Positions 1-64,000 of a DNA stretch of 64,000 nt are shown in pieces (position 1 is the first letter of the stretch; each line of letters starts with the position of its first letter). The notes beneath the pieces were generated by a model that was given only the letters and a program-made list of their open reading frames with translations, ran no database searches and had not been told where the DNA came from. The stretch comes from Ruminococcus sp. (GTDB lineage Bacteria; Bacillota; Clostridia; Oscillospirales; Acutalibacteraceae), in the NCBI GenBank assembly GCA_017403985.1, contig JAFRDE010000013.1:99750-163749 (forward strand), read 5' to 3'. The position numbers and the translations under genes are program-made.

Positions 1-264
1 CCGGTCGTACATCTCAGGCGTAATAAACAAGCCTAAGATATGCAGCTCTGTCCCCTTGTCGGCGGTAGTGAATTCAACCCCGGGGACGATCTCGATCGGT
101 TTTCCTTGTGCCGCATCCGTAAAGTCACTCAGCCCTGCCACCGTATTGTGGTCGGTCATCGCCACCGCGGACAGACCCGACGCGATCGCGCCGTTGATCA
201 GTTCAAGCGGCGTAAATGTGCCGTCGGAATAGACAGAATGGGTATGTAGATCACAGGTTTTCAT
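1..264 (-). CDS. PHP-domain metal-dependent phosphoesterase (3' part beyond window)
   Basis: This gene runs off the left edge, so only the N-terminal 88 residues are visible. They begin MKTCDLHTHSVYSDGTF, the first metal-binding motif of PHP-domain hydrolases (HxH followed by SDG). The second motif, TDHNTVAG, and the third, VPGVEF, follow in the usual order. Bacterial stand-alone PHP proteins such as the YciV/TrpH type are 3',5'-nucleotide phosphatases or histidinol-phosphatase-like enzymes, and this start matches the YciV type better than HisK, but the missing C-terminus prevents a firm choice. The ATG at 264 is preceded by GGAAGGAACG. A likely -10 (TATAAT, reverse of 299-304) lies upstream on the minus strand. 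Confidence 0.85.
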   Translation of the reverse strand, partial: MKTCDLHTHSVYSDGTFTPLELINGAIASGLSAVAMTDHNTVAGLSDFTDAAQGKPIEIVPGVEFTTADKGTELHILGLFITPEMYDR

Positions 265-391
265 CTTTGTCGTTCCTTCCGTAAATCGTTATAACGTTAT
301 TATATCATCAATCAAAGCTTTTTGAAATAACCTATAAGCAAATTCTGATAAAATTTTTCTGATTTTTCAGCTGAAAAATGGCGTCTGAGCA

Positions 392-420
392 TTGATAATC
401 TCCGAAGAATGTATTACAAT
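392..420 (+). promoter_or_regulatory. Sigma-A type promoter for the YheO/DauR-like regulator
   Basis: A TTGATA hexamer at 392-397 and TACAAT at 415-420 are separated by 17 bp. The pair sits 60 bp upstream of the GTG start at 483. No operator is evident. Confidence 0.6.
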
Positions 421-482
421 ATAAATAGTTGTTAGTTTGCCTCAAAATTTTTGTGGTATATCCGTACAAAGGAGGCGCCGCC

Positions 483-1136
483 GTGCTGAATACTCAACTG
501 AAAAACACCCTCTGCTCGCTGGCGCACGCCATCGCCTTACATTACGGAAAAAGCTGTGAGGTCGCCGTGCACGATCTGACGGGCGAGAACGCCGCCGACA
601 GCTCTATCATCTATATCGAAAACGGCGAGGTCACCGGCCGCAAGGTCGGCGACGGCGCTTCGGCTGTCGTGCTCGAACAGCTCAGTCAGGCGGAGCAGAC
701 GCGCGAGGACCGCATCGGCTACTTCACCAAGACCTCCGACGGCAAGGTGCTCAAATCCACCACCGTCTACATCCGCGACGACAAAGGCAGAGCGATCGCC
801 ATCTTTTCCGTCAATCACGATATTTCCGCGCTGAGCGTCGCCGCGGCGGCGCTGACGGAGCTGACCGCTCCCGCCTCCGCATCGGAGCCCGAAAGGATCA
901 CGCCGCACGTCGAAGAACTGCTCGACGAGCTGCTGTGGAGATCCACCGAGCTGATCGGCAAGCCGGTTTCCCTGATGAACAAGGACGATAAACAGCGCGC
1001 CGTCCGCTGGCTGAACAGCAAGGGCGCCCTGCTGATCACCAAATCCGGCGACAAGATCGCCAATTATTTCGGCATTTCCAAATTTACCCTGTATTCGTAT
1101 CTGACGGATGAAGATACGGAAACAAATAAGGCATAA
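483..1136 (+). CDS. YheO/DauR-type PAS-HTH transcriptional regulator
   Basis: This 217-residue protein has an N-terminal YheO-like PAS domain (about residues 5-110; the region around IALHYGKSCEVAVHDL is typical) and a C-terminal HTH_22 domain (about 150-205, with KGALLITKSGDKIANYFGIS as the recognition region). Members of this family include E. coli DauR, which controls D-arginine use. I place the start at GTG 483 because AGGAGG lies 7 bp upstream; the open frame extends 18 codons further without a ribosome site. It precedes two PLP-dependent enzymes on the same strand, which suggests that it senses an amino acid or a related metabolite and regulates them. The ligand is unknown. Confidence 0.88.
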   Translation: MLNTQLKNTLCSLAHAIALHYGKSCEVAVHDLTGENAADSSIIYIENGEVTGRKVGDGASAVVLEQLSQAEQTREDRIGYFTKTSDGKVLKSTTVYIRDDKGRAIAIFSVNHDISALSVAAAALTELTAPASASEPERITPHVEELLDELLWRSTELIGKPVSLMNKDDKQRAVRWLNSKGALLITKSGDKIANYFGISKFTLYSYLTDEDTETNKA

Positions 1137-1145
1137 CCGGAAAAG

Positions 1146-1174
1146 ATTCGGGAGGAGCAATCCCTCCCCTACGA
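1146..1174. repeat. Short palindromic repeat (family E, CCCCTACG type)
   Basis: The inverted repeat GGGAGGAGCAATCCCTCCCC ends in CTACG. It belongs to a set of short palindromes ending in CCCTAC that recur at about 7.15, 11.44, 27.0, 40.6, 47.8 and 50.4 kb. Confidence 0.55.
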
Positions 1175-1190
1175 TAAAGGAGTGTTATTT

Positions 1191-2654
1191 ATGATCGATT
1201 TTACCGTCAACAAAGAAGGCTTACAGCACAATATCGAAAAGGCACGGGAAAATAACATCATCATCCCCACCATCAAACAGATGCAGCATCCCGAGCTGAT
1301 CCCCGATCGAATCAAGGAGAAGCTCAGCCATACCGGTCTGTGGGACGTCGACCCCGTCAACCTCTTCCGCATTACATGGAAGAACGAGCCCAAGGAAAGC
1401 GGCGGTCTGTTCCGCGAGATCCCGAACATCATCGAGCTGCCCTCCGCCCTCACCGGCGTCAAGGCGCGCATTTTTGCCATCGTCGGCAAGTGGTTCCCCA
1501 CCGGCTGTCACAAGGTCGGCGCGAGCTTCGGCTGTCTTGCTCCCCGACTGGTGACCGGTCAGTTTGACGCGACCAAGCACAAGGCGGTATGGCCCTCCAC
1601 CGGCAACTACTGCCGCGGCGGCGCGTTCAACTCCAAGCTCCTGTCATGTGACAGCATCGCGATTCTCCCGGCTGAAATGAGCCGCGAGCGCTTTGAATGG
1701 CTCTCCAAGATCGCGGGCGAGGTCATCGCGACCCCCGGCTGTGAGTCCAACGTCAAAGAGATCTTCGACAAAACATGGGAGCTCCGTCAGCGCCCCGAGG
1801 TCATGATCTTCAACCAGTTTGAAGAGATGGGCAATCCGCTGTGGCATTACAACGTCACAGGCTACGCTTTAAAGGACGCATTTGAAGCCATCAAAGGCGA
1901 AGGCGACCGCTTTGCGGGCGCGTGCTTCACCTCCGGTTCCGCCGGCACCATGAGCGCGGGCGACTATCTAAAGGAACAGTACCCGAACCTCAAATTGGCC
2001 GTCGGCGAAGCGCTCCAGTGCCCCACCATCTTGGATAACGGCTTCGGCGGTCACCGCATCGAGGGCATCGGCGATAAGCATATCCCGTGGATACACAACG
2101 TCAAGAACACCGACATGGTCATCGACATCGACGATGAGGACAGCCAGAGACTGCTCAGACTGTTCAACACGCCCGAGGGTATCGACTACCTCGTATCCGC
2201 AGGCGTAGAACGCGAACTCGCCGAACAGCTCAGTCTGCTGGGTATCAGCGGTATCGCGAACGTTCTGTGCTGCATCAAGATGGCGAAGTACTATGAATTC
2301 ACCGAGAACGACGTCATCGGCACCGTGCTGACCGACAGCGCTGTGATGTACCAGAGCCGCATCAAGGAGCTCGGCGAGATGTACGGCGAATACGATATGC
2401 ACAAGGCGGAACTCGACCACAACCTGCACATCCTCAATCTCAAGACCGACAACATGCTCGAACTGACCTATCCGGAGCGCAAGCGCGTCCATAACCTCAA
2501 GTACTACACATGGGTCGAACAGCAGGGCAGAACCGTCGAGGAGCTCAACGCCCTGTGGTACGACACCGAGAATACATGGGACGCCGTCCACAAGCAGGCT
2601 GAACAGCTTGACAAATACATCGAGGCGTTCAATCAGGAAGTAGGCTTAATCTAA
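1191..2654 (+). CDS. Fold-type II PLP-dependent enzyme (cysteine synthase/diaminopropionate lyase-like)
   Basis: This 487-residue protein has a fold-type II PLP-enzyme layout. The probable Schiff-base lysine is K108 in TGCHKVGASFG, and a Ser/Gly-rich phosphate-binding loop, FTSGSAGTMSAGDYL, follows further on. Related proteins are usually annotated as cysteine synthase-like or PLP-dependent lyases. The length exceeds that of CysK (about 310) and fits a lyase or dehydratase with an extra domain. The ATG at 1191 follows AAAGGAG with good spacing; an in-frame GTG at 1182 overlaps that site and is less likely. The upstream YheO-type regulator and the downstream threonine-synthase-like gene suggest a small amino-acid pathway. 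The substrate cannot be read from the sequence. Confidence 0.8.
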   Translation: MIDFTVNKEGLQHNIEKARENNIIIPTIKQMQHPELIPDRIKEKLSHTGLWDVDPVNLFRITWKNEPKESGGLFREIPNIIELPSALTGVKARIFAIVGKWFPTGCHKVGASFGCLAPRLVTGQFDATKHKAVWPSTGNYCRGGAFNSKLLSCDSIAILPAEMSRERFEWLSKIAGEVIATPGCESNVKEIFDKTWELRQRPEVMIFNQFEEMGNPLWHYNVTGYALKDAFEAIKGEGDRFAGACFTSGSAGTMSAGDYLKEQYPNLKLAVGEALQCPTILDNGFGGHRIEGIGDKHIPWIHNVKNTDMVIDIDDEDSQRLLRLFNTPEGIDYLVSAGVERELAEQLSLLGISGIANVLCCIKMAKYYEFTENDVIGTVLTDSAVMYQSRIKELGEMYGEYDMHKAELDHNLHILNLKTDNMLELTYPERKRVHNLKYYTWVEQQGRTVEELNALWYDTENTWDAVHKQAEQLDKYIEAFNQEVGLI

Positions 2655-2672
2655 ACATTTCAATGAAAGCAG

Positions 2673-2850
2673 AGGGTAACCAAGCCTTCCTTTGGGAAAG
2701 GAAGGTGCCTCCGAACGGAGGCGGATGAATTGTATCTCTTGACCGAGCGACAGCGAGAAACCTTTTTATTTGGTTGGTCGCTTCGCGACTTTTATACAAT
2801 TCCTCAGTCACCTAAACGGTGACAGCTCCCTTTCCCAAAGGGAGCCTTTA
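2673..2850. repeat. MITE-like element made of two inverted family A repeats
   Basis: The left half begins AAGCCTTCCTTTGGGAAAGG and includes GGATGAATTGTATC then GACCGAGCGACAGCGAG. The right half is its inverted counterpart, ending in a GGCTCCC-type hairpin, with TGAGGAATTGTAT readable on the minus strand. The whole is about 180 bp with no credible gene, and separates the two PLP-enzyme genes. The same modules occur singly at 26.1, 33.5 and 41.2 kb and as a pair around the DUF559 gene at 52.7-53.3 kb. Confidence 0.8.
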
Positions 2851-2876
2851 TCTCCTGCATAATTAGGGTAAACACT

Positions 2877-4100
2877 ATGAACCACATCAAATACTGTCAA
2901 TGCGTCAAATGCGGGGCGACCTATGCCCCCGCGCCGGATATCACCACCTGCGAATGCGGCGGTATCCTCGACGTGATCTACGACTACGAAACTATCAAAA
3001 TCAAATTCAATAAAGAAGTGCTGGCAAAGCGCGCCGACCCCACCATGTGGCGTTATCGAGAGCTGTTGCCGATAGAGGAAGACACCGTCCCCGCAGGACT
3101 GCGGGTCGGGATGTCGCCGATGTATGAGGCGCCGAATATCGCCGAAGATCTCGGCATACGCCGCCTGTACATCAAGGACGACGGCGTCAGCCCGACCGCT
3201 TCCCTAAAAGACCGCGCCTCCGCGATGGCGGTTACCAAAGCCATCGAAGCGGGCTACGACACCATCGCCTGTTCTTCAACGGGCAACGCCGCCTCATCCC
3301 TCGCGGGCAACGCGGCAAAGGCTGGGCTGAAAACCTATATCTTCGTCCCCGCGCGCGCCCCAAAGGGCAAGATCGCCCAGCTGATGATGTTCGGCGCGAA
3401 TCTCACCGCCGTGGACGGCACCTATGAAGAGACCTTTGAGCTTTCCAAAGCCGCCATCGACAAGTACGGCTGGTACAACCGCAACGCCGCGATCAACCCC
3501 TATCTCAGCGAGGGCAAAAAGACCGTCGCGCACGAGATCTGCGAACAGCTCGACTTTGTCGCGCCCGACTTCGTCGCGGTATCCGTCGGCGACGGCTGTA
3601 CGATCGCGGGCGTGTACAAGGGTCTGTACGATATGTACATGGTCGGTTTGATCGACAGGATCCCGCGGATCATCAGCGTACAGGCGCAGGGCTGCTGCCC
3701 GATCAACACCGCCGTCATGACGGGCAAGCCGTGGCAGCCGCAGGAGGAAAACACCTACGCCGACAGTATTGCCGTGGGCGTGCCGCGCAATCCGGATAAG
3801 GCGATCAACGCCATTAAAGACAGCGACGGCATCTGCGTCAACGTCACCGACGACGAGATTCGCGAAGCGCAGAAATACCTGGCGAAGAACGCGGGCGTGT
3901 TCGGCGAACCGGCAGGCGTCACTGCGACAGCCGGACTGATGAAGCTCAGCCGTGAGGGGAAATTGCCTGCAGACGCGACGATCGTATCCATCGTCACCGG
4001 CAACGGCTTGAAGGATATTGAGTCGGCGATCAAATCTGTCGGCGAACCCATCCACTGCAATAATGATTTAGCAGAGTTTGAAGCCAAATTCGGACTGTGA
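2877..4100 (+). CDS. Threonine synthase-like PLP enzyme with N-terminal zinc ribbon
   Basis: The protein has 407 residues. The N-terminus carries CQCVKCG and CECGG (C7, C9, C12, C25, C27), a rubredoxin-like zinc ribbon found in short threonine synthases. The PLP lysine is K111 in SLKDRAS, and STGNAASSLAGNAAK forms the phosphate-binding loop. Threonine synthase converts O-phosphohomoserine to threonine. Archaeal cysteate synthases and some diaminopropionate enzymes share the fold, so the pairing with the PLP enzyme upstream leaves the substrate open. No hom or thrB gene lies nearby, which weakens the case for threonine biosynthesis. A MITE-like element separates it from the upstream enzyme. 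Confidence 0.82.
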   Translation: MNHIKYCQCVKCGATYAPAPDITTCECGGILDVIYDYETIKIKFNKEVLAKRADPTMWRYRELLPIEEDTVPAGLRVGMSPMYEAPNIAEDLGIRRLYIKDDGVSPTASLKDRASAMAVTKAIEAGYDTIACSSTGNAASSLAGNAAKAGLKTYIFVPARAPKGKIAQLMMFGANLTAVDGTYEETFELSKAAIDKYGWYNRNAAINPYLSEGKKTVAHEICEQLDFVAPDFVAVSVGDGCTIAGVYKGLYDMYMVGLIDRIPRIISVQAQGCCPINTAVMTGKPWQPQEENTYADSIAVGVPRNPDKAINAIKDSDGICVNVTDDEIREAQKYLAKNAGVFGEPAGVTATAGLMKLSREGKLPADATIVSIVTGNGLKDIESAIKSVGEPIHCNNDLAEFEAKFGL

Positions 4101-4135
4101 TCACAAACAGCCGTTCACCGCTGCCTTAAACCTAT

Positions 4136-4164
4136 TGCTCACTGGTCACTTGCCACTGGTCACT
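4136..4164. repeat. Short tandem repeat (family D, TGGTCACT units)
   Basis: Repeated CACTGGTCACTTGCCACTGG units lie just downstream of the threonine-synthase-like gene. The same units recur at 26315-26351, 55110-55136 and 56584-56614. Confidence 0.7.
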
Positions 4165-4249
4165 ATTATTTGATATTCCTAACTTTTTGGGTATATATAA
4201 AACGACATCCCGGGGGAGCTTCCCCTCGGGATGTTGTTGTTTCGCACAA

Positions 4250-4462
4250 TCAGTTTTCTTCCGTATACTCCAGCAGGTCGCCGGGCTGACATTTCAGCGC
4301 CTCACATATCGCGATCAAGGTAGAAAACCGTATCGCGCTGATATGGCCGTTCTTGAGCTTACTGAGGTTCACATTAGAAACGCCGACCTGCTCGCTGAGC
4401 TCATTTAAGCCGACCTTTCGATCCGCCATCACGCGGTCGAGCCTTACGATAATCTTTCCCAT
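4250..4462 (-). CDS. YozG-like Cro/C1-type HTH regulator
   Basis: This 70-residue protein consists of a single HTH_26-type helix-turn-helix (LNELSEQVGVSNVNLSKLKNG) and ends LLEYTEEN. Very short regulators of this type are habitually paired with DUF2975 membrane proteins. It starts 9 bp after the stop of the DUF2975 gene upstream, with GGTGACGTT before the ATG, so the two are almost certainly co-transcribed. The two similar palindromes around the operon promoter (5197-5213 and 5253-5269) are its likely binding sites, which implies autoregulation. Confidence 0.92.
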   Translation of the reverse strand: MGKIIVRLDRVMADRKVGLNELSEQVGVSNVNLSKLKNGHISAIRFSTLIAICEALKCQPGDLLEYTEEN

Positions 4463-4471
4463 AACGTCACC

Positions 4472-5149
4472 TTATACCGTTTCGTCATGCTCTTTCTGGA
4501 GCATCGTGCCGTATTTGAAGATCATCGTCAGCACGAAGATGATGAATACAAACGCGGCGTAAACAAAGTCGAACTGCAAGTTGAAGCCGACGCCGATAAC
4601 CGCGCCGATCGCCGCCTTCATACCCTGAGCTACAACCACGCAGGGGATCAGCGCGATCGCGAAATTGCGCATCTTTTTGACGACGCCGTCACAAAACGGG
4701 CTGTCACAGACCACAAACTCTTTCATCAGCGCCCTGAAGAAAAACAGCGCGACGATTACGGACGCGAGCGAGATCATCCCGTATACGATCAGCAGCAGCA
4801 CACTGTTCAGGTCGAAATGCACGTTCCTGACGCCGCCGTTTACGTTCATCACACCGTTATCGGTGCTGACGTCAAAGCTGTCGAGCGCAACCTCTCCGAG
4901 TACGATATCGGTGTTGCCCGCCTTGACGGAGAACTTTCCGTCATCAAAGCCGAAAATGCCCGTGTTTACGTTCATGTCAGCGTTCAACTGCGCGTCGAGG
5001 GTCACACTATCCTTCGGAACACAGGCGACGATAACGCCGCCCGTCAGCAAAAAGCCCTCCGCGACCAGCAGGAAAACGATGATGATCATTGTAATGATTT
5101 TAGCAACCTTACCGAAAATGTTGATTTTTCTCTTGACAGAATATTCCAT
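4472..5149 (-). CDS. DUF2975 family membrane protein
   Basis: The 225-residue protein has a hydrophobic segment at about 15-40, a roughly 70-residue polar stretch (NADMNVNTGIFGFDDG) and three further membrane segments in the C-terminal half. This matches DUF2975 proteins, which are partners of YozG-type regulators; their function is not established. The ATG follows AAGGAGCAAATATC. It is the first gene of the pair, and the operon promoter and operators lie within 120 bp upstream. Confidence 0.85.
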   Translation of the reverse strand: MEYSVKRKINIFGKVAKIITMIIIVFLLVAEGFLLTGGVIVACVPKDSVTLDAQLNADMNVNTGIFGFDDGKFSVKAGNTDIVLGEVALDSFDVSTDNGVMNVNGGVRNVHFDLNSVLLLIVYGMISLASVIVALFFFRALMKEFVVCDSPFCDGVVKKMRNFAIALIPCVVVAQGMKAAIGAVIGVGFNLQFDFVYAAFVFIIFVLTMIFKYGTMLQKEHDETV

Positions 5150-5196
5150 GATATTTGCTCCTTTTCATCAAGAATTTGTTTTTACAAATGAATTAA

Positions 5197-5213
5197 TTAA
5201 CGTTAAACGTTAA
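5197..5213. promoter_or_regulatory. Palindromic operator 1 of the YozG/DUF2975 operon
   Basis: TTAACGTTAAACGTTAA is a palindrome with 8-bp arms around a central A. It lies immediately downstream of the -10 box on the minus strand, where a bound repressor would block transcription start. Confidence 0.7.
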
Positions 5214-5217
5214 CTGT

Positions 5218-5245
5218 ATTATAGCATAAGATTTTCATTTGTCAA
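5218..5245 (-). promoter_or_regulatory. Consensus promoter of the YozG/DUF2975 operon
   Basis: Read on the minus strand, TTGACA (5245-5240) and TATAAT (5223-5218) are separated by 16 bp. Both hexamers match the sigma-A consensus exactly, so expression probably depends on repression. Confidence 0.8.
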
Positions 5246-5252
5246 TAGTTTT

Positions 5253-5269
5253 TTAACGTAAAACGATAA
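5253..5269. promoter_or_regulatory. Palindromic operator 2 of the YozG/DUF2975 operon
   Basis: TTAACGTAAAACGATAA differs from operator 1 at two of 17 positions and lies just upstream of the -35 box. The centres are 56 bp apart, flanking the promoter on both sides. Confidence 0.65.
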
Positions 5270-5365
5270 TTTTTTATCTTGGCACAAGACAGCGCACTCC
5301 CCGCGCCTTTCGCATAGCCATCGTTCGTTGCCGCACAGCGGCAACCTGAGCGGGCATACAAATCT

Positions 5366-5432
5366 TTTTTGATTTACGGAAACGAGCTGTTTCCCGTAAA
5401 TCAAAAAGCACCCGCCGCGGCAGGTGCTTCAT
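5366..5432 (-). terminator. Terminator hairpins downstream of the PTS-IIC-like gene
   Basis: Two structures stand in tandem. On the minus strand, AGCACCTGCCGCGGCGGGTGCT is followed by TTTTTG (hairpin at 5408-5429). Next comes an inverted repeat of about 18 bp, 5366-5407, with arms reading TTTTTGATTTACGG and its complement, bounded by T and A runs. The second could terminate in either direction. Confidence 0.75.
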
Positions 5433-5445
5433 CAAGATATGCTGT

Positions 5446-6519
5446 TTATGCCAGCTTCAAATCGCCTTCTTTGACCCAGCCGATCTTGCGCAGGAGCAGG
5501 TTGATCAGCGGCGCGATCACGGCAGGCAGCACGATACAGACGAGGATCAGACCGATCCAGTCCATCACGCCGGGCGTGATTGCCTGTGCGCCTTTGGCGA
5601 TCGCTTCCTCAGACGGCGTGAACCATCCGGTGACGACGCCGATCTGACCGCAGAAGCCGCAGGTGCCCATACCGGAGTTGATCGGCGCGCCGTTCATCTG
5701 CAAGCCGAAAACGCAGGTCGCGATCGGTCCTGTGATCGCCGAAGTAACGATCGGCGCGATCCAGATGCGCGGATTCTTCATGATATTCGGCATCTGGAGC
5801 ATCGAGGTACCGATACCCTGACTCACCAGGCCGCCCCAGCGATTCTCACGGAAAGACATCACCGCGAAACCCACCATCTGAGCGCAGCAGCCGGCAACCG
5901 CCGCGCCGCCCGCGAGACCTGTCAAGCCGAGTACCGAGCAGATCGCCGCCGAGGAGATCGGCAGGGTCAGCGCGATACCGACCAGCACGGATACGACGAT
6001 ACCCATCAGGAAAGGCTGCAGCTTCGTCGCGGAGTCGATCAGTAAGCCGAACCAGCTCGCCGCCGTACCGATCGGAGGCGCGATCAGCTTTGCCAGCGCT
6101 ACGCCGACGAGGATCGTCACCGCGGGGGTGACGAGGATATCGACCTTGGTTTCCTTACTGACAGCCTTGCCGAATTCCGCCGCGATAATCGCGATGATCA
6201 GTACCGCAAGCGGACCGCCCGCGCCGCCCTCGGCGTTCGCGGCGTAACCGACAGCCGCCAGCGAGAACAGCACCATCGGGTCGGCTTTCAGCGCGTAACC
6301 TATCGCCACTGCCATCGCGGGACCCGATACCGCCATCGCGAAGGTACCGATATCGGTAAAGAACGCCCATCCGGACAACACGCCGACGGTCTTGAAGATC
6401 GTGCCGATCAGCAGCGAACAGAACAAGCCCTGCGCCATCGCGCCGAGCGCGTCGATACCGTAGCGCTTCCACGATATTTCAATGTTTTTGCGTTTCAAAA
6501 ACGCTTTGAATTTACTCAA
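5446..6519 (-). CDS. PTS_EIIC_2/PfoR-like membrane protein
   Basis: The 357-residue protein is highly hydrophobic, with about ten predicted membrane segments and long Gly/Ala-rich stretches such as GLTGLAGGAAVAGCCAQM and NSGMGTCGFCGQIG. This matches the PTS_EIIC_2 family that includes Clostridium PfoR. Members resemble PTS sugar permease subunits but often stand alone without EIIA/EIIB, as here, so both transported solute and energy source are unclear. I choose the TTG at 6519 because GGAGGG lies 8 bp upstream; the ATG 24 bp earlier would place that ribosome site inside the gene. It follows the glycerol gene cluster but is separated from it by a dispersed repeat. Confidence 0.8.
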   Translation of the reverse strand: MSKFKAFLKRKNIEISWKRYGIDALGAMAQGLFCSLLIGTIFKTVGVLSGWAFFTDIGTFAMAVSGPAMAVAIGYALKADPMVLFSLAAVGYAANAEGGAGGPLAVLIIAIIAAEFGKAVSKETKVDILVTPAVTILVGVALAKLIAPPIGTAASWFGLLIDSATKLQPFLMGIVVSVLVGIALTLPISSAAICSVLGLTGLAGGAAVAGCCAQMVGFAVMSFRENRWGGLVSQGIGTSMLQMPNIMKNPRIWIAPIVTSAITGPIATCVFGLQMNGAPINSGMGTCGFCGQIGVVTGWFTPSEEAIAKGAQAITPGVMDWIGLILVCIVLPAVIAPLINLLLRKIGWVKEGDLKLA

Positions 6520-6547
6520 ATGTTTTCCCTCCGTTAATTCCATTCCA

Positions 6548-6648
6548 TGTCATTTCGAGGAGGCGGCTGAGCCCACCGTGGGGATACCATACCGCTGTAC
6601 TCCTTTTTTGTGGGATTGCCACAGCTCCTGCGGAGCCTCGCAATGACA
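6548..6648. repeat. Family C dispersed repeat (full length)
   Basis: The ends are inverted: TGTCATTTCGAGGAG at the left and CCTCGCAATGACA at the right, enclosing GTGGGATTGCCACAGC and a local hairpin GCTCCTGCGGAGC. Full copies also lie at 19.3, 34.9, 36.7 and 45.9 kb, and half copies at 21.1, 40.6, 50.5 and 55.7 kb. Confidence 0.8.
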
Positions 6649-6774
6649 ATCGATTATTATGGATCATGCCAAACAACAATATAGTAAAGAAAATGCCGAA
6701 AGTCAACTGACGATCGGCATTTACTCTGTTTTATACAAATTCAGCATTTTAAAGCGCTGCCTTATTGAACATTT

Positions 6775-7134
6775 TTATATGGCATGCGCCGTCGCGACAA
6801 CGTCAACTCCCGTGCCGGCGACATTCGAAATCAGCACCTCGCCGATCACGACGGGCGCCTGTACCTCGGCGGCGTTGATCGCCTCCATCACGGCAAAGAT
6901 CTTATCCTTGGGGATATCGTGCTCGGTCTTGCAGGCGACGCGCTCGTTTTTGCCGCCGACCACCTTCACGGTGGAGGTGACGATGCGCGTCGGGTTGGTC
7001 ACTTCCTTTTCGGCATAAGTCCTGCCGCGCGGGCAGGTATAGCCGCTGATATCTTTGATTTCGTCGCCGTCCGTCTCGACCGTCAGCAGACAGCCCATCG
7101 GACAGTTGATGCAGGTCAGTTCTCGTATTTCCAT
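6775..7134 (-). CDS. DUF1667 cysteine-motif protein of the glycerol operon
   Basis: The 119-residue protein begins with TCINCPMGC and a later TCPRG (C8, C11, C15, C34), a four-cysteine set suited to an Fe-S cluster or zinc. DUF1667 proteins are encoded beside GlpA-type dehydrogenases and FAD reductases in clostridia and are thought to take part in electron transfer during anaerobic glycerol-3-phosphate oxidation, possibly replacing GlpC. It is the last gene of glpK-glpA-reductase-DUF1667. A family E palindrome fills the 61-bp gap to the gene upstream. Confidence 0.9.
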   Translation of the reverse strand: MEIRELTCINCPMGCLLTVETDGDEIKDISGYTCPRGRTYAEKEVTNPTRIVTSTVKVVGGKNERVACKTEHDIPKDKIFAVMEAINAAEVQAPVVIGEVLISNVAGTGVDVVATAHAI

Positions 7135-7150
7135 GATTATTCCTTTCTGC

Positions 7151-7199
7151 CGTAGGGACGGTCAGCGACCGTCCGCGGACGAGCAACGCTCGTCCCTAC
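7151..7199. repeat. Family E palindromic repeat pair
   Basis: Two adjacent palindromes, GGGACGGTCAGCGACCGTCC and GGACGAGCAACGCTCGTCC, are bounded by CCGTAGGG and CCCTACA. The right end supplies the TAG stop codon of the FAD oxidoreductase. Confidence 0.75.
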
Positions 7200-8461
7200 A
7201 TCGCCTCTATCTTCACGGTAATTGTTTGCAAATCCGGATATTCCTCCAACTGCTTCTTCGTCAGCACGATCTGCTCCATCTCGCCGGGAGCGATGATACG
7301 CTTTTTCTTATGCTGGACGCGTTCATCGTCAAAATATACGCTGACATAGGAGTCCTTGTAGACGTCGCCCACACGGAAACGCACCGTCAGCTTGTCGTCG
7401 ACGCGGTCGGGATGAATGGTGGACGGCACGGTATAGCGCACGCCGCTTTCTGCCTTCATCCGGATCTCCTTGCCGGCACTTTCGGTGACCTCTCCGCGCG
7501 CGTATTTCGCCGCCGTCTGACCCGCCTTCGCCGCTTCCTCGGACACATAGTCTACCAGGTCGTGCACGTGCAGAACGTTGCCGCAGGCGAACACACCGGG
7601 GATATTGGTCTCCAGACTCTCGTTGACCACGGGGCCGTTGGTGACAGGGCTGAGCTCCACGCCCGCGGCGGTGCTCAGCTCGTTTTCGGGGATCAGACCG
7701 CAGGACAGCAGGAGGGTATCGCAGGTATAGCGCTCCTCGGTACCCGGTATCGGCTTACGGTCAGCGCCGACCTCGGCGATCGTGACCGCGGTGATATGCT
7801 CCTTGCCCTCGATATCTATGACCGTATGAGACAGCCTCAGCGGAATGCCGAAATCGTCGAGGCACTGGACAATATTGCGCTTCAAGCCGCCGGAATACGG
7901 CATCAACTCCGCGACCAGCTTTACCTTCGCGCCCTCGAGCGTCATGCGGCGCGCCATGATCAGTCCGATATCGCCCGAGCCGAGGACGACGACCTCTTTG
8001 CCGGGCATATAACCCTCGATATTCACGAGCCGCTGCGCCGTGCCCGCCGAAAAGATGCCCGCGGGACGGTAACCGGGGATATTCAAAGCGCCCCTCGGCT
8101 TTTCACGGCAGCCCATCGCGAGGACAACCGCCTTCGCCTCTAACTGAAACATCCCGTCCTCACGGTTCATGGCGGTCACGATCCTGTCGGGCGAGATATC
8201 CATGACCATGGTGTTCAGCAGATAGGGAATCTCTCTTTCATTGACCTGTTGAATAAACCGATCGGCGTATTCGGGACCGGTCAGTTCTTCTTTAAAGGTA
8301 TGCAGCCCGAAACCGTTATGGATGCACTGGTTAAGGATGCCGCCGAGCTGTTCGTCGCGCTCGAGGATCAGGATATTCTCAGCGCCGCTGTCATAAGCCG
8401 CGACAGCCGCCGCCAATCCCGCGGGACCTCCGCCGACGATGACGATATCAACTTGTTTCAT
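7196..8461 (-). CDS. FAD/NAD-dependent oxidoreductase of the anaerobic glycerol operon
   Basis: The 421-residue flavoprotein has an FAD-binding GGGPAG motif at residues 10-15, an internal NAD-binding GSGDIG motif near 160, and a C-terminal FAD motif ending in FACGN. It resembles the pyridine-nucleotide oxidoreductases encoded next to GlpA-type proteins, probably taking electrons from glycerol-3-phosphate oxidation. The gene overlaps no other. I prefer ATG 8461, just after the stop codon of the upstream gene (8465-8463); an in-frame GTG at 8470 would overlap that gene. The C-terminal stop codon lies inside a family E repeat. Confidence 0.9.
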   Translation of the reverse strand: MKQVDIVIVGGGPAGLAAAVAAYDSGAENILILERDEQLGGILNQCIHNGFGLHTFKEELTGPEYADRFIQQVNEREIPYLLNTMVMDISPDRIVTAMNREDGMFQLEAKAVVLAMGCREKPRGALNIPGYRPAGIFSAGTAQRLVNIEGYMPGKEVVVLGSGDIGLIMARRMTLEGAKVKLVAELMPYSGGLKRNIVQCLDDFGIPLRLSHTVIDIEGKEHITAVTIAEVGADRKPIPGTEERYTCDTLLLSCGLIPENELSTAAGVELSPVTNGPVVNESLETNIPGVFACGNVLHVHDLVDYVSEEAAKAGQTAAKYARGEVTESAGKEIRMKAESGVRYTVPSTIHPDRVDDKLTVRFRVGDVYKDSYVSVYFDDERVQHKKKRIIAPGEMEQIVLTKKQLEEYPDLQTITVKIEAM

Positions 8462-8462
8462 C

Positions 8463-9899
8463 TCATTCACCGTCCTTTGTCCGCGCGTTCACAATATAAG
8501 AATCGCCGCCGCTCTTGGTGACCTCTGTCAGGTCGATGTCCAGCTCACGGCGCAGGATCTCCATCACCTTTGGACTGCAGAAGCCCGCCTGACAGCGGCC
8601 CATCCCCGCGCGGGTGCGGCGCTTCACGCCGTCGAGCGACCGCGCGCCGACCGGTCTGCGAATCGCGTCGAGGATCTCGCCCTCGGTCACGCTCTCACAG
8701 CGGCAGACGATCGTGCCGTAAGCCGGCTCGCGGCGTATCAGCTCGTTGCGTTCCTCGATCGTCAACTTGTTCGGATTCAATATATCTTTGCGCTGAGCGA
8801 TAAAATCTTCTTTTTCGCTCAGCTGTAACTTGTTCTTTATCTGCTCCGCGATAAAAATGCCGATCGCCGGCGCCGCCGACAGCCCGGGGCTCTCGATCGC
8901 CGCGCAGTCAAAGAAGCCGGGCGCGTCGGCAGCCTCCCCGACCACAAAATCATGGCGGTCGCCGTGAGCTCTCAGCCCCGCGAATGAGGTGATGACCTGC
9001 CGCGTCGGCAGATCCTTGATACTCAGGGACGCTTTCGCGATCACGCTTTCGATCCCCGCGGCGGTCGTGGAGGTGCTTTCCTTTTCGTTCACATCCACGG
9101 CGGTAGGTCCGACGATGGTGTTGCCGTGGACGGTTGGAGTCACCAGAACGCCCTTGCCGAACTTCGTCGGAAGCTGGAATACCGTATGCTTCACATACCC
9201 CTCGGCGGCGCGGTCGAGCAGGATGTACTCTCCTTTTCGCGGCACGATATTCAGCTTCTCGTCCGATACCATGTTGTGGAAAACATCCGAATACACGCCT
9301 GCGGCGTTGACGACAGCCGCGGCTGTATATTCCGCGTTTTCCGTCACAACGTGCCATATGCCGTTTTCGGCATATACCTTGCCGACTGCGGTATCAAACA
9401 GGAATTCAACGCCGTTGACGGCGGCGTTTTCGGCATAGGCGACCGTCAGCTTGAACGGACAGATGATGCCCGCCGTCGGCGCGTACAGCGCTGCGACGAC
9501 CCCGTCGCCGATATGCGGCTCTATTTCGAGCAGCTCATCACGGTCAAGGATCCGCAGCCCCTCGACGCCGTTCTTCTCTCCTCTCTCTTTGAGAGCGTCC
9601 AGCTCCCCGATACGGCTTTCATCCGTGCATACGGTCAGCGAACCGATCCGCTTGAAGGGTACGTCGAGCTCCCTGCACACCTTGTCCATCATGCGGTTGC
9701 CCTCGACGTTGAACCTTGCCTTGAGGGTGCCGTTCTTCGCGTCGTAGCCGGAATGGACGATCGCGCTGTTCGCCTTGCTGGTGCCGGTGCATACGTCCTC
9801 GCTCTTTTCGATCACCAGTGTTTTTGCATTGTATTTACTTAATTCTCTCGCCGCGGCGCAGCCGATCACGCCCGCGCCGATGATAATGATATCGTACAT
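8463..9899 (-). CDS. glpA: GlpA-type FAD-dependent glycerol-3-phosphate dehydrogenase
   Basis: The 478-residue protein starts with the dinucleotide-binding motif MYDIIIIGAGVIGCAAARELS and has a DAO-type FAD domain over about 1-360. A BFD-like [2Fe-2S] domain follows, with cysteines C399, C401, C436 and C441 (VCRCES and GRCQAGFC). This is the domain order of anaerobic GlpA, which oxidises glycerol-3-phosphate to dihydroxyacetone phosphate. The product would feed tpiA, encoded 9 kb away. The stop codon lies 1 bp from the downstream reductase ATG, indicating translational coupling. Confidence 0.92.
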   Translation of the reverse strand: MYDIIIIGAGVIGCAAARELSKYNAKTLVIEKSEDVCTGTSKANSAIVHSGYDAKNGTLKARFNVEGNRMMDKVCRELDVPFKRIGSLTVCTDESRIGELDALKERGEKNGVEGLRILDRDELLEIEPHIGDGVVAALYAPTAGIICPFKLTVAYAENAAVNGVEFLFDTAVGKVYAENGIWHVVTENAEYTAAAVVNAAGVYSDVFHNMVSDEKLNIVPRKGEYILLDRAAEGYVKHTVFQLPTKFGKGVLVTPTVHGNTIVGPTAVDVNEKESTSTTAAGIESVIAKASLSIKDLPTRQVITSFAGLRAHGDRHDFVVGEAADAPGFFDCAAIESPGLSAAPAIGIFIAEQIKNKLQLSEKEDFIAQRKDILNPNKLTIEERNELIRREPAYGTIVCRCESVTEGEILDAIRRPVGARSLDGVKRRTRAGMGRCQAGFCSPKVMEILRRELDIDLTEVTKSGGDSYIVNARTKDGE

Positions 9900-9911
9900 T
9901 TTGTTTCTCCG

Positions 9912-11471
<1,560 letters not shown>

Positions 11472-11646
11472 TTAAGTATTGTATTCCAATAGTATTATAC
11501 CAATTCTCAGCCGCTTTTTTCTATCCTCATAGCATACAAGATTTTTCGGTATAAACTGTGCAAAATCACTGTGATTCTTCCTATCAATCGCTTTTTCGCG
11601 ATGTCATATTCCCGCCCCGCCTCTCATATCATATACCGGTGATGAT

Positions 11647-12420
11647 ATGAGCTTTATGATCCTGACGCGCAGAAAGCTGACGATCCTGTTCTCCTGCGTT
11701 CTGATCGGCGTTCTGGCGATCGCGGTCGCGTCCTCCACGTCCGGGAGGATCGCGTCAACAGCCGCCGAACCCCGCGAAATACCGATCTATTATGTCGACA
11801 CGCAGGAAAAAGTCTGCGCTTTATCATTCGACGCGGCGTGGGGCAACGAGCAGACAGCGACCCTGCTGGATATCCTTGACGATTACGAAGTGAAAAGCAC
11901 CTTCTTCCTCGTCGGCGACTGGGTAGAGAACTACCCCGACGACGTCAAAGAGATCGCCGCGCGCGGTCACGACGTCGGCAATCACAGCGCCACTCATCCG
12001 CATATGGCGCAGCTCGGTTCCAACGAACAGTGCAAAGAGATCGACGCCTGCAATGCGGCAGTCAAGGAGCTGACTGACCGGTCCCCTACCCTCTTCCGCG
12101 CGCCGTACGGCGAATACGACAACAAGCTGGTCAACAATTTGAAAGCGCGCGATATGTACTGCGTCCAGTGGAACATCGACAGCCTCGACTGGAAGGATCC
12201 CTCTCCCGACGAGATGGTCAGCCGCATACAAAGCAAGCTCTGTCCCGGTTCCGTCATCCTGATGCACAACGGCGCGAAGAACACCCCCGAAGCCCTGCCG
12301 AAGATCATCGAGATGATTCAGGGAGAAGGTTACACGATCGTCCCAATCTCTCAGCTGATCCCCGAGGGCGATTACTACACCGACCACGAGGGAAAGATGA
12401 TCCTGACTGAAAAAGAATAG
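11647..12420 (+). CDS. Membrane-anchored polysaccharide deacetylase (PdaB-like)
   Basis: The 257-residue protein has an N-terminal membrane segment or signal anchor (about 8-30) and a NodB-homology domain over about 55-240. The five motifs are visible: SFDAAWG, HSATHPH, FRAPYGEYD, QWNIDSLDWKD and LMHNG. The first motif has Ala in place of the second Asp of the usual TFDDG, as in PdaB-type sporulation deacetylases. It probably de-N-acetylates a cell-wall glycan outside the membrane. The ATG at 11647 follows GGTGATGAT; the Met four codons on is an alternative. Confidence 0.88.
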   Translation: MSFMILTRRKLTILFSCVLIGVLAIAVASSTSGRIASTAAEPREIPIYYVDTQEKVCALSFDAAWGNEQTATLLDILDDYEVKSTFFLVGDWVENYPDDVKEIAARGHDVGNHSATHPHMAQLGSNEQCKEIDACNAAVKELTDRSPTLFRAPYGEYDNKLVNNLKARDMYCVQWNIDSLDWKDPSPDEMVSRIQSKLCPGSVILMHNGAKNTPEALPKIIEMIQGEGYTIVPISQLIPEGDYYTDHEGKMILTEKE

Positions 12421-12427
12421 ATATGCA

Positions 12428-12470
12428 TAAGAAAAAGCAGCGGTCGATTCCGCTGCTTTCGTTATATATA
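12428..12470 (+). terminator. Intrinsic terminator after the deacetylase gene
   Basis: The stem AAGCAGCGG/CCGCTGCTT with loop TCGATT is followed by TTCGTTATATATAT. The A-rich left flank may also allow termination of the convergent minus-strand gene. Confidence 0.7.
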
Positions 12471-12476
12471 TGTGTT

Positions 12477-12971
12477 TTACCCGCCGTTGATCACCGCGTC
12501 GAGCACCTGTTCCTTCAGGCGGTCGAGAGGGCTTTTATCCGGCATGAGCTCCGCGCCGCTGAGCCGCTTCTGCGGCAGTCCGGAAGCGGAACTGAAGCTC
12601 CTCATCTGAATCACGATATGCTCGTTCTTGACCAGCTCAAAGAGCTTATCGATGGTCGGACAGGTCTGCACCGCGCGGATCAACTGCTCTTTGGTATGGC
12701 GGCGCGGCTGCGGCTGAGGAGGCATTTCGTTTTGACGCGCTTCATTCAGCACCGCCTCGCGCACCCTGATCTTCAGGCTGTCCAGCGGCGAGAGATCGGG
12801 GATCGGCTTCGGCGCCTGTTTCGGTAATGAGGAAGCGGAGTTAAAGCTCTGCATCTGGATCACGATATGCTCGTTTTTGACCAGCTCAAAGAGCTTGTCG
12901 ATGGTCGGACAGGTATCGATCGCCCGGAGCAGCTGCTCCGTCGTATGCCTGCGTGTGCCATGTGTCTGCAT
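12477..12971 (-). CDS. Small soluble protein of two near-identical tandem repeats (function unknown)
   Basis: This 164-residue protein is an internal duplication. Residues 8-76 and about 90-160 share RRHT.EQL.RA, then TCPTIDKLFELVKNEHIV (identical in both) and further S-x-SASxLP and SPLDxLK segments. The near-identity extends to the DNA, which suggests a recent duplication. No catalytic motif, signal peptide or membrane segment is visible. The ATG follows AAGGAGGAAGGCTC. It is transcribed convergently with the deacetylase and divergently from the GH25 gene. I do not recognise the family. Confidence 0.75.
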   Translation of the reverse strand: MQTHGTRRHTTEQLLRAIDTCPTIDKLFELVKNEHIVIQMQSFNSASSLPKQAPKPIPDLSPLDSLKIRVREAVLNEARQNEMPPQPQPRRHTKEQLIRAVQTCPTIDKLFELVKNEHIVIQMRSFSSASGLPQKRLSGAELMPDKSPLDRLKEQVLDAVINGG

Positions 12972-13068
12972 GAGCCTTCCTCCTTTCCCTTCGATATGCG
13001 GTAGTTAGTTACATTATAATCGAAGTTGAACGCTTTTTCAAGTAAAAGTAAACTTATTGTGAAGTTTA

Positions 13069-13097
13069 TTTACAATAAATCGCTTTTGTGGTATTCT
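13069..13097 (+). promoter_or_regulatory. Promoter of the GH25 gene
   Basis: TTTACA (13069-13074) and TATTCT (13092-13097) are separated by 17 bp, 31 bp before the ATG at 13129. Confidence 0.55.
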
Positions 13098-13128
13098 ATA
13101 TAGGAAAAATACCGTAAAAGGAGCAGTT

Positions 13129-14310
13129 ATGGCTTACTTAGACGATAACAACGATAATTTATATACACAGGGCGATCCGCTCGAAGACCTCGACAAGGAG
13201 CTCGCCGAGCTGAGAGCGACCCTGGAAGAGCTCGACGGAGCCGCTCCGAACGCTCCGACTCCCCCGGAAGCCGCTCCGGCTGAAGAGGAACCCGCTCCCG
13301 AAAAAGCTGAGCCCGAGGAAAACAAACCGGAACAAAACGAACCCGAAACATCGGAAGAAATAGGTGAAGATATGAAACAGAAATCAAGCGGCGGTAAGAA
13401 TACCGCCAAAAAGTCCTCCGGCAAGCACCGCGTCCCCGTCCTCATCGCGGCGATCCTGCTGTCGGCGGCGCTGGTCATCGGCGCGGGCTGGGGCGTCAGC
13501 CGCCTGCTGCAGCCGAAAAAAGTCAATGAAAACGGCAATCCCGTTGCCGTCGGCGAAAAAGTCACCATCAACGACTCCGTCATGGGCGACATCGAGCTGC
13601 AGACCGTCAAAGGCGCCGAGATCAACACCTATACCGCCGAAAACCTCGTCACCGACGAGAACGGCGTCCCCGCCTACTATGAGGACGGCAAGAAGATCTC
13701 TCACCTCGGCGTTGACCTGAGCGAATATCAGGGAGAGGTCGACTTTGCTGCGATGAAAAAGGCGGGAGTGGAATTCGTGATGCTGCGTATCGGCGGACAG
13801 TACTACGGCGACGACGGCGGTATCTACGAGGACAAGCTCTTTGAATCGAACTATCAGGCGGCAAAGGCAGCCGGTCTGAAGGTCGGCGCCTACTTCTTCT
13901 CACAGGCGATCAATGCCGAAGACGCCGCGAAAGAAGCGAATTTTACCGTTCAAAAGCTCAACGGGCGTTCGCTCGACTATCCCATCGGCTTTGACTGGGA
14001 GAATATCGCGGAAGAGGACGCCCGCACCGACCGTGTCACGGGCGACGAGCTGACGCTGATTGCCGAATCCTTCTGCGACACCGTTACACAGGCGGGGTAC
14101 AAAGCCATCGTTTATTCCAACACCTCGCAGATGCTGATCATGTACGACTTCGAGACCATGAAGGACTATGATTTCTGGCTCGCCGACTACCGCGACTTTC
14201 CCACCATGTACTACAAATTCGACATGTGGCAATACACCAAGGACGGCAAGATCGACGGCGTCGAGGGCACCGTCGACCTGAACCTCAGCTTCACAGACTT
14301 CTCGGAATAA
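13129..14310 (+). CDS. Membrane-anchored GH25 lysozyme-family protein
   Basis: The 393-residue protein has a cytoplasmic Pro/Glu-rich N-terminus (about 1-85), a Lys/Ser-rich linker, one membrane segment (about 103-123), a short extracellular linker and a GH25 domain (about 192-390). The GH25 core is visible as HLGVDLSEYQG with D196, GFDWE with D289 and E291, and a C-terminal FDMWQY near the end. GH25 enzymes cleave the beta-1,4 bond between MurNAc and GlcNAc. A long acidic cytoplasmic tail is unusual for a lysozyme and may bind an intracellular partner. AAAAGGAG precedes the ATG. Confidence 0.9.
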   Translation: MAYLDDNNDNLYTQGDPLEDLDKELAELRATLEELDGAAPNAPTPPEAAPAEEEPAPEKAEPEENKPEQNEPETSEEIGEDMKQKSSGGKNTAKKSSGKHRVPVLIAAILLSAALVIGAGWGVSRLLQPKKVNENGNPVAVGEKVTINDSVMGDIELQTVKGAEINTYTAENLVTDENGVPAYYEDGKKISHLGVDLSEYQGEVDFAAMKKAGVEFVMLRIGGQYYGDDGGIYEDKLFESNYQAAKAAGLKVGAYFFSQAINAEDAAKEANFTVQKLNGRSLDYPIGFDWENIAEEDARTDRVTGDELTLIAESFCDTVTQAGYKAIVYSNTSQMLIMYDFETMKDYDFWLADYRDFPTMYYKFDMWQYTKDGKIDGVEGTVDLNLSFTDFSE

Positions 14311-14314
14311 AAGA

Positions 14315-14348
14315 AAAAGGGGATCGCGATGATCCCCTCTCTCGTCTT
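14315..14348. terminator. Bidirectional terminator between the GH25 gene and luxS
   Basis: The hairpin GGGGATCGCGATGATCCCC is preceded by AAAGAAAAA and followed by TCTCTCGTCTTTTT. It serves converging genes. Confidence 0.75.
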
Positions 14349-14352
14349 TTTA

Positions 14353-14877
14353 TCACGAATCATAGAACTGCTGTCCGTCGTCCGTGATCAGCCGCTCCGT
14401 TTTCGGATATTCAAATATCTCCGGCTTTCCCGCGTTCGCTTCGAGATAATCCGCGAACTGAGCCGCGTACCATTTCGCCATGTCGAGATTGTGCATGAGA
14501 TAATTGCCGCAGTTCACCGGCGCCGCACCGGGCACCTCCTGCGCATCGCTTACCGACCGAAACGCGGCGAGCATCAGATCATAGATCTCCCGCGGCGCGC
14601 GATTCCCCTTGAGAATCAGATAAAATCCGGTCAGACAGCCCATCGGTCCCCAGTAGATCACCTCATCCTTCCATGCGGGATCGTTCCGCAGGAAGGTCGC
14701 GATGATATGCTCGAGCGAATGCATCGCCGCTGTGTCGATCGCCGGCTCGATATTCGGCTTTTTCAGCCTGATATCATAGGTCGTGACCGTATCGCCGCCG
14801 ACCGTATCCACCCGGCTGGTAAAAATCCCGGGGACGATCCTTGTGTGGTCGACCGAAAAGCTCTGAATCAATTCCAT
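14353..14877 (-). CDS. luxS: S-ribosylhomocysteine lyase (LuxS)
   Basis: The 174-residue protein has the zinc-binding HSLEH motif at 54-58 and the catalytic region GPMGCLTGFY with C82. LuxS cleaves S-ribosylhomocysteine to homocysteine and the autoinducer-2 precursor DPD. Most characterised LuxS proteins read GCRTG or GCQTG where this one reads GCLTG. I choose ATG 14877, 8 bp after AGGAG; an in-frame TTG lies 6 bp earlier. It stands alone, without pfs/mtnN beside it. Confidence 0.95.
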   Translation of the reverse strand: MELIQSFSVDHTRIVPGIFTSRVDTVGGDTVTTYDIRLKKPNIEPAIDTAAMHSLEHIIATFLRNDPAWKDEVIYWGPMGCLTGFYLILKGNRAPREIYDLMLAAFRSVSDAQEVPGAAPVNCGNYLMHNLDMAKWYAAQFADYLEANAGKPEIFEYPKTERLITDDGQQFYDS

Positions 14878-15013
14878 AACCAATGCTCCTTTTATGATGA
14901 TTAAATGATTGAAATAAGTGTATCATAAAAGGGAGGAAATGACAAGGATATCTTTAGGAATCAAAACGCAAAGCGTTTCCCATAACTCCTAATTCCTCAT
15001 TCCTAATTCCAAA

Positions 15014-15226
15014 TTATTGAAACATTTCCTTCGCGCTGTCGAGCAGATCTTCCATCGCGTCGGCGACTTTGCCCGCTTTCTTCTGCAGCATCTTTTTATT
15101 GTTGCTCATCAGACAGATCGCGCCCGCGCTGACTGCCGCTCCCGCCAGCATACCGCCGAGGATGCATTTCAGGCTGCCGCCTTTCTTTTCCTTACAGCTG
15201 TCGCTGTTACACATTGCTTTTTGCAT
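15014..15226 (-). CDS. Small YtxH-like membrane protein
   Basis: This 70-residue protein starts MQKAMCNSDSCKEKKG, then has one Gly/Ala-rich membrane segment (about 21-41, ILGGMLAGAAVSAGAICLM) and an amphipathic Lys-rich C-terminal helix. The arrangement resembles small YtxH-type stress proteins. AAAGGAGG precedes the ATG. No function can be assigned. Confidence 0.75.
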   Translation of the reverse strand: MQKAMCNSDSCKEKKGGSLKCILGGMLAGAAVSAGAICLMSNNKKMLQKKAGKVADAMEDLLDSAKEMFQ

Positions 15227-15299
15227 CGAATAACCTCCTTTACAAAACTATTGTCTGCACACATCGTTTGCATATACCGAGAAAAAGAGGAAAATCAAA

Positions 15300-15824
15300 T
15301 TGGAAAATCAAGATAAAAAAGTTTTGAATATCGTACTCTTCGAGCCGGAGATCCCACAGAACACCGGCAACGTCGCCCGCACCTGCGCCGCTACCGGCGC
15401 GAGGCTCCATCTGGTCAAGCCCTTCGGCTTCGAAATCACCGACCGCAACCTCAAGCGCGCGGGGCTGGACTACTGGTACCTCGTCGAAATCACCTATTAC
15501 GACTCTATCGACGACTTTTTCGAAAAAACGCGGGGCGGCGAATACTTCTTCTTTTCCACCAAGGCACAGCACAAGCACAGCGAGGTCAGCTACCCCGACG
15601 GCGCGTACATCATCTTCGGCAAGGAAACGCGCGGCATCCCCGAGCATGTGCTGATGCGCTATCCCGACCGCTGCGTCCGTATCCCGATGATCGACGAAGC
15701 GCGTTCGCTGAACCTCGCGAACTCCGTCGCCGTCGGCTGTTACGAGGTCCTCCGCCAGTGGGATTACCCGCAGCTGCAAACCAAAGGCGAGCTCCACCGC
15801 CATCATTGGGAGGATGCTGAATAG
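15300..15824 (+). CDS. trmL: tRNA (cytidine(34)-2'-O)-methyltransferase
   Basis: The 174-residue SPOUT methyltransferase has the N-terminal motif FEPEIPQNTGNVARTCAATGA, then IIFGKETRGIPE and the C-terminal knot IPMIDEARSLNLANSVAV, where AdoMet binds. TrmL methylates the 2'-OH of the wobble base in tRNA-Leu isoacceptors. The start is TTG at 15300, with GAGG upstream and no ATG in range. Confidence 0.95.
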   Translation: MENQDKKVLNIVLFEPEIPQNTGNVARTCAATGARLHLVKPFGFEITDRNLKRAGLDYWYLVEITYYDSIDDFFEKTRGGEYFFFSTKAQHKHSEVSYPDGAYIIFGKETRGIPEHVLMRYPDRCVRIPMIDEARSLNLANSVAVGCYEVLRQWDYPQLQTKGELHRHHWEDAE

Positions 15825-15932
15825 CCGAAAAGACCGCTAAAATATAATATCAACTGAAATTCAACATCGTTTTTGTTGCCGAAAGCATATGGTTCTGTTA
15901 TAATATGTCTGAAAACACCCACTGGAGGACAT

Positions 15933-16988
15933 ATGAAAGAGAACGATTATCGCTTCGGCAATTTTGTTTGTCAGCTACGCGAGGAAAAAGGCATGACGCA
16001 GGCGGAACTGGCTGAATTGCTGGACGTTACCCCTGCGGCGGTATCAAAGTGGGAAAATGGCGAATCAAAGCCGCGCACCGAAAAGCTCTTTGAGCTGGCA
16101 AAGCTATTAGGTGTGACCGCTGAAGAACTGATGAACGGCGAACGCAAGCCGCCGCAGCCGCCGACGATCCAGCCGACGATCCCTTACCGTCCCAATGCCC
16201 TGCCATCCAATGACACCCGTTTCAGGCGTATTGGAGCCTTTTTTCTGGATGTGCTTTTCTGTGAGATAACCGGTATTATCGTATTTGTTGTTCTTTTTGC
16301 CGTATTCCGTCAAAAAATAAACATTTTCGGAAATATTACTGTTTCTGTCAGCGTAATCGCTCTGCCGTTGATGGTTTTTCGCGATTTCATCTTTAGCGGC
16401 AGAAGCCTCGGTAAGCGCATTACCCGAATGACCGTCGCTAACACCGACGACGGAAGCCGTCCGAAATGGTACAAGCTGATCCTGCGCAACCTGCCCTTCT
16501 TTATCTATTTTATCGATTTCTTCGTATTGATCATCAACGGACATTCCCTCGGTGATCTGCTCACCAATACCTTTACGCCGCCGTATGTGATATATAAAAC
16601 CGCTGACGGACGCCCTATCGCTCCTTCTCGTCCATTAGCGCAGAGCTTTACCACTCCCCTAAAGAAAAAGCGCAAAATATTCATCATCGTTACCGGCGTT
16701 CTTGTCGGTATTATCCTTTTATTCACTATCATTTTCACGGTCGCTTTCAATTTTGTCAAGCATTCTCCCGCTTATCCCGTCGCGATCCAATACGCCTCAG
16801 AGATCGACTTGCTTTCCCAATATGATCTGAAAGAAAGTGATTTTGCATTGCACAGCTACCATTCCGGACGGCAGAACAGCTCAAGGTATGAAACTTTTGG
16901 CTTTTGGGTCAAAGGGCATGACATCTATGTTACAACCCACACAGAAAACGGCAGTATCGAAGTTACCGACTGCAAGAAATACAGATAG
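15933..16988 (+). CDS. HTH (XRE)-RDD membrane protein
   Basis: The 351-residue protein has an XRE-type HTH at about 8-62 (MTQAELAELLDVTPAAVSKWENG), a proline-rich linker, an RDD-family membrane domain (about 85-215, with SLGKRITRMTV), another membrane segment (about 248-272) and a C-terminal extracytoplasmic tail. The fusion of a DNA-binding domain to a membrane domain suggests a membrane-anchored regulator; the signal is unknown. I start at ATG 15933 because GGAGG lies 5 bp upstream; the open frame extends 20 codons further without a ribosome site. Confidence 0.85.
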   Translation: MKENDYRFGNFVCQLREEKGMTQAELAELLDVTPAAVSKWENGESKPRTEKLFELAKLLGVTAEELMNGERKPPQPPTIQPTIPYRPNALPSNDTRFRRIGAFFLDVLFCEITGIIVFVVLFAVFRQKINIFGNITVSVSVIALPLMVFRDFIFSGRSLGKRITRMTVANTDDGSRPKWYKLILRNLPFFIYFIDFFVLIINGHSLGDLLTNTFTPPYVIYKTADGRPIAPSRPLAQSFTTPLKKKRKIFIIVTGVLVGIILLFTIIFTVAFNFVKHSPAYPVAIQYASEIDLLSQYDLKESDFALHSYHSGRQNSSRYETFGFWVKGHDIYVTTHTENGSIEVTDCKKYR

Positions 16989-16997
16989 CGCTTTCAC

Positions 16998-17036
16998 GCT
17001 CCGTAAAGCAGGACGTCTTTACGGAGCTTTTCTTGT
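16998..17036 (+). terminator. Intrinsic terminator before pgk
   Basis: The stem GCTCCGTAAAG/CTTTACGGAGC is followed by TTTTCTTGTTATTTTT. Confidence 0.85.
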
Positions 17037-17076
17037 TATTTTTAACAAATAAACCTGATATTATTCCATTTTGCTA

Positions 17077-17106
17077 TTGCAAACTGTTACCCTTTTGTTA
17101 TATAAT
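17077..17106 (+). promoter_or_regulatory. Promoter of the pgk-tpiA-gpmI cluster
   Basis: TTGCAA at 17077-17082 and TATAAT at 17101-17106 are separated by 18 bp. Confidence 0.6.
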
Positions 17107-17184
17107 TATGGAGTAAAATTATGGTATTGTACGTTTGCGGTTAGCACAAGCAAACAAGCAATGCAAAGAAAGGATGTTTTTATC

Positions 17185-18396
17185 ATGAAACTCAATAAGT
17201 ACACCGTTGACGACATCAACTTCGCCGGCAAAAAGGTCCTCTGCCGCTGTGACTTCAACGTACCGCTCAAGGACGGCGTGATCACCAACGACAACCGTAT
17301 CACCGCCGCTCTGCCCACCATCAAGAAGATCATCGCCGACGGCGGTCAGCTGATCCTCTGCTCCCATCTGGGCAAGCCGAAGAACGGCCCCGAGGAGAAG
17401 TTCTCTCTCGCTCCCGTAGCCGTACGCCTGTCCGAGCTGCTCGGCAAGGAAGTTGTCTTCGCCAACGATGACGAGGTCGTCGGCGCGAACGCCAAGGCGG
17501 CGGTCGCCGCGATGAAGGACGGCGACGTCGTTCTGCTTCAGAACACCCGTTTCCGCAAGGAAGAGACCAAGAACCTCGAGCCGTTCAGCTCCGAGCTCGC
17601 TTCTCTGGCGGAAGTATTCGTTATGGACGCTTTCGGTTCCGCTCACCGCGCTCACTGCTCCACCGTCGGCGTGACCGATCATATCAAAGAGACCGCAGTC
17701 GGCTACCTCATGCAGAAAGAGATCGACTATCTCGGCAACGCGGTCGAGGCTCCCGTACGTCCCTTCGTCGCCATCCTCGGCGGCGCCAAGGTCGCGGACA
17801 AGCTGAATGTTATCTCCAACCTCCTCGAGAAGTGCGACACCCTGATCATCGGCGGCGGTATGGCTTACACCTTCTTAAAGGCGCAGGGCAAGGCGATCGG
17901 CACCTCTCTCGTTGACGACACCAAGCTCGATTACTGCAACGAGATGATCGAGAAGGCTGCGGATCTCGGCAAGCAACTCCTCCTGCCTGTTGACACCGTC
18001 TGCACCAAGAGCTTCCCCGATCCGATCGACGCTCCCATCGACACCGAGATCTTCGCCGCGGGCGAGATCCCCGAAGATATGATGGGTCTGGATATCGGTC
18101 CCAAGACCAGAGAGATCTACGCCGACGCTGTGAAGTCCGCTAAGACCGTCGTTTGGAACGGACCCATGGGCGTATTCGAGAACCCGATCCTCGCCGAAGG
18201 CACCATCGCTGTCGCGAAGGCGCTGGCTGACACCGACGCTACCACCATCATCGGCGGCGGTGACTCCGCTGCGGCTGTCGTCAACCTCGGCTTTGCCGAC
18301 AAGATGAGCCACATCTCCACCGGCGGCGGCGCTTCTCTCGAGTACCTCGAGGGCAAAGTCCTGCCCGGCATCGCGGCTATCGCGGATAAAGACTGA
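17185..18396 (+). CDS. pgk: Phosphoglycerate kinase
   Basis: The 403-residue protein has the PGK signature [12 protein letters not shown] near the N-terminus, GGAKVADK in the linker region, and a C-terminal nucleotide-binding GGGDSAAA followed by [13 protein letters not shown]. It makes ATP from 1,3-bisphosphoglycerate. The ATG follows AAAGAAAGGA; an open frame of 38 codons upstream has no ribosome site. It heads a cluster with tpiA and gpmI. gap and eno are not in the window. Confidence 0.98.
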
Positions 18397-18459
18397 TATT
18401 GATATAAAGAGGGCGGCTCAGCGTCGCCCTCAATTACCATAATTGAAAGGATAAAAACT

Positions 18460-19251
18460 ATGTTACTTGATACTTTAACCAAAGGTTTCAGAAAAACCGT
18501 CATCGCCGGCAACTGGAAGATGAACAAGACCCCGTCCGAGGCAAAGGCTCTGTTAGAGGAGATTATCCCCCTCGTTAAGGACGCGAGCTGTGAAGTCGTC
18601 GCCTGCGTACCCTATGTCGACCTCGCGACCGCACTCGAAGTCACTCAGGGCACCAACATCAAGATCGGCGCCGAGAACTGCCACTGGGCTGAAAGCGGCG
18701 CTTTCACCGGCGAGATCAGTGCCGGAATGCTCAAGGAAATCGGCGTAGAATACGTCGTGATCGGTCACAGCGAGCGCAGACAGTATTTCGGCGAAACCGA
18801 CGAGACCGTCAACAAGCGCGTCAAGGCGGCTCTGGCGGCAGGCTTAAAGCCCATCGTATGCGTCGGCGAGCTGCTCTGGGAGCGCGAGTGCGACATCACC
18901 ACCGAAGTGATCTCCCGCCAGCTCAAGCTCGACCTGTGGGGCGTTACCGCGGAAGAGATGAAGAACGTTGTTATCGCTTACGAGCCCGTATGGGCGATCG
19001 GCACCGGCAAGACCGCTACCGCCGAGCAGGCTGAGGAAGTCTGTGAGTTCATCCGTATGTGTCTGAAGGCAAAGTACGGCTTGGAGATCGCCTCCGGCGT
19101 CACCATCCAGTACGGCGGCTCCATGAACGACGCGAACGCGGCTGAGCTGCTCATGAAATCCAACGTAGACGGCGGTCTGATCGGCGGCGCTTCGCTGGTA
19201 GCAGAAAAATTCGCGGCGATCGTAGACGCAGCGAAACCCGCAGAGTATTAA
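18460..19251 (+). CDS. tpiA: Triosephosphate isomerase
   Basis: The 263-residue protein has the substrate-binding AGNWKMNKT, the electrophilic histidine in VIGHSERR, and the catalytic glutamate in [15 protein letters not shown]. It interconverts dihydroxyacetone phosphate and glyceraldehyde-3-phosphate, so it also links the glycerol operon at 7-11 kb to glycolysis. GAAAGGA precedes the ATG; the gap to pgk is 63 bp. Confidence 0.98.
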
Positions 19252-19267
19252 TCGTTAATAACAACAG

Positions 19268-19384
19268 TGTCATTGCGAAGCCCTGAAAATCCGTTTTCAG
19301 GGCTGTGGCAATCCCCTTCCTGCTGCAACCGGTCGGAATAACAGGGTGATTCCCACGTCAGGCTCTGCCCTCCTCGGAATGACA
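19268..19384. repeat. Family C dispersed repeat (full length) between tpiA and gpmI
   Basis: TGTCATTGCGAAGCCCTG at the left and TCGGAATGACA at the right are inverted ends, with a strong hairpin of AGCCCTGAAAA and TTTTCAGGGCT inside. It lies within a same-strand glycolytic cluster, 22 bp before the gpmI start. Confidence 0.8.
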
Positions 19385-19405
19385 ATTAGGTATGAGGATA
19401 TTATT

Positions 19406-20929
19406 ATGAAAAAACCGATTGCATTAATCATCATGGACGGCTTCGGTATCGCTCCCAAGTACGGCAACGCCATCGTTGAGGCGCGTACGCCGTATCTTGA
19501 CCAGCTGTTCTTCCAAAACCCCGTCACCATGATCGGCGCGTCCGGCTTGGACGTCGGTCTGCCGCACGGTCAGATGGGCAACAGCGAGGTCGGTCACACC
19601 AACATGGGCGCGGGCCGCATCGTCTATCAGGAGCTCACCCGCATCACCAAATCCATCGAAGACGGCGATTTCTTTGAGAATGAAGCGCTAAACAAGGCGA
19701 TCGACAACTGCAAGGCGCACGACAGCTCCCTGCACCTGTTCGGTCTGCTCTCCCCCGGCGGCGTCCACAGCCACAGCACCCATCTGTATGGCATTTTGGA
19801 GCTTGCCAAGCGCAAGGGCCTCTCCAAGGTCTACATCCACGCTTTTTTGGACGGCCGCGACGTACCGCCGTCCAGCGCAAAGGAATATGTCGCGCAGGCT
19901 GTCGCCAAGTGCGAGGAGATCGGCGTAGGTAAGATTGCCACCATCGAGGGCCGCTACTACGCGATGGACAGAGATAACCGCTGGGAGCGCGTTGAAAAGG
20001 CGTACGCCGCTATCGTCTACGGCGAGGGCGTACAGGAGACCGATCCCGTTCAGGCTGTCCAGAACAGCTATGACAACGGCGTGACCGACGAGTTCATGCT
20101 GCCCGCCGTCATCGCAGGCGGCGACACCGTCAAAGAGAATGACAGCGTCATCTTCTACAACTTCCGTCCCGACAGAGCGCGCGAAATCACCCGCACCTTC
20201 GTCGACGACGATTTCACCGGCTTTGAGCGCCGCAACGGCCGCTTTCCGCTCACCTACGTCTGCATGACGCAGTACGACGCGACCATGCCCAACGTCGATA
20301 TCGCCTTCAAGCCGCAGAAGCTCGTCAACACCTTCGGCGAGTATCTTAGTAAGAACGGCATGACCCAGCTGCGTATCGCCGAGACTGAGAAATACGCACA
20401 CGTCACCTTCTTCTTCAACGGCGGCGTCGAGAAGCAGTATGAGGGCGAGGACCGCATCCTCGTCAAGTCCCCTGCAGTCGCCACCTATGATATGCAGCCG
20501 CACATGAGCGCCTATGAGGTCACCGAAAAGTGCGTTGAGGCGATCAAGAGCGGCAAGTACGACGCGATCATCCTCAACTTTGCCAACTGCGACATGGTCG
20601 GTCACACCGGCGTATTCGAGGCGGCGGTCAAGGCTGTCGAGGCTGTCGACTGGGGCGTCAAGAAAGTCACCGACGCAGTCAAGGAGATGGGCGGCGTGAC
20701 CTGCATCACTGCCGACCACGGCAACGCCGACCGCATGATCGACCTCGACGGCACCCCCTTCACCGCGCATACCACCAACCCCGTACCCTTCTGCGTGGTC
20801 GGATATCCCGAGTGCAAAGAACTGCGCACCGGCGGCGTCCTCGCCGACATCTGCCCGACGATGCTCGACATCATGGGTCTGCCTCAGCCCGAGGAAATGA
20901 CAGGCAAATCCATGATCATCCGCGGATGA
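19406..20929 (+). CDS. gpmI: 2,3-bisphosphoglycerate-independent phosphoglycerate mutase
   Basis: The 507-residue metalloenzyme of the alkaline phosphatase superfamily starts MKKPIALIIMDGFG, has the catalytic serine in MGNSEVGHTNMGAGR, and metal ligands in the C-terminal ITADHGNAD and FTAHTTNPVP. It interconverts 3- and 2-phosphoglycerate. GAGGA precedes the ATG at 19406; the frame is open upstream into the repeat but has no better start. Confidence 0.98.
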   Translation: MKKPIALIIMDGFGIAPKYGNAIVEARTPYLDQLFFQNPVTMIGASGLDVGLPHGQMGNSEVGHTNMGAGRIVYQELTRITKSIEDGDFFENEALNKAIDNCKAHDSSLHLFGLLSPGGVHSHSTHLYGILELAKRKGLSKVYIHAFLDGRDVPPSSAKEYVAQAVAKCEEIGVGKIATIEGRYYAMDRDNRWERVEKAYAAIVYGEGVQETDPVQAVQNSYDNGVTDEFMLPAVIAGGDTVKENDSVIFYNFRPDRAREITRTFVDDDFTGFERRNGRFPLTYVCMTQYDATMPNVDIAFKPQKLVNTFGEYLSKNGMTQLRIAETEKYAHVTFFFNGGVEKQYEGEDRILVKSPAVATYDMQPHMSAYEVTEKCVEAIKSGKYDAIILNFANCDMVGHTGVFEAAVKAVEAVDWGVKKVTDAVKEMGGVTCITADHGNADRMIDLDGTPFTAHTTNPVPFCVVGYPECKELRTGGVLADICPTMLDIMGLPQPEEMTGKSMIIRG

Positions 20930-21049
20930 TTTTATCCGCCTTTTGAAAAGGTCGTGATATCACCACAGATCCATCAACGGCGTGTCTGTCGTAGATAGTT
21001 CGATGGTATGTGTTCATGCAAATTGAAAACTAATGATACTATCATTAAC

Positions 21050-21080
21050 AAAGCCTCCGCTTTTTTGCGGAGGCTTTGTT
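21050..21080 (+). terminator. Intrinsic terminator after gpmI
   Basis: The stem AAGCCTCCGC/GCGGAGGCTT is followed by TGTTTG. A half copy of repeat family C begins at once afterwards. Confidence 0.85.
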
Positions 21081-21117
21081 TGTCATTGCGAGAGCTTTAG
21101 CTCGTGGCAATCTCACA
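21081..21117. repeat. Family C dispersed repeat (half copy)
   Basis: TGTCATTGCGAGAGCTTTAG followed by CTCGTGGCAATCTCACA includes the end sequence and hairpin of the longer copies. Confidence 0.65.
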
Positions 21118-21135
21118 AATTATCAATGACGTATT

Positions 21136-21171
21136 AAGGACCGATTACAGCACTCTGTAACCGGTCCCTTC
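21136..21171 (-). terminator. Hairpin after the flavodoxin gene
   Basis: On the minus strand, AGGGACCGGTTACAG pairs with CTGTAATCGGTCCTT around AGTG, with one mismatch. The T tract is weak, so termination is probable but not certain. Confidence 0.5.
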
Positions 21172-21178
21172 ATTATGC

Positions 21179-21664
21179 TTATTTCAATTTATCACAGAAC
21201 GCCTCAATCAGCTGCTCATTCTCCTCATTCGGTCTGTCCTTCGGATCAACGAGGATCAGCTCCGCGTCGAAGCCTTCGATCGCCAGAAAAGCTCTCAGCT
21301 TCCCGATTGCCTTATCCGCGCCGCCGCCGGAATAACAGACGAATACGGAAAAGCGCTTCCCGTTCAGCGCCGCACGATTCTCCTCGATAAACGACCTGAT
21401 CGGCGGCGTGAAGCTGCTCGCCCACACCGGCGTTCCGAAGATGATCCTGTCATAGCTTCCATCAAAGCTGTACGGCTGCAGCTTCGGCTTCTCTCCCATC
21501 ACCGCCTTCATACCGCCCCAGATGAACTTGCGTGCGCCCTTGTCCGGATAATCCTTTACCGGCTTTATCTCGATCAGCTCGGCGCCGAGCTTCTGCGCGA
21601 CGGTTTCGGCGGTCGTTTTCGTATTGCCGCTCATAGAATAATAGACGATTGCTGTTTTCATCAT
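21179..21664 (-). CDS. Flavodoxin-like protein
   Basis: The 161-residue protein has the FMN phosphate-binding motif YYSMSGNTKTTAE near the N-terminus, an aromatic FMN-stacking stretch at FGTPVWASSFTPP, and a CYSGGGADKA loop in the second half. It is likely an FMN-binding electron carrier. Immediately upstream is an HTH/membrane-protein pair on the same strand; 8 bp separate it from the HTH gene, so all three may share a transcript. Start: ATG 21664, preceded by AGCAGGTG. Confidence 0.9.
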   Translation of the reverse strand: MMKTAIVYYSMSGNTKTTAETVAQKLGAELIEIKPVKDYPDKGARKFIWGGMKAVMGEKPKLQPYSFDGSYDRIIFGTPVWASSFTPPIRSFIEENRAALNGKRFSVFVCYSGGGADKAIGKLRAFLAIEGFDAELILVDPKDRPNEENEQLIEAFCDKLK

Positions 21665-21672
21665 AACACCTG

Positions 21673-21879
21673 CTAAAAATAGAATATCTCCTCAAATTTT
21701 TTATCCAGCGCTATACACAGGATCAGCGCGAGCTTTGCAGTCGGGTTGAACTGACCGGTCTCGATCGAACTGATCGTGTTGCGCGATACGCCCACCAGCT
21801 TCGCAAGCTCAGTCTGTGAGAGCTTCTTCTCCTTGCGGATCGCCGCAAGATGATTGCGTAAGATCAATTCGTTATCCAT
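21673..21879 (-). CDS. Short Cro/C1-type HTH regulator
   Basis: The 68-residue protein is a single XRE domain (KKLSQTELAKLVGVSRNTIS, then IETGQFNPTAKLALILC) ending in FEEIFYF, like small YgzD/YozG-type regulators. Its ATG overlaps the stop codon of the upstream membrane gene by one base (TAATG), a typical coupled pair. The three palindromes around the promoter at 22256-22284 are its likely operators. Confidence 0.93.
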   Translation of the reverse strand: MDNELILRNHLAAIRKEKKLSQTELAKLVGVSRNTISSIETGQFNPTAKLALILCIALDKKFEEIFYF

Positions 21880-22208
21880 TACGGCATCACCCCGCATAGC
21901 TGGAGAATCCAAAGCACCAGCATCATCAGCGCCAGCAACCCCCACATAATGGTGACGAACAGCTCGTGACGCTTACGCAGCTTGATATACTTAGTCAAGA
22001 AAGCAACAAAAGCCATCGTGAAAAGCACAAAATCCATACCGCGGTTGACGTTTCCCAAAACAAAGCCGTTCACCAGATCGACAACGATGACCAGCAGCAC
22101 CGCGACAAAATACGCTGCGCGGGTACCGCTCTTCTGCGCTTCGATATCCGCATAATCCCTGCCTTTGTTCTCATCCTGCGCCATTTTCAAAATATCTTCT
22201 TTATTCAT
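21879..22208 (-). CDS. Small membrane protein of an HTH-regulated operon (DUF6442-like)
   Basis: The 109-residue protein has an N-terminal polar region (MNKEDILKMAQDENKGRDYADIEAQ) and three membrane segments. The N-terminal stretch and pairing with a small XRE regulator match DUF6442-type proteins. I choose ATG 22208, preceded by AAGGGGATGACGTT, over an in-frame Met seven codons earlier that lies inside operator 1. Function unknown. Confidence 0.8.
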   Translation of the reverse strand: MNKEDILKMAQDENKGRDYADIEAQKSGTRAAYFVAVLLVIVVDLVNGFVLGNVNRGMDFVLFTMAFVAFLTKYIKLRKRHELFVTIMWGLLALMMLVLWILQLCGVMP

Positions 22209-22223
22209 AACGTCATCCCCTTT

Positions 22224-22241
22224 TGACAAGTTTACTTGTCA
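22224..22241. promoter_or_regulatory. Palindromic operator 1 of the HTH/membrane operon
   Basis: TGACAAGTTTACTTGTCA has perfect 8-bp arms around TT. It lies between the -10 box and the ribosome site. Confidence 0.75.
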
Positions 22242-22255
22242 TGTTTGATGACCAC

Positions 22256-22284
22256 ATTATATCACTGCCAAGTTTACTTGTCAA
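22256..22284 (-). promoter_or_regulatory. Consensus promoter with operator 2 over its -35 box
   Basis: Minus-strand TTGACA (22284-22279) and TATAAT (22261-22256) are separated by 17 bp, a perfect sigma-A promoter. TGCCAAGTTTACTTGTCA at 22266-22283, the second operator, covers the -35 box and spacer. Confidence 0.85.
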
Positions 22285-22291
22285 GTAGTTT

Positions 22292-22309
22292 TGCAAAGTT
22301 TTCTTGTCA
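22292..22309. promoter_or_regulatory. Operator 3 (degenerate) of the HTH/membrane operon
   Basis: TGCAAAGTTTTCTTGTCA resembles operator 2, 26 bp upstream of it. Centre spacings are 42 and 26 bp. Confidence 0.55.
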
Positions 22310-22398
22310 AAATTTCAGCGCCGACCCGTTACGTCCAAACGGAGCATGGAATCGGTATAGTTGCGCGGCAAGATACAACTGTGTTTTTCCGAAACAGT

Positions 22399-22434
22399 CA
22401 AAACACCCTGTCGTTTTTCACGACAGGGTGTCAT
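22399..22434 (-). terminator. Terminator of the EF-G2-like gene
   Basis: ACACCCTGTCGT and ACGACAGGGTGT form a strong stem with an AAAA loop, followed on the minus strand by TTTTGAC. Confidence 0.8.
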
Positions 22435-22447
22435 ACTCAAAGGATTA

Positions 22448-24520
22448 TCAGTCTTCTTCAGCTTTCGCAGCCTCGATGACCTTCTGAGCCACCTGAGCGG
22501 GAGCGTCCTCGTAGCGGACGAACTCAAAGGTGAAGGTGCCGCGGCCCTGAGTGCACTGGCGCATAAAGACGGAGAAGTCAGCCATCTCAGCCATCGGGAC
22601 TTCCGCCTCAACGACCTGCATACCGCCTTCTGCCGCACTCATGCCGAGTACGCGGCCTCTGCGCTTGTTGACCTCGCCCATGATGTCGCCCATGTTCGCA
22701 TCCGGAACGGTCGCCTTCAGGGTGCCTACCGGCTCCAGGAGCGCGGGCTTCGCCTGCGGGATACCCGCCTTGAACGCCAGCTGAGCGGCGGTCTTGAACG
22801 CCATTTCGTTGGAGTCGACGGGATGATACTTACCGTCGTACAGAGTCGCCTTGACGCCAACAACAGGATAACCTGCCAGCGGGCCCTTCTTGATGGAATC
22901 TCTCAGACCCTTTTCAACAGCCGGGAAGAACTGCTTCGGTACGGAACCGCCTACAACGGCGATCTCGAACTGCAGGTCGTCGCTGTCGCACGGTTCAAAC
23001 TTGATCCATACGTCGCCGTACTGACCGGAACCGCCGGACTGCTTCTTATGCTTGCCTTCTACGTCGCTCTTGCCGCGGATAGTCTCGCGGTAAGCGACCT
23101 TGGGCTGCTTAAGCTCAACTTCTACGTTGAACTTGCTCTTTAACTTGGTAACGACGACGTCGAGATGCTGTTCGCCCATACCGGACATGACCAGCTCCTT
23201 GGTCTCGGGGTCGTTCTTATACTTGATGGTGGGATCCTCTTCCGCCAGACGTGCCAAACCCTGAGCGACCTTATCCTCTTCGCCCTTCTTCTTGGGATAA
23301 ACCGCCATGGAGAAGGAGGGAGCGGGATAGTCGATCGCGTTCAGGACGACCTTACGGGTCGGGGAGCAGAGGGTATCGCCTGTGTTGGCGGAGGTCAGCT
23401 TCGGGATCGCGCCGATATCGCCGGCTACGACTGCGGAAGCGTCTTCCTGCTTCTTACCGCGTACGGTGAGAACCTTGGTGATGCGCTCCTGATTGCCCGT
23501 GCGCATATTAACGAGAGGCGTATCGGTACTTACCTTGCCGGATACGACCTTGAAATAGCTCAGCTTACCGACGAACGGGTCGGCAACGGTCTTGAAGATG
23601 ATAGCCGCGGTAGCGCCCTGCTCGTTGCAGGCGATCTCTACGGGGTCGCCGTTGACATCGACGGCGGTCTCGCCGCCCTTATCGGCAGCGGTGGGAGCCA
23701 GCCATGTCAGGCTGCTCATAAACTGTTCGATACCGTAGGTGGTAGCCGCGTCGCCGCAGAATACGGGGCACAGGGAACCGTCCTTTACGCCCTGAGATAC
23801 GCCGGTGATGATCTCTTCGGGAGTGAACTCTTCCTCCATGAAGAACTTCTCCATCAGCTCCTCGCTCGTCTCGGCAACAGCCTCTTTGATCGCTTCTCTC
23901 AGCCCCTCAAAGCGGTCGCCCATCTCGGGGATGATGGCGGTGGGAGCTACGTTGCCCTTCGCGTCATATTTATAAGCCTTGTATTCGAGCAGGTTGATGT
24001 ATGTATTTGCCTGACCGTTCTCGATATGAGGAACCAGCACGGGGCATACGGAAGCGCCGAAGGTGGACTTCAGGTCTTCAAGCACGCGATAGAAGCGCGC
24101 ATCCTCGTCGCAAACGCCGTTGACGAAGAAGATCTTGGTCAGACCTTCCTTATCGGCAGCCTTGACAGCCTTTTCGGTACCGACGTTCACGCCGTCCTTT
24201 GCGGATACGACGATGACTGCGGTCTCGGCGGCGCGATAGCCCTCAAACAGGCCGCCCTCAAAGTCGAACAGACCGGGGGTGTCGATGATGTTGATCTTGG
24301 TGTTCTTCCACTCTACGGGAGCCACGGCGGTAACGATGGATACCTTGCGGCGGATCTCCTCGGGGTCAAAGTCGAGCTGGGTGTTGCCGTCGGCGATCTT
24401 GCCCAGACGGTCGCTCGCCTTGGAAAGGTACAGCATCGCCTCGGCGACAGAGGTCTTGCCCGCGCCGGAATGACCTGCCATAGCGATATTGATGATGTGT
24501 TTCGGGTCGTACTGTTTCAA
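22448..24520 (-). CDS. Elongation factor G-like protein (EF-G2 type)
   Basis: The 690-residue protein has the full EF-G layout: GTPase domain with P-loop AGHSGAGKT (15-23), domain II, and domains III-V (with SGGSGQYGDVWIKF). The G3 motif reads DTPGLFDF, so the position of the catalytic His in DTPGHVDF is L84. The G4 motif NKxD is replaced by NGVCD near 134. These match EF-G2 paralogues, some of which promote translocation with little or no GTP hydrolysis. The start is TTG 24520, with AAAGGAG 8 bp upstream; the frame is open for 59 codons further but without a ribosome site. No ribosomal genes lie nearby, so this is a stand-alone second copy. Confidence 0.9.
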   Translation of the reverse strand: MKQYDPKHIINIAMAGHSGAGKTSVAEAMLYLSKASDRLGKIADGNTQLDFDPEEIRRKVSIVTAVAPVEWKNTKINIIDTPGLFDFEGGLFEGYRAAETAVIVVSAKDGVNVGTEKAVKAADKEGLTKIFFVNGVCDEDARFYRVLEDLKSTFGASVCPVLVPHIENGQANTYINLLEYKAYKYDAKGNVAPTAIIPEMGDRFEGLREAIKEAVAETSEELMEKFFMEEEFTPEEIITGVSQGVKDGSLCPVFCGDAATTYGIEQFMSSLTWLAPTAADKGGETAVDVNGDPVEIACNEQGATAAIIFKTVADPFVGKLSYFKVVSGKVSTDTPLVNMRTGNQERITKVLTVRGKKQEDASAVVAGDIGAIPKLTSANTGDTLCSPTRKVVLNAIDYPAPSFSMAVYPKKKGEEDKVAQGLARLAEEDPTIKYKNDPETKELVMSGMGEQHLDVVVTKLKSKFNVEVELKQPKVAYRETIRGKSDVEGKHKKQSGGSGQYGDVWIKFEPCDSDDLQFEIAVVGGSVPKQFFPAVEKGLRDSIKKGPLAGYPVVGVKATLYDGKYHPVDSNEMAFKTAAQLAFKAGIPQAKPALLEPVGTLKATVPDANMGDIMGEVNKRRGRVLGMSAAEGGMQVVEAEVPMAEMADFSVFMRQCTQGRGTFTFEFVRYEDAPAQVAQKVIEAAKAEED

Positions 24521-24595
24521 TGAAAAAACTCCTTTCAAGAGTGTTGTGTATTTTTTCAGCGGATCGTATTCCGCTTTTTCGCCAAGTACCCAATT

Positions 24596-24624
24596 ATTAT
24601 ATAACAAATTGAGTTCCGGCACAA
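24596..24624 (-). promoter_or_regulatory. Promoter of the EF-G2-like gene
   Basis: On the minus strand, TTGTGC (24624-24619) and TATAAT (24601-24596) are 17 bp apart. The rest of the 304-bp spacer between the two divergent genes holds only this and the promoter of the DUF4190 gene. Confidence 0.6.
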
Positions 24625-24750
24625 TAAAAACCGTCTTCCGGACGCGAAGTTTTACTAAATATATAAAAACAACAGTCGATATTTGTTTAATATGCACAAC
24701 AAAATCGGACTTTCATGCTGAATTGTTACATAACTGTGAGGATTTTAACC

Positions 24751-24779
24751 TTGCAATACACTAAAGCGTATGGTATAAT
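24751..24779 (+). promoter_or_regulatory. Promoter of the DUF4190 gene
   Basis: TTGCAA (24751-24756) and TATAAT (24774-24779) are separated by 17 bp. Confidence 0.7.
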
Positions 24780-24824
24780 CGTAATGGTATCAATACCAAA
24801 ACATATTTTAGGAGGATTATTTCT

Positions 24825-25181
24825 ATGGAACAACAGGGTAAAAAAGGCTTAGCGATTGCCGGTCTGATTTTCGGTATCGCCGCATGTGTATGCTGCTGGG
24901 CAGGTTACGGCGCGATCGCCGGTATCGTCTGCGGTATCGTAGGTCTGATTCTTTCCATCCTTGCTAAGAAGAGCTTCACTGCTATCGGTCAGAAGAGCGG
25001 TATGGCTACCGCCGGTCTGATCCTTTCCATCGTCGGTCTGGTTCTTTCCGTCGTTATGCTGATCGCTTGCGTTATCTGCGTAGCTGCAGGTAGCGCTGCT
25101 GCTGATGAGATCGCAAATAACCCGGAGCTTCAGAATGAGATCGCCAGCGCGCTGGATCAGATCAGTTCCTCTGTACAGTAA
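24825..25181 (+). CDS. DUF4190-like small membrane protein
   Basis: The 118-residue protein has two repeated Gly/Ile-rich membrane segments (GLAIAGLIFGIAACVCCWAG and TAGLILSIVGLVLSVVMLIA) joined by a loop with KKSFTAIGQKSG, then a short polar C-terminus. This is the DUF4190 pattern. TAGGAGG precedes the ATG. It may share a transcript with lgt 75 bp downstream. Function unknown. Confidence 0.8.
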   Translation: MEQQGKKGLAIAGLIFGIAACVCCWAGYGAIAGIVCGIVGLILSILAKKSFTAIGQKSGMATAGLILSIVGLVLSVVMLIACVICVAAGSAAADEIANNPELQNEIASALDQISSSVQ

Positions 25182-25256
25182 TATCAGATTGAACTAAAAC
25201 TTCACAGCCGGTCGTAGGACTTACGGCCGGCTGCGTTGTATCTATAGGAGTAAAAA

Positions 25257-26057
25257 ATGTTCCCATCCTTCGAGATTTTCGGCCGACAGATCGGTATGTA
25301 CGGCGTGATGACCGTCATCGGATTTGCCGTCTGCTTTCTGGTCGGCTCGCGGCTGATCAAGCGCTTTGATATCGATATCTACGACTTTGCGCTCACGATG
25401 ATCGCCGCGGTGATCAGTCTGCTGATCTTTTCCTGTCTTGTATACGGAATGACGCACATCCGCCTGCTCATCAACTACTTTGCTCATATCAACGAAATAG
25501 GCGTTGACAAGCTGTGGGAGGTGCTCAAATACTGCTTCGGCGGCATCGTCTTCTACGGCGGCTTTATCGGCGGCGGTATCGGTATTCTGGTCTACACCAA
25601 GTTCAACAAAAGCATGCGGATCCACCGCGACCACATCCTCGATATCTACGCGGTGCTCACGCCCCTGTTCCACGTTTTCGGCCGTATCGGCTGTTTTCTG
25701 GGCGGCTGCTGCTACGGTGTGGAGAGCGAATTCGGCTTCACCGTTCACAACAATACGATCAATCCCGCGATCAACGACGTCAACCGCTTCCCGATCCAGC
25801 TCGTCGAGAGCGCCTGCAACCTGCTCATCTTCCTGTTGCTGCTCTATCTGTTCAAAAAATCCATCCTCGAAAACCGACTTATCTACATCTATATGCTCAT
25901 CTACCCGGTGGTGCGGTTCATCACGGAGTTTTTCCGCGGCGACGAGATCCGCGGCTTCTTCTTCGGGCTGTCCACCTCCCAGTGGATCAGCATCTTCCTC
26001 TTTGTCTTCGCGCTGATCATGCTGCCGATCAAGACGCGGAAGATGAAACAACCATAG
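25257..26057 (+). CDS. lgt: Phosphatidylglycerol:prolipoprotein diacylglyceryl transferase
   Basis: The 266-residue membrane enzyme has FGGIVFYGGFIGGG, the Lgt signature HVFGRIGCFLGGCCYG and RFITEFFRGDE, all in order. It transfers diacylglyceryl from phosphatidylglycerol to the lipobox cysteine of prolipoproteins, such as the L,D-transpeptidase at 29.3 kb and the C39-like protein at 55.7 kb. The ATG follows TAGGAG. A CAGCCGG...CCGGCTG hairpin (25204-25232) lies just upstream. Confidence 0.96.
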   Translation: MFPSFEIFGRQIGMYGVMTVIGFAVCFLVGSRLIKRFDIDIYDFALTMIAAVISLLIFSCLVYGMTHIRLLINYFAHINEIGVDKLWEVLKYCFGGIVFYGGFIGGGIGILVYTKFNKSMRIHRDHILDIYAVLTPLFHVFGRIGCFLGGCCYGVESEFGFTVHNNTINPAINDVNRFPIQLVESACNLLIFLLLLYLFKKSILENRLIYIYMLIYPVVRFITEFFRGDEIRGFFFGLSTSQWISIFLFVFALIMLPIKTRKMKQP

Positions 26058-26077
26058 CATAAAGCCAAGTGTAATTT

Positions 26078-26179
26078 AGTTAAGGAAGGCTCCTTTTGGG
26101 AAAAGGAGCTGTCGCTATGAGGCGACTGAGGAATTGTATCAATTGACCGAGCGTCAGCGAGATACTTTTTCCTTAACTA
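26078..26179. repeat. Family A repeat (single copy) with 11-bp terminal inverted repeat
   Basis: The module contains hairpin GGCTCCTTTTGGGAAAAGGAGC, second hairpin GTCGCTATGAGGCGAC, and the conserved TGAGGAATTGTATCAATTGA followed by CCGAGC. It is bounded by TAGTTAAGGAA and TTCCTTAACTA, a perfect inverted repeat. Confidence 0.8.
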
Positions 26180-26195
26180 ATAACATTTAACTTAA

Positions 26196-26236
26196 AGCCC
26201 GCGGCTCAATTACTGAACCGCGGGCATTTTTTATCT
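26196..26236 (+). terminator. Terminator after lgt
   Basis: The stem GCCCGCGG/CCGCGGGC is followed by ATTTTTTAT. A family A repeat lies between lgt and the terminator. Confidence 0.8.
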
Positions 26237-26314
26237 CTTTTCTTTACAATATACTGCCACTGTACAAGTACCAAAATATCCAAGGCTTTTTACGGGATAA
26301 TATTTCCTTCGCAA

Positions 26315-26351
26315 TTGGTCACTGGTCACTTGCCACTGGTCACTGGTCACT
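26315..26351. repeat. Family D tandem repeat
   Basis: Repeated TGGTCACT/TGCCACT units; it encodes the last residues and TGA stop codon of the Nudix gene on the minus strand. Confidence 0.75.
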
Positions 26352-26894
26352 AAATAACCGATAGCGATGATACAGCGCGATCGCCGTACCCATCAGGGCG
26401 TGTACATACTCGCCGCTGCCGTAGGACGCGAGCACCTCGTCTGCGGGTCTGAGTTCATAGGTCAGCAGCTCGTCTTCATCCAGATGCTGCTCCCCGGTCG
26501 GCTTCAGATCCTCGGCAAGATAGACATGCAGGCTGTTCTTGAACAGCGCGGGATTGGGATTGACGGAGCCGAGATGTGTCAGCTTTCCGGCTTCAAACCC
26601 GGTTTCCTCCGCGAGCTCCCGCCTTGCGGCTGTCGCCGGATCCTCTCCCCCGTCGATCACGCCGCCGGGGAACTCGAGACTCAGACGCCCCGCCGCGTGC
26701 CGCCACTGGCGAACGAGCGCAAAGCTGCCCTGATACTCGGCGATCACCATCACCCAGTCAGGCGCGTCGATCGCGATATAGTCGCCTTCGAGCCCTGTCG
26801 GCGCGACCGAGTGCTGTTCCATCACATCGAACACCGGCGTCTTCAGAAGTTCCTTTTCGCTTTGTACCTGCCAACATAATTCTTTCTCTGTCAT
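26340..26894 (-). CDS. Nudix hydrolase (ADP-ribose pyrophosphatase-like)
   Basis: The 184-residue protein has a complete Nudix box at about 77-100: G-x5-E-x7-REL-A-EE-T-G, seen as GGVIDGGEDPATAARREL then AEETGF. The surrounding sequence, with a preceding aromatic strand and a following SVNPNPALF region, fits ADP-ribose/NDP-sugar pyrophosphatases. The last residues, LFSDQ and stop, are read from a family D repeat, so the original C-terminus may have been altered by repeat insertion. I take ATG 26894, after AGGTGGG, rather than the GTG nine bases earlier. Confidence 0.9.
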   Translation of the reverse strand: MTEKELCWQVQSEKELLKTPVFDVMEQHSVAPTGLEGDYIAIDAPDWVMVIAEYQGSFALVRQWRHAAGRLSLEFPGGVIDGGEDPATAARRELAEETGFEAGKLTHLGSVNPNPALFKNSLHVYLAEDLKPTGEQHLDEDELLTYELRPADEVLASYGSGEYVHALMGTAIALYHRYRLFSDQ

Positions 26895-26928
26895 GTTACC
26901 CACCTGTTCGCTTCAAAAGTATAATATC

Positions 26929-26957
26929 AGTATATCATAAGTTGATCCGTTTTACAA
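26929..26957 (-). promoter_or_regulatory. Promoter of the Nudix gene
   Basis: On the minus strand, TTGTAA (26957-26952) and TATACT (26934-26929) are 17 bp apart. Confidence 0.6.
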
Positions 26958-26969
26958 CGGCATAAAACA

Positions 26970-26996
26970 GCACCGAAGCCTCGCTCCGGTGCTCAG
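26970..26996 (-). terminator. Terminator of the zinc-ribbon gene
   Basis: AGCACCG and CGGTGCT form a stem followed on the minus strand by GTTTTATG. The distance from the gene end (200 bp) is long because a repeat lies between. Confidence 0.6.
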
Positions 26997-27035
26997 AAAG
27001 TGTGAATACATCTTTGCCCTTATCTGCCTTGCAGT

Positions 27036-27166
27036 AACACCGTAGGGGATGGTGCTTGCAACATCCCGAGAATGACGGACGTATCGATTATCGAAAACGC
27101 AAGATAGAAGAAAAACGTGTCTGCCATGCGGGACGTCGGCAAGCGCCGTCCCCTACAATTTGACCT
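27036..27166. repeat. Composite family E repeat
   Basis: The left palindrome GGGGATGGTGCTTGCAACATCCC and the right GGGACGTCGGCAAGCGCCGTCCC enclose a stretch containing AATGACGGACGT, ATCGAAAACGCAAGATAGAA and AAACGTGTCTGCCA. A diverged copy of this central stretch occurs at 48010-48070. No gene is seen in this interval. Confidence 0.75.
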
Positions 27167-27196
27167 GCGTGTTTCATTCTCTCTATATACTTGTCA

Positions 27197-27721
27197 TTAT
27201 CCGTTCAGCTTTTTGCCGCAGTTAGTGCAGAACGCTGTGTTCGGCGCGATGGGAGCGCCGCAGTTCATGCAGAACTTCGCCTGCGGGGCGCTCTGTGCCG
27301 TCTGCTGTACCGGCTGTGCGACCTGCTGCGGCTGCGGAGCCGCATTCAGCGGAGCCGACGGTACGCCTGTCTCATATGCCAAAAATTCGTTGATGCTGAT
27401 ATTGATCGGCTGCGCCTGCGCACCAAGCGCCGCATTGACGAAGATCAGCACATCGTCCGCGTGCTTCTGGTACCGCGCGCCGAACGCCTGTACCACGGTA
27501 TAATGCATGTCGATCGCGGTACCGTTGTTGTACGGCATAAAGTGTATCGTCAGCGAGCCGCCGTTCATGTTATAGCGGAACGAATAGTCCAGTCCGAAGG
27601 ACAGCATCTTGTAGGCGTCGATCTTACAGTTTTTGCCGAATTTCTGCCTTGCCGCCTGTACGAACGCGTCGAACACCGGCTGTACCGGTATCGGGTAAAA
27701 ATAGCATAAATCTCTTCTCAT
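27197..27721 (-). CDS. Zinc-ribbon-tailed cytosolic protein (function unknown)
   Basis: The 174-residue protein has an N-terminal alpha/beta-like domain (about 1-110, starting MRRDLCYFYPIPVQPVFDAF), a Gln/Ala/Pro-rich linker, and a C-terminal zinc ribbon with C151, C154, C165 and C168 (FCMNCG...FCTNCGKK). No signal peptide is visible. The N-terminal domain is not a family I can name. A TTGACA-type promoter lies 54 bp upstream. Confidence 0.78.
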   Translation of the reverse strand: MRRDLCYFYPIPVQPVFDAFVQAARQKFGKNCKIDAYKMLSFGLDYSFRYNMNGGSLTIHFMPYNNGTAIDMHYTVVQAFGARYQKHADDVLIFVNAALGAQAQPINISINEFLAYETGVPSAPLNAAPQPQQVAQPVQQTAQSAPQAKFCMNCGAPIAPNTAFCTNCGKKLNG

Positions 27722-27751
27722 AGTATCGCCCTTTCTTTAATAGTACGCAAT

Positions 27752-27780
27752 ATATTATGTAATCCAAGCGCTTCTGTCAA
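27752..27780 (-). promoter_or_regulatory. Promoter of the zinc-ribbon gene
   Basis: On the minus strand, TTGACA (27780-27775) overlaps the stop codon of the gene upstream; TAATAT (27757-27752) follows after 17 bp. Confidence 0.65.
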
Positions 27781-28328
27781 ACGTCCTTCTTTCGCGCTTT
27801 CTCCTTTTCCGCACAGCGGATCACACGCGGGCGGTTATACCGCTGCATGATGACAAAGCACAGATCGAACGCCGCGCTCAGGACGGAAGTGATGATAAAC
27901 ACAGCCCACTCGCCGAACGGGATCGCGAACAGGATCGGCACAAAGCTCAGCACAACGATCGTTTCATGCACCAGCTCCGCCTGACACATTGCCTGCGCGA
28001 TCTCATCCCAGCTGTGTAGGGACGGGTCAAACAGCGCGGAGTCGTAGGTCGGCATGAAGCGCTTCCACCTCTTGACGTTCAGCTTTTGATAGAGCTTTTG
28101 CTCCCACGTCTTGACCTGATACCACTGTTTATGATAATCCGCCTTATTATGCATCAGCGTATTGAACGCCAGCCCGACGATCAGCCTCATCACGAAGTGA
28201 TAGGCGACCGTCCCGAAGGTGATCGCGAGCGTCAGGAATGTTTTTTTGGCAGTCATGCCGTATATGACCGAAAAACAGATCGTCGCCGCGGCGGTTATCA
28301 CGGCGATCGCTTTTACCCACCGAGCCAT
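27777..28328 (-). CDS. CrtO-like membrane protein (glycosyl-4,4'-diaponeurosporenoate acyltransferase family)
   Basis: The 183-residue protein has two N-terminal membrane segments, a central cytoplasmic region (KTWEQKLYQKLNVKRWKRFMP) and two further segments. The stretch CQAELVHE followed by MQRYNRPRVIR matches the CrtO acyltransferase family. No carotenoid genes lie nearby, so the substrate may differ. Its ATG overlaps the cysK stop codon by one base (TAATG), making it translationally coupled to CysK, which is unexpected for a lipid-type transferase. Confidence 0.75.
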   Translation of the reverse strand: MARWVKAIAVITAAATICFSVIYGMTAKKTFLTLAITFGTVAYHFVMRLIVGLAFNTLMHNKADYHKQWYQVKTWEQKLYQKLNVKRWKRFMPTYDSALFDPSLHSWDEIAQAMCQAELVHETIVVLSFVPILFAIPFGEWAVFIITSVLSAAFDLCFVIMQRYNRPRVIRCAEKEKARKKDV

Positions 28329-29257
28329 TATTCCTCGAAAAGCGGAGTCGAAAAATACCGCTCGGCGGTATCGGGCAGAACGGTGACGACCGTCTTGCCG
28401 GGACCGAGCTTCTTGGCGAGCTTCAGCGCCGCCGCGACGTTGGTGCCGCTGGAGATACCGCACATCAAACCCTCCTCGCGCGCCAGCCGTTTGGCGGTAT
28501 CGATCGCCTCTTCATCCGTCACGACATAAACCTGATCATAGATCTCCCTGTTCAGTATCGGAGGGATCAAGCCGTCGCCGATACCCATCTGCAGGTGGGT
28601 GCCGATGGTGCCGCCCGCTAAGATCGCGGCGTTCTCGGGCTCCACCGCCCAGATCTCGATATCGGGATACTGCGCCTTGAGCACCTCGCCGATGCCGGTG
28701 ATGGTGCCGCCGGTGCCGATGCCGGAGCAAAAGCCGTCGATCCGGTCGGCACACTGCTGCATGATCTCCAGCGCGGTATACTTCTTATGCGCCCTGACGT
28801 TATTGATGTTTTCGAACTGCTGCGGGACAAAAACGCGCGGGTCCTTTTCCGCCATTTTCAGCGCGGTTTTCAGGCACTCGTCGATACACGCGCCGATATC
28901 GCCCGCGTCGTGGATCAGCTTGACCTTCGCGCCGTAGTGCTTGATCAGCTTGCGGCGTTCCTCGCTGACGGAGTCGGGCATGATGATGATCGTCTTATAG
29001 CCCTTTACCGCGCCCACCAGCGCCAGCCCGATGCCCTGATTGCCCGACGTCGGCTCGACGATGATGCTGTCATATTTGAGAAGTCCCTTCTTCTCCGCGT
29101 GGTTGATCATATTCAGGGCGGTACGCGTCTTGATAGAACCGCCGACGTTCAGCCCCTCAAACTTGACCAGAACCGCGGCGCTGCCGGGCTCCGGCATGCG
29201 GTTCAGCCGGATCAGCGGCGTCTGACCCACCGCTTCTAAAATGTTTCTGTTGATCAT
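28328..29257 (-). CDS. cysK: Cysteine synthase family enzyme
   Basis: The 309-residue fold-type II PLP enzyme has K43 in VGGSIKTRTALNMI, the phosphate-binding TSGNQGIGLA, GSGIGTGGTITGIGE and SSGTNVAAALKLA. CysK makes cysteine from O-acetylserine and sulfide. The lysine is followed by TR where most O-acetylserine sulfhydrylases read DR, a variant seen in several Firmicutes cysteine synthases. I place the start at ATG 29257, preceded by GGAAGGTGATCTT. The L,D-transpeptidase gene ends 38 bp upstream. Confidence 0.9.
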   Translation of the reverse strand: MINRNILEAVGQTPLIRLNRMPEPGSAAVLVKFEGLNVGGSIKTRTALNMINHAEKKGLLKYDSIIVEPTSGNQGIGLALVGAVKGYKTIIIMPDSVSEERRKLIKHYGAKVKLIHDAGDIGACIDECLKTALKMAEKDPRVFVPQQFENINNVRAHKKYTALEIMQQCADRIDGFCSGIGTGGTITGIGEVLKAQYPDIEIWAVEPENAAILAGGTIGTHLQMGIGDGLIPPILNREIYDQVYVVTDEEAIDTAKRLAREEGLMCGISSGTNVAAALKLAKKLGPGKTVVTVLPDTAERYFSTPLFEE

Positions 29258-29295
29258 AAGATCACCTTCCAAATCTACAAATCATGCTTTTAACC

Positions 29296-30066
29296 CTATG
29301 CGTCCAGATCTCCGCCCATTTTCTCGAGGGAATCGATCGTGATCCTGCATCCGGGCTTGACATGCTGCATGATGAATTTCATGATGTTCTCGGGAACGCC
29401 CACGCAGCCGCCCGTATAGGTGCGGTTGGCCCTGAAGCAGTGCAGGAAGAAGGCAAAGCCTTTTTCATACTCGCACTCAGCGTTATAGCCCATGTTCAGC
29501 ACATACTGATAGGCGTAGTCAAAATCGGCAATATGCTCGCTGTTTTCGGTATCGAGATCGGGCACGTCCTTTATGTTAACGAGCTCGTTAAAGTGGTTTT
29601 TCTCGTCGCCCGACCAGTAATAATCCTCATCGACCTTGGTATACTCCATCTGACAGCCGGGGTCGTCCGCGAGCCCGAATGCCTTATCGATCGTAAAGGT
29701 GCCCACAGGGGTATAGCAGTCGTTGATATTGGCTTCTCCCAAGCCGTCGAGACCGATAAAGCCGGGGGTCGCGATGATCTGCTCCCACTTGCCGTCGCTG
29801 TTCTTTTCGTGCATGGTAACGTACGCCGTCGTTTTATCGACGCCCGCGACCACGATCAGCTGCTCCGCGTCCTTCACGGCGTCGAGCTTCGTCACCCATT
29901 CGGGCGACTCCCGGACCTCCTGCACGGTAAAATACAGGTCGCCGTTCGCGTTTGACGCGGCGCTCTCATCAGCCGTCGCCGAGTTATTCTGAGCACAACC
30001 CGCGAAAACGGAAACGGTCAAAGCGACAACCAATACCGCCGCAAAAATCCTGATGATCCCTTTCAT
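29296..30066 (-). CDS. L,D-transpeptidase (YkuD) lipoprotein
   Basis: The 256-residue protein has a signal peptide with the lipobox VFAGC (C24) and a YkuD catalytic domain in the C-terminal half. The active-site region contains a histidine at about 209 (FLHCF) and TGGCVGVPE with the catalytic cysteine at about 221. Such enzymes form 3-3 peptidoglycan crosslinks or attach proteins to peptidoglycan. The canonical SHGC reads TGGC here, as in many YkuD lipoproteins of Clostridia. I start at ATG 30066 after AAAGGGCAACAGAT. Confidence 0.87.
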   Translation of the reverse strand: MKGIIRIFAAVLVVALTVSVFAGCAQNNSATADESAASNANGDLYFTVQEVRESPEWVTKLDAVKDAEQLIVVAGVDKTTAYVTMHEKNSDGKWEQIIATPGFIGLDGLGEANINDCYTPVGTFTIDKAFGLADDPGCQMEYTKVDEDYYWSGDEKNHFNELVNIKDVPDLDTENSEHIADFDYAYQYVLNMGYNAECEYEKGFAFFLHCFRANRTYTGGCVGVPENIMKFIMQHVKPGCRITIDSLEKMGGDLDA

Positions 30067-30101
30067 ATCTGTTGCCCTTTCAGTCGGTTTTTGACAAAAT
30101 G

Positions 30102-30130
30102 ATTGTATCATACAACCGCTCCGTATTCAA
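30102..30130 (-). promoter_or_regulatory. Promoter of the L,D-transpeptidase-cysK-CrtO operon
   Basis: On the minus strand, TTGAAT (30130-30125) and TACAAT (30107-30102) are 17 bp apart. Confidence 0.6.
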
Positions 30131-30165
30131 GTATAAAAAAGGCAGCCTTTCAACAAGGCTGCCTG
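30131..30165 (-). terminator. Terminator of the greA-lysS operon
   Basis: AGGCAGCCTT and AAGGCTGCCT pair around GTTGA; TTTTTT follows on the minus strand. Confidence 0.85.
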
Positions 30166-30217
30166 TCGTATGTGTTTGTTAACCGAAAATCCCTGATTGT
30201 ATCGGGGATTATTAATG

Positions 30218-31801
30218 TCAGTGAGCAGCCTTCTCAGCTTCCTGAGCTGCCTTGCATTCCTCCTGAGAGGGGCATGTAAAGCAGGCGCATTCGAAATCGG
30301 CGGGCTTCTTTTCCGATTTTGCTTCCTTCTTCGGCTGATCGAGGGATTTCATCGTCGGGAACAACAGCACGTCGCGGATCGCGGGGCTGTCGGTCATGAT
30401 CATCACCAGACGGTCGATGCCGTAGCCGATACCGCCCGTGGGGGGCATACCGATCTCGAGAGCGTTGAGGAAGTCCTCGTCGGTGGTGTTGGCTTCTTCG
30501 TCGCCGGCGGCGAGCATCGCCTCCTGCGCCTTGAAGCGCTCGCGCTGGTCGATCGGGTCGTTCAGCTCACTGTAAGCGTTCGCCATCTCCCAGCCGTTGA
30601 TGAACATCTCGAAGCGCTCGACATACTCGGGGTTGTCGGGCTTTTTCTTGGTCAGCGGAGAGATCTCGATCGGGTGATCCATGACGAAGGTCGGTTGGAT
30701 CAGGTGCTTTTCGGCATACTCCTCGAAGATCAGGCTGAGGATATCGCCCTTTTGATGACGGCCCTCATACTCGACATGGAGCTTGTCCGCGATCTCGCGC
30801 GCCCCGGCGGTATCCTTGACCTCGTTCCAGTCCACGCCCGCGTACTGCTTGACGGCGTCCACCATGGTGATGCGCGCGAAGGGCTTCTCGAAGTCGATCA
30901 CGTGATCGCCGTATTTGACCTGCATGGAACCGTTGACCTGCTGCGCGACATAGCGGTACATCGCCTCGGTCAGGTCCATCATGCCGTGATAGTCGGTATA
31001 TGCCTGATAGAGCTCCATCAGGGTGAATTCGGGGTTGTGGCGGGTGTCGAGACCCTCGTTGCGGAAGACGCGTCCGATCTCATACACTCTTTCCAGACCG
31101 CCTACGATCAGGCGCTTGAGGTACAGCTCGAGCGAAATTCGGAGCTTCAGGTCCTCATCGAGCGCGTTGAAGTGGGTCTCGAAGGGTCTCGCCGCGGCGC
31201 CACCGGCGTTCTGCACCAGCATGGGGGTCTCGACCTCCATGAAGCCCTGCTCGTCCAGGAAACGGCGGATCGAAGAAATGATCTTCGAGCGCTTGACGAA
31301 GGTGTCCTTGACCTCGGCGTTCATGATCAGGTCGGTGTAGCGCTGGCGATAGCGGGTATCGGTATCGGTCAGACCGTGGTATTTCTCGGGGAGCACCTGC
31401 AGAGACTTGCTCAGCAGTGTCACGGATGAAGCGTGGATGGAGATCTCGCCGGTCTTGGTCTTGAACACCTCGCCGGTAACGCCGATGATATCGCCGACAT
31501 CGTACTTCTTGAAGAAAAAGTAGCTCTCCTCGCCGATCGCGTCGCGGGCGACATATACCTGGATATTGCCCTTCAGATCCTGCACGTTGCAGAAGGACGC
31601 CTTGCCCATCACGCGCTTGAACATCATCCTGCCGGCGATGCTGACGGTCTTGCCCTCGAGCTCGTCGTAGTTCTCCTTAATCTCCACGCTGTGATGGGTC
31701 TGATCGAATTTGGTGATCACAAAGGGATCTCTGCCCATCTCTTGAAGCAGGGCGAGCTTCTCCCTTCTCAGTCTGAGTATTTCATTTAAGTTCTGTTCCA
31801 T
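30218..31801 (-). CDS. lysS: Lysyl-tRNA synthetase, class II, with cysteine-rich tail
   Basis: The 527-residue enzyme has an N-terminal OB-fold, motif 2 ([21 protein letters not shown]) and motif 3 ([12 protein letters not shown]). It charges tRNA-Lys. The last 30 residues, after the normal end of the catalytic domain, form a Lys/Glu-rich extension holding C505, C507, C510 and C516 (ECACFTC...EEC). Such an extension is absent from E. coli and Bacillus LysS. The ATG at 31801 begins [16 protein letters not shown]. It follows greA on the same strand, separated by a repeat element. Confidence 0.96.
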
Positions 31802-31832
31802 ATCCTACCTCTGATGACATATAACTAAGAAC

Positions 31833-31993
31833 AGCCTTCCCCTTGACGGGGAAGGTGTCACCGCAAGGTGACGGATGAGGTGAAAACGCTTCCACTCCAT
31901 CCCGTTCATTAATAATTCGGAAAGGCTTTCACCTCATCCGACCAATTTGCCCATACAGGCAAATTGCCCACCTTCCCCATCAAGGGGAAGGCT
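31833..31993. repeat. MITE-like element (family B) between greA and lysS
   Basis: Terminal inverted repeats: AGCCTTCCCCTTGACGGGG at the left and CCCCATCAAGGGGAAGGCT at the right, with internal GTGTCACCGCAAGGTGACGG, then ATGAGGTGAAA and its partner TTTCACCTCAT. No coding capacity. The arrangement of two hairpins followed by a fixed motif parallels family A, but the core differs. Confidence 0.82.
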
Positions 31994-32019
31994 TTTGACA
32001 TATCCTGATCTGATGATGC

Positions 32020-32493
32020 TTACTTATAGATCTCAAGGATCTTGAAGCCGACAACGCCGACGGGGACCTCGACCTCTACCGCATCGCCGACCGAATGACC
32101 GATCAGCGCCGCGCCGACGGGAGATTCATCGGAGATCTTGCCCTCGGAGGGATTCGCCTCGTTGGAGCCGACGATCGTGTAAGAGACCTCGCTGTCGGTG
32201 CGCAGGTTCAGCAGTCTGACGCTGGAGCCGACGTGAACATGCTCATTGGTCATGCTCTCTTCGTCGATCAGAACGGCGTTCTTCAGGGTCGCTTCGATCG
32301 TGACAATGCGCGCCTCGAGGATCGCCTGTTCGTTTTTCGCGTCATCGTACTCGCTGTTCTCGGAAAGGTCGCCGTAGGAGCGGGCTACCTTGATTTTTTC
32401 AGCGACTTCTTTACGCTTTTGACCTTTTAAATACTCGAGCTCTTCCTCTAATTTCTTTAAACCTTCCGCGGTGATCATTACGGGCTTTGCCAT
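32020..32493 (-). CDS. greA: Transcription elongation factor GreA
   Basis: The 157-residue protein has an N-terminal coiled coil with the tip motif [16 protein letters not shown] (acidic residues that reach the polymerase active site) and a C-terminal FKBP-like domain with [14 protein letters not shown]. It stimulates transcript cleavage in paused polymerase. It is probably co-transcribed with lysS. Confidence 0.97.
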
Positions 32494-32551
32494 ATGTATC
32501 TTCCTTTCAAAATGTTCTGCTTTGTCTTTGGGGTATTCGCATACAAGCTAT

Positions 32552-32580
32552 ATTATATGACAATCGCTTGTTGATGTCAA
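32552..32580 (-). promoter_or_regulatory. Consensus promoter of greA
   Basis: On the minus strand, TTGACA (32580-32575) and TATAAT (32557-32552) are separated by 17 bp. The -35 box overlaps the stop codon of the gene upstream. Confidence 0.85.
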
Positions 32581-33395
32581 GGTGAATTCACGCGGTTTTT
32601 GAACGCGCTCACCAGACTTCGGCGGGTGTGCAGGACGACGCCGTCGCCGCATCGGGTGAACACCTCCGACCCCAGCTCGTGAGCTTGTGCCGCCGCATAC
32701 AACGCCGAGGCGAAATACATTTCGTCCAGAAAGTCGGGACAAAGCTCGCGGTACTTTTGCGGCAGTTCGATCTCATAATCATATATCGAGGTACAGCTCT
32801 GCCGTACGGCAGGCTTTTCCGCGGTCAGGATCAGCGCGTCCGCAGAACATGGCAGGCGTTCCGTCAGCTGTTCCGGCGCGAGGATCAGATCCGCGCCGCG
32901 CAGGCAGTCCGCTGTGCGGCAAATCCTCAAAGCGGCGCCCTTTTCATTCAGCAGATATTCCGACTGGGCAGCGTACAGCGGAGCCGCCTTGGTCACCACA
33001 TACAGCGGATCGCAGTATGCCGTCAGATGTTCGCAGATGCCGATGCTGTCGCCGCCTGTATCGATCAGGACGACCTTGCAGCCCCGGCGATCGGCTTCTC
33101 TCAGCAAATACAGCGCGGCATTCTCACACATGCGGCGGTCAAGCTCATGGGATACAAAGCGCTTGTAGCCGCTTTCAGCGGGCAGCTCCAGCCCCGGCGG
33201 GCAGAGTACGCGGTTGCGCTGCGCCTTGACAAAGCGGTCGATGGCTGTCCAGCCGATCCTGCCGCGGTAATGCTCGTACGTCACGCATTTGAGCGCCGCC
33301 GCGTCGCAGTAACGGTGCTCCACGCGGATACGATTGTGCCGCAAAAAGCGAAAAAATCCGCTTTGATGTTCTTCTATCTGTAACGCTGTCAACAT
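32577..33395 (-). CDS. Hypothetical protein with a Rossmann-like segment
   Basis: The 272-residue protein is not recognised. It begins MLTALQIEEHQSGFFRFLRH; a central stretch, CKVVLIDTGGDSIGICEHL followed by YVVTKAAPL, looks like a beta-alpha-beta nucleotide-binding unit. It contains eight cysteines and no signal peptide or membrane segment. The start is well supported by GGAGGG at 33402-33407, but this ribosome site lies inside the stem of the terminator hairpin of the upstream gene. It is encoded between the greA-lysS promoter and the murein hydrolase gene. Confidence 0.7.
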   Translation of the reverse strand: MLTALQIEEHQSGFFRFLRHNRIRVEHRYCDAAALKCVTYEHYRGRIGWTAIDRFVKAQRNRVLCPPGLELPAESGYKRFVSHELDRRMCENAALYLLREADRRGCKVVLIDTGGDSIGICEHLTAYCDPLYVVTKAAPLYAAQSEYLLNEKGAALRICRTADCLRGADLILAPEQLTERLPCSADALILTAEKPAVRQSCTSIYDYEIELPQKYRELCPDFLDEMYFASALYAAAQAHELGSEVFTRCGDGVVLHTRRSLVSAFKNRVNSP

Positions 33396-33432
33396 AAAAA
33401 TCCCTCCGCACCATCATATGCGGAGGGATCGG
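33396..33432 (-). terminator. Terminator of the murein hydrolase gene, also containing a ribosome site
   Basis: On the minus strand, ATCCCTCCGCA and TGCGGAGGGAT form an 11-bp stem followed by TTTTATG. The 3' arm contains the GGAGGG ribosome site of the following 272-residue gene, and the TTTTT is its ribosome-ATG spacer. Confidence 0.8.
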
Positions 33433-33447
33433 TTTTTATGTATTTGT

Positions 33448-33529
33448 TTCTCGCTGACGCTCAATCAATCAATACAATCCCTCAGTCATCCCGAAGGATG
33501 ACAGCTCCCTTTACCAAAGGGAGCCTTCA
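33448..33529. repeat. Family A repeat (single copy, inverted orientation)
   Basis: On the minus strand it reads GGCTCCCTTTGGTAAAGG, then GGAGCTGTCATCC, loop TTCG, GGATGAC and TGAGGGATTGTATTGATTGA. It lies 7 bp after the stop codon of the murein hydrolase gene. Confidence 0.85.
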
Positions 33530-33536
33530 GGCTCGA

Positions 33537-34793
33537 TCAATAGAGGTTTCTCGGATTGCTCTTAACGCCGCCGATACGCAGCTCAAAGTGCAGATGGCAT
33601 CCGGTTGACCAGCCGGAGGAACCGGCATAGCCGATCAGCTGACCGTTGGAAACGCTCTGTCCGGTAGAAACTACCGCGTTGATCATATGACCGTAGATGG
33701 TCTCGTATCCGTTATCGTGCAGGATCCATACAAAGTTGCCGTAACCGCCGCCGCAGCTGCACCAGTTGCCGCCGGAGTTCGTATGCGGGCATGAGTTGTT
33801 GGACGATACGACCGTACCGGAGTTCGCCGCGTAGATCGGCTCGCCGATATATGCGCCGATATCCAGCGCGTTATGGGTCTCATAGGAACGTCCTTCGCCG
33901 TATTCCGAGGTGATCATATAGTTGCCAGGGAGCGGCCATGTCCAACTGCCGTCGGTATCAACGCTCGGCGACGCGTTGTAGTTGATGGAAGAGTTGTTGC
34001 TGCCGCCGTTATCATCGTCGTCATCGTCATCGGAGGACTGTGCCGCCGCCTGCTGAGCCGCGAGCGCCTCTCTCTGCGCACGGTAATACTCCTGGATCTC
34101 CGCGCTCAGACCGCTGAGCTCTTCCTCACTGAGGTCGAGCTGCATCTGTGCGTCGTTCGCCGCGCTCTGTAAACTGGCGAGAGTCTCTTTATTCTCTTCG
34201 AGCAGGGTGTTGAGCTCGTCCTGCTTCGCGGTCAGCGTTTCGTGCTCCGCCTCCAGATCGGCTTTATCCGCCTCGAGCGCCGCCTTTTCATCGGCGATCG
34301 CGTTCAACTGCTCCTTGATGCCGTTGATCAGCTCCTCATCATGGTTGCTGACATACTGCACCAGCTGGAGCTTATCGAGGAAATCGGAGAAGTCCTTCGC
34401 GCCCAGAACAATCTCCAGAGCGCTGACGTCGCCGGAGATGTAGATGGTCTTGATGCGCTGACGCAGGACGTCCATATTCGCTTCGATCTCATTATTAGCG
34501 GCATCAATAGCCGTCTGTTTCTCGGCGATCCTTTCGTCATAGATCGCGATCTTCTGGTAGCAGACCTGGATCTCTTCGGTCACGGACTGTACCTGACCAA
34601 CCAAAGCGTCGACCTCTTCCTGCTGTTCGGAAACAGCGGCGTTAGAGTCGTTGAGCTTCTGCTGATACTCCGCCTGCTGCTGTTCCAACTCCGCCTGACG
34701 CGCTTCCAGCTCGCTGATGGTAGCCGCCGTCGTGGAAACGATCGAGCCTGCCATTATCAATACAGCTAAACAAATAGATAAAATCTTCTTCAT
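33537..34793 (-). CDS. PcsB/EnvC-like murein hydrolase: coiled coil plus M23 LytM domain
   Basis: The 418-residue protein has a signal peptide, a long coiled coil (about 28-255), an Asp-rich linker (SSDDDDDDDNGGSNN) and an M23 domain from about 280. The zinc ligands are visible as H307 and D311 in HNALDIG and H402 in HLHFE, with a further catalytic His, H369, in YGHM. A short insertion containing NSCPHTNSGGNWCSCGG brings three cysteines into the domain. It is encoded directly after ftsX and is probably activated by FtsEX. Confidence 0.93.
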   Translation of the reverse strand: MKKILSICLAVLIMAGSIVSTTAATISELEARQAELEQQQAEYQQKLNDSNAAVSEQQEEVDALVGQVQSVTEEIQVCYQKIAIYDERIAEKQTAIDAANNEIEANMDVLRQRIKTIYISGDVSALEIVLGAKDFSDFLDKLQLVQYVSNHDEELINGIKEQLNAIADEKAALEADKADLEAEHETLTAKQDELNTLLEENKETLASLQSAANDAQMQLDLSEEELSGLSAEIQEYYRAQREALAAQQAAAQSSDDDDDDDNGGSNNSSINYNASPSVDTDGSWTWPLPGNYMITSEYGEGRSYETHNALDIGAYIGEPIYAANSGTVVSSNNSCPHTNSGGNWCSCGGGYGNFVWILHDNGYETIYGHMINAVVSTGQSVSNGQLIGYAGSSGWSTGCHLHFELRIGGVKSNPRNLY

Positions 34794-34858
34794 AGAATCA
34801 CTCCTATGCTTTGAAAAATTGTTGGTTTCTGTTTTATTGAAATCGGTAAAGGATCAAC

Positions 34859-34978
34859 TGTCATTCCGAGGAGGGATTTATCCCGACGTTGGAATCCCCC
34901 TGTCGTCAATACCGTTTAAGAGGATGCTTTCTGCCCCTCTTTGTGGGATTGCCACGGGCTAAAGCCCTCGCAATGACA
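34859..34978. repeat. Family C dispersed repeat (full length) between ftsX and the hydrolase gene
   Basis: TGTCATTCCGAGGAG and CCCTCGCAATGACA are inverted ends; the interior has GTGGGATTGCCACGGGC and GGAATCCCCC. It fills most of the 198-bp spacer. Confidence 0.82.
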
Positions 34979-34991
34979 TATTATTAACCGA

Positions 34992-35891
34992 TTACCATCC
35001 TAATATCTCGTTGCCTTCGTGGGTCAGGTAACGGCGGATGGACACCATACTGCCGAATATACCGACCAACACGCCTGCCGCGACGAACGCGCCGATGATC
35101 GGCCACATCACCTGCGTGAACTGGACATACGGGAAGTCAAGGATCTTCTGCACCGACTTGATGATCGCATCGGACAGGATAAACAAGAGTCCGATAGAGA
35201 TCGCCGCCGAGACCAAGCCGATGATGACGCCCTCGATGATAAAGGGTACGCGCACAAAAGCGTTGGTCGCGCCGACCGATTTCATGATGCTGATCTCGAA
35301 GCGGTGCGAGAACATGGTCATGCGGATCGTGTTGCTGATGATGAACAGGGAGATCACCGCCAGCGCCAGGATGATCCACAGGCTCATGGTCGTGATAAAG
35401 GACGACAGGCTGGTCAGCTTCGCCGCCACCTCACGGTGGGACGAAACGGACGCGACGCCCTCGACCTCTTTGATCTTTGCAACGGTCTCGTCATACTTGG
35501 ACAGATCCTCCATCACCACGCTGTACGAGTACGGCAGAGGGTTGTCGTCGCCGGTCATGTTGGCGAAGACCTCTTCGCCGAGCTGCTCGCGGTACGCTTC
35601 GATGGACTCGTCCTTATCGATGAACTGGACGTCGGAAACATTGTCGATATCCTTGATCTCTTTTCCTTTATATACAGCCTCTAACTTGGTCAGATTATCG
35701 TCTAAAAAGACCTTGGTGACATTGGTGTCGCCGACCGAGTCGACGATGCTGGATACGTTGATGGTCAGCATAACCGCCGATCCCGTCAATACAAGACAGG
35801 ATACCAGAACGCCGATCGACGCAAGGCTCATCAGACGGTTATGAAATAAATTCTTGAAGCCCTCTTTTACAAGATAGCCGAAACTGCTCAT
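34992..35891 (-). CDS. ftsX: Cell division protein FtsX
   Basis: The 299-residue protein has four membrane segments: one N-terminal (about 20-43), a large extracellular loop containing a conserved DKDESIEAYREQLG region, and three in the C-terminal half. This is standard FtsX. It forms the transmembrane part of the FtsEX complex that activates a periplasmic or extracellular hydrolase, here the PcsB-like protein. It follows ftsE by 29 bp. Confidence 0.95.
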   Translation of the reverse strand: MSSFGYLVKEGFKNLFHNRLMSLASIGVLVSCLVLTGSAVMLTINVSSIVDSVGDTNVTKVFLDDNLTKLEAVYKGKEIKDIDNVSDVQFIDKDESIEAYREQLGEEVFANMTGDDNPLPYSYSVVMEDLSKYDETVAKIKEVEGVASVSSHREVAAKLTSLSSFITTMSLWIILALAVISLFIISNTIRMTMFSHRFEISIMKSVGATNAFVRVPFIIEGVIIGLVSAAISIGLLFILSDAIIKSVQKILDFPYVQFTQVMWPIIGAFVAAGVLVGIFGSMVSIRRYLTHEGNEILGW

Positions 35892-35920
35892 ATTCTCATT
35901 CCTTTCCGTCTCAGGTCGAC

Positions 35921-36607
35921 TCAGATCGCGACGAACTTATCGTCGTCGGAATCCGATACTACTCTGCCGTCGTCGATGGCGATGACGCGCTTACCGAAAG
36001 ATTTGACCAGCTCGTGCTCGTGGGTGACCACCAGCACCGTGGTGCCTCTCTTGTTGATTTCGGAAAGGAGCTCGATGATCTCGTAGCTCATTTCGGGGTC
36101 GATATTACCCGTCGGCTCGTCGGCGATGATCATCTCGGGGTTGTTGACCAGCGCACGCGCGAGCGACACGCGCTGCTGCTCGCCGCCGGACAGCTCGGAG
36201 GGATGATCGTCAGCCTTGTCAGCGAGACCGACCAGCTCGAGGATATAGGGGACGCGCTTTTTGATGCTGTCGTTTTTCTTGCCGACACAGCGCATCGCGA
36301 AAGCGACGTTCTCATAGACCGTCATTTTGGAAATCAGGCGGAAATCCTGGAACACGATGCCCATGGTACGTCTGAGATACGGTACCTTGCGGCGCTTCAT
36401 GTTCTCCAGATGCATATCGTTGACGATAATCTGGCCGGAGGTAGGAGTCTCCTCGCGCATGATCAGCTTGAGGAAGGTACTCTTGCCCGCGCCGGACGCG
36501 CCGACGATGAATACAAATTCGCCTTTGTCGATTTTGAGGGATACATGATCCAGCGCGTGAACGCCGTTGCTTTCATATACCTTGGATACATTTTTGAATT
36601 CTATCAT
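35921..36607 (-). CDS. ftsE: Cell division ATP-binding protein FtsE
   Basis: The 228-residue ABC ATPase has Walker A GASGAGKST, signature LSGGEQQRVSLARALVN, Walker B MIIADEPTGNID and the H-loop VVTHEHELV. It powers FtsX. The gene heads ftsE-ftsX-murein hydrolase on the minus strand. Confidence 0.97.
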   Translation of the reverse strand: MIEFKNVSKVYESNGVHALDHVSLKIDKGEFVFIVGASGAGKSTFLKLIMREETPTSGQIIVNDMHLENMKRRKVPYLRRTMGIVFQDFRLISKMTVYENVAFAMRCVGKKNDSIKKRVPYILELVGLADKADDHPSELSGGEQQRVSLARALVNNPEMIIADEPTGNIDPEMSYEIIELLSEINKRGTTVLVVTHEHELVKSFGKRVIAIDDGRVVSDSDDDKFVAI

Positions 36608-36644
36608 AATACCATTCCTTTTGGGATGAGTGACGGAACCATTT

Positions 36645-36764
36645 TGTCATTCCGAGGAGCGGATCCCATCCGCGACGTGGGAATCCCCCGGTCGTGAATA
36701 CCGTCAGAAAGGCACAGCCTCTCTTTGTGGGATTGCCACAGCCCTTGCGGGCTTCGCAATGACA
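36645..36764. repeat. Family C dispersed repeat (full length) upstream of ftsE
   Basis: Inverted ends TGTCATTCCGAGGAGCGG and GGGCTTCGCAATGACA enclose GTGGGAATCCCCC and GTGGGATTGCCACAGC. It lies between the promoter side of ftsE and the regulator gene. Confidence 0.82.
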
Positions 36765-36770
36765 GCGTTT

Positions 36771-37856
36771 TTAATACTTTGTCGGAGCGGAGGTCAGGTA
36801 CTTCTTGACCATCAGCGCTACCTTGAAGACGATCGCGTCCTCGAACTCTCTGAGGTCCAGACCGGTCAGCTTCTTGATCTTCTCAAGACGGTACACCAGC
36901 GTATTGCGGTGTACGAACAGCTTACGGGAGGTCTCGGAAACGTTCAGGTTGTTCTCAAAGAACTTCTGGATGGTGAACAAAGTCTCCTGATCGAGGCTCT
37001 CGATAGAACCGCGCTTGAAGACCTCTTTGAGGAACATCTCGCACAGGGTGGTGGGCAGCTGATAAACCAGACGGGCGATGCCGAGGTTGTCATAGCTGAC
37101 GATGGTGCGCTCGGTGTCGAACACCTTGCCGACCTCGAGGGCAACCTGCGCTTCCTTGAAGGAGTGCGCCAGATCCTTGATGCCGGTGACGGAGGTACCC
37201 ATACCGACGACGCAGTGGGTATAAAACTCGGTAGACAGGGTATCGACGATAGAGCCCGCCAGCTTTTCGAGATCCTTGGTAGAGATACCGGGCTTGATCT
37301 CCTTGACCAGCGCGATATCGGTCTCGTTGATATTGATGACGAAGTCCTTGGTCTTGTCGGGGAACAGGTTCTGAACGACGTCAAAAGCGGAAACATCCGT
37401 CTTGGAGGTGATCTTGATCAACATAACAACGCGGGTGACGTCGCTGTTGAAGCGCAGCTCGCGCGCCTTCAGATAGATATCACCGGGCAGGATGTTATCG
37501 AGGATAACGTTCTTGATGAAGTTGGAGCGATCGTACTTTTCGTCATAATACTGCTTGATGGACGACAGAGATACCGCCAAAAGCTGGGCGTATTTCTGCG
37601 CGATCTCGTCGCTGCCCTGTACGAACACGGCATATTCGGAACGCGTCGAAGAGCCAAAGGACTTGAAGGTGTGTCCGTTAATCACGAAGGGCACGGTAGC
37701 CGAAAGGGTATCGGATGTGATGCTTTCGTTCACCTCGCCGATGCGTCCGAGCTCCGAACACGCGATTACAACCGAAGTCTCGTCCACAACTCCGATGGTT
37801 CTGTCGATGGCGTCCTTCATCTGATGAATAACTCCCTGAAATAATCTGTTGGACAT
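36771..37856 (-). CDS. CdaR/PucR-type transcriptional regulator
   Basis: The 361-residue protein has an N-terminal CdaR-like sensory region, a GGDEF-like central domain (about 130-270) and a C-terminal PucR-type HTH (about 290-350: ESLDQETLFTIQKFFENNLN, then RKLFVHRNTLVYRLEKIKKL). Related regulators respond to sugar diacids or purines. The ATG follows GGAGGAGAATT. Neighbouring genes (ftsE, MsmK) do not show what it controls; the adjacent MsmK-type ATPase is a plausible target. Confidence 0.9.
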   Translation of the reverse strand: MSNRLFQGVIHQMKDAIDRTIGVVDETSVVIACSELGRIGEVNESITSDTLSATVPFVINGHTFKSFGSSTRSEYAVFVQGSDEIAQKYAQLLAVSLSSIKQYYDEKYDRSNFIKNVILDNILPGDIYLKARELRFNSDVTRVVMLIKITSKTDVSAFDVVQNLFPDKTKDFVININETDIALVKEIKPGISTKDLEKLAGSIVDTLSTEFYTHCVVGMGTSVTGIKDLAHSFKEAQVALEVGKVFDTERTIVSYDNLGIARLVYQLPTTLCEMFLKEVFKRGSIESLDQETLFTIQKFFENNLNVSETSRKLFVHRNTLVYRLEKIKKLTGLDLREFEDAIVFKVALMVKKYLTSAPTKY

Positions 37857-38265
37857 AATTCTCCTCCGTATAAAAAATAGTCAAAATACCGAACGATTTG
37901 GTGATTTACCTAAAGAAGCCACCTATCTCATATACATTTTACACAAAAGAATTAGAAAAAGCAACCTTTTTTTCAAAATGAATATGCTTTTTTTCATGCG
38001 AAAAGACGAAAAGATGAACGATTATTCATCATTATTGCACCGCAGTAATCTTTTGCGCTCGGATATATGACCCGCACGGCGTATAAAAACGGCTTTTCTA
38101 TCACATTTTCAGGGTATCTTCAGCCTCGGGATATTTCCTTATTTGCAATATAACAGAAAATAACACGGAAATAAAGCGCTGAAATTACAATTTTTTAAAT
38201 TTTTTGTGAACAATAAGGAGAATTGTGGCAAAGGGCTCATCCGACCACAAGATATAGGGAAAATA
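37857..38265. other. Intergenic stretch without recognisable gene
   Basis: AT-rich spacer between the MsmK-type gene's terminator and the CdaR-type regulator. A 73-codon open frame crosses it but has no ribosome site and lacks conserved features. I see no riboswitch or repeat. Confidence 0.5.
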
Positions 38266-38298
38266 CAAAAAGCCCGCTGCTTTCGCAGCGGGCAAAAG
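38266..38298 (-). terminator. Terminator of the MsmK-type gene
   Basis: GCCCGCTGC and GCAGCGGGC pair around GAAA; TTTTTGTATTTT follows on the minus strand. Confidence 0.88.
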
Positions 38299-38312
38299 TA
38301 CCGATATTAAGA

Positions 38313-39431
38313 TCAGTTGGTGATGGTCATCTCGGTGTCCTTATCGAAGATATGGATACGATCGAGATCGAAAGCGATGTCTACATAGTCGCCGGGCTTC
38401 GCGGTGGAGGTCGGCTCTACGCGGGCGGTGAACTGGGTGCCGCCGATGTTGACATACAGATAGATCTCAGCGCCCATCAGCTCGGTTACGACGACGTTCG
38501 CGTTGATGACGCCGTTTCTGCCTTCGCACTTCTCGATGAACTCGGGCTCGTCGTGGATATGCTCGGGACGGATACCGAAGCGGACTTCCTTGCCGACGTA
38601 CGGCTCGAGAACGCCGTTCTTGTTCTTGCTCTCAGGCAGGAATACGGTATACTCGTCGAACTTGAGGGCGAACTTGCCGCCTTCCTTCACGAGGGTAGCG
38701 TCCATGAAGTTCATCTGCGGAGAGCCGATGAAGCCCGCTACGAACTCGTTGCAGGGCAGATCATACAGATGCTGAGGAGTATCGACCTGCTGAATGAAGC
38801 CGTCCTTCATAACGACGATACGGGTACCCATCGTCATAGCCTCTGTCTGGTCATGTGTTACATAGATAAAGGTGGTGCCGAGCTTCTGATACAGCTTGGA
38901 GATCTCGGTTCTCATGTTAGCGCGGAGCTTCGCGTCCAGGTTGGACAGCGGCTCGTCGAGCAGGAAGACCTTAGGATCACGGACGATCGCACGACCCAGC
39001 GCGACACGCTGTCTCTGACCGCCGGAGAGAGCCTTCGGCTTTCTGTCAAGATACTGCTCGATGCCGAGGATACGGGCAGCCTCGCCTACGCGGCGCTTAA
39101 TCTCTTCCTTAGGCATTTTGCGGAGCTTCAGACCGAACGCCATGTTGTCGTATACGGTCATATGGGGATACAGAGCGTAGTTCTGGAAAACCATCGCGAT
39201 ATCTCTGTCCTTGGGAGCTACGTCGTTGCACAGCTTGTCGCCGATCCACAGCTCGCCCTTGGAGATATCTTCAAGGCCCGCTACCATACGCAGGGTAGTG
39301 GACTTACCGCAGCCGGAAGGACCTACCAGAATGATAAACTCCTTGTCTTCGATCTCAAGGTTGAAATCGGTAACAGCGGTAACGCCGCCGTCGTAAATCT
39401 TGTAAACATGTCTCAGTGATACATTAGCCAT
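38313..39431 (-). CDS. msmK: MsmK/UgpC-type sugar ABC transporter ATPase
   Basis: The 372-residue protein has Walker [10 protein letters not shown], signature [16 protein letters not shown], Walker [16 protein letters not shown]-loop [12 protein letters not shown] and a C-terminal OB/TOBE domain. It is a typical shared ATPase that energises several carbohydrate importers; no permease or binding-protein genes lie next to it, which fits a stand-alone shared subunit. GGAGG precedes the ATG. An upstream palindrome (39508-39522) may be an operator. Confidence 0.93.
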
Positions 39432-39507
39432 TAAAAAACCTCCATTTATTATCCAATATCTGCACGCCTAAGAAGTGCAGCAAAAACTTACAAAAACACG
39501 CTTTACG

Positions 39508-39522
39508 CACTTATGATAAGTG
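39508..39522. promoter_or_regulatory. Palindrome upstream of the MsmK-type gene
   Basis: CACTTATGATAAGTG has 7-bp arms around G. It lies near TTATAATATAG (a possible -10) about 85 bp before the ATG. Whether it is an operator is unknown; the 344-bp spacer holds no other clear feature. Confidence 0.4.
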
Positions 39523-39775
39523 TACAGTTATAATATAGCACACTTTTTTATACACTTCCACTTGTTTTTTCACTAAATATTCCCTTCAATATTTAGGCAT
39601 TATTCCGATAAGTCAAAAAAAGAGGCTTCATAATTGTGCGTTTTTTACAAGGAAAAAGCCGATATATAAGCCAAACACCCATATTTTTTGTGTGTTTTGT
39701 TAGTATCGGCATATTCAAAACGGTTCAACAACGGCAAAAATCAGCAAAATATGTATTCATTTGACAAATAAAAAT

Positions 39776-40492
39776 TTATGCAAGACCGTCCTGAAATACC
39801 AGATTCGCCTCTTCCGGGCTCATCTTGCGCACCTCACCGGGCGATAAGCGCCCGTCCAGCTCGAGCGAACCGATGCGCACGCGCTCGAGCGCCTCGACAT
39901 GGTAGCCCAGTGCCGCGAACATCCGCTTGACCTGATGATATTTGCCCTCGCTGATCTCAACCGCGGCTCTTGTGCCGCCGAGCAGCTCGGCTTTCCCGCT
40001 CCTGCAAACGGTGCCGTCGCCGAGGACGATCCCGTCCGCAAAGCTATTCACGACGCTTTCGTCGGGCTCTTTGTCGAGCGTCGCGATATAGCGCTTGACT
40101 ACATGCTTTCTCGGCGAGAGCATCCGATGGGCGTAATCGCCGTCGTCCGTGACGATCAAAAGCCCGGTGGTATCCTTGTCCAGCCTGCCGGCGGGAAACA
40201 GTCCGTTTCGGCGCAGCTCGGGCGGCAGGATATCCAGCACCGTTCGCTCGACTCGATCCTCGGTCGCGGACACAACGCCCGCAGGCTTGTACATCATATA
40301 ATATACATGTTTTTGATAGGTCAGCGCCTTGCCGTCCAGCGTCACGGTATCGGCGTCGGTGTCGATTTTGACGTCGACCGCGCGCGCGGCGGCGCCGTTC
40401 ACGGTCACGCGCCTGTCGCGAATCGCCTTCTGCGCCTCCTTGCGGCTGAGAGCCGTCAGGGAGGAAATAAACTTGTCCAGTCGTTCTTTCAT
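39776..40492 (-). CDS. RsuA/RluB-family pseudouridine synthase
   Basis: The 238-residue protein has an N-terminal S4 RNA-binding domain (about 1-60) and a pseudouridine synthase domain with catalytic D105 in AGRLDKDTTGLLIVTDDG and EGKYHQVKRMFAALG. RsuA acts on 16S rRNA U516, RluB/E/F on 23S; length and motif fit the RsuA branch. The ATG follows AGGTGAACC. No partner gene is adjacent. Confidence 0.9.
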   Translation of the reverse strand: MKERLDKFISSLTALSRKEAQKAIRDRRVTVNGAAARAVDVKIDTDADTVTLDGKALTYQKHVYYMMYKPAGVVSATEDRVERTVLDILPPELRRNGLFPAGRLDKDTTGLLIVTDDGDYAHRMLSPRKHVVKRYIATLDKEPDESVVNSFADGIVLGDGTVCRSGKAELLGGTRAAVEISEGKYHQVKRMFAALGYHVEALERVRIGSLELDGRLSPGEVRKMSPEEANLVFQDGLA

Positions 40493-40561
40493 GGTTCACC
40501 TGTATATAATCTGCTGCATCTCATACAGTCCTATGTGATTTGTCGGAAAAGTTCAGTGCTT

Positions 40562-40603
40562 TTTTGTGGGATAGCCACGGCTCTAAAGAGCCTCGCGATG
40601 ACA
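40562..40603. repeat. Family C dispersed repeat (half copy)
   Basis: TTGTGGGATAGCCACGGCTC followed by TAAAGAGCCTCGCGATGACA. Confidence 0.7.
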
Positions 40604-40625
40604 AATAGCGGAAATGAACTTTTGT

Positions 40626-40653
40626 GGTACGTCGACAAGCGCCGTACCCTACA
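40626..40653. repeat. Family E palindrome at the end of the DUF4830 gene
   Basis: GGTACGTCGACAAGCGCCGTACC followed by CTACA. The TAG stop codon of the DUF4830 gene on the minus strand lies in its right end. Confidence 0.65.
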
Positions 40654-41092
40654 GGATCATCCTCATCTCGCTGCCGTCGCAGCTGCAGACATGGGCGGCA
40701 ATGATCCTGTTACCGCTTACTAAAACGGTCGCGTTCCGTGCATCGGCAACGAAGTATACATATTCTTTCGCCGGTTTCCCTTTAAACGGCGCGAGGTCGA
40801 AGCCCTGCTGCCGCTGCAGCTCGTTATACCGTGTATAGGTTTCGTTCCAGTGCTTCGGCACGGTAATCTCATTCTCAAAGAGGAATTCCGGCTTCTCATA
40901 TCCGCAGGCAGTCAAAAAGCGCTCCGCATCCTCTTCATCCTCAACGCGCAGCGAAACGCTTTCGCCGTTGATCGTGACGGTATCGGGTGTTGACGGGCGC
41001 AGCGCAAAAAAGCATACCGCCGCCAACAGCAAAGCGCCGATCGCGCAAAAAACCGCCGCACGCGTGTTTTTGAGATTTACCGAACGAAACAT
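40649..41092 (-). CDS. DUF4830 membrane-anchored protein
   Basis: The 147-residue protein has one N-terminal membrane segment (about 12-30) and an extracytoplasmic domain with ERFLTACGYE, then a YNELQRQQGFDLAPFKGKPA stretch typical of DUF4830. Function unknown. The stop codon is supplied by an adjacent family E repeat. Confidence 0.82.
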   Translation of the reverse strand: MFRSVNLKNTRAAVFCAIGALLLAAVCFFALRPSTPDTVTINGESVSLRVEDEEDAERFLTACGYEKPEFLFENEITVPKHWNETYTRYNELQRQQGFDLAPFKGKPAKEYVYFVADARNATVLVSGNRIIAAHVCSCDGSEMRMIL

Positions 41093-41139
41093 AGCATCAC
41101 CGGTACAGTATATGATGATGAAGGATGATTAATGATTTG

Positions 41140-41214
41140 GGTCGGTCGCTTCGCTCCGTTCATGCAATTCCTCAGTCGATATTTGTCGACCGCTCCCTTT
41201 ACCAAAGGGCGCCT
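41140..41214. repeat. Family A repeat (single copy)
   Basis: On the minus strand: GCGCCCTTTGGTAAAGGGAG then GTCGACAAATATCGAC and TGAGGAATTGCATGAACGGA. It encodes the last residues (ITGALW) and stop codon of the HAD phosphatase. Confidence 0.8.
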
Positions 41215-41849
41215 GTTATCTCCTTTGGGCTGTCGGCAAAGCCGATCGCGCCGCACGCCTCCATGCCTTCCTTCGCGCCGTAACCGTAGGTCACGCCCAA
41301 AAAGTCAACGCCCGCCAGCTTTGCGCCGCGCGCGTCAAAATGAGTATCCCCCACCATCACGGCTTTTGTTTTATCGGTACAGCCCAGCGCTTTCAGCGCG
41401 TAGGGTATCAATTCAGCCTTGGCTTTTCGCGAGCCGTCGAGAGAGGAGCCGCAGATCGCGTCGAAACACGGCGTCAAGCCCATCACGTCCGCCACCGTCC
41501 CGGCGACCGTCTCGTTCTTTGAGGTGCAGATCGCGAGCTTTTTCCCGCGTTCGCACAGGGCGGTCAGCATTTCGTTCACACCGTCGAACAATCTGCTTTG
41601 CTTCTGACCGACCTCGTCGTAATAGTCGCGGTACAGCTCCATCGCTTTGGGTATCAGCTCTTCGGGAACGGCGCACATGCCGCGGAAGGTGTCCTCAAGA
41701 GGCGGTCCGACATACAAGGAATAATCGGACAGGTCGGGACAGGGCAACCAAAGCGCCTCCATCGCGTATGCGAGCGATACACGCACGCTTTCGGCGCTGG
41801 CGACCAGCGTCCCGTCCAGATCGAATAAAATGTAATCGTATTCTTTCAT
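41199..41849 (-). CDS. HAD-family phosphatase (PGP/Gph-like)
   Basis: The 216-residue protein has the HAD motif I FDLDGTLVAS (D10, D12), motif II CTSKNE and motif IV VGDTHFDARGAK. It resembles phosphoglycolate-phosphatase-like enzymes. The start at ATG 41849 (MKEYDYILFDLDGT) fits the family; an open frame continues 29 codons upstream but adds a non-conserved hydrophobic tract. The C-terminal ITGALW and the stop codon come from a family A repeat, so the original C-terminus has been replaced or trimmed. Confidence 0.88.
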   Translation of the reverse strand: MKEYDYILFDLDGTLVASAESVRVSLAYAMEALWLPCPDLSDYSLYVGPPLEDTFRGMCAVPEELIPKAMELYRDYYDEVGQKQSRLFDGVNEMLTALCERGKKLAICTSKNETVAGTVADVMGLTPCFDAICGSSLDGSRKAKAELIPYALKALGCTDKTKAVMVGDTHFDARGAKLAGVDFLGVTYGYGAKEGMEACGAIGFADSPKEITGALW

Positions 41850-41982
41850 GTACTCACCGATTTCATTGTAGGAGTAACCGCATAAAATGTCAAGAAAAAG
41901 AGGCAGTCGCAAATCCATGGTTTGCGTCTGCCTCATCCCCTGAAACGATGTAATAAGTCGTTTAATTTGTTTATCTGTATTG

Positions 41983-42011
41983 TTGACGATTTATGATTGG
42001 CGTTGTATAAT
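41983..42011 (+). promoter_or_regulatory. Promoter of the M48 protease/PspC gene pair
   Basis: TTGACG (41983-41988) and TATAAT (42006-42011) are separated by 17 bp. Confidence 0.75.
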
Positions 42012-42072
42012 GTTTTATAGTCAGTTTACAGTTAATTTTAATGTTTTCAGACGTATCAGATAAGGAGATATC

Positions 42073-42957
42073 ATGTTAGATTATAGTTGTTTTATCCATC
42101 CCAAAGACGCAAAAGCGCTGGAAGCGCTTAAAAAGGTTCCCGGATTACCTCTTTTAACAAGAAAGTTTAATGAAATATTTGCCGAACGAGAATTTAAGAT
42201 ATCCAATTTGTCTCAGAAAGTCAGATTATCTGAAAAGCAATTACCGGAGATCTACAATCTTTTACCGCCCATATGCGAAAAACTGGAAATACCTGTTCCT
42301 GAGTTGTATTTAGAGCAGAATCCAACAATTAACGCCTATACTTTCGGAGATAAAACGCCGTTTATTACACTGCATTCAGGATTAATAAACAATTGTTCCA
42401 AAGAAGTCATAAAAGCTATAATCGCGCATGAATGCGGGCACATCGCCTGTCATCATACGTTATATAAAAGTATGGCTAATTTCTTTCTCGGAGTAGGAGC
42501 GGAAATACTCCCGCTTCCCTTTTTTAAATTCGCGCTAAAATATGCGCTGTTATATTGGGATAGATGTACCGAATATTCTGCCGACAGAGTTTCAGCTTAT
42601 GTTATGGGCAGTTCGGAATATGTAGTATCCACGATGAAAGAGCTTGGTTCCGGTTTGATAAAATATGATGAACAGTTAAACGAAGAGGAATTTTTAAAAC
42701 AGGCAGAGGATTTCAATACGTTTAGTGATGAATCCGGTTGGAATAAGTTCCTTATGTATTATCAATTAATTCAAACCGATCATCCATTTATAACCGATCG
42801 TGCGAGTTCGATTGTAGATTGGTGTAACTCCGAGACTTTCAAAAACCTGTGTGAAAACGGAATACCCAGAAGCAGTACATTAAGATGTCCGTTTTGCAAT
42901 GCCTTTATTGACAGCGATTCGGTTTTTTGCGGATATTGTGGACGTAGAATTTATTAA
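42073..42957 (+). CDS. M48-family metalloprotease with C-terminal zinc ribbon
   Basis: The 294-residue protein has the HExxH motif HECGH at 119-123 in an AIIAHECGHIACHH context and a downstream glutamate (about E167) as third zinc ligand. A C-terminal zinc ribbon uses C272, C275, C286 and C289 (CPFC...FCGYC). Short hydrophobic stretches follow the active site, but there is no signal peptide, so it is probably cytosolic or membrane-associated. The DNA is clearly more AT-rich than that of its neighbours. It is paired with a PspC/zinc-ribbon gene 17 bp downstream. Confidence 0.88.
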   Translation: MLDYSCFIHPKDAKALEALKKVPGLPLLTRKFNEIFAEREFKISNLSQKVRLSEKQLPEIYNLLPPICEKLEIPVPELYLEQNPTINAYTFGDKTPFITLHSGLINNCSKEVIKAIIAHECGHIACHHTLYKSMANFFLGVGAEILPLPFFKFALKYALLYWDRCTEYSADRVSAYVMGSSEYVVSTMKELGSGLIKYDEQLNEEEFLKQAEDFNTFSDESGWNKFLMYYQLIQTDHPFITDRASSIVDWCNSETFKNLCENGIPRSSTLRCPFCNAFIDSDSVFCGYCGRRIY

Positions 42958-42974
42958 ATTCACGGAGGAGAACA

Positions 42975-44555
42975 TTGTTTTGTAAAAAATGTGGAACTGA
43001 AAATAATGCGGGCGTAAAGTTCTGCAAAAAATGCGGGAATCCACTAAAAGAAGGAGCATCGCTTTACAATAACAGCGGAGCAGAAGACAATAACGGAATA
43101 ACGCGTTGTAAGAAATGTGGAACAGAGAATAAAGAAGGCACAAGGTTTTGCAAAAAATGCGGATGTCCACTGGGTAACGGATCTGCCAACAAAGCTTTTC
43201 CCACAAAGAATGGATCCGGCTGGTATAAGACAAAAAGAAATAAGATAATTACCGGAGTTTGTGCAGGACTTGCTGAAAAATCCAATATAAACCCCTGGAT
43301 ATTACGAATTATCCTTATTGTTACAAACTTTTTTGTTATAGGCTGGTTTTTAGATATCGCTTATATCGTTTTAGCTTTCATATTGAAATATGATGACTCA
43401 GACGATACAATAAGCGATGATCATACCCCTGCTGCCCCTGCTGCAATACCAGGCGTTTCTCCGCAAGCGGCTGAATATGATAATAAAGACGATACAATAA
43501 GCGACGATCATACCCCTGCTGCCCCTGCTGCAACACCAAACGTTTCACCGCAAGCGGCAGAAGAAGAGAAACAAAGTCAAATCGACACTGCTAAAAAACA
43601 CAAGATTAAAGAACTCCGTTCTATAATTGATACCCCAAAAATCAAAGAGAAACGTCCTAAATCTGTAAAGTTATATATTTTAATTACTGCGATACTGGCT
43701 GCAGTGATAATAACGCTCGTAATACTTTTTATTATTTTCAATAATAATAGTAACCACAAAAATGGCGAGAACACTCAAAGTACAATTGCAGCAGTTTCAG
43801 AGAAACCGACTGAGATTGATACAACCGAAGCTCTTACAGAAGTCTCTACAGAAGCATCGACTGCGGAGCCGACTGAAGCGCCAAAGCCTGCGGCTGAACC
43901 GACCGAGTATATTCCAAAAGAAGACAACCAAACGTCAGACTCTTTTAATAGTTATTTGATATGGCTGGACGTTGGCGTAAGTGTTCGCGAGCAGCCGGAT
44001 CCCTTTGCTACCGTTACATATAAAATCGAAACAGCCACCAAATATACCATTGTTGATGAAGCGTATGACAGCAACGGCACATTGTGGGGTAAGCTGAAAT
44101 CAGGCATAGGGTGGATCAACATTGAAGCAGCAACATCAGAGGATTCCAGCGGACAAAGCATAATGACGAGAAGGCGTTATTATATGGGTATGAATCCTCG
44201 CATTGTGAATGAATATGTCGGTGATATATCCGTTTGTTATGCACCCGGATATTCTGATGACCAAATGACTCCGGAGGAAGAAGGTTACTATGAAAGAATA
44301 ACCTCGCTGTCTGCGGAAAACGTCAGTGGTAATACATATCAGCTGCACATCAAAGGCGATTATCAAACCAATATAGATAGATCGGAACGAGTCTGTTGTT
44401 ATGAATTAGGCGACGATTATCTGATACTGAAAACGCATTATCTCAGCGACTTTTTATCGAATGAAGAATTTGATATCGATACGTCCATTTCCGTCCGGGA
44501 TGACACAGTAGCCGTTTTTATAGAGATCGGTCCTGCCAGTGTACTACTCGGTTAA
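42975..44555 (+). CDS. Zinc-ribbon/PspC/SH3-like membrane protein
   Basis: The 526-residue protein has two N-terminal zinc ribbons (residues about 3-21 and 45-63, CxxC...CxxC), a PspC domain with membrane segment (about 84-140), a low-complexity stretch carrying a 29-residue tandem duplication, a second membrane segment (about 230-256), a Thr/Glu-rich linker and an extracellular SH3-like domain (about 330-385), with a further C-terminal domain. The start is TTG 42975, with GGAGG 6 bp upstream. It is AT-rich, like the protease gene before it, and likely shares its promoter. Confidence 0.8.
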   Translation: MFCKKCGTENNAGVKFCKKCGNPLKEGASLYNNSGAEDNNGITRCKKCGTENKEGTRFCKKCGCPLGNGSANKAFPTKNGSGWYKTKRNKIITGVCAGLAEKSNINPWILRIILIVTNFFVIGWFLDIAYIVLAFILKYDDSDDTISDDHTPAAPAAIPGVSPQAAEYDNKDDTISDDHTPAAPAATPNVSPQAAEEEKQSQIDTAKKHKIKELRSIIDTPKIKEKRPKSVKLYILITAILAAVIITLVILFIIFNNNSNHKNGENTQSTIAAVSEKPTEIDTTEALTEVSTEASTAEPTEAPKPAAEPTEYIPKEDNQTSDSFNSYLIWLDVGVSVREQPDPFATVTYKIETATKYTIVDEAYDSNGTLWGKLKSGIGWINIEAATSEDSSGQSIMTRRRYYMGMNPRIVNEYVGDISVCYAPGYSDDQMTPEEEGYYERITSLSAENVSGNTYQLHIKGDYQTNIDRSERVCCYELGDDYLILKTHYLSDFLSNEEFDIDTSISVRDDTVAVFIEIGPASVLLG

Positions 44556-44620
44556 GTGGATTTGCCAACTTGTTCTTACGATATCGTTGAATCGAACTTA
44601 TAACAATCTAATATGTCTTG

Positions 44621-44656
44621 ACAACGCAGGGGGCTTTCTCCTGCGTTGTTTTCTCG
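44621..44656 (+). terminator. Terminator of the M48/PspC operon
   Basis: ACAACGCAGG and CCTGCGTTGT pair, followed by TTTCTCGG. Confidence 0.8.
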
Positions 44657-44669
44657 GAAATCCGTTTCA

Positions 44670-44698
44670 TTGACTTTTACATTATATAATGATAGAAT
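44670..44698 (+). promoter_or_regulatory. Promoter of ychF
   Basis: TTGACT (44670-44675) and TAGAAT (44693-44698) are 17 bp apart. Confidence 0.55.
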
Positions 44699-44747
44699 AC
44701 ATTTGATAATGGGTAAGTTATCCTCAGCAAAGGAGAGTAGAAGATAT

Positions 44748-45842
44748 ATGAAATTAGGAATCGTGGGACTGCCGAACGTCGGCAAGTCCACCTTATTCAA
44801 CGCGATCACGAACGCGGGCGCGCAGTCTGCGAACTATCCCTTCTGCACCATCGAGCCGAACATCGGCGTGGTCGCGGTACCTGACAAACGGCTGGATAAG
44901 CTCGCCGAGATGTACGATCCCGACAAGTACACCCCCGCCACCATCGAGTTCGTCGATATCGCGGGTCTGGTCAAGGGCGCCTCCAAGGGCGAGGGACTGG
45001 GCAACAAGTTCCTGTCGAACATCCGCGAATGTGACGCGATCGTGCATGTGGTGCGCTGTTTTGACAACGACGACATCATCCATGTCGAGGGGTCGGTCGA
45101 CCCCGCCAGAGATATCGAGACCATCGACCTCGAGCTGATCCTTTCGGACGTCGAGATGGTACAGCGCCGCATCGACAAGGCGCAGAAGATGGTCAAGGGC
45201 GACAAGAAATTCCAGACACAGGTCGATTTCTTCAAGCGTGTCCTTAACACCCTCAACGAGGGAAAACCCGCCAGAACGGTGGAATGTACCGACGACGAAA
45301 AGGCGCTGCTCGCCGAAGTGGCTCTTTTGACCAACAAGCCCGTCATCTTCGCCGCCAACATGAGCGAGGATGACTTCGCGAACGGCATCGACGGCAACGA
45401 GCGCCTGAAAAGGGTGCGCGAGATCGCCGCGGAGCAGAACGCGGGCGTGCTGCCGATCTGCGCCGAGATGGAGGCGGAGATCGTGGAGCTCGACAAAGAG
45501 GAAAAGGAAATGTTCCTCAGCGACCTCGGGCTCGAGCAGAGCGGTCTCGACCGCCTGATCAATGAGTGCTACACCCTGCTGGGGCTGATCTCCTACCTCA
45601 CCGCCGGCAAGCCGGAGGTGCGCGCATGGACCATCAAGAACGGCACCAAGGCGCCTCAGGCGGCGGGCAAGATCCACAGTGACTTTGAGCGCGGCTTCAT
45701 CCGCGCGGAGGTCATCGCCTTTGACGACCTGATCGCCTGCGGCTCCATGGCGGCGGCGAAGGAAAAGGGTCTGGTGCGCTCAGAGGGCAAGGAATACGTC
45801 ATGAAGGACGGCGACGTCGTCCTGTTCCGGTTTAATGTGTAA
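44748..45842 (+). CDS. ychF: Redox-regulated ATPase YchF (OLA1 family)
   Basis: The 364-residue protein starts MKLGIVGLPNVGKSTLFNAI (Walker A), has the DIAGLVKGASKGEGLGNKFL switch II region, NMSEDD in place of the NKxD motif (explaining ATP preference), a coiled coil (about 130-200) and a C-terminal TGS domain. Length is exactly that of the family. The ATG follows AAAGGAG at a somewhat long spacing; the frame is open upstream without a better start. Confidence 0.96.
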   Translation: MKLGIVGLPNVGKSTLFNAITNAGAQSANYPFCTIEPNIGVVAVPDKRLDKLAEMYDPDKYTPATIEFVDIAGLVKGASKGEGLGNKFLSNIRECDAIVHVVRCFDNDDIIHVEGSVDPARDIETIDLELILSDVEMVQRRIDKAQKMVKGDKKFQTQVDFFKRVLNTLNEGKPARTVECTDDEKALLAEVALLTNKPVIFAANMSEDDFANGIDGNERLKRVREIAAEQNAGVLPICAEMEAEIVELDKEEKEMFLSDLGLEQSGLDRLINECYTLLGLISYLTAGKPEVRAWTIKNGTKAPQAAGKIHSDFERGFIRAEVIAFDDLIACGSMAAAKEKGLVRSEGKEYVMKDGDVVLFRFNV

Positions 45843-45891
45843 AAACGGCCTCCCTTAAGTAACCGTCGATTAAAACAGTTTCCGTCTTCGT

Positions 45892-46016
45892 TGTCATTCC
45901 GAGGGAGCGGCTGAGCGACCGTGGGAATCCCACAAAGAGGAACAGCACTTTTCTGTTGCTTTAAACAATATTAATGACAAGGGGATTGCCACAGGGCTAA
46001 AGCCCTTCGCAATGAC
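45892..46016. repeat. Family C dispersed repeat (full length)
   Basis: Inverted ends TGTCATTCCGAGGGAGCGG and GCCCTTCGCAATGAC, with GTGGGAATCCCAC and GGGGATTGCCACAGGGC inside. It lies between ychF and the GT39-like gene. Confidence 0.82.
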
Positions 46017-46045
46017 TTTGACTATCCAACCATTCGAGGTAATTT

Positions 46046-47761
46046 ATGAAACAAAAAAACCAACGCACCCCCGAGGGGCTGTTCACGCTGATGCGCCGGC
46101 ACCCCTATCTGCTGACCGTCCTAATCTGCATCATCCTGCTGCCGTTCGGCCTCGCCGACCGCGCCAACATCACCGTCTGGAGCTGCGTTTATCTCGGTGT
46201 CGTCGCTGGCATCGTTACCATTGCGGCGATACTCCTCTTCAACTTAGGCAAGGATCGATTTGAAAAGCTGATCCTTTGCGGGATATCGCTGGCGTGTATC
46301 GCGGCGTGCATGATGTTCATCGGCTTTATCAAAAACAAAGCGCTCGCGATCGCGATCATCGCGGTGATCATCGCCGCGGCGGCGATCGCATTCATCAAGA
46401 TCAACTTCGAGATCAACGACGCGGTCATCATCGCGCTGCTGATCGCTCTGGGTATCGCGATCCGCTTTACCTACGTCCTTTATACGGGCGTCGTCGACCG
46501 TCAGCACGACGTCGCCGACTTCACCAACACGGTCGGTCACGCGGGCTACATCAAATACTGGTACGAAAACGGCTTGAAGCTGCCGGACTTTGACGTCCGC
46601 GGCTACTGGCAGTATTATCATCCGCCGTTCCACCACTGGCTGATGGCAGGGTTCATGAAGATCCTTACCTTCCTCGGCGTCGATTTCTTTAAAGCCGGCG
46701 AAGCCTCCCAGATCCTGCCCATGATGTACTCGTCGCTGACGATGATCGTCAGCTACCGCGTCTTCCGTATGGTCAGGCTCAAGGGCACTCCGCTGATCGC
46801 GGCGATGGCGATCATCTGCTTCCACCCGACTTTCATCATCTTCGGCGGTTCGTTCAACAACGATATGCTGGTCATGCTCTTTATGATGGCGGCGATCATG
46901 TGGGGACTCAGATGGTACCGCGAGCCCGTGATGAAGAACATCATCCCCCTCGCTCTGTGCATCGGACTGGGCATGATGACCAAGCTCTCCGGCTGGATGG
47001 TAGCGCCCGCGGTAGCGTTCGTCTTCCTCGTCATCCTGATCAAAAACATCAAAAAGCCGCTGAAATACATCGGACAGTACGCCGTGTTCGGCGTGATCTG
47101 CATCCCGCTGGGACTGTGGTGGCAGGTACGGAACCTGCTCCTGTACAAGGTCCCGCTGACCTATGTGCCCGATCTGGGCGCGAGCAGCCCGATGTACTCC
47201 GGCAATATGCCGCTCGCCGAGCGCCTGTTCAGCTTCGGCAACGGACAGCTCGACTATATCTACGGCTCTATTACCTTTGTCGGCGCGCCGTTCAACGAAT
47301 ATAACCCGACGCTCGCGCTGTTCAAGACCGCGATGTTCGACGAATGTGCCAACGCCGTCAACGACACGAACTTCCCGCAGATCCGTATCACGGGTCCGAT
47401 CCTCTTCTGGATCTCGGTCGTGCTGTTCCTGACCTGCTTCGTCTGCTTTATCGTCAGCATGATCCGAAAGAGCAAGAACATCAACGGCGTCGAGCGCTTC
47501 TACTTCGCGCTGCTGTTCAGCGTGATCCTCTTCAGCTACTACTCGTTCAGCATCGCCATTCCCCTGTCCTGCTCCTTCAACATCCGCTTCACGATGCCGC
47601 TGATCCCATTATGCGCGATGGGACTGGCGATGACCCTGCAGCGAACGCTGGACAGCAAAAAAGCCGCGGCGACATGGTTCCGCCGCGTGATGTACGCGAT
47701 CACCGCCGCGTTCTGCGCCATGAGCTACCTCGTCTATACGCAGGTCGGCGCGACGATGTGA
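46046..47761 (+). CDS. GT39-like (PMT family) membrane glycosyltransferase
   Basis: The 571-residue protein has about twelve membrane segments and conserved features of the ArnT/PMT2 fold: an extracellular loop with DRQHDVADF following the first segments (the D/E-rich catalytic loop), YWQYYHPPFHHWLMA and a large loop near LTYVPDLGASSPMY. It likely transfers a polyprenyl-phosphate sugar to an envelope acceptor. The acceptor is unknown, and no lipid carrier synthesis genes lie nearby. Confidence 0.85.
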   Translation: MKQKNQRTPEGLFTLMRRHPYLLTVLICIILLPFGLADRANITVWSCVYLGVVAGIVTIAAILLFNLGKDRFEKLILCGISLACIAACMMFIGFIKNKALAIAIIAVIIAAAAIAFIKINFEINDAVIIALLIALGIAIRFTYVLYTGVVDRQHDVADFTNTVGHAGYIKYWYENGLKLPDFDVRGYWQYYHPPFHHWLMAGFMKILTFLGVDFFKAGEASQILPMMYSSLTMIVSYRVFRMVRLKGTPLIAAMAIICFHPTFIIFGGSFNNDMLVMLFMMAAIMWGLRWYREPVMKNIIPLALCIGLGMMTKLSGWMVAPAVAFVFLVILIKNIKKPLKYIGQYAVFGVICIPLGLWWQVRNLLLYKVPLTYVPDLGASSPMYSGNMPLAERLFSFGNGQLDYIYGSITFVGAPFNEYNPTLALFKTAMFDECANAVNDTNFPQIRITGPILFWISVVLFLTCFVCFIVSMIRKSKNINGVERFYFALLFSVILFSYYSFSIAIPLSCSFNIRFTMPLIPLCAMGLAMTLQRTLDSKKAAATWFRRVMYAITAAFCAMSYLVYTQVGATM

Positions 47762-47789
47762 TATGGATAAAATGAATCATTGATGTATG

Positions 47790-47832
47790 AAAAACTCCCC
47801 TGTGACAGTTATATCACAGGGGAGCGCTTTTG
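47790..47832 (+). terminator. Terminator of the GT39-like gene
   Basis: CTCCCCTGTGA and TCACAGGGGAG pair around CAGTTATA, followed by CGCTTTTGT. Confidence 0.85.
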
Positions 47833-48092
47833 TAGGGTGCGGCGCCTGACACGCGTGTCCGACGTCCCGCAGCGTTTGTTAACATGCCGTCCAAAAGCGA
47901 AGCAAATCCCTGGCTTCCGTAGGGGCGTTCCTCAGCCGGAGACGGCACCCCTCTGTCATCCTGCGGATGACACCTCCCCACCCGGGAGATCCCATTGACC
48001 GTCCGCAGAATGACGGGCGTTGTATTGATCGAAAAAGTAAGATAGGAGAGAAACGTTTCTGTCAAGCGGACGAGCAATGCTCGCCCCTACGA
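47832..48092. repeat. Composite family E repeat
   Basis: A 260-bp stretch of family E palindromes (CCGTAGGGGCG..., GTCATCCTGCGGATGAC, GGACGAGCAATGCTCGCCCCTACG) that also contains the middle segment shared with 27036-27166. No gene is seen. Confidence 0.75.
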
Positions 48093-48126
48093 TGACGTGT
48101 CTTTTCCTATCAAAAGTTCATATCTA

Positions 48127-48164
48127 CAAAAAGCTCCCTCTGTCATATGACAAAGGGAGCTGAT
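48127..48164 (-). terminator. Terminator of the lysine-riboswitch transporter gene
   Basis: AGCTCCCTTTGTCAT pairs with ATGACAGAGGGAGCT and is followed by TTTTTGTAG on the minus strand. Confidence 0.85.
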
Positions 48165-48191
48165 TTTACGTTATGATCTTTATGCGTTCGA

Positions 48192-49958
48192 TCAAGCCTC
48201 GCTCTTATCGACCTTCTGGCGATTCTTGGTGATGAACTTGATGATGAACATGGTTCCGAGCATCAGCACGACGCCGACGGGCAGCGCGATATACCAGCTC
48301 TGGACAAAGCCGGCGACGATGAAGCTGACGAAGGATACGCCCGCGACCGTCAGCGCGTACGGCAGCTGTGTACTGACGTGGTTGATATGGTTACACTGTG
48401 CGCCCGCGGAGGACATGATGGTGGTATCGGAGATCGGGGAGCAGTGGTCGCCGCAGACAGCGCCCGCGAGACACGCGGAGATGCCGATGACCTGCAGCTC
48501 GCCGGTCGGGAAGATGGACAGAACGATCGGGATGAGGATACCGAACGTACCCCAAGAGGTACCGGTCGCGAAGGACAGTAGGCAGGCTACGAGGAAGATG
48601 ATAGCCGGCAGGAAGTTCGCCAGCGAAGCAGCCGCGCCGCTCATCATGTAGGCGACGAAGTACTTCGCGCCCAAGAGACCTGTCATGTTCTTCAGCGCGG
48701 TAGCGAAGGTGAGGATCAGGATAGGAGGAACCATCGCGAAGAAGCCCTTCGGTACCTGTTCCATCGCCTCTTTGAAGGTGACGATCTTGCGGCACATCAG
48801 ATAGAGGATGGTGAATACCAGCGAGATCGCGCCCGCCCACGGCAGAGCGACGGTAGCGTCGGTGTCGCCGAATGCATCGACGAAGGATGCGCCGTCGAGG
48901 ATGCCGCCGTTATAGACCATCGCAAAGACGGAGACGACGATCAGGAAGATGACGGGCAGGATCAGGTCGACGACCTTGCCGTTGGGGTTGACGCCCTCGT
49001 TCTCGAGTTCCTTGTCGACTCTCTCGCCGGTGGTGTAGAGGTCGTCCTTGTACTTCGCGTTATACTCGTGCATCGCCATGGAGCCGTAATCGAAGCCCAT
49101 GATGCAGATCGCGATGATGAACACGAAGGTCAGCAGAGAATAGAAGTTGTAGGGAATCGCCGTGATGAAAAGCTTTAAGCCCTGACCGTCCTCGGCATAG
49201 GAGGCGACAGCCGCCGCCCACGAGGATACGGGAGCGATCATACACACCGGAGCCGCGGTCGCGTCGATCAGGTAGGCGAGCTTCGCGCGCGATACCTTGT
49301 GTCCGTCGGTTACGGGACGCATAACGGAGCCTACGGTGAGGCAGTTGAAATAGTCGTCGATAAAGATCAGCACGCCCAGTACAAAGGTCGCGAGCATCGC
49401 GCCGGTACGGGATTTGATGTGCTGAGCCGCCCATTTACCGAAGGCGCGCGAACCGCCCGCCTTGTTGATCAGAGCGACGATGATGCCTAACTCAACGAGG
49501 AAGATAAAGATACCCGCGGTATCGCTCACGGCGGCGATCAGACCGTCGGAGGTGATCGCGTCCATCGCCTTGAGGACGTCGAAGTTGGCGTACATCAAGC
49601 CGCCTACTACGATACCGATGACCAGCGAGGAATAAACTTCCTTGGTGATCAGCGCCAGACCGATCGCGATGATCGGGGGCAGCAGCGCCCACGCGGAGCC
49701 GGGAACCGTACCGTCGCCGGGCAGCATACCTAAGCCGTCACAGTCGGCGCACAGCGCGCCGTCGACCGCTCCGTGACCCTCGCAGGTCTCGCAGGCGGAG
49801 CCGCAGGTCTCACAGGGAGCGCCGTCGACCAGGCCGGTACCGGCACAGTCCTGACACTGGACTCTGCCCAGAGCGCCGCCCGATGTGCCGACATAGATCA
49901 GCAGACCGACGATGACGATCGTCGCACAGATGAGCACGATCTTTTTTGCTTTTGTCAT
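48192..49958 (-). CDS. NhaC-type transporter (candidate lysine transporter LysW) with DnaJ-like Cys domain
   Basis: The 588-residue protein starts with a hydrophobic segment (about 7-24), then a Cys-rich loop (35-77) with four CxxC units: C35-C38, C49-C52, C56-C59, C70-C73. Three are followed by GxG, as in DnaJ zinc modules. The NhaC antiporter core follows from about residue 85, including FIDDYFNCLTVGSVMRPVTDGH and GAVCGDHCSPISDTTIMSSAGA. Because a lysine riboswitch leads its transcript, and NhaC-type proteins under such switches are predicted lysine transporters, lysine import is the favoured role. The start is ATG 49958; AAGGAG lies 11 bp upstream. Confidence 0.88.
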   Translation of the reverse strand: MTKAKKIVLICATIVIVGLLIYVGTSGGALGRVQCQDCAGTGLVDGAPCETCGSACETCEGHGAVDGALCADCDGLGMLPGDGTVPGSAWALLPPIIAIGLALITKEVYSSLVIGIVVGGLMYANFDVLKAMDAITSDGLIAAVSDTAGIFIFLVELGIIVALINKAGGSRAFGKWAAQHIKSRTGAMLATFVLGVLIFIDDYFNCLTVGSVMRPVTDGHKVSRAKLAYLIDATAAPVCMIAPVSSWAAAVASYAEDGQGLKLFITAIPYNFYSLLTFVFIIAICIMGFDYGSMAMHEYNAKYKDDLYTTGERVDKELENEGVNPNGKVVDLILPVIFLIVVSVFAMVYNGGILDGASFVDAFGDTDATVALPWAGAISLVFTILYLMCRKIVTFKEAMEQVPKGFFAMVPPILILTFATALKNMTGLLGAKYFVAYMMSGAAASLANFLPAIIFLVACLLSFATGTSWGTFGILIPIVLSIFPTGELQVIGISACLAGAVCGDHCSPISDTTIMSSAGAQCNHINHVSTQLPYALTVAGVSFVSFIVAGFVQSWYIALPVGVVLMLGTMFIIKFITKNRQKVDKSEA

Positions 49959-50013
49959 GTTTGTTTTCTCTCCTTTTATTTGGATATGTGTTAAGCCATA
50001 ATAGCCGCTTAAC

Positions 50014-50045
50014 AATATAAAAGCCGCAGGAGTACCCACGGCTCG
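50014..50045 (-). terminator. Riboswitch-controlled terminator
   Basis: On the minus strand, AGCCGTGGGTACTCCTGCGGCT folds into a stem followed by TTTTATATTG. Placed between the aptamer and the gene, it is a candidate for lysine-dependent premature termination. A second inverted repeat, GTTAAGC...GCTTAAC (49990-50013), follows. Confidence 0.6.
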
Positions 50046-50062
50046 GAAAACAAAGGTGGATG

Positions 50063-50220
50063 AATAGCACTCCGTTAGAAAACGACAGTACAACGCATCT
50101 TCTGCGTTATACCAGCCAACGCGCCCTCGGGAGAGACTCGCCGCTTCGGCGGGATTTCCTTTCATCCGCGCGCTCCCGCGCGTGAATCGGATTACTGATA
50201 AAGCCCGCGCCTCTATCACA
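50063..50220 (-). ncRNA. Lysine riboswitch (L box)
   Basis: Read on the minus strand, the leader matches the lysine aptamer in order: GATAGAGGCGCGGGCTT, CAGTAATCC, GGATGAAAGGAAATCCC then GCCGAAGCGG, GGCTGGTATAACGC, GTACTGTC and finally GGAGTGCTATTC. The paired 5' and 3' ends form P1. Known L boxes (for example Bacillus lysC) share GATAGAGGTGCG, TGAAAGGG...GCCGAAG, GCTGTCA and GGAGGGCTATC in the same order. It begins at the predicted transcription start and controls the downstream NhaC-type gene. Confidence 0.93.
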
Positions 50221-50226
50221 AAGGCT

Positions 50227-50256
50227 ATTATATAACTAAAATGATTCATCCGTCAA
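50227..50256 (-). promoter_or_regulatory. Promoter of the lysine-riboswitch transcript
   Basis: On the minus strand, TTGACG (50256-50251) and TATAAT (50232-50227) are separated by 18 bp, putting the transcript start at the 5' edge of the aptamer. Confidence 0.75.
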
Positions 50257-50329
50257 CCGTTTTTTTGAACTTTTTTGACAAAAATCATAGGATAAAGAAA
50301 GAAAAACATGCATTTTGACGCGGGGTGAG

Positions 50330-50545
50330 CAAGGGGTCCATTTGCTTCGCGGTTGGACAGCATCATAGCAAAAGCGGCGGGACGTCGCAAGCGCCGTCCC
50401 CTACGGAAGCAGAGATTTGCTTCGCGCGAAAAAGGATAGCACGGAAGCGTAACGGACGAGCGATGCTCGCCCCTACGGAAAGGTGAATTTGCTTCGCGGT
50501 TTTATCGGTTTCTTGTCAAAGCGGGCTTCGCAATGACACAGGATA
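50330..50545. repeat. Mixed family E and family C repeats
   Basis: Family E palindromes (GGACGTCGCAAGCGCCGTCC, ACGAGCGATGCTCG) alternate with TTTGCTTCGCG motifs, then a family C remnant (GGGCTTCGCAATGACA) at 50514-50538. The rest of the spacer to the terminator at 50553 holds nothing else. Confidence 0.65.
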
Positions 50546-50551
50546 TCATAA

Positions 50552-50583
50552 ACAAAAAGCTCCGGAGAGTTCTCCGGAGCATG
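50552..50583 (-). terminator. Terminator of the rsmD-coaD operon
   Basis: GCTCCGGAGA and TCTCCGGAGC pair, followed by TTTTTG on the minus strand. Confidence 0.85.
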
Positions 50584-50596
50584 GTTTGCAAATATC

Positions 50597-51052
50597 TTAT
50601 GACTTCTTGGTGATGCGCAGGTTCTGGCGGGTCTTACGCAGCTCGGTGAGCTGGGCGGTGATCGCGTCGTCGGTGCGCTTCATAACGTTCTCAACATAGT
50701 CGTTGGCGGCTTTGCGCATCTCGCTCGCCTTCGCCTTGACGTCGTTGAGCAGCTCGGCAGCCTCAGCCTTCGCCTCGCGCATGATCTCGCTCTGGTCGAT
50801 CATCTGCTTCTTCTTCTCTTCCGCGGCGCGGATGATATCGTCGGCTTCTTTCTTGGCTTCGGCGATGATCTGGCTGCGGTCGGCTACAATATTCTTCGCC
50901 TGTCTGACCTCGGCGGGCAGGGTGTCCTGGATCTCGTCGAGAATGTCGTAAATCTTATCAGCTTCGATAATGACCTTTCCGCCGGAAAGGGGCATGGTCT
51001 TCGCGTCAGCTACAAGGTCCTGTAATTCCTGGATCAGTTCGTCTACTCTCAT
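50597..51052 (-). CDS. Coiled-coil protein (V-ATPase subunit H-like)
   Basis: The 151-residue protein is mostly a charged coiled coil (about 55-150, AAEEKKKQMIDQ and EAKAEAAELLND). Proteins of this kind, often labelled vacuolar-type ATPase subunit H, follow coaD in many clostridia; their function is not established. No V-ATPase genes lie nearby, so I do not assign that role. It starts 31 bp after coaD. Confidence 0.8.
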   Translation of the reverse strand: MRVDELIQELQDLVADAKTMPLSGGKVIIEADKIYDILDEIQDTLPAEVRQAKNIVADRSQIIAEAKKEADDIIRAAEEKKKQMIDQSEIMREAKAEAAELLNDVKAKASEMRKAANDYVENVMKRTDDAITAQLTELRKTRQNLRITKKS

Positions 51053-51083
51053 TTTACTCGTTTCCTTTCATGTTCAGGCGATC

Positions 51084-51572
51084 TTACTTCACGCCTTTAA
51101 TCTTGTTGAAAATCTCGTCATGAATACATGCGGGTACAAAGTTGGAGATGTCACCGCCGTGGAACGCGACGTTCTTGACGATCGAGGAGCTCAGATAGGT
51201 GTAGCTCGCGTCGCTCGCTAAGAACACGGTGTCCAGATCGGGATTGAGCTTACGGTTGGTCAAAGCCATCTGAAACTCGTACTCGAAGTCCGATACCGCG
51301 CGCAGTCCTCTGACGACCGCCGAAGCGCCCAGCTCCTTCGCGCACTGCGCGAGAAGTCCGTCGCAGCCGATCACCCTGACGTTCGGGATATCCCCCACCG
51401 TACGGCGGAGAAAATCGAGCCGCTCCTCCATCGAGAAGGCGGGATGCTTCTCACCGTTGGCGAACACACCGACGATCACGTTGTCGAACATTTTGCTCGC
51501 GCGGGTGATGATGTCGATATGACCGAGGGTAACGGGGTCAAAGCTGCCGGGGCAAATCACGGTTCTGTGCAT
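51084..51572 (-). CDS. coaD: Phosphopantetheine adenylyltransferase
   Basis: The 162-residue enzyme starts MHRTVICPGSFDPVTLGHID (the TxGH motif) and has VVRGLRAVSDFEYEFQMA and TYLSSSIVKN near the C-terminus (ISSS-like motif). It makes dephospho-CoA from phosphopantetheine and ATP. It follows rsmD directly, the standard order. Confidence 0.97.
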   Translation of the reverse strand: MHRTVICPGSFDPVTLGHIDIITRASKMFDNVIVGVFANGEKHPAFSMEERLDFLRRTVGDIPNVRVIGCDGLLAQCAKELGASAVVRGLRAVSDFEYEFQMALTNRKLNPDLDTVFLASDASYTYLSSSIVKNVAFHGGDISNFVPACIHDEIFNKIKGVK

Positions 51573-51597
51573 AAGTGAATCCTAACCTTATTTTCAG

Positions 51598-52158
51598 TCA
51601 CATATCCGCGCTTACAAAATCTTCATGACGGTATGTGCTTACCCTTATTTTACCATAGGTTCGCTCTCTGTCAAGAGTAAATTTGTAATATTTTTGTAAT
51701 ATTTTATCATTTAATGCACTTTCACAAATAATAACCCCTGTTTTTTTCATTCTTTGTGCAATAATCGGCATGATTTCTTGTAAAATCCCCTTGTTATAGG
51801 GCGGGTCGAGAAAGGCGACGTCGAATTCGCGGGTCGTATTTTTGAGGTAAGCGACAGAATCCGCACAGACGACGGTCGCTAAATGTTGCAGGTTTGTAAC
51901 CTTTAGGTTGCGTTCGATGACCGCGATCGCCTTCTTGGAGCTGTCGATAAAAACAGCGCTTTTCGCACCGCGGGAAAGGGCTTCGATCCCCATCTGTCCG
52001 CTGCCGGCGAACACGTCGATAAAGTCGCGTCCTTCGATATCGAATTGTATGGAGGAAAAGATCGCCTCCTTGACCTTGTCGGTCGTCGGGCGCACAATAT
52101 CGTCGCCCTTCAGGGTTTCCAGTGCTCTGCCGCGGGCAGAGCCGGTGATGACACGCAT
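51598..52158 (-). CDS. rsmD: 16S rRNA (guanine(966)-N2)-methyltransferase
   Basis: The 186-residue protein starts MRVITGSARGRALETL, has the AdoMet-binding FIDVFAGSGQMGIEALSRGA and the catalytic motif IV FLDPPYNKG. RsmD methylates G966 of 16S rRNA. It is encoded with coaD, as in most Firmicutes. Confidence 0.95.
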   Translation of the reverse strand: MRVITGSARGRALETLKGDDIVRPTTDKVKEAIFSSIQFDIEGRDFIDVFAGSGQMGIEALSRGAKSAVFIDSSKKAIAVIERNLKVTNLQHLATVVCADSVAYLKNTTREFDVAFLDPPYNKGILQEIMPIIAQRMKKTGVIICESALNDKILQKYYKFTLDRERTYGKIRVSTYRHEDFVSADM

Positions 52159-52181
52159 GATGTCCCTCCGTTATCACTAAG

Positions 52182-52631
52182 CTACTCTCTTTGCTTTTTG
52201 CTGAATCTGATCAGCATGATCCGATCAAATATTGTCAGCACATATGTCAGATAGAATACGATCAAATAAATGATCTCATTGTTTTTGATCGGATATGGGT
52301 CGCCTATCTTTGACAACTCTACCACAGTTACAATCAAAAACATCGGAAGCAGTAAGAGGATATCCGCTCCGTGAACGATCAGCGGATGCTTGATGGTCAA
52401 ATGCTTTTTGGCTATAATCAATCTGCCGGTAAAATGGTCTGCCAAAATAATAACAGCGATCACACCAAATCCGATCAGGTGATCTTTAGCGCCATATTCC
52501 CTCTGCGGCTTAAAAAAACGATCCCACAATATGCAAAATAAGGCAAGAGTCATCATTAAATGGATCGCGATCATGACGATATAACTGATAACAACAGAAG
52601 CTTTAAATGAGCTTGTGTTATGATTCCTCAT
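52182..52631 (-). CDS. Four-segment integral membrane protein (unknown)
   Basis: The 149-residue protein has four membrane segments (about 13-35, 48-66, 82-105, 120-140) and a charged C-terminus, SKKQRE. GGAGGAAAACGC precedes the ATG. I do not recognise the family. Its stop lies 23 bp before rsmD, so it may be the first gene of that operon. Confidence 0.7.
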   Translation of the reverse strand: MRNHNTSSFKASVVISYIVMIAIHLMMTLALFCILWDRFFKPQREYGAKDHLIGFGVIAVIILADHFTGRLIIAKKHLTIKHPLIVHGADILLLLPMFLIVTVVELSKIGDPYPIKNNEIIYLIVFYLTYVLTIFDRIMLIRFSKKQRE

Positions 52632-52691
52632 GCGTTTTCCTCCGGTTTCTCGAAAATATGACTATATCGTGATGTTGAGCAGGGCGTTTCC

Positions 52692-52767
52692 AAGGCTCCC
52701 TTTGGTAAAGGGAGCTGTCACCGAACGGTGACTGAGGGATTGTATCAATTGACCGAGCAAAGCGAGA
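52692..52767. repeat. Family A repeat, left border of the DUF559 element
   Basis: GGCTCCCTTTGGTAAAGGGA GC, GTCACCGAACGGTGAC and TGAGGGATTGTATCAATTGA followed by CCGAGCAAAGCGAG. The DUF559 stop codon lies 4 bp from its right edge. The copy at 53171-53259 is inverted relative to it. Confidence 0.9.
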
Positions 52768-52771
52768 ATCC

Positions 52772-53155
52772 TTATTCCTGCAGAGCCTTTATTCTCGCAG
52801 TAACATGATAATCAATATCATCACACACTTCCTTAAAGCGCGTATGGATATCCCTGTTGTTGTATCTCAGCACTACAATCCCGTGTTTATTCAGATAATC
52901 CGTTCTTTCAGCGTCATAAAAGAGCGCTTCTTCTTCATAATGCTGCGAACCGTCTATCTCAATCACCAGTTTGGCTTTCGGACAGTAAAAATCCACAATA
53001 TACTTCCCGATAGTCTTTTGTCGCGTAAAAGCGACTCCGAATGTCTGACGGTACGGCTTCAGATAATCATACCAAAGATGCTTTTCTTCTTTGGTCATAT
53101 TCTTTCTGAGAGTTTTTGCCAAAGGCACATTCTCTTTGTTGTGTGTTCTATCCAT
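52772..53155 (-). CDS. DUF559 endonuclease-like protein inside an inverted-repeat unit
   Basis: The 127-residue protein matches DUF559, a PD-(D/E)XK/Vsr-like nuclease domain: RKNMTKEEKHLWYDYLKPY, then D55 in IVDFYCPKAKL, E66 and D68 in VIEIDGSQH, and RYNNRDI near the end. Domain and length are complete. The gene has a ribosome site (AGGAAGG) and is enclosed by two inverted family A repeats, 4 bp from the left one and about 16 bp from the right. Small DUF559 proteins occur widely in bacteria without proven function; Vsr acts on T:G mismatches. The context suggests that this protein is tied to its bordering repeats. Confidence 0.88.
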   Translation of the reverse strand: MDRTHNKENVPLAKTLRKNMTKEEKHLWYDYLKPYRQTFGVAFTRQKTIGKYIVDFYCPKAKLVIEIDGSQHYEEEALFYDAERTDYLNKHGIVVLRYNNRDIHTRFKEVCDDIDYHVTARIKALQE

Positions 53156-53170
53156 GAAAACCTTCCTGAA

Positions 53171-53259
53171 TCGGTTGGTCGCGAGATAACTCGCTCCATT
53201 GATACAATCCCTCAGTCACGGCTTGACGCCGCGACAGCTCCCTTTACCAAAGGGAGCCT
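53171..53259. repeat. Family A repeat, right border of the DUF559 element
   Basis: On the minus strand it reads GGCTCCCTTTGGTAAAGGGA GC, then GTCGCGGCGTCAAGCCGTGAC, TGAGGGATTGTATCAATGGA and GCGAGTTATCTCGC. It ends 1 bp from the uvrC stop codon. Confidence 0.9.
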
Positions 53260-53260
53260 A

Positions 53261-55093
53261 TTATTCCTCATGAAAATAGTTGTACACGCTCACCGCGGCG
53301 GGATGGGTCATACCGGGCGCCTGTTCGAGCTCCTCCGTCGACGCGTTGGAAATGTTTTTGATGGTTCTGAAGTAGCGCATCAACTCTTTCGCGCGCTTTC
53401 TGCCGATACCGGGGATCTCTTCCAAAGAGGAACCCAACGCCTTTTTTCTCTGCTGTCGGTTGAAGCCGATGGCGTAGCGGTGGACTTCATCCTGGATATT
53501 GGTAATAAAGGTATAGACGGCGCGGTTGGGACGGATCGCGATCTCGCCCGATTCGCTGACGATGGCGCGGGTGCGGTGGCGGTCGTCCTTGACCATGCCG
53601 AAGACGGGGATGCTGAGTCCCGACGCATCGATCACAGGCAGCACGGCGCCGACCTGTCCCTTGCCGCCATCGAGCAGGATCAGATCCGGCAGTCTGCCGA
53701 ATCCGTCGGTCTCCCCTGCTTCTTGCGCCTTTTTGTATTCATCCAGTCTGCGGGTCAGCACCTCAGCCATCGAGCCGTAGTCGTCCTGTCCCGAGAAAGA
53801 TTTGATCTTAAACTTGCGGTATGCACTCTTGAGCGGTCGGGCGTTCTCAAATACGACCATGCCAGCGACGTTGTCCGCGCCGGCAAAGTTGCTGATATCG
53901 TAGCTCTCGATGTATTCGGGCAGCTTGTCAAGACCGAGCAGGTTTTTCAGCTCGTCCAGAACGCTCAGCTGCTTACCGGTCACGCCCTTGAGCTGACCGA
54001 GGGCTTCGTAGGCGTTCTTCTGGCACATATCGACGAGATTCTTCTGTACGCCTCTTTGAGGAATATTGATATAAACACGCTTGCCCTTTTTTTCGGTGAG
54101 CCAAAGCTCTGTGTTTTCGATATCCTCGATCCCGCCGTCGAGGGCGATATGGGAAGGGATCTCATTCCTTAATGTATAGTAACGCAGGATGAACTGGGAG
54201 CGGAGATCGACCTCGTCATCGACGTCGTCGATGATGAAGTTCTCGGTATCGTACATGCGCGAGTCGTTGAAGCGCAGGACCGTCACGGAACCGCGGCTGC
54301 CCTCGCGGGCGAGCGCGATGACGTCCAGCTCGTCGATATGGATATCGACAACCTTCTGCTTATCGCGCATCTTCTTCATCGCGGCGATCTGGTCACGGTA
54401 ACGCGCGGCGCGCTCAAAGTCCAGCGCATCCGCGGCGGCGGTCATCCTCTCCTGCAGCTCCTTCAAGGTCTTAGAGCTGTCGCCGGAAAGATATTCGAGA
54501 GCGGATTCGACCCGCTCGTTATAGTCTTTCAGCTTGACGCGGCCGGTACACGGCGCGCAGCACTGCTTGATATGATAGTTCAGGCAGGGACGGAATCGTC
54601 CGAAATCCTCGGGGAACCGGCGATTGCAGGTCGGCAGACCGAAGATCTTGTTCGCCTCTTCCACCGAGGATTTGACATAGTAGCTCGACTTATACGGCCC
54701 GATATACCGCGCGCCGTCGTCGGCTTTTTGCAGAACATAGCTCAGACGGCGCCATTCTTCATTGGTAACGCGGATATAGCTGTAGCCCTTATCGTCCTTC
54801 AATAATATATTGTACTTCGGTGCGTGCTGTTTGATCAGACTGCACTCGAGGATCAAACATTCAAACTCACTGTCGGTGATGATGTAATCAAAGTCGTCGA
54901 CGTTGTCCACCATGCGGCGGACCTTTTCGGTGTGGTTGTTCTGGGAGCCGAAATACTGGCTAACGCGGTTTTTCAGTTTTTTTGCCTTGCCGATATAGAT
55001 GATCTCGCCCTGCGCGTTCTTCATAATATACACGCCCGGCTGCAGCGGCAAAGCCATCGCCTTGGCGCGCAGGTCCTTTAACTTCGGATTCAT
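53261..55093 (-). CDS. uvrC: Excinuclease ABC subunit C
   Basis: The 610-residue protein has the GIY-YIG nuclease domain (PGVYIMKNAQGEIIYIGKAKK), a UvrB-binding UVR motif in the middle (AADALDFERAARYRDQ), the RNase H-like C-terminal nuclease region with DGGKGQ and a terminal HhH pair (EEIPGIGRKRAKELMRYF). It makes both incisions in nucleotide excision repair. I start at ATG 55093, after GGGAGGTGAAACG; a Met five codons earlier would place this site in the coding region. Confidence 0.97.
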   Translation of the reverse strand: MNPKLKDLRAKAMALPLQPGVYIMKNAQGEIIYIGKAKKLKNRVSQYFGSQNNHTEKVRRMVDNVDDFDYIITDSEFECLILECSLIKQHAPKYNILLKDDKGYSYIRVTNEEWRRLSYVLQKADDGARYIGPYKSSYYVKSSVEEANKIFGLPTCNRRFPEDFGRFRPCLNYHIKQCCAPCTGRVKLKDYNERVESALEYLSGDSSKTLKELQERMTAAADALDFERAARYRDQIAAMKKMRDKQKVVDIHIDELDVIALAREGSRGSVTVLRFNDSRMYDTENFIIDDVDDEVDLRSQFILRYYTLRNEIPSHIALDGGIEDIENTELWLTEKKGKRVYINIPQRGVQKNLVDMCQKNAYEALGQLKGVTGKQLSVLDELKNLLGLDKLPEYIESYDISNFAGADNVAGMVVFENARPLKSAYRKFKIKSFSGQDDYGSMAEVLTRRLDEYKKAQEAGETDGFGRLPDLILLDGGKGQVGAVLPVIDASGLSIPVFGMVKDDRHRTRAIVSESGEIAIRPNRAVYTFITNIQDEVHRYAIGFNRQQRKKALGSSLEEIPGIGRKRAKELMRYFRTIKNISNASTEELEQAPGMTHPAAVSVYNYFHEE

Positions 55094-55109
55094 CGTTTCA
55101 CCTCCCATT

Positions 55110-55136
55110 CAGTGACCGGTGGTTAGTGATTAGCGG
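55110..55136. repeat. Family D repeat upstream of uvrC
   Basis: Diverged AGTGACCGGTGGTTAGTGAT units. Confidence 0.5.
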
Positions 55137-55193
55137 ACAGTAATCGGCGGGCTCCGCCCACACCTATTGATAATTCAACTATCCACTAATCAC

Positions 55194-55664
55194 TCATCGT
55201 TCATGCACATGCTTGCCGGTCATATGCTCGATTTTCAATTCGATCACAGCGCAGCGGTCGGCGTTTTTCGCGATATCGCTCTCGACCATTTCCCGTGTCG
55301 GAAAGTATTTTTGCCCTAAGAGGCGGAGCTTATCCGTCTTTTCCATTTCGTCGGCAACGATACGCAGTCTGCCGAAGACGGTTACGCTGTCAAAAAAGTA
55401 TGACCAGCCGTCGTCGGACAATCGCGGTTCGCCGAGGATGTTGAACGAGGCTTTATCACACGCTTTCAGCGCGTCGAGCTTGTGCCCCTCCTTCGCGGAA
55501 TGGAAGTACAGACAGCCGCTATCGTATACATAATTCAGCGGCACGGCGTAGGGATAGTCCTCGTCTCCGAGGAGCGCCAATACGCCGCGCTTACCGATAC
55601 AAAGTATCTTTTCACACTCTTCTGTTGTCAGCTGCTGCTTGAAGCGGCGCATTTTTCTGAACAT
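55194..55664 (-). CDS. Pyridoxamine 5'-phosphate oxidase-like flavin-binding protein
   Basis: The 156-residue protein has the split-barrel pattern of small PNPOx-like proteins: ILCIGKRGVLALLGDEDYPY, then AVPLNYVYDSGCLYFHSAKE and the FDSVTVFGRLRIV strand. Such proteins often bind FMN or F420 and act as reductases. I take ATG 55664, preceded by AAGGAGACTGTT. Confidence 0.87.
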   Translation of the reverse strand: MFRKMRRFKQQLTTEECEKILCIGKRGVLALLGDEDYPYAVPLNYVYDSGCLYFHSAKEGHKLDALKACDKASFNILGEPRLSDDGWSYFFDSVTVFGRLRIVADEMEKTDKLRLLGQKYFPTREMVESDIAKNADRCAVIELKIEHMTGKHVHER

Positions 55665-55702
55665 AACAGTCTCCTTAAAGTTTTCCACCGCTGTGCTCCT
55701 GC

Positions 55703-55745
55703 TTTGTGGGATTGCCACAGCCCCTGACGGGGCTTCGCAATGACA
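55703..55745. repeat. Family C dispersed repeat (half copy)
   Basis: TTTGTGGGATTGCCACAGCC and GGGGCTTCGCAATGACA; it lies at the 3' end of the C39-like gene. Confidence 0.7.
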
Positions 55746-55746
55746 T

Positions 55747-56562
55747 TTATAACAGTTTTGACGTATCCATCAGCACCAGCGAGAACTGACCGACCTCGTC
55801 GTATACGTTCTCGAAGCGTTCGGCGCTCTCCCAGCCGTCGTTGCCGTAGTTCCACGAGTCGGCGATCTTGACCTCATTGTCCGCAAGGTCGTAGCCGTGC
55901 AGACAGACGCAGTGCTCCGTATCGAACCACGGATAGTTCACGCCTTCGTACTCCTTATACTGCTCGACGCGGGGGCTGTAACGGTCGTAGGTCGTCCAGA
56001 TCAGCACGGGACAGCCCGCGTCGACAAATTTGTACAGCTCGTCCATGCTCAGCCCGGTGGTATCGAAGGGATAGAGCTCGGCGTCGTTTTCGTCGACAAA
56101 ATTCCAGACCGTCGTGACCATACCGGGCGGGTAGATGCCCGCGCCTTCGTAGAAGCGGCGGGGATTGCCGACGTAGCCGGTAACGAAATCGCTGCTGTAT
56201 ACCATGTAATCGTCGACGATATCGTCGATATCCAGATCATAGCCGAAATGGTTGATTGCCGCGGTCAGTGCGAGCGCTTCACATCCCGCCTGCATCCCGT
56301 TGAGCTGTCCGAGCGGCTCAACGTCGTCGATCACACCGAAGTTGTTTTTCAGCTCGGAGCCGAGGATCTGATCATAGCGCATCTGCGCCAGCTCGTCGAT
56401 GGTCGGCGGTTCCGTGGGCGGCTCTGTCGGCGGCGGAGTCGTCGCCTCGTCATATGTCGCCGTGTCCGCTGTAGCGGCGTCCGGCGTAGATTCGACATTT
56501 TTCGCGCATGCGGCGCAAAGCAGCATCGCCGCGATCAAAAATAACAGTAATACCTTTTTCAA
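55747..56562 (-). CDS. C39-family cysteine peptidase-like lipoprotein
   Basis: The 271-residue protein has a signal peptide with a lipobox LCAAC (C19), a Thr/Pro-rich linker and a Peptidase_C39_2-like domain from about 85: QAGCEALALTAAINHFG carries the candidate cysteine, DTEHCVCLHGYD the candidate histidine, and ADSWNYGND the Asp. Many such proteins are encoded in clostridia with unknown substrates. It may act on peptides in the cell wall. Its stop codon lies 2 bp from a family C half copy. Confidence 0.85.
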   Translation of the reverse strand: MKKVLLLFLIAAMLLCAACAKNVESTPDAATADTATYDEATTPPPTEPPTEPPTIDELAQMRYDQILGSELKNNFGVIDDVEPLGQLNGMQAGCEALALTAAINHFGYDLDIDDIVDDYMVYSSDFVTGYVGNPRRFYEGAGIYPPGMVTTVWNFVDENDAELYPFDTTGLSMDELYKFVDAGCPVLIWTTYDRYSPRVEQYKEYEGVNYPWFDTEHCVCLHGYDLADNEVKIADSWNYGNDGWESAERFENVYDEVGQFSLVLMDTSKLL

Positions 56563-56583
56563 AATTTACCCCATATGTAGTTA

Positions 56584-56614
56584 AGTGATCAGTGGCAAGT
56601 GACCAGTGACCGGT
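56584..56614. repeat. Family D repeat
   Basis: GTGATCAGTGGCAAGTGACC and AGTGACCGG units, downstream of mutS2. Confidence 0.6.
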
Positions 56615-56632
56615 TATTCATTATTGATATAA

Positions 56633-58981
56633 TCATTTCAGTTCTACGATCGTGACGCCGCTTTCGCCCTCGCCGAAGGTGCCGAGACGGTAGCTCCTGA
56701 CCGCCTTATGATGCCGCAGGAACTGCTGGATCCGCGAGCGCAGCACGCCGGTGCCCTTGCCGTGGATGATCGTCAGATTGTGGATATTGCTCAACATACA
56801 GCTGTCGATCGCGGCGTCGACGCTCATGATCGCTTCGTCGGCGGTCTGTCCGCGCACGTCGATCTCAGTCTTGGCGAGCGACTTGACGTCCTTGGTGACG
56901 GTACGCTCTCTGCGCTTGGGAACATTCACCTTATCTTCCTCGAGCAGCCGCAGGTTGCTGAGCTTGACGCGGGTCTTGATGATGCCCGCCTGCACCAGCA
57001 CGCTGTCTTTCTCGGGCTTTTCGAGAACGACCGCCTTTTTATCGATATCGAAGATCAGGACGTTGTCGCCGACTTTCAGCGGTCGGGGCAGTTTGTAGTC
57101 GCCCTGCTCGCTTTCCTTGATCGGGTCGGCGGTCTCTTCAAGCTCTTTCATATCAGCCTTGAACTTCGATTTCTGTTCCGCTTCGTATTTCTTTTCCTTT
57201 TTCGCCTGTTCCAGCTCGTTGATGATGGCGTATGCCTGCGCGCGGGTTTTGGCGGCGAGCTCCTGTGCCTTGTGCTTTGCCATATCGACCTCGCGCTTGG
57301 CGTCGATCTTGGCGCGCTCGAGCTCTTTTTCCGCCTGCGCCTGCATTTGCTGTGCGTCAAGGGTCGCCTGACGCGCTTTTTCGAGCTCGTCGGCAAGCTC
57401 TTTACGGCTGATCTCGAGGCTTTCGACCACGTTCTCGAACTGGCGGCTCTCGGACGAGGTCAGCAGCTTTGCGCGCTCGATCACATCGTCCTCCATGCCG
57501 AGACGCTTGCTGATTGCGAAAGCGTTGCTCTTGCCGGGCACGCCGATCAGCAGCTTATAGGTCGGGCGCAGGGTGGTGACGTCGAATTCACAGCAGCCGT
57601 TTTCCACGCCCGGGGTCTTTAAAGCGAATTCCTTGAGCTCCGAATAGTGAGTGGTGGCGGCGATCTTCGCGCCGCGTTCGCGGAGCTTTTCGAGGATCGC
57701 GACCGCCAGCGCCGCGCCTTCGACCGGGTCAGTGCCCGCGCCGAGCTCGTCGATCACCGCGAGGGTGGAGCGGTTGCACAGTTTTAATATCCCGATGATA
57801 TTCGTGATGTGTGCCGAGAAGGTGGACAGGCTCTGTTCGATGCTCTGCTCGTCGCCGATATCCACCAGCACGCGGCGAAAAACGGACAGGCGGGAATTAT
57901 CGCCCGCTGGCACCATCATGCCGCACATCGCCATCAGCGTCAGCAGACCGAGCGTTTTCAGACAGACGGTCTTGCCGCCAGTGTTGGGTCCGGTGATGAC
58001 CAAGGTATCGAAAGCCTCGCCCAGACGGATATTCGTCGGGACGACCTTGTCCTTGGGGATTAAAGGATGGCGCGCGGCTTTCAGCTCGATGACGCCGCTG
58101 TCGTTCATCACGGGCCGCACCGCTTTCATATTATAGGCGAGATGCGCCTTGGCGAAGATCAGATTCAATTCTACTAATGTATGGTAGCTGTCGATGATCT
58201 CCGACGCGCAGCCGGCGCACAGCTCGCTGAGCTCGAACAGGATGCGCTCGATCTCTTTTTCTTCCTCGCCCTGTAAGACGCGGATATCGTTATTGGCGTT
58301 GACGACGCCCATCGGCTCAATAAAGACGGTTGATCCGGAGGACGAGGTGTCATGTACCAGTCCCGCTACCTGAGAGCGGAACTCCTGCTTGACCGGCACG
58401 ACGTAACGCCCGTCGCGCTGGGTGATGATCGCCTCTTGTAAGTACTTCTGATAAGTAGACGAGTGGATGATCTTGTCCAGCACCTCGCGCGCCTTGGACG
58501 CGGCGATCCGTATTTTGCGGCGGATCTCACCGAGCTCGCGGGAAGCGCCGTCGCTGATCTCATCCGCGCCGATAATACAGGTCGTGATGCGGTCGCTGAG
58601 GTTCGGGTTGGTGTACAGCACGCGGAAGTAGCCGTCCAGCGAGGTGCTGACGCCGGCGCAGTGGGCGTGCCAGTCGCGCACGCCCTTGATCACCCGCAGG
58701 GCGCGGGCGATAGAGAGCAGCTCGGAGGTGTTCAGACAGCCGCCCGCCTCCGCGCGGCGCAGAGGATTCGCCACGCTGCTGATACCGCCGAAGGACGGCG
58801 CGCCGAAACGGCCGATCAGGATATGGGCGTCCTCGGTCTGGGTCAGAAGCTGCTCGACCTTATCGAGGCTGACCTGAGGTTCGACGGCAAGCGCCGCCTC
58901 CCCCGCCTCTTCGATTGAGGTCTCTTCCGCGAGCATATGTAAAATTTTGTCGAGTTCTAACGTTTTGTAATGTCGGTTCAT
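56633..58981 (-). CDS. mutS2: Endonuclease MutS2
   Basis: The 782-residue protein has the MutS core ATPase (Walker A ITGPNTGGKTVCLKTLG, then DIGDEQSIEQSLSTFSAH, and DELGAGTDPVEGAALA), a coiled coil and a C-terminal Smr nuclease domain (TIIHGKGTGVLRSRIQQFL). It suppresses recombination and rescues collided ribosomes in Bacillus. It is complete. Confidence 0.96.
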   Translation of the reverse strand: MNRHYKTLELDKILHMLAEETSIEEAGEAALAVEPQVSLDKVEQLLTQTEDAHILIGRFGAPSFGGISSVANPLRRAEAGGCLNTSELLSIARALRVIKGVRDWHAHCAGVSTSLDGYFRVLYTNPNLSDRITTCIIGADEISDGASRELGEIRRKIRIAASKAREVLDKIIHSSTYQKYLQEAIITQRDGRYVVPVKQEFRSQVAGLVHDTSSSGSTVFIEPMGVVNANNDIRVLQGEEEKEIERILFELSELCAGCASEIIDSYHTLVELNLIFAKAHLAYNMKAVRPVMNDSGVIELKAARHPLIPKDKVVPTNIRLGEAFDTLVITGPNTGGKTVCLKTLGLLTLMAMCGMMVPAGDNSRLSVFRRVLVDIGDEQSIEQSLSTFSAHITNIIGILKLCNRSTLAVIDELGAGTDPVEGAALAVAILEKLRERGAKIAATTHYSELKEFALKTPGVENGCCEFDVTTLRPTYKLLIGVPGKSNAFAISKRLGMEDDVIERAKLLTSSESRQFENVVESLEISRKELADELEKARQATLDAQQMQAQAEKELERAKIDAKREVDMAKHKAQELAAKTRAQAYAIINELEQAKKEKKYEAEQKSKFKADMKELEETADPIKESEQGDYKLPRPLKVGDNVLIFDIDKKAVVLEKPEKDSVLVQAGIIKTRVKLSNLRLLEEDKVNVPKRRERTVTKDVKSLAKTEIDVRGQTADEAIMSVDAAIDSCMLSNIHNLTIIHGKGTGVLRSRIQQFLRHHKAVRSYRLGTFGEGESGVTIVELK

Positions 58982-58988
58982 AATGATT

Positions 58989-59042
58989 TGGTGAATGGTT
59001 AAGGGTGAATGGTGAATGGTTGCGGGAGGGCTCCGCCCTCAC
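58989..59042. repeat. Family D-like repeat plus palindrome upstream of mutS2
   Basis: GGTGAATGGTTAAGGGTGAA and GGTGAATGG units, then a GGGAGGGCTCCGCCCTC palindrome. Confidence 0.5.
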
Positions 59043-59046
59043 CTGA

Positions 59047-59796
59047 TTAATATGATTGGATTGATTTATAAAATTGCAGGGTCGGGTAATCCTTCTGCGT
59101 CATATAGGCAACGTAGCGCTCGCTCGCGTTTGACAGCGGCGTGAGCAGTTCCTCTTTCAGCTCAAAGGAAAAAAGCTTTTCAAAATCCGCGTACACGGTA
59201 TGCCGCAGAGCGGTGACCGCCGCGATCGGCAGACGCGCTCCCTGAACGCCGAGCCTGTCCGCACAGGAAGAACAATACAGCTTGCCCGTATGCGGGACGA
59301 AAACCATCTCAGGCGCTTCGTACACGCCGCACTCGGCGCACATCACGAGGTCGGGCATATAGCCGCACAGCGTGATCAGGCGCATCTCGAAACAGGTCTT
59401 GATCTGCAGAGCGGGACGCTTTTGATGCGACAGCAGATACAGGGAATTGAGGATCAATCTCAGATGATCCGCTGCCTCCTGTCCCTCGGGGCACAGGTGC
59501 AGACACAGTTCGCAGAAGTACTGCGCAAGCGACATGTTCTCGATATCCTGACGCAGACCGACGAACTGCTCAAGCGCTTCGGCTTCATCGATGCTGTAGC
59601 TGTCGCGACCCTCGAATATCGTCAGCGCCGAGTATGACAAAAGCCCCGTGCCGGCGCACTTAGGGCTTTTGATATTTTTGGCGCCGCGCGCAAAGGCGCG
59701 CAGGATGCCTCGGCTGTCGGTCAAAACCCATACCAGTCTGTCACGCTCGCCGATATTCTGCTGTTTGAGCACCAGACCCTTGGTTTTGAACTTCAT
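59047..59796 (-). CDS. recO: DNA repair protein RecO
   Basis: The 249-residue protein has an N-terminal OB-fold (MKFKTKGLVLKQQNIGERDRLV) and a C-terminal zinc-binding domain with two CxxC pairs, CAECG and CSSC. It helps load RecA with RecR. Its first 19 codons overlap the end of the small gene upstream. Confidence 0.94.
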   Translation of the reverse strand: MKFKTKGLVLKQQNIGERDRLVWVLTDSRGILRAFARGAKNIKSPKCAGTGLLSYSALTIFEGRDSYSIDEAEALEQFVGLRQDIENMSLAQYFCELCLHLCPEGQEAADHLRLILNSLYLLSHQKRPALQIKTCFEMRLITLCGYMPDLVMCAECGVYEAPEMVFVPHTGKLYCSSCADRLGVQGARLPIAAVTALRHTVYADFEKLFSFELKEELLTPLSNASERYVAYMTQKDYPTLQFYKSIQSY

Positions 59797-59914
59797 CCTT
59801 ATCCTCTTTCAGCTCGCCGCTGTGCTTCGCGTACGAGATGGATTTATACTGCAGATAATCCAGCACGCTGCCGCTTTGCATAAACGAGTTCCACGCGTCT
59901 TTTTCGTCGATCAC
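59741..59914 (-). CDS. YqzL-like small protein preceding recO
   Basis: The 57-residue frame starts at GTG 59914 (MIDEKDAWNSFMQSGSVLDYLQYKS), preceded by AAAGGGTGATAT, and overlaps recO by 56 bp. Small YqzL proteins precede recO in many Firmicutes and contain a similar SVLDYLQYK-like element. Function unknown. A GTG at 59923 is an alternative start. Confidence 0.65.
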   Translation of the reverse strand: MIDEKDAWNSFMQSGSVLDYLQYKSISYAKHSGELKEDKDEVQNQGSGAQTAEYRRA

Positions 59915-60123
59915 ATATATCACCCTTTGCTTTCAATATAGGTATATTATACCTCCCGCGGCGGGTGATATTGCATGAAATATGTAGATGGTAAATCTTT
60001 GGAATCTTCTTCACTTTTCGCCGTATTATGACAGAAAATGATTTCACTCCGATTCTATCATAAAAGATATGACATAGCAAGAGAAATGTCGGGCAGCCAA
60101 CGATCTTTTAACCGTTACTCCCG

Positions 60124-60462
60124 TTACCTTAATTTTTTCAGATTGCTCAGCGCTTCCGCGTTGTTGCCGATGACCATACCGACCTTATCGCAGGTCTCCA
60201 TGTCCGCACAGGAGCCGCAGGTAGGAAAGCCTTTCGCGAGAGCGCACTGCCTGATCGGGCAAAGCGAATCGCAGTAGACCGTTTTGACGCCGTCGATACG
60301 GCAGCCGTCGCAGTTGATCATTTCGGGCGTGATCTCAACGCCGTTGAGCCACGACCATTCCTCTGCCACCTTTTTCCGCAGTGTATTGTCGTCGCTGACG
60401 GTCGCGAGGCGCGCTTCACAGGTCTCGCAGTTCAGTCCGCAGAATGCGATATAATCATTCAT
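60124..60462 (-). CDS. DUF3795 cysteine-rich protein
   Basis: The 112-residue protein has ten cysteines in the DUF3795 pattern: CGLNCETC near the N-terminus, CDGCR in the middle and CGSCADMETC near the end. Such proteins probably bind metal; their role is not known. I take ATG 60462, preceded by AGAGGG, over a TTG six codons earlier. Confidence 0.88.
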   Translation of the reverse strand: MNDYIAFCGLNCETCEARLATVSDDNTLRKKVAEEWSWLNGVEITPEMINCDGCRIDGVKTVYCDSLCPIRQCALAKGFPTCGSCADMETCDKVGMVIGNNAEALSNLKKLR

Positions 60463-60543
60463 GTTCTTCCCTCTTTTCAATGCTTATTTTATTCTACAAC
60501 GGATATATCAAAAAATCAATCGGCAAATTCCGCGATTACAGGG

Positions 60544-60572
60544 GTGACAATTCACATCCGGTATGCTATAAT
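60544..60572 (+). promoter_or_regulatory. Promoter of the ktrB-ktrA operon
   Basis: GTGACA (60544-60549) and TATAAT (60567-60572) are 17 bp apart. I saw no c-di-AMP riboswitch between this and the gene; only 70 bp separate them. Confidence 0.65.
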
Positions 60573-60642
60573 GAATTAGTTTCTGCGTTTGGGCGACTCT
60601 TCCGCCCGAACGGTCAATCAAGAAAAACGGCAGGGAGTACAT

Positions 60643-61980
60643 ATGGGAAATCCGGTCAAAAAAAGAAGAAGGATGACGTCGTTTCAGAAGATCCTGCTCG
60701 GTTTTATCGGCGTGATCATACTGGGCGCGCTGATCCTGATGCTGCCCATTTCAGCCAAGAGCAGGACCGTCACGCCGTTCAATCAGGCTTTGTTCACTTC
60801 GACCTCGGCGGTCTGCGTCACCGGACTGATCGTACAGGATACCGCAACCTACTGGTCCGGATTCGGTCAGGCGGTGATCCTGGTCTTGATCCAGATCGGC
60901 GGCTTAGGCGTCGTCACAATGGCGGCGTCCTTCGTGATGCTGTCGGGCAAACGGCTCTCGTTCAGTCAGAGGAGCACGATGCAGAGCGCCATCTCCGCGC
61001 CGACCATAGGCGGTATCGTCAGGCTGACGAAATTTGTCATCAAGGGTACCGCGATCGTCGAGTTGATCGGCGCCGCCGCCATGATGCCGGTCTTCATCAA
61101 GGACTACGGCGTCAAAGGGATCTGGATGTCGTTCTTCCATTCCATATCCGCTTTCTGCAACGCCGGATTTGACGTGATGGGACAACCGGATCAGAAATTC
61201 GCGTCGCTGACCTCCTACTCGTCTCAGCCGGTCATCAACATTATCGTGATGCTGCTGATCATCGTGGGCGGCATCGGATTTATGACATGGAAAGATGTTA
61301 TTACCCATAAATTCCGCTTCAAACGTTATCGGCTGCAGAGCAAGGTGGTGCTGATAACCTCCGCCGCGCTGATCCTGCTGCCCGCGCTGCTGTTCTTCCT
61401 GCACGATTTCGCTCAGCTGCCGATCGGCGAAAGGATCTTCGGATCGCTGTTCCAGTCGGTCACCACGCGAACGGCAGGCTTCAATACGCTGGACCTCACC
61501 TCTATGACGAAGATCGGTCAGGCGGTCTTCATCGTGCTGATGCTCATCGGCGGTTCGCCCGGCTCTACCGCAGGCGGTATGAAGACCACCACCATCGCCG
61601 TGCTGGTCTGCAACGCGATCTCCACCTTCGACAGGAAAGAAGATCCGGAGTGCTTCGGCAGGCGGATCGACGCAGGCGTGGTCAAGATCGCGTCCACCGT
61701 CTTCTTGATGTATGTCACGCTGTGCTTCAGCGGCGCCGCGCTGATCAGCGCGGTCGAGAAGCTGCCGCTCGGCGTATGCCTCTTTGAGACCGCATCCGCG
61801 GTAGGTACCGTCGGGCTGACGCTCGGCATCACGCCGGGCCTCGGCGTCGTATCTCAGGTGATCCTGATCCTGCTGATGTTCCTCGGCAGAGTCGGCGGGC
61901 TGACCGTTATCTACGCCGCTATATCGGGATCACAAAAAAAGCTGTCAAAAAAACCTGTGGAAACCATCACGGTAGGATAA
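60643..61980 (+). CDS. ktrB: Potassium uptake protein, KtrB/TrkH family
   Basis: The 445-residue membrane protein has the SKT fold with repeated selectivity regions (STSAVCVTGLIVQDT, SFHSISAFCNAGFD-type, SVTTRTAGFNTLDL and TASAVGTVGLTLG). It forms the K+ channel of the Ktr system. AGGGAG precedes the ATG. It is followed by the RCK subunit 12 bp downstream. Confidence 0.95.
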   Translation: MGNPVKKRRRMTSFQKILLGFIGVIILGALILMLPISAKSRTVTPFNQALFTSTSAVCVTGLIVQDTATYWSGFGQAVILVLIQIGGLGVVTMAASFVMLSGKRLSFSQRSTMQSAISAPTIGGIVRLTKFVIKGTAIVELIGAAAMMPVFIKDYGVKGIWMSFFHSISAFCNAGFDVMGQPDQKFASLTSYSSQPVINIIVMLLIIVGGIGFMTWKDVITHKFRFKRYRLQSKVVLITSAALILLPALLFFLHDFAQLPIGERIFGSLFQSVTTRTAGFNTLDLTSMTKIGQAVFIVLMLIGGSPGSTAGGMKTTTIAVLVCNAISTFDRKEDPECFGRRIDAGVVKIASTVFLMYVTLCFSGAALISAVEKLPLGVCLFETASAVGTVGLTLGITPGLGVVSQVILILLMFLGRVGGLTVIYAAISGSQKKLSKKPVETITVG

Positions 61981-61992
61981 AGGAGTTACCAT

Positions 61993-62640
61993 ATGAAATC
62001 TGTATTATTGATCGGACTCGGAAGATTCGGAAAAAACATCGCGATCCAGCTCAATCAGCTCGGACACGACGTGTTGGGGATCGACCATAACGAAGACAGG
62101 GTCAACGAGGCGATGGACATCGTCACGGACGCACAGATCGGCGACAGCACCAACGAGGCTTTTCTCCGCACGCTCGGCGTCAACAACTTCGATATCTGCT
62201 ATGTAACGATCAGCAACGATTTTCAGAGCTCGCTGGAAACCACCTATCTGCTGAAGGAACTGGGCGCAAAATTCGTTGTCGCGCGCGCGGAGCGCGATGG
62301 TCAGGAGCTGTTCCTCCTGCGCAACGGCGCGGACAGGGTCGTCTATCCCGAAAAACAGATTGCGAAATGGGCAGCGATCCGCTACAGCTCCGATCACATC
62401 ATGGACTATATCGAACTGGATGAGAATCATTCTCTCTATGAGGTCGCCGTACCCGACGAATGGGTCGGAAAGAGCATCATCCAGCTGGACGTCAGACGGA
62501 AATACAACCTGACGATCATCGGACTGAAAAAAGGCGACGTCATGAACTTTATGATCAAGCCGGAAACCGTTCTGTCAAAGGATATGACGCTTCTGGTGCT
62601 CGGTGAATATAAGGCGCTCGATAAGTGCTTCCGGTTTTAA
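61993..62640 (+). CDS. ktrA: Potassium uptake regulatory protein, KtrA (RCK)
   Basis: The 215-residue protein has the RCK Rossmann fold with NAD/ATP-binding GLGRFGKNIA, D31 region HDVLGIDHNEDRV, and a C-terminal RCK_C domain (EVAVPDEWVGKSIIQLDV). It gates KtrB in response to nucleotides; RCK_C domains of Ktr proteins can bind c-di-AMP. It overlaps no other gene. Confidence 0.96.
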   Translation: MKSVLLIGLGRFGKNIAIQLNQLGHDVLGIDHNEDRVNEAMDIVTDAQIGDSTNEAFLRTLGVNNFDICYVTISNDFQSSLETTYLLKELGAKFVVARAERDGQELFLLRNGADRVVYPEKQIAKWAAIRYSSDHIMDYIELDENHSLYEVAVPDEWVGKSIIQLDVRRKYNLTIIGLKKGDVMNFMIKPETVLSKDMTLLVLGEYKALDKCFRF

Positions 62641-62694
62641 CGGAAAAGCATCGGCAGGAGCTCCCGATCGCATGATTTGCCGGACGCGGTCTAT

Positions 62695-62734
62695 AGGCGC
62701 CCTGCGTATCTTTTCCGTACGCAGGGCGTATTCA
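62695..62734 (+). terminator. Hairpin after ktrA
   Basis: GCCCTGCGTA and TACGCAGGGC pair around TCTTTTCCG; the T tract is short, so termination is probable only. Confidence 0.5.
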
Positions 62735-62807
62735 GACGGCGGATCATCATTTCTCTTGTGTTTTGATCCGTTCTTTGATACAGTAAAAGCATAAGGAGGG
62801 AAATTCT

Positions 62808-63266
62808 TTGGAAGATTTTGAAACATATTTTTCAACACCGCTTGCCGCAGCGGCAACGATCGTTATTCTGATCATCGTTTTATTGATCTATGTGCTGTTT
62901 GTTGTCGCCGAGTGGCGGATCCTGACAAAAGCGGGAGAGAAAGGCTGGAAAGCGCTGATCCCCATTTACAACATCTATGTTTCACACCATATCGTCGGCA
63001 TGAGTCACGCGTGGTTTATCGCGGAAGTCATCATATGGGTGATCGAGATATTATTTGAGGTCTTTGAGGGAATACCCGATTGGATCGGTTTGGTGTTCGG
63101 TATCGCTGTAGGTATCTTCACGCTGATATCGGAGCTGATCCATATTCTCAAGATATGCACCTGCTTCGGTAAGGGAACCGGATTCAAGATCGGCATGATC
63201 CTGATCCCCGATCTTTTCCTTTTGATCCTCGCTTTCGGCAAATCTGAGTTTAAGAAAGCGGAATGA
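62808..63266 (+). CDS. DUF5684-like membrane protein
   Basis: The 152-residue protein has three to four membrane segments, with a polar loop TKAGEKGWKALIPIYNIYVS typical of DUF5684. The start is TTG 62808, preceded by AGGAGGG. Function unknown. Confidence 0.82.
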   Translation: MEDFETYFSTPLAAAATIVILIIVLLIYVLFVVAEWRILTKAGEKGWKALIPIYNIYVSHHIVGMSHAWFIAEVIIWVIEILFEVFEGIPDWIGLVFGIAVGIFTLISELIHILKICTCFGKGTGFKIGMILIPDLFLLILAFGKSEFKKAE

Positions 63267-63346
63267 TCGCCGGGTTAATTTGTTGTTGTAATTCTATCGC
63301 GGTTCTGCTATACTGAAGATATCTTATAAACGGGGAGTTGATATTA

Positions 63347-63808
63347 ATGAAAATCGCTATGGCAAACGATCACGCGGGTACATCCATGAAAAATGAGATC
63401 AAGGCGTATCTGGAATCTCAGGGACACACGGTCGTCGATTTCGGGACCTATGACGAAGCGTCCTGCGACCTGTCGGATTTTGTCCTGAAAGCCGCTTTGG
63501 CGGTCGCGAAAGGCGAATGTGACAGAGGCATCTTTGTGGACGGCGTCGGTTACGGCAGCGCCATGATCGCCAACAAGGTGAACGGTATCTACGCATGCGT
63601 CTGTCAGGATCCCTTCTGCGCGCAGCTGGCGCGCGAGCATAACGACGCGAATGTTCTCTGCCTCGGGGCAAAGATCATCGGCGGCATGATCGCGATGGAG
63701 ATCGTCAAGACGTTCATGAAGATCGAACCGCTGACCGCCGAAAAGTATGTACGCCGTGTGCAAAAGGTAAAAAAGATCAACGACGAATACTGCGTACCGG
63801 TAAAATAA
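63347..63808 (+). CDS. RpiB/LacA/LacB-family sugar-phosphate isomerase
   Basis: The 153-residue protein starts MKIAMANDHAG, and has AREHNDANVLCLGAKIIGG in the C-terminal half, as in RpiB. The segment usually reading CGTG is VDGVGYGSAMIANK here, so the catalytic cysteine is D65. Some family members use Glu or Ser there, so activity may persist with another residue, but the substrate could differ from ribose-5-phosphate. I take ATG 63347 after GGGGAG; an in-frame TTG lies 9 bp earlier. Confidence 0.85.
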   Translation: MKIAMANDHAGTSMKNEIKAYLESQGHTVVDFGTYDEASCDLSDFVLKAALAVAKGECDRGIFVDGVGYGSAMIANKVNGIYACVCQDPFCAQLAREHNDANVLCLGAKIIGGMIAMEIVKTFMKIEPLTAEKYVRRVQKVKKINDEYCVPVK

Positions 63809-63819
63809 CAATAGACAAA

Positions 63820-63858
63820 TAATTAAGCTGACGCTGATAAAAACCGGCGTCAGCTTTT
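63820..63858 (+). terminator. Terminator of the RpiB-family gene
   Basis: AAGCTGACGC pairs with GCGTCAGCTT across a 12-base loop and is followed by TTCTG. Confidence 0.8.
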
Positions 63859-63884
63859 CTGTTAATGTCTTTAGACAGTGCCGC

Positions 63885-63930
63885 TCACCAGAGCGGTACA
63901 AAGAACCACCCGCTATGCGGGTGCGCATCG
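63885..63930. repeat. Palindromic hairpin pair upstream of the gene beyond the window
   Basis: GCCGCTCACCAGAGCGG and ACCCGCTATGCGGGT are two short hairpins in a region with no gene. They resemble transposon-end or REP hairpins, but no transposase is seen, so their origin is unsettled. Confidence 0.4.
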
Positions 63931-63989
63931 AAAGTTATACAAAAAACTCTCCGATCTGTTACAATAAAGATGTTCAAGCCTTATTGTAG

Positions 63990-64000
63990 AAGAAAGGAGA
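63990..64000 (+). promoter_or_regulatory. Ribosome-binding site of a gene beyond the window
   Basis: AGAAAGGAGA ends the window, directly after a TACAAT-type -10 near 63960-63965. It implies a plus-strand gene starting within the next few bases. Confidence 0.6.

Follow-up and report, generated by a model that had tools for sequence, protein, structure and literature searches.

The window, that is, the whole 64,000-nt stretch of Ruminococcus sp. DNA analysed here, belongs to a genome of 2.68 Mb in 63 contigs. Downstream of an open reading frame that we take to be uvrC (53261-55108; named as in the initial annotation) lies a 565-nt unit, two bases away from the uvrC stop codon (whose last base is 53261) and bordered by GGCTCCC at 52694 and GGGAGCC at 53258. 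The initial annotation described two inverted repeats around one gene with a complete DUF559 domain, and both parts of this description were confirmed. Direct reading and a repeat search recovered outer arms (52693-52719 and 53233-53259; 27 nt, 100% complementary) and inner arms (52728-52757 and 53190-53219; 30 nt, 93% complementary), both pairs enclosing a single ORF on the minus strand (52772-53155), and the 127-aa product is a member of Pfam DUF559 (PF04480; E = 1.5e-30, 105.7 bits, curated cut-off 20.6). The features of the window are as follows.

2684-2846, no strand assigned: gene-less mini-element, 163 nt, with a CC-form end, subterminal parts in common with the DUF559 unit and a GC-form end
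19268-19382, 34859-34976, 36645-36760 and 45892-46010: copies of a second repeat family
26091-26143, plus strand: solo end (motif search)
31834-31992, no strand assigned: second-class mini-element with GCCTTCCCC..GATGAGG at its ends (C63:131583-131741)
33468-33522, minus strand: solo end (motif search)
41188-41210, minus strand: degenerate solo end, outer palindrome only (motif search)
52694-53258, minus strand: complete, putatively mobile unit, 565 nt, with the DUF559 gene on the minus strand (repeat search and direct reading)
52694-52715, plus strand: GC-form outer palindrome (hairpin 1), in the end 3' of the gene
52716-52732, plus strand: hairpin 2 (TGTCACCGAACGGTGAC), in the end 3' of the gene
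52733-52749, plus strand: inner motif TGAGGGATTGTATCAAT, then subterminal TTGACCGAGC..GCGAG
52772-53155, minus strand: DUF559 gene, 127 aa, predicted PD-(D/E)XK/Vsr-like single-domain nuclease
53198-53214, minus strand: inner motif, in the end 5' of the gene
53215-53236, minus strand: hairpin 2, in the end 5' of the gene
53237-53258, minus strand: GC-form outer palindrome (hairpin 1), in the end 5' of the gene
53261-55108, minus strand: presumed uvrC, neighbour of the DUF559 unit (ORF list)

From the outside inward, each end of ~85 nt consists of a palindrome (GGCTCCCTTTGGTAAAGGGAGC), a second hairpin, the inner motif and a further, weaker stem, and folding as single-stranded DNA gave two adjacent hairpins at both ends (z = -3.1 and -6.3). 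The outer motif TCCCTTTGGTAAAGGGAGCTGTC has six matches in the window at three mismatches or fewer, compared with none in 100 shuffles, and the inner motif has five compared with 0.14 expected. At the gathering threshold, Rfam gave no match in eight loci of 1.3-3.3 kb, and RNAalifold recovered the outer stem alone from 40 mixed ends of uneven aligned lengths. An ORF of 149 aa (52182-52631) adjoins the unit and is missing from the same place in a related genome, G201.

The structure model of the DUF559 protein has a pLDDT of 90.3 and a pTM of 0.84. Foldseek searches with this model, ordered by E-value, placed 3hrl at rank 1, the homing endonuclease I-Bth0305I at ranks 2-3 and Vsr at rank 10, behind ribosomal and restriction-enzyme chains; 3hrl is also the sole relevant PDB match by sequence (E = 1.4e-15). 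Residues D55, E66, D68 and H72 are invariant across 48 DUF559 sequences, and by modelled fold and conserved acidic residues the protein is a predicted PD-(D/E)XK nuclease. Nuclease activity is plausible in the DUF559 family, since a Caulobacter member is reported to be Vsr-like and tied to DNA damage (PMC12907096). Comparison with three units located elsewhere gave dN/dS values of 0.06, 0.07 and 0.11, at dS of 1.4-2.5 (saturated or nearly so), and a fourth pair was saturated; these ratios point to purifying selection on the protein between units.

Gene-less copies of the repeat had been noted at 26.1, 33.5 and 41.2 kb and as a pair at 2.7 kb. All of these are present, with two corrections: the 41.2-kb copy has no inner motif within three mismatches, and only one end of the 2.7-kb pair matches the outer motif, the other being of a different form. 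This pair (2684-2846) follows the plan of the DUF559 unit, with one CC-form end (GCCTTCC..GGAAGG) and one GC-form end, and retains the unit's subterminal TTGACCGAGC..GCGAGAA and GCGACCAACC without the gene. The mini-element at 31834-31992 is of the TTCCCC/GATGAGG class, and the single DUF559 unit in this genome belongs to the TCCCTT class; the mover of this mini-element may have been lost from the genome.

Beyond the window, one 61-nt end used as a query has at least 43 matches in the same genome (40 of 92 candidates scored), and the core CTCCCTTN{2,6}AAGGGAG occurs in 101 copies, compared with none for a control pattern (0 to 2 in the other 199 genomes). The genome holds one DUF559 gene and no Y1_Tnp gene, by a search that does find Y1_Tnp in five control genomes. 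The oriented GC form is fitted by 53 of the cores, and among these 53 copies the DUF559 unit is the sole inward-facing pair within 3 kb, the next pair being 4.1 kb apart. When replication strand was assigned from local GC skew for 30 copies, 13 of the 20 usable ones fell on one side, which is no clear bias. A second dispersed repeat family (TGTCATTCCGAG..GGGAATCCC...GGGATTGCCACAG..CGCAATGACA), often found as inverted pairs of ~110-120 nt, resembles CGTC/TGTC-tagged REPs, and its 45.9-kb copy matches many places in G201.

We compared the locus with three related genomes (G200, G201 and G202, those of loci L114, L115 and L116), whose best pieces are ~80-92% identical to the window region. Comparison of the uvrC site between genomes, as proposed in the initial annotation, found the unit present in G202 and missing in G201. 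The same annotation had asked whether close relatives carry the gene at this site with no repeats next to it; G202 carries it with repeats, the end on the gene's 3' side being broken by an insert. One end and the flank of this G202 unit (L268, contig C15) are tandemly duplicated, the other end being the one with the insert. G200 has one unit, away from uvrC (C16), and G201 has two, at C29 and C46. These three units are 557, 561 and 557 nt long (561 for G201 C46), compared with 565 nt in the window, and carry the window's outer palindrome at both ends, one unit with a single loop base changed. Together with the window's own unit beside uvrC, they occupy four non-orthologous sites. The window's genome has an empty site corresponding to G201 C46: both flanks are continuous in contig C15 and ~35 nt of diverged intergenic DNA replaces the 561-nt unit, and the empty site is known to that resolution. 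G200 and G202 match the left flank as far as this site, where a short right-flank motif follows with no unit between; the remaining right side is diverged. Two other sites were rejected for this purpose: the flanks of G201 C29 match different contigs in the window's genome, G200 and G202, and the G201 uvrC site lacks the unit and contains a repeat of another family. Movement of the unit is thus well supported by comparison of sequences: within the genomes of these gut bacteria, the 565-nt unit seems to have travelled from place to place, with gene-less copies left behind.

Turning to the gene family, 68 of 200 genomes of the window's family have a DUF559 match, strong (E < 1e-15) in 53, with up to six matches in one genome. 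An inverted repeat (score of at least 13 within 300 bp) flanks 57 of 79 family loci, compared with 3 of 76 control pairs; these 79, of 83, had enough flank, the 83 comprising 30 loci and 53 regions, with G015:C61 (which lies at a contig edge) and all matches from 1.2e-23 on left out. Among named loci of other species the repeat was found in 54 of 77 with enough flank (80 in all) and in 4 of 355 controls. Pooling the non-redundant loci (nine viral-contig loci included, seven duplicates removed) gave 107 of 155, compared with 10 of 329 control window pairs at the same score and distance. Loci with less than 100 bp of flank on a side were left out of these counts, and L088 and L203 were dropped from the 172 loci, one having an internal stop and one a matched stretch below 85 aa. 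The positives extend to Negativicutes (L161) and Lachnospiraceae (L188); of the loci labelled Chloroflexota, L152 is positive and L121 and L179 are negative, with mis-binning of the MAGs possible. Throughout, p values are nominal, and the end classes rest on one regular expression and one score threshold (13).

A strict criterion for outward ends, applied to 163 unique loci, found both ends in 65, one in 48 and none in 50. The 65 two-ended loci carry the CC form at the gene's 5' side and the GC form at its 3' side in 35 cases and the reverse in 5 (P value = 1.4e-6), with 19 CC/CC and 6 GC/GC; the window's own unit is GC/GC and hence without the asymmetry. Because independent repeats would ignore gene direction, the link between end form and gene direction argues that these ends are not independent repeats. 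Both ends belong to one 5-nt core class in 53 of the 65 (shuffled mean 24.7, maximum 35). End class also follows the protein: it changes 19 times on the protein tree (98 rows; mean 40 and minimum 35 in 200 shuffles), it is shared with the nearest protein in another genome in 76 of 113 cases (32 expected), and it is the same in five of seven within-genome pairs at 60% protein identity or more and in one of eight below. This covariation follows equally from linkage alone. Across 178 ends, the base just before the core is G (0.93), and position -2 outside the core is A (0.69) or T (0.23) and rarely G (0.01), in an A/T-rich, G-poor flank. No target duplication, the criterion for DDE-type insertion sequences, stands out in the 65 loci: raw counts of flank matches flush to the core are one of 4 nt and none of 5, and at offsets 1 and 2 they are two each of 4 nt, one and two of 5 nt, and none of 6.

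The number of cores tracks the presence of the gene across the 200 genomes (counts include the unit's own ends). At least two class-1 cores were found in 33 of the 53 genomes with a strong DUF559 match and in 13 of 147 others (P value = 6e-14), at least two class-2 cores (CTTCCCCT..AGGGGAAG) in 17 of 53 and 2 of 147 (P value = 2e-9), and at least three of either class in 35 of 53 and 9 of 147 (P value = 1e-17). With one genome per genus, at least three cores occur in 23 of 36 compared with 5 of 99 (P value = 2e-12), and of 17 same-genus pairs differing in DUF559, 12 agree with the trend, 3 oppose it (P value = 0.035 for 12 versus 3) and 2 are ties. The relation is class-specific: after subtraction of two ends from genomes holding the class, the 18 genomes with class-1 unit ends have more class-1 cores than other DUF559 genomes (P value = 3e-4), and the 5 with class-2 unit ends have more class-2 cores (P value = 2e-4). 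Exceptions occur in both directions. Three or more class-1 cores are found without a strong DUF559 match in G034 (18 cores), G014, G066, G109, G122, G139 and G182, and seven class-2 cores in G172; gene loss may account for such genomes, and G014, G109 and G122, unlike the other exceptions, are less than 90% complete. Conversely, 15 of the 53 strong-DUF559 genomes have no class-1 cores.

Deletion derivatives also occur. Besides the 163-nt pair of the window, G016 holds a 208-nt element twice, in different flanks, each with both ends and the first DUF559 codons, after which the frame is disrupted and a long internal stretch is missing. The presence of the same defective unit in two copies suggests that copying followed the breakage and therefore took place in trans; the two elements start 306 nt apart, and given this spacing a local event is possible. 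Core pairs 94-187 nt apart recur among the matches listed in the family genomes, and the three short pairs whose content was read (L317, L318 and L321) are gene-less.

We then considered how far the association extends. The initial annotation had named as a refutation that DUF559 homologues are usually found without the repeats; this does not hold for relatives near the window protein, the pooled loci above, and it does hold in a phylum-wide sample, where 1 of 15 DUF559 loci (frames below 200 aa with enough flank, from 299 genomes of the window's phylum) has repeats. Two of the 15 loci are close relatives (E < 1e-25), namely the positive one (L326) and one of the negatives (L324). As the other 13 loci are distant, the repeat association looks like a property of a DUF559 subclade and not of the whole family.

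Plasmids and phages were represented by 23 of 39 plasmid records and by a single phage record out of two; the count excludes L307, which is a long fusion gene, and L323, which received a separate scoring. In the resulting 22 records, 11 have an inverted repeat outside the ORF scoring at least 13 (all at least 16), compared with 1 of 22 control maxima. The positives are Pseudanabaena, four Deinococcus plasmids, Azospirillum lipoferum, Picosynechococcus, Sinorhizobium meliloti (102), Novosphingobium, Qipengyuania and the phage record, whose repeat is not of the palindromic kind. The negatives are Synechocystis, E. coli, three A. brasilense, Sinorhizobium K101, Shinella, Sphingobium, Photobacterium and two Sphingomonas, one of which scores 23 if measured from the domain. 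By annotation, plasmids of three Deinococcus species (L290, L302 and L306) have DUF559 within the hpa catabolic gene cluster, at a different junction in each. In S. meliloti CP090106 (L297) it lies between inverted repeats of ~114 nt, which may be a RIME element, although no paper was found on this point; this unit plus part of a neighbouring insertion sequence, used as one query, matches 487 places in 161 plasmid records, a count not split by part. Among the matches listed, no exact usable empty site was found around the Sinorhizobium and Azospirillum plasmid genes. In the Neisseria record (L323), which holds a gene of the 3hrl family, the flanking CCCTCTCCC repeats look direct and not inverted.

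Based on these data, we propose that the unit is a small transposable element with asymmetric double-hairpin ends, and that its DUF559 nuclease most likely recognises and cuts these ends, letting units, mini-elements and solo ends spread; we consider this explanation probable. The discrete unit, its occurrence at different sites with near-identical ends, the variation of ends with the protein, the dispersed mini-elements and solo ends, and a copy number that tracks gene presence and end class are all observed. We infer that DUF559 is the enzyme that moves the unit, that its substrate would be folded or single-stranded DNA, and that joining would fall to host replication or repair. In the proposed mechanism, DUF559 would bind the ends, probably as folded hairpins, and cut at their outer boundary, which could release the DNA, nick a replicating strand or provoke repair. 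The host would then supply the joining step, and the whole unit and, in trans, mini-elements and single ends would spread to A/T-rich places without target duplication.

The main alternative is that some other transposase mobilises, in trans, any DNA bearing these ends, and that the nuclease gene was captured and spreads along as a passenger. To our knowledge a PD-(D/E)XK nuclease by itself lacks a means of joining DNA ends, and the class is not known to transpose alone; this speaks for the alternative, as do the many cores in G034, G014 and G172 without a strong DUF559 match, and the transposase search of the window's genome covered Y1_Tnp only. Against it, that genome has 101 cores and no Y1_Tnp, its sole inward-facing GC-form pair within 3 kb contains DUF559, core number tracks the gene in both presence and class, and inverted repeats surround about half of the tested plasmid DUF559 genes, in Cyanobacteria, Deinococcus and Alphaproteobacteria. 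We regard a passenger nuclease as unlikely, though it is the alternative that deserves most weight.

Less probable still, and in our estimation quite improbable, is that DUF559 acts mainly as a Vsr-like mismatch-repair or restriction-type enzyme, with mobility being incidental or a homing-like outcome of break repair. Vsr cuts at T:G mismatches, and homing yields allelic, not dispersed, copies. The modelled fold near I-Bth0305I, with Vsr at rank 10, favours such a role, as do the Vsr-like, DNA-damage-linked Caulobacter protein reported in PMC12907096 and the PADLOC results, which are weak partial matches only, to DpdF and mREase_II; the dispersed gene-less mini-elements with the same ends stand against it. 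The initial annotation had also allowed that the repeats simply inserted on each side, and the common solo copies in the window's genome would fit REP-like or terminator elements that landed by chance on both sides of a resident gene. This reading is very unlikely, to the point of being nearly negligible, given the orientation asymmetry (35 versus 5), the single end class in 53 of 65 loci, the low control rate (10/329) and the presence of the whole unit at several sites.

Returning to the transposable element with its own nuclease, a broader proposal is that nucleases of this DUF559 subclade serve as the only enzyme in a widespread and hitherto unrecognised transposable-element class, present in Bacillota and, judging by the plasmid loci, in Cyanobacteria, Deinococcota and Alphaproteobacteria, which would move hairpin-bounded DNA without a classical transposase and would be the source of several orphan palindrome families; we see the case for this as evenly balanced. 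The autonomous DNA transposons known to us use DDE, HUH, tyrosine or serine chemistry. If the proposal is true, a restriction-type nuclease as the only gene, combined with asymmetric ends, mini-elements and solo ends, constitutes another kind of transposon, and orphan palindromes could be screened for an associated nuclease. With a protein of 127 aa and ends of ~85 nt, the system is small enough for direct tests of binding, cutting and movement.

A parallel with REP elements and their RAYT, or with MITEs and their parent transposon, but with a nuclease that is neither HUH nor DDE, had been suggested from the window and is supported by the comparison across genomes. In the open PMC literature (without bioRxiv), no paper was found that joins DUF559 with inverted repeats, and co-mentions with palindromic sequences look unrelated. 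Vsr and Vsr-like homing endonucleases such as I-Bth0305I share the modelled fold, and we know of no inverted double-hairpin ends or mini-elements for them. The gene-less inverted pairs resemble MITEs in keeping the ends and part of a parent unit, but the only gene of the parent here is DUF559 and not a DDE transposase. CGTC-tagged REPs are also palindromic repeats, reported as apparently without a dedicated transposase (PMC3733652), but their tag lies beside a single stem. A TGTCATTsCGA-type motif, used as a stand-in for the CGTC tag, lies beside none of the 172 DUF559 loci, and repeats with this stand-in motif were rejected as the DUF559 partner.

IS200/IS605 elements have hairpin ends, one small gene and no target duplication, all of which the DUF559 unit shares. 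They differ in that the flanked gene here is not a Y1 transposase, of which the window's genome has none by the Y1_Tnp search, and in that the ends are inverted copies of each other. The unit resembles REP, REPIN and RAYT systems in architecture and behaviour, with short dispersed palindromes, inverted pairs, gene-less mini-elements and, as found here, inverted copies of such a palindrome on both sides of one small enzyme gene. The flanked gene, however, matches DUF559 and not Y1_Tnp in Pfam, so that the enzyme is a predicted PD-(D/E)XK and not an HUH/Y1 protein; no GTAG lies beside the palindrome at the two window ends; each end is a double hairpin, of which a left and a right form exist; and the DUF559 gene unit itself appears to move, whereas no evidence of mobility is reported for tnpA-REP (PMC8266576). 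Because a nuclease-only unit with these ends departs from both RAYT and IS200/IS605, we regard it as a new kind of element that lies outside the two systems and, if architecture is placed over enzyme, as a REPtron variant.
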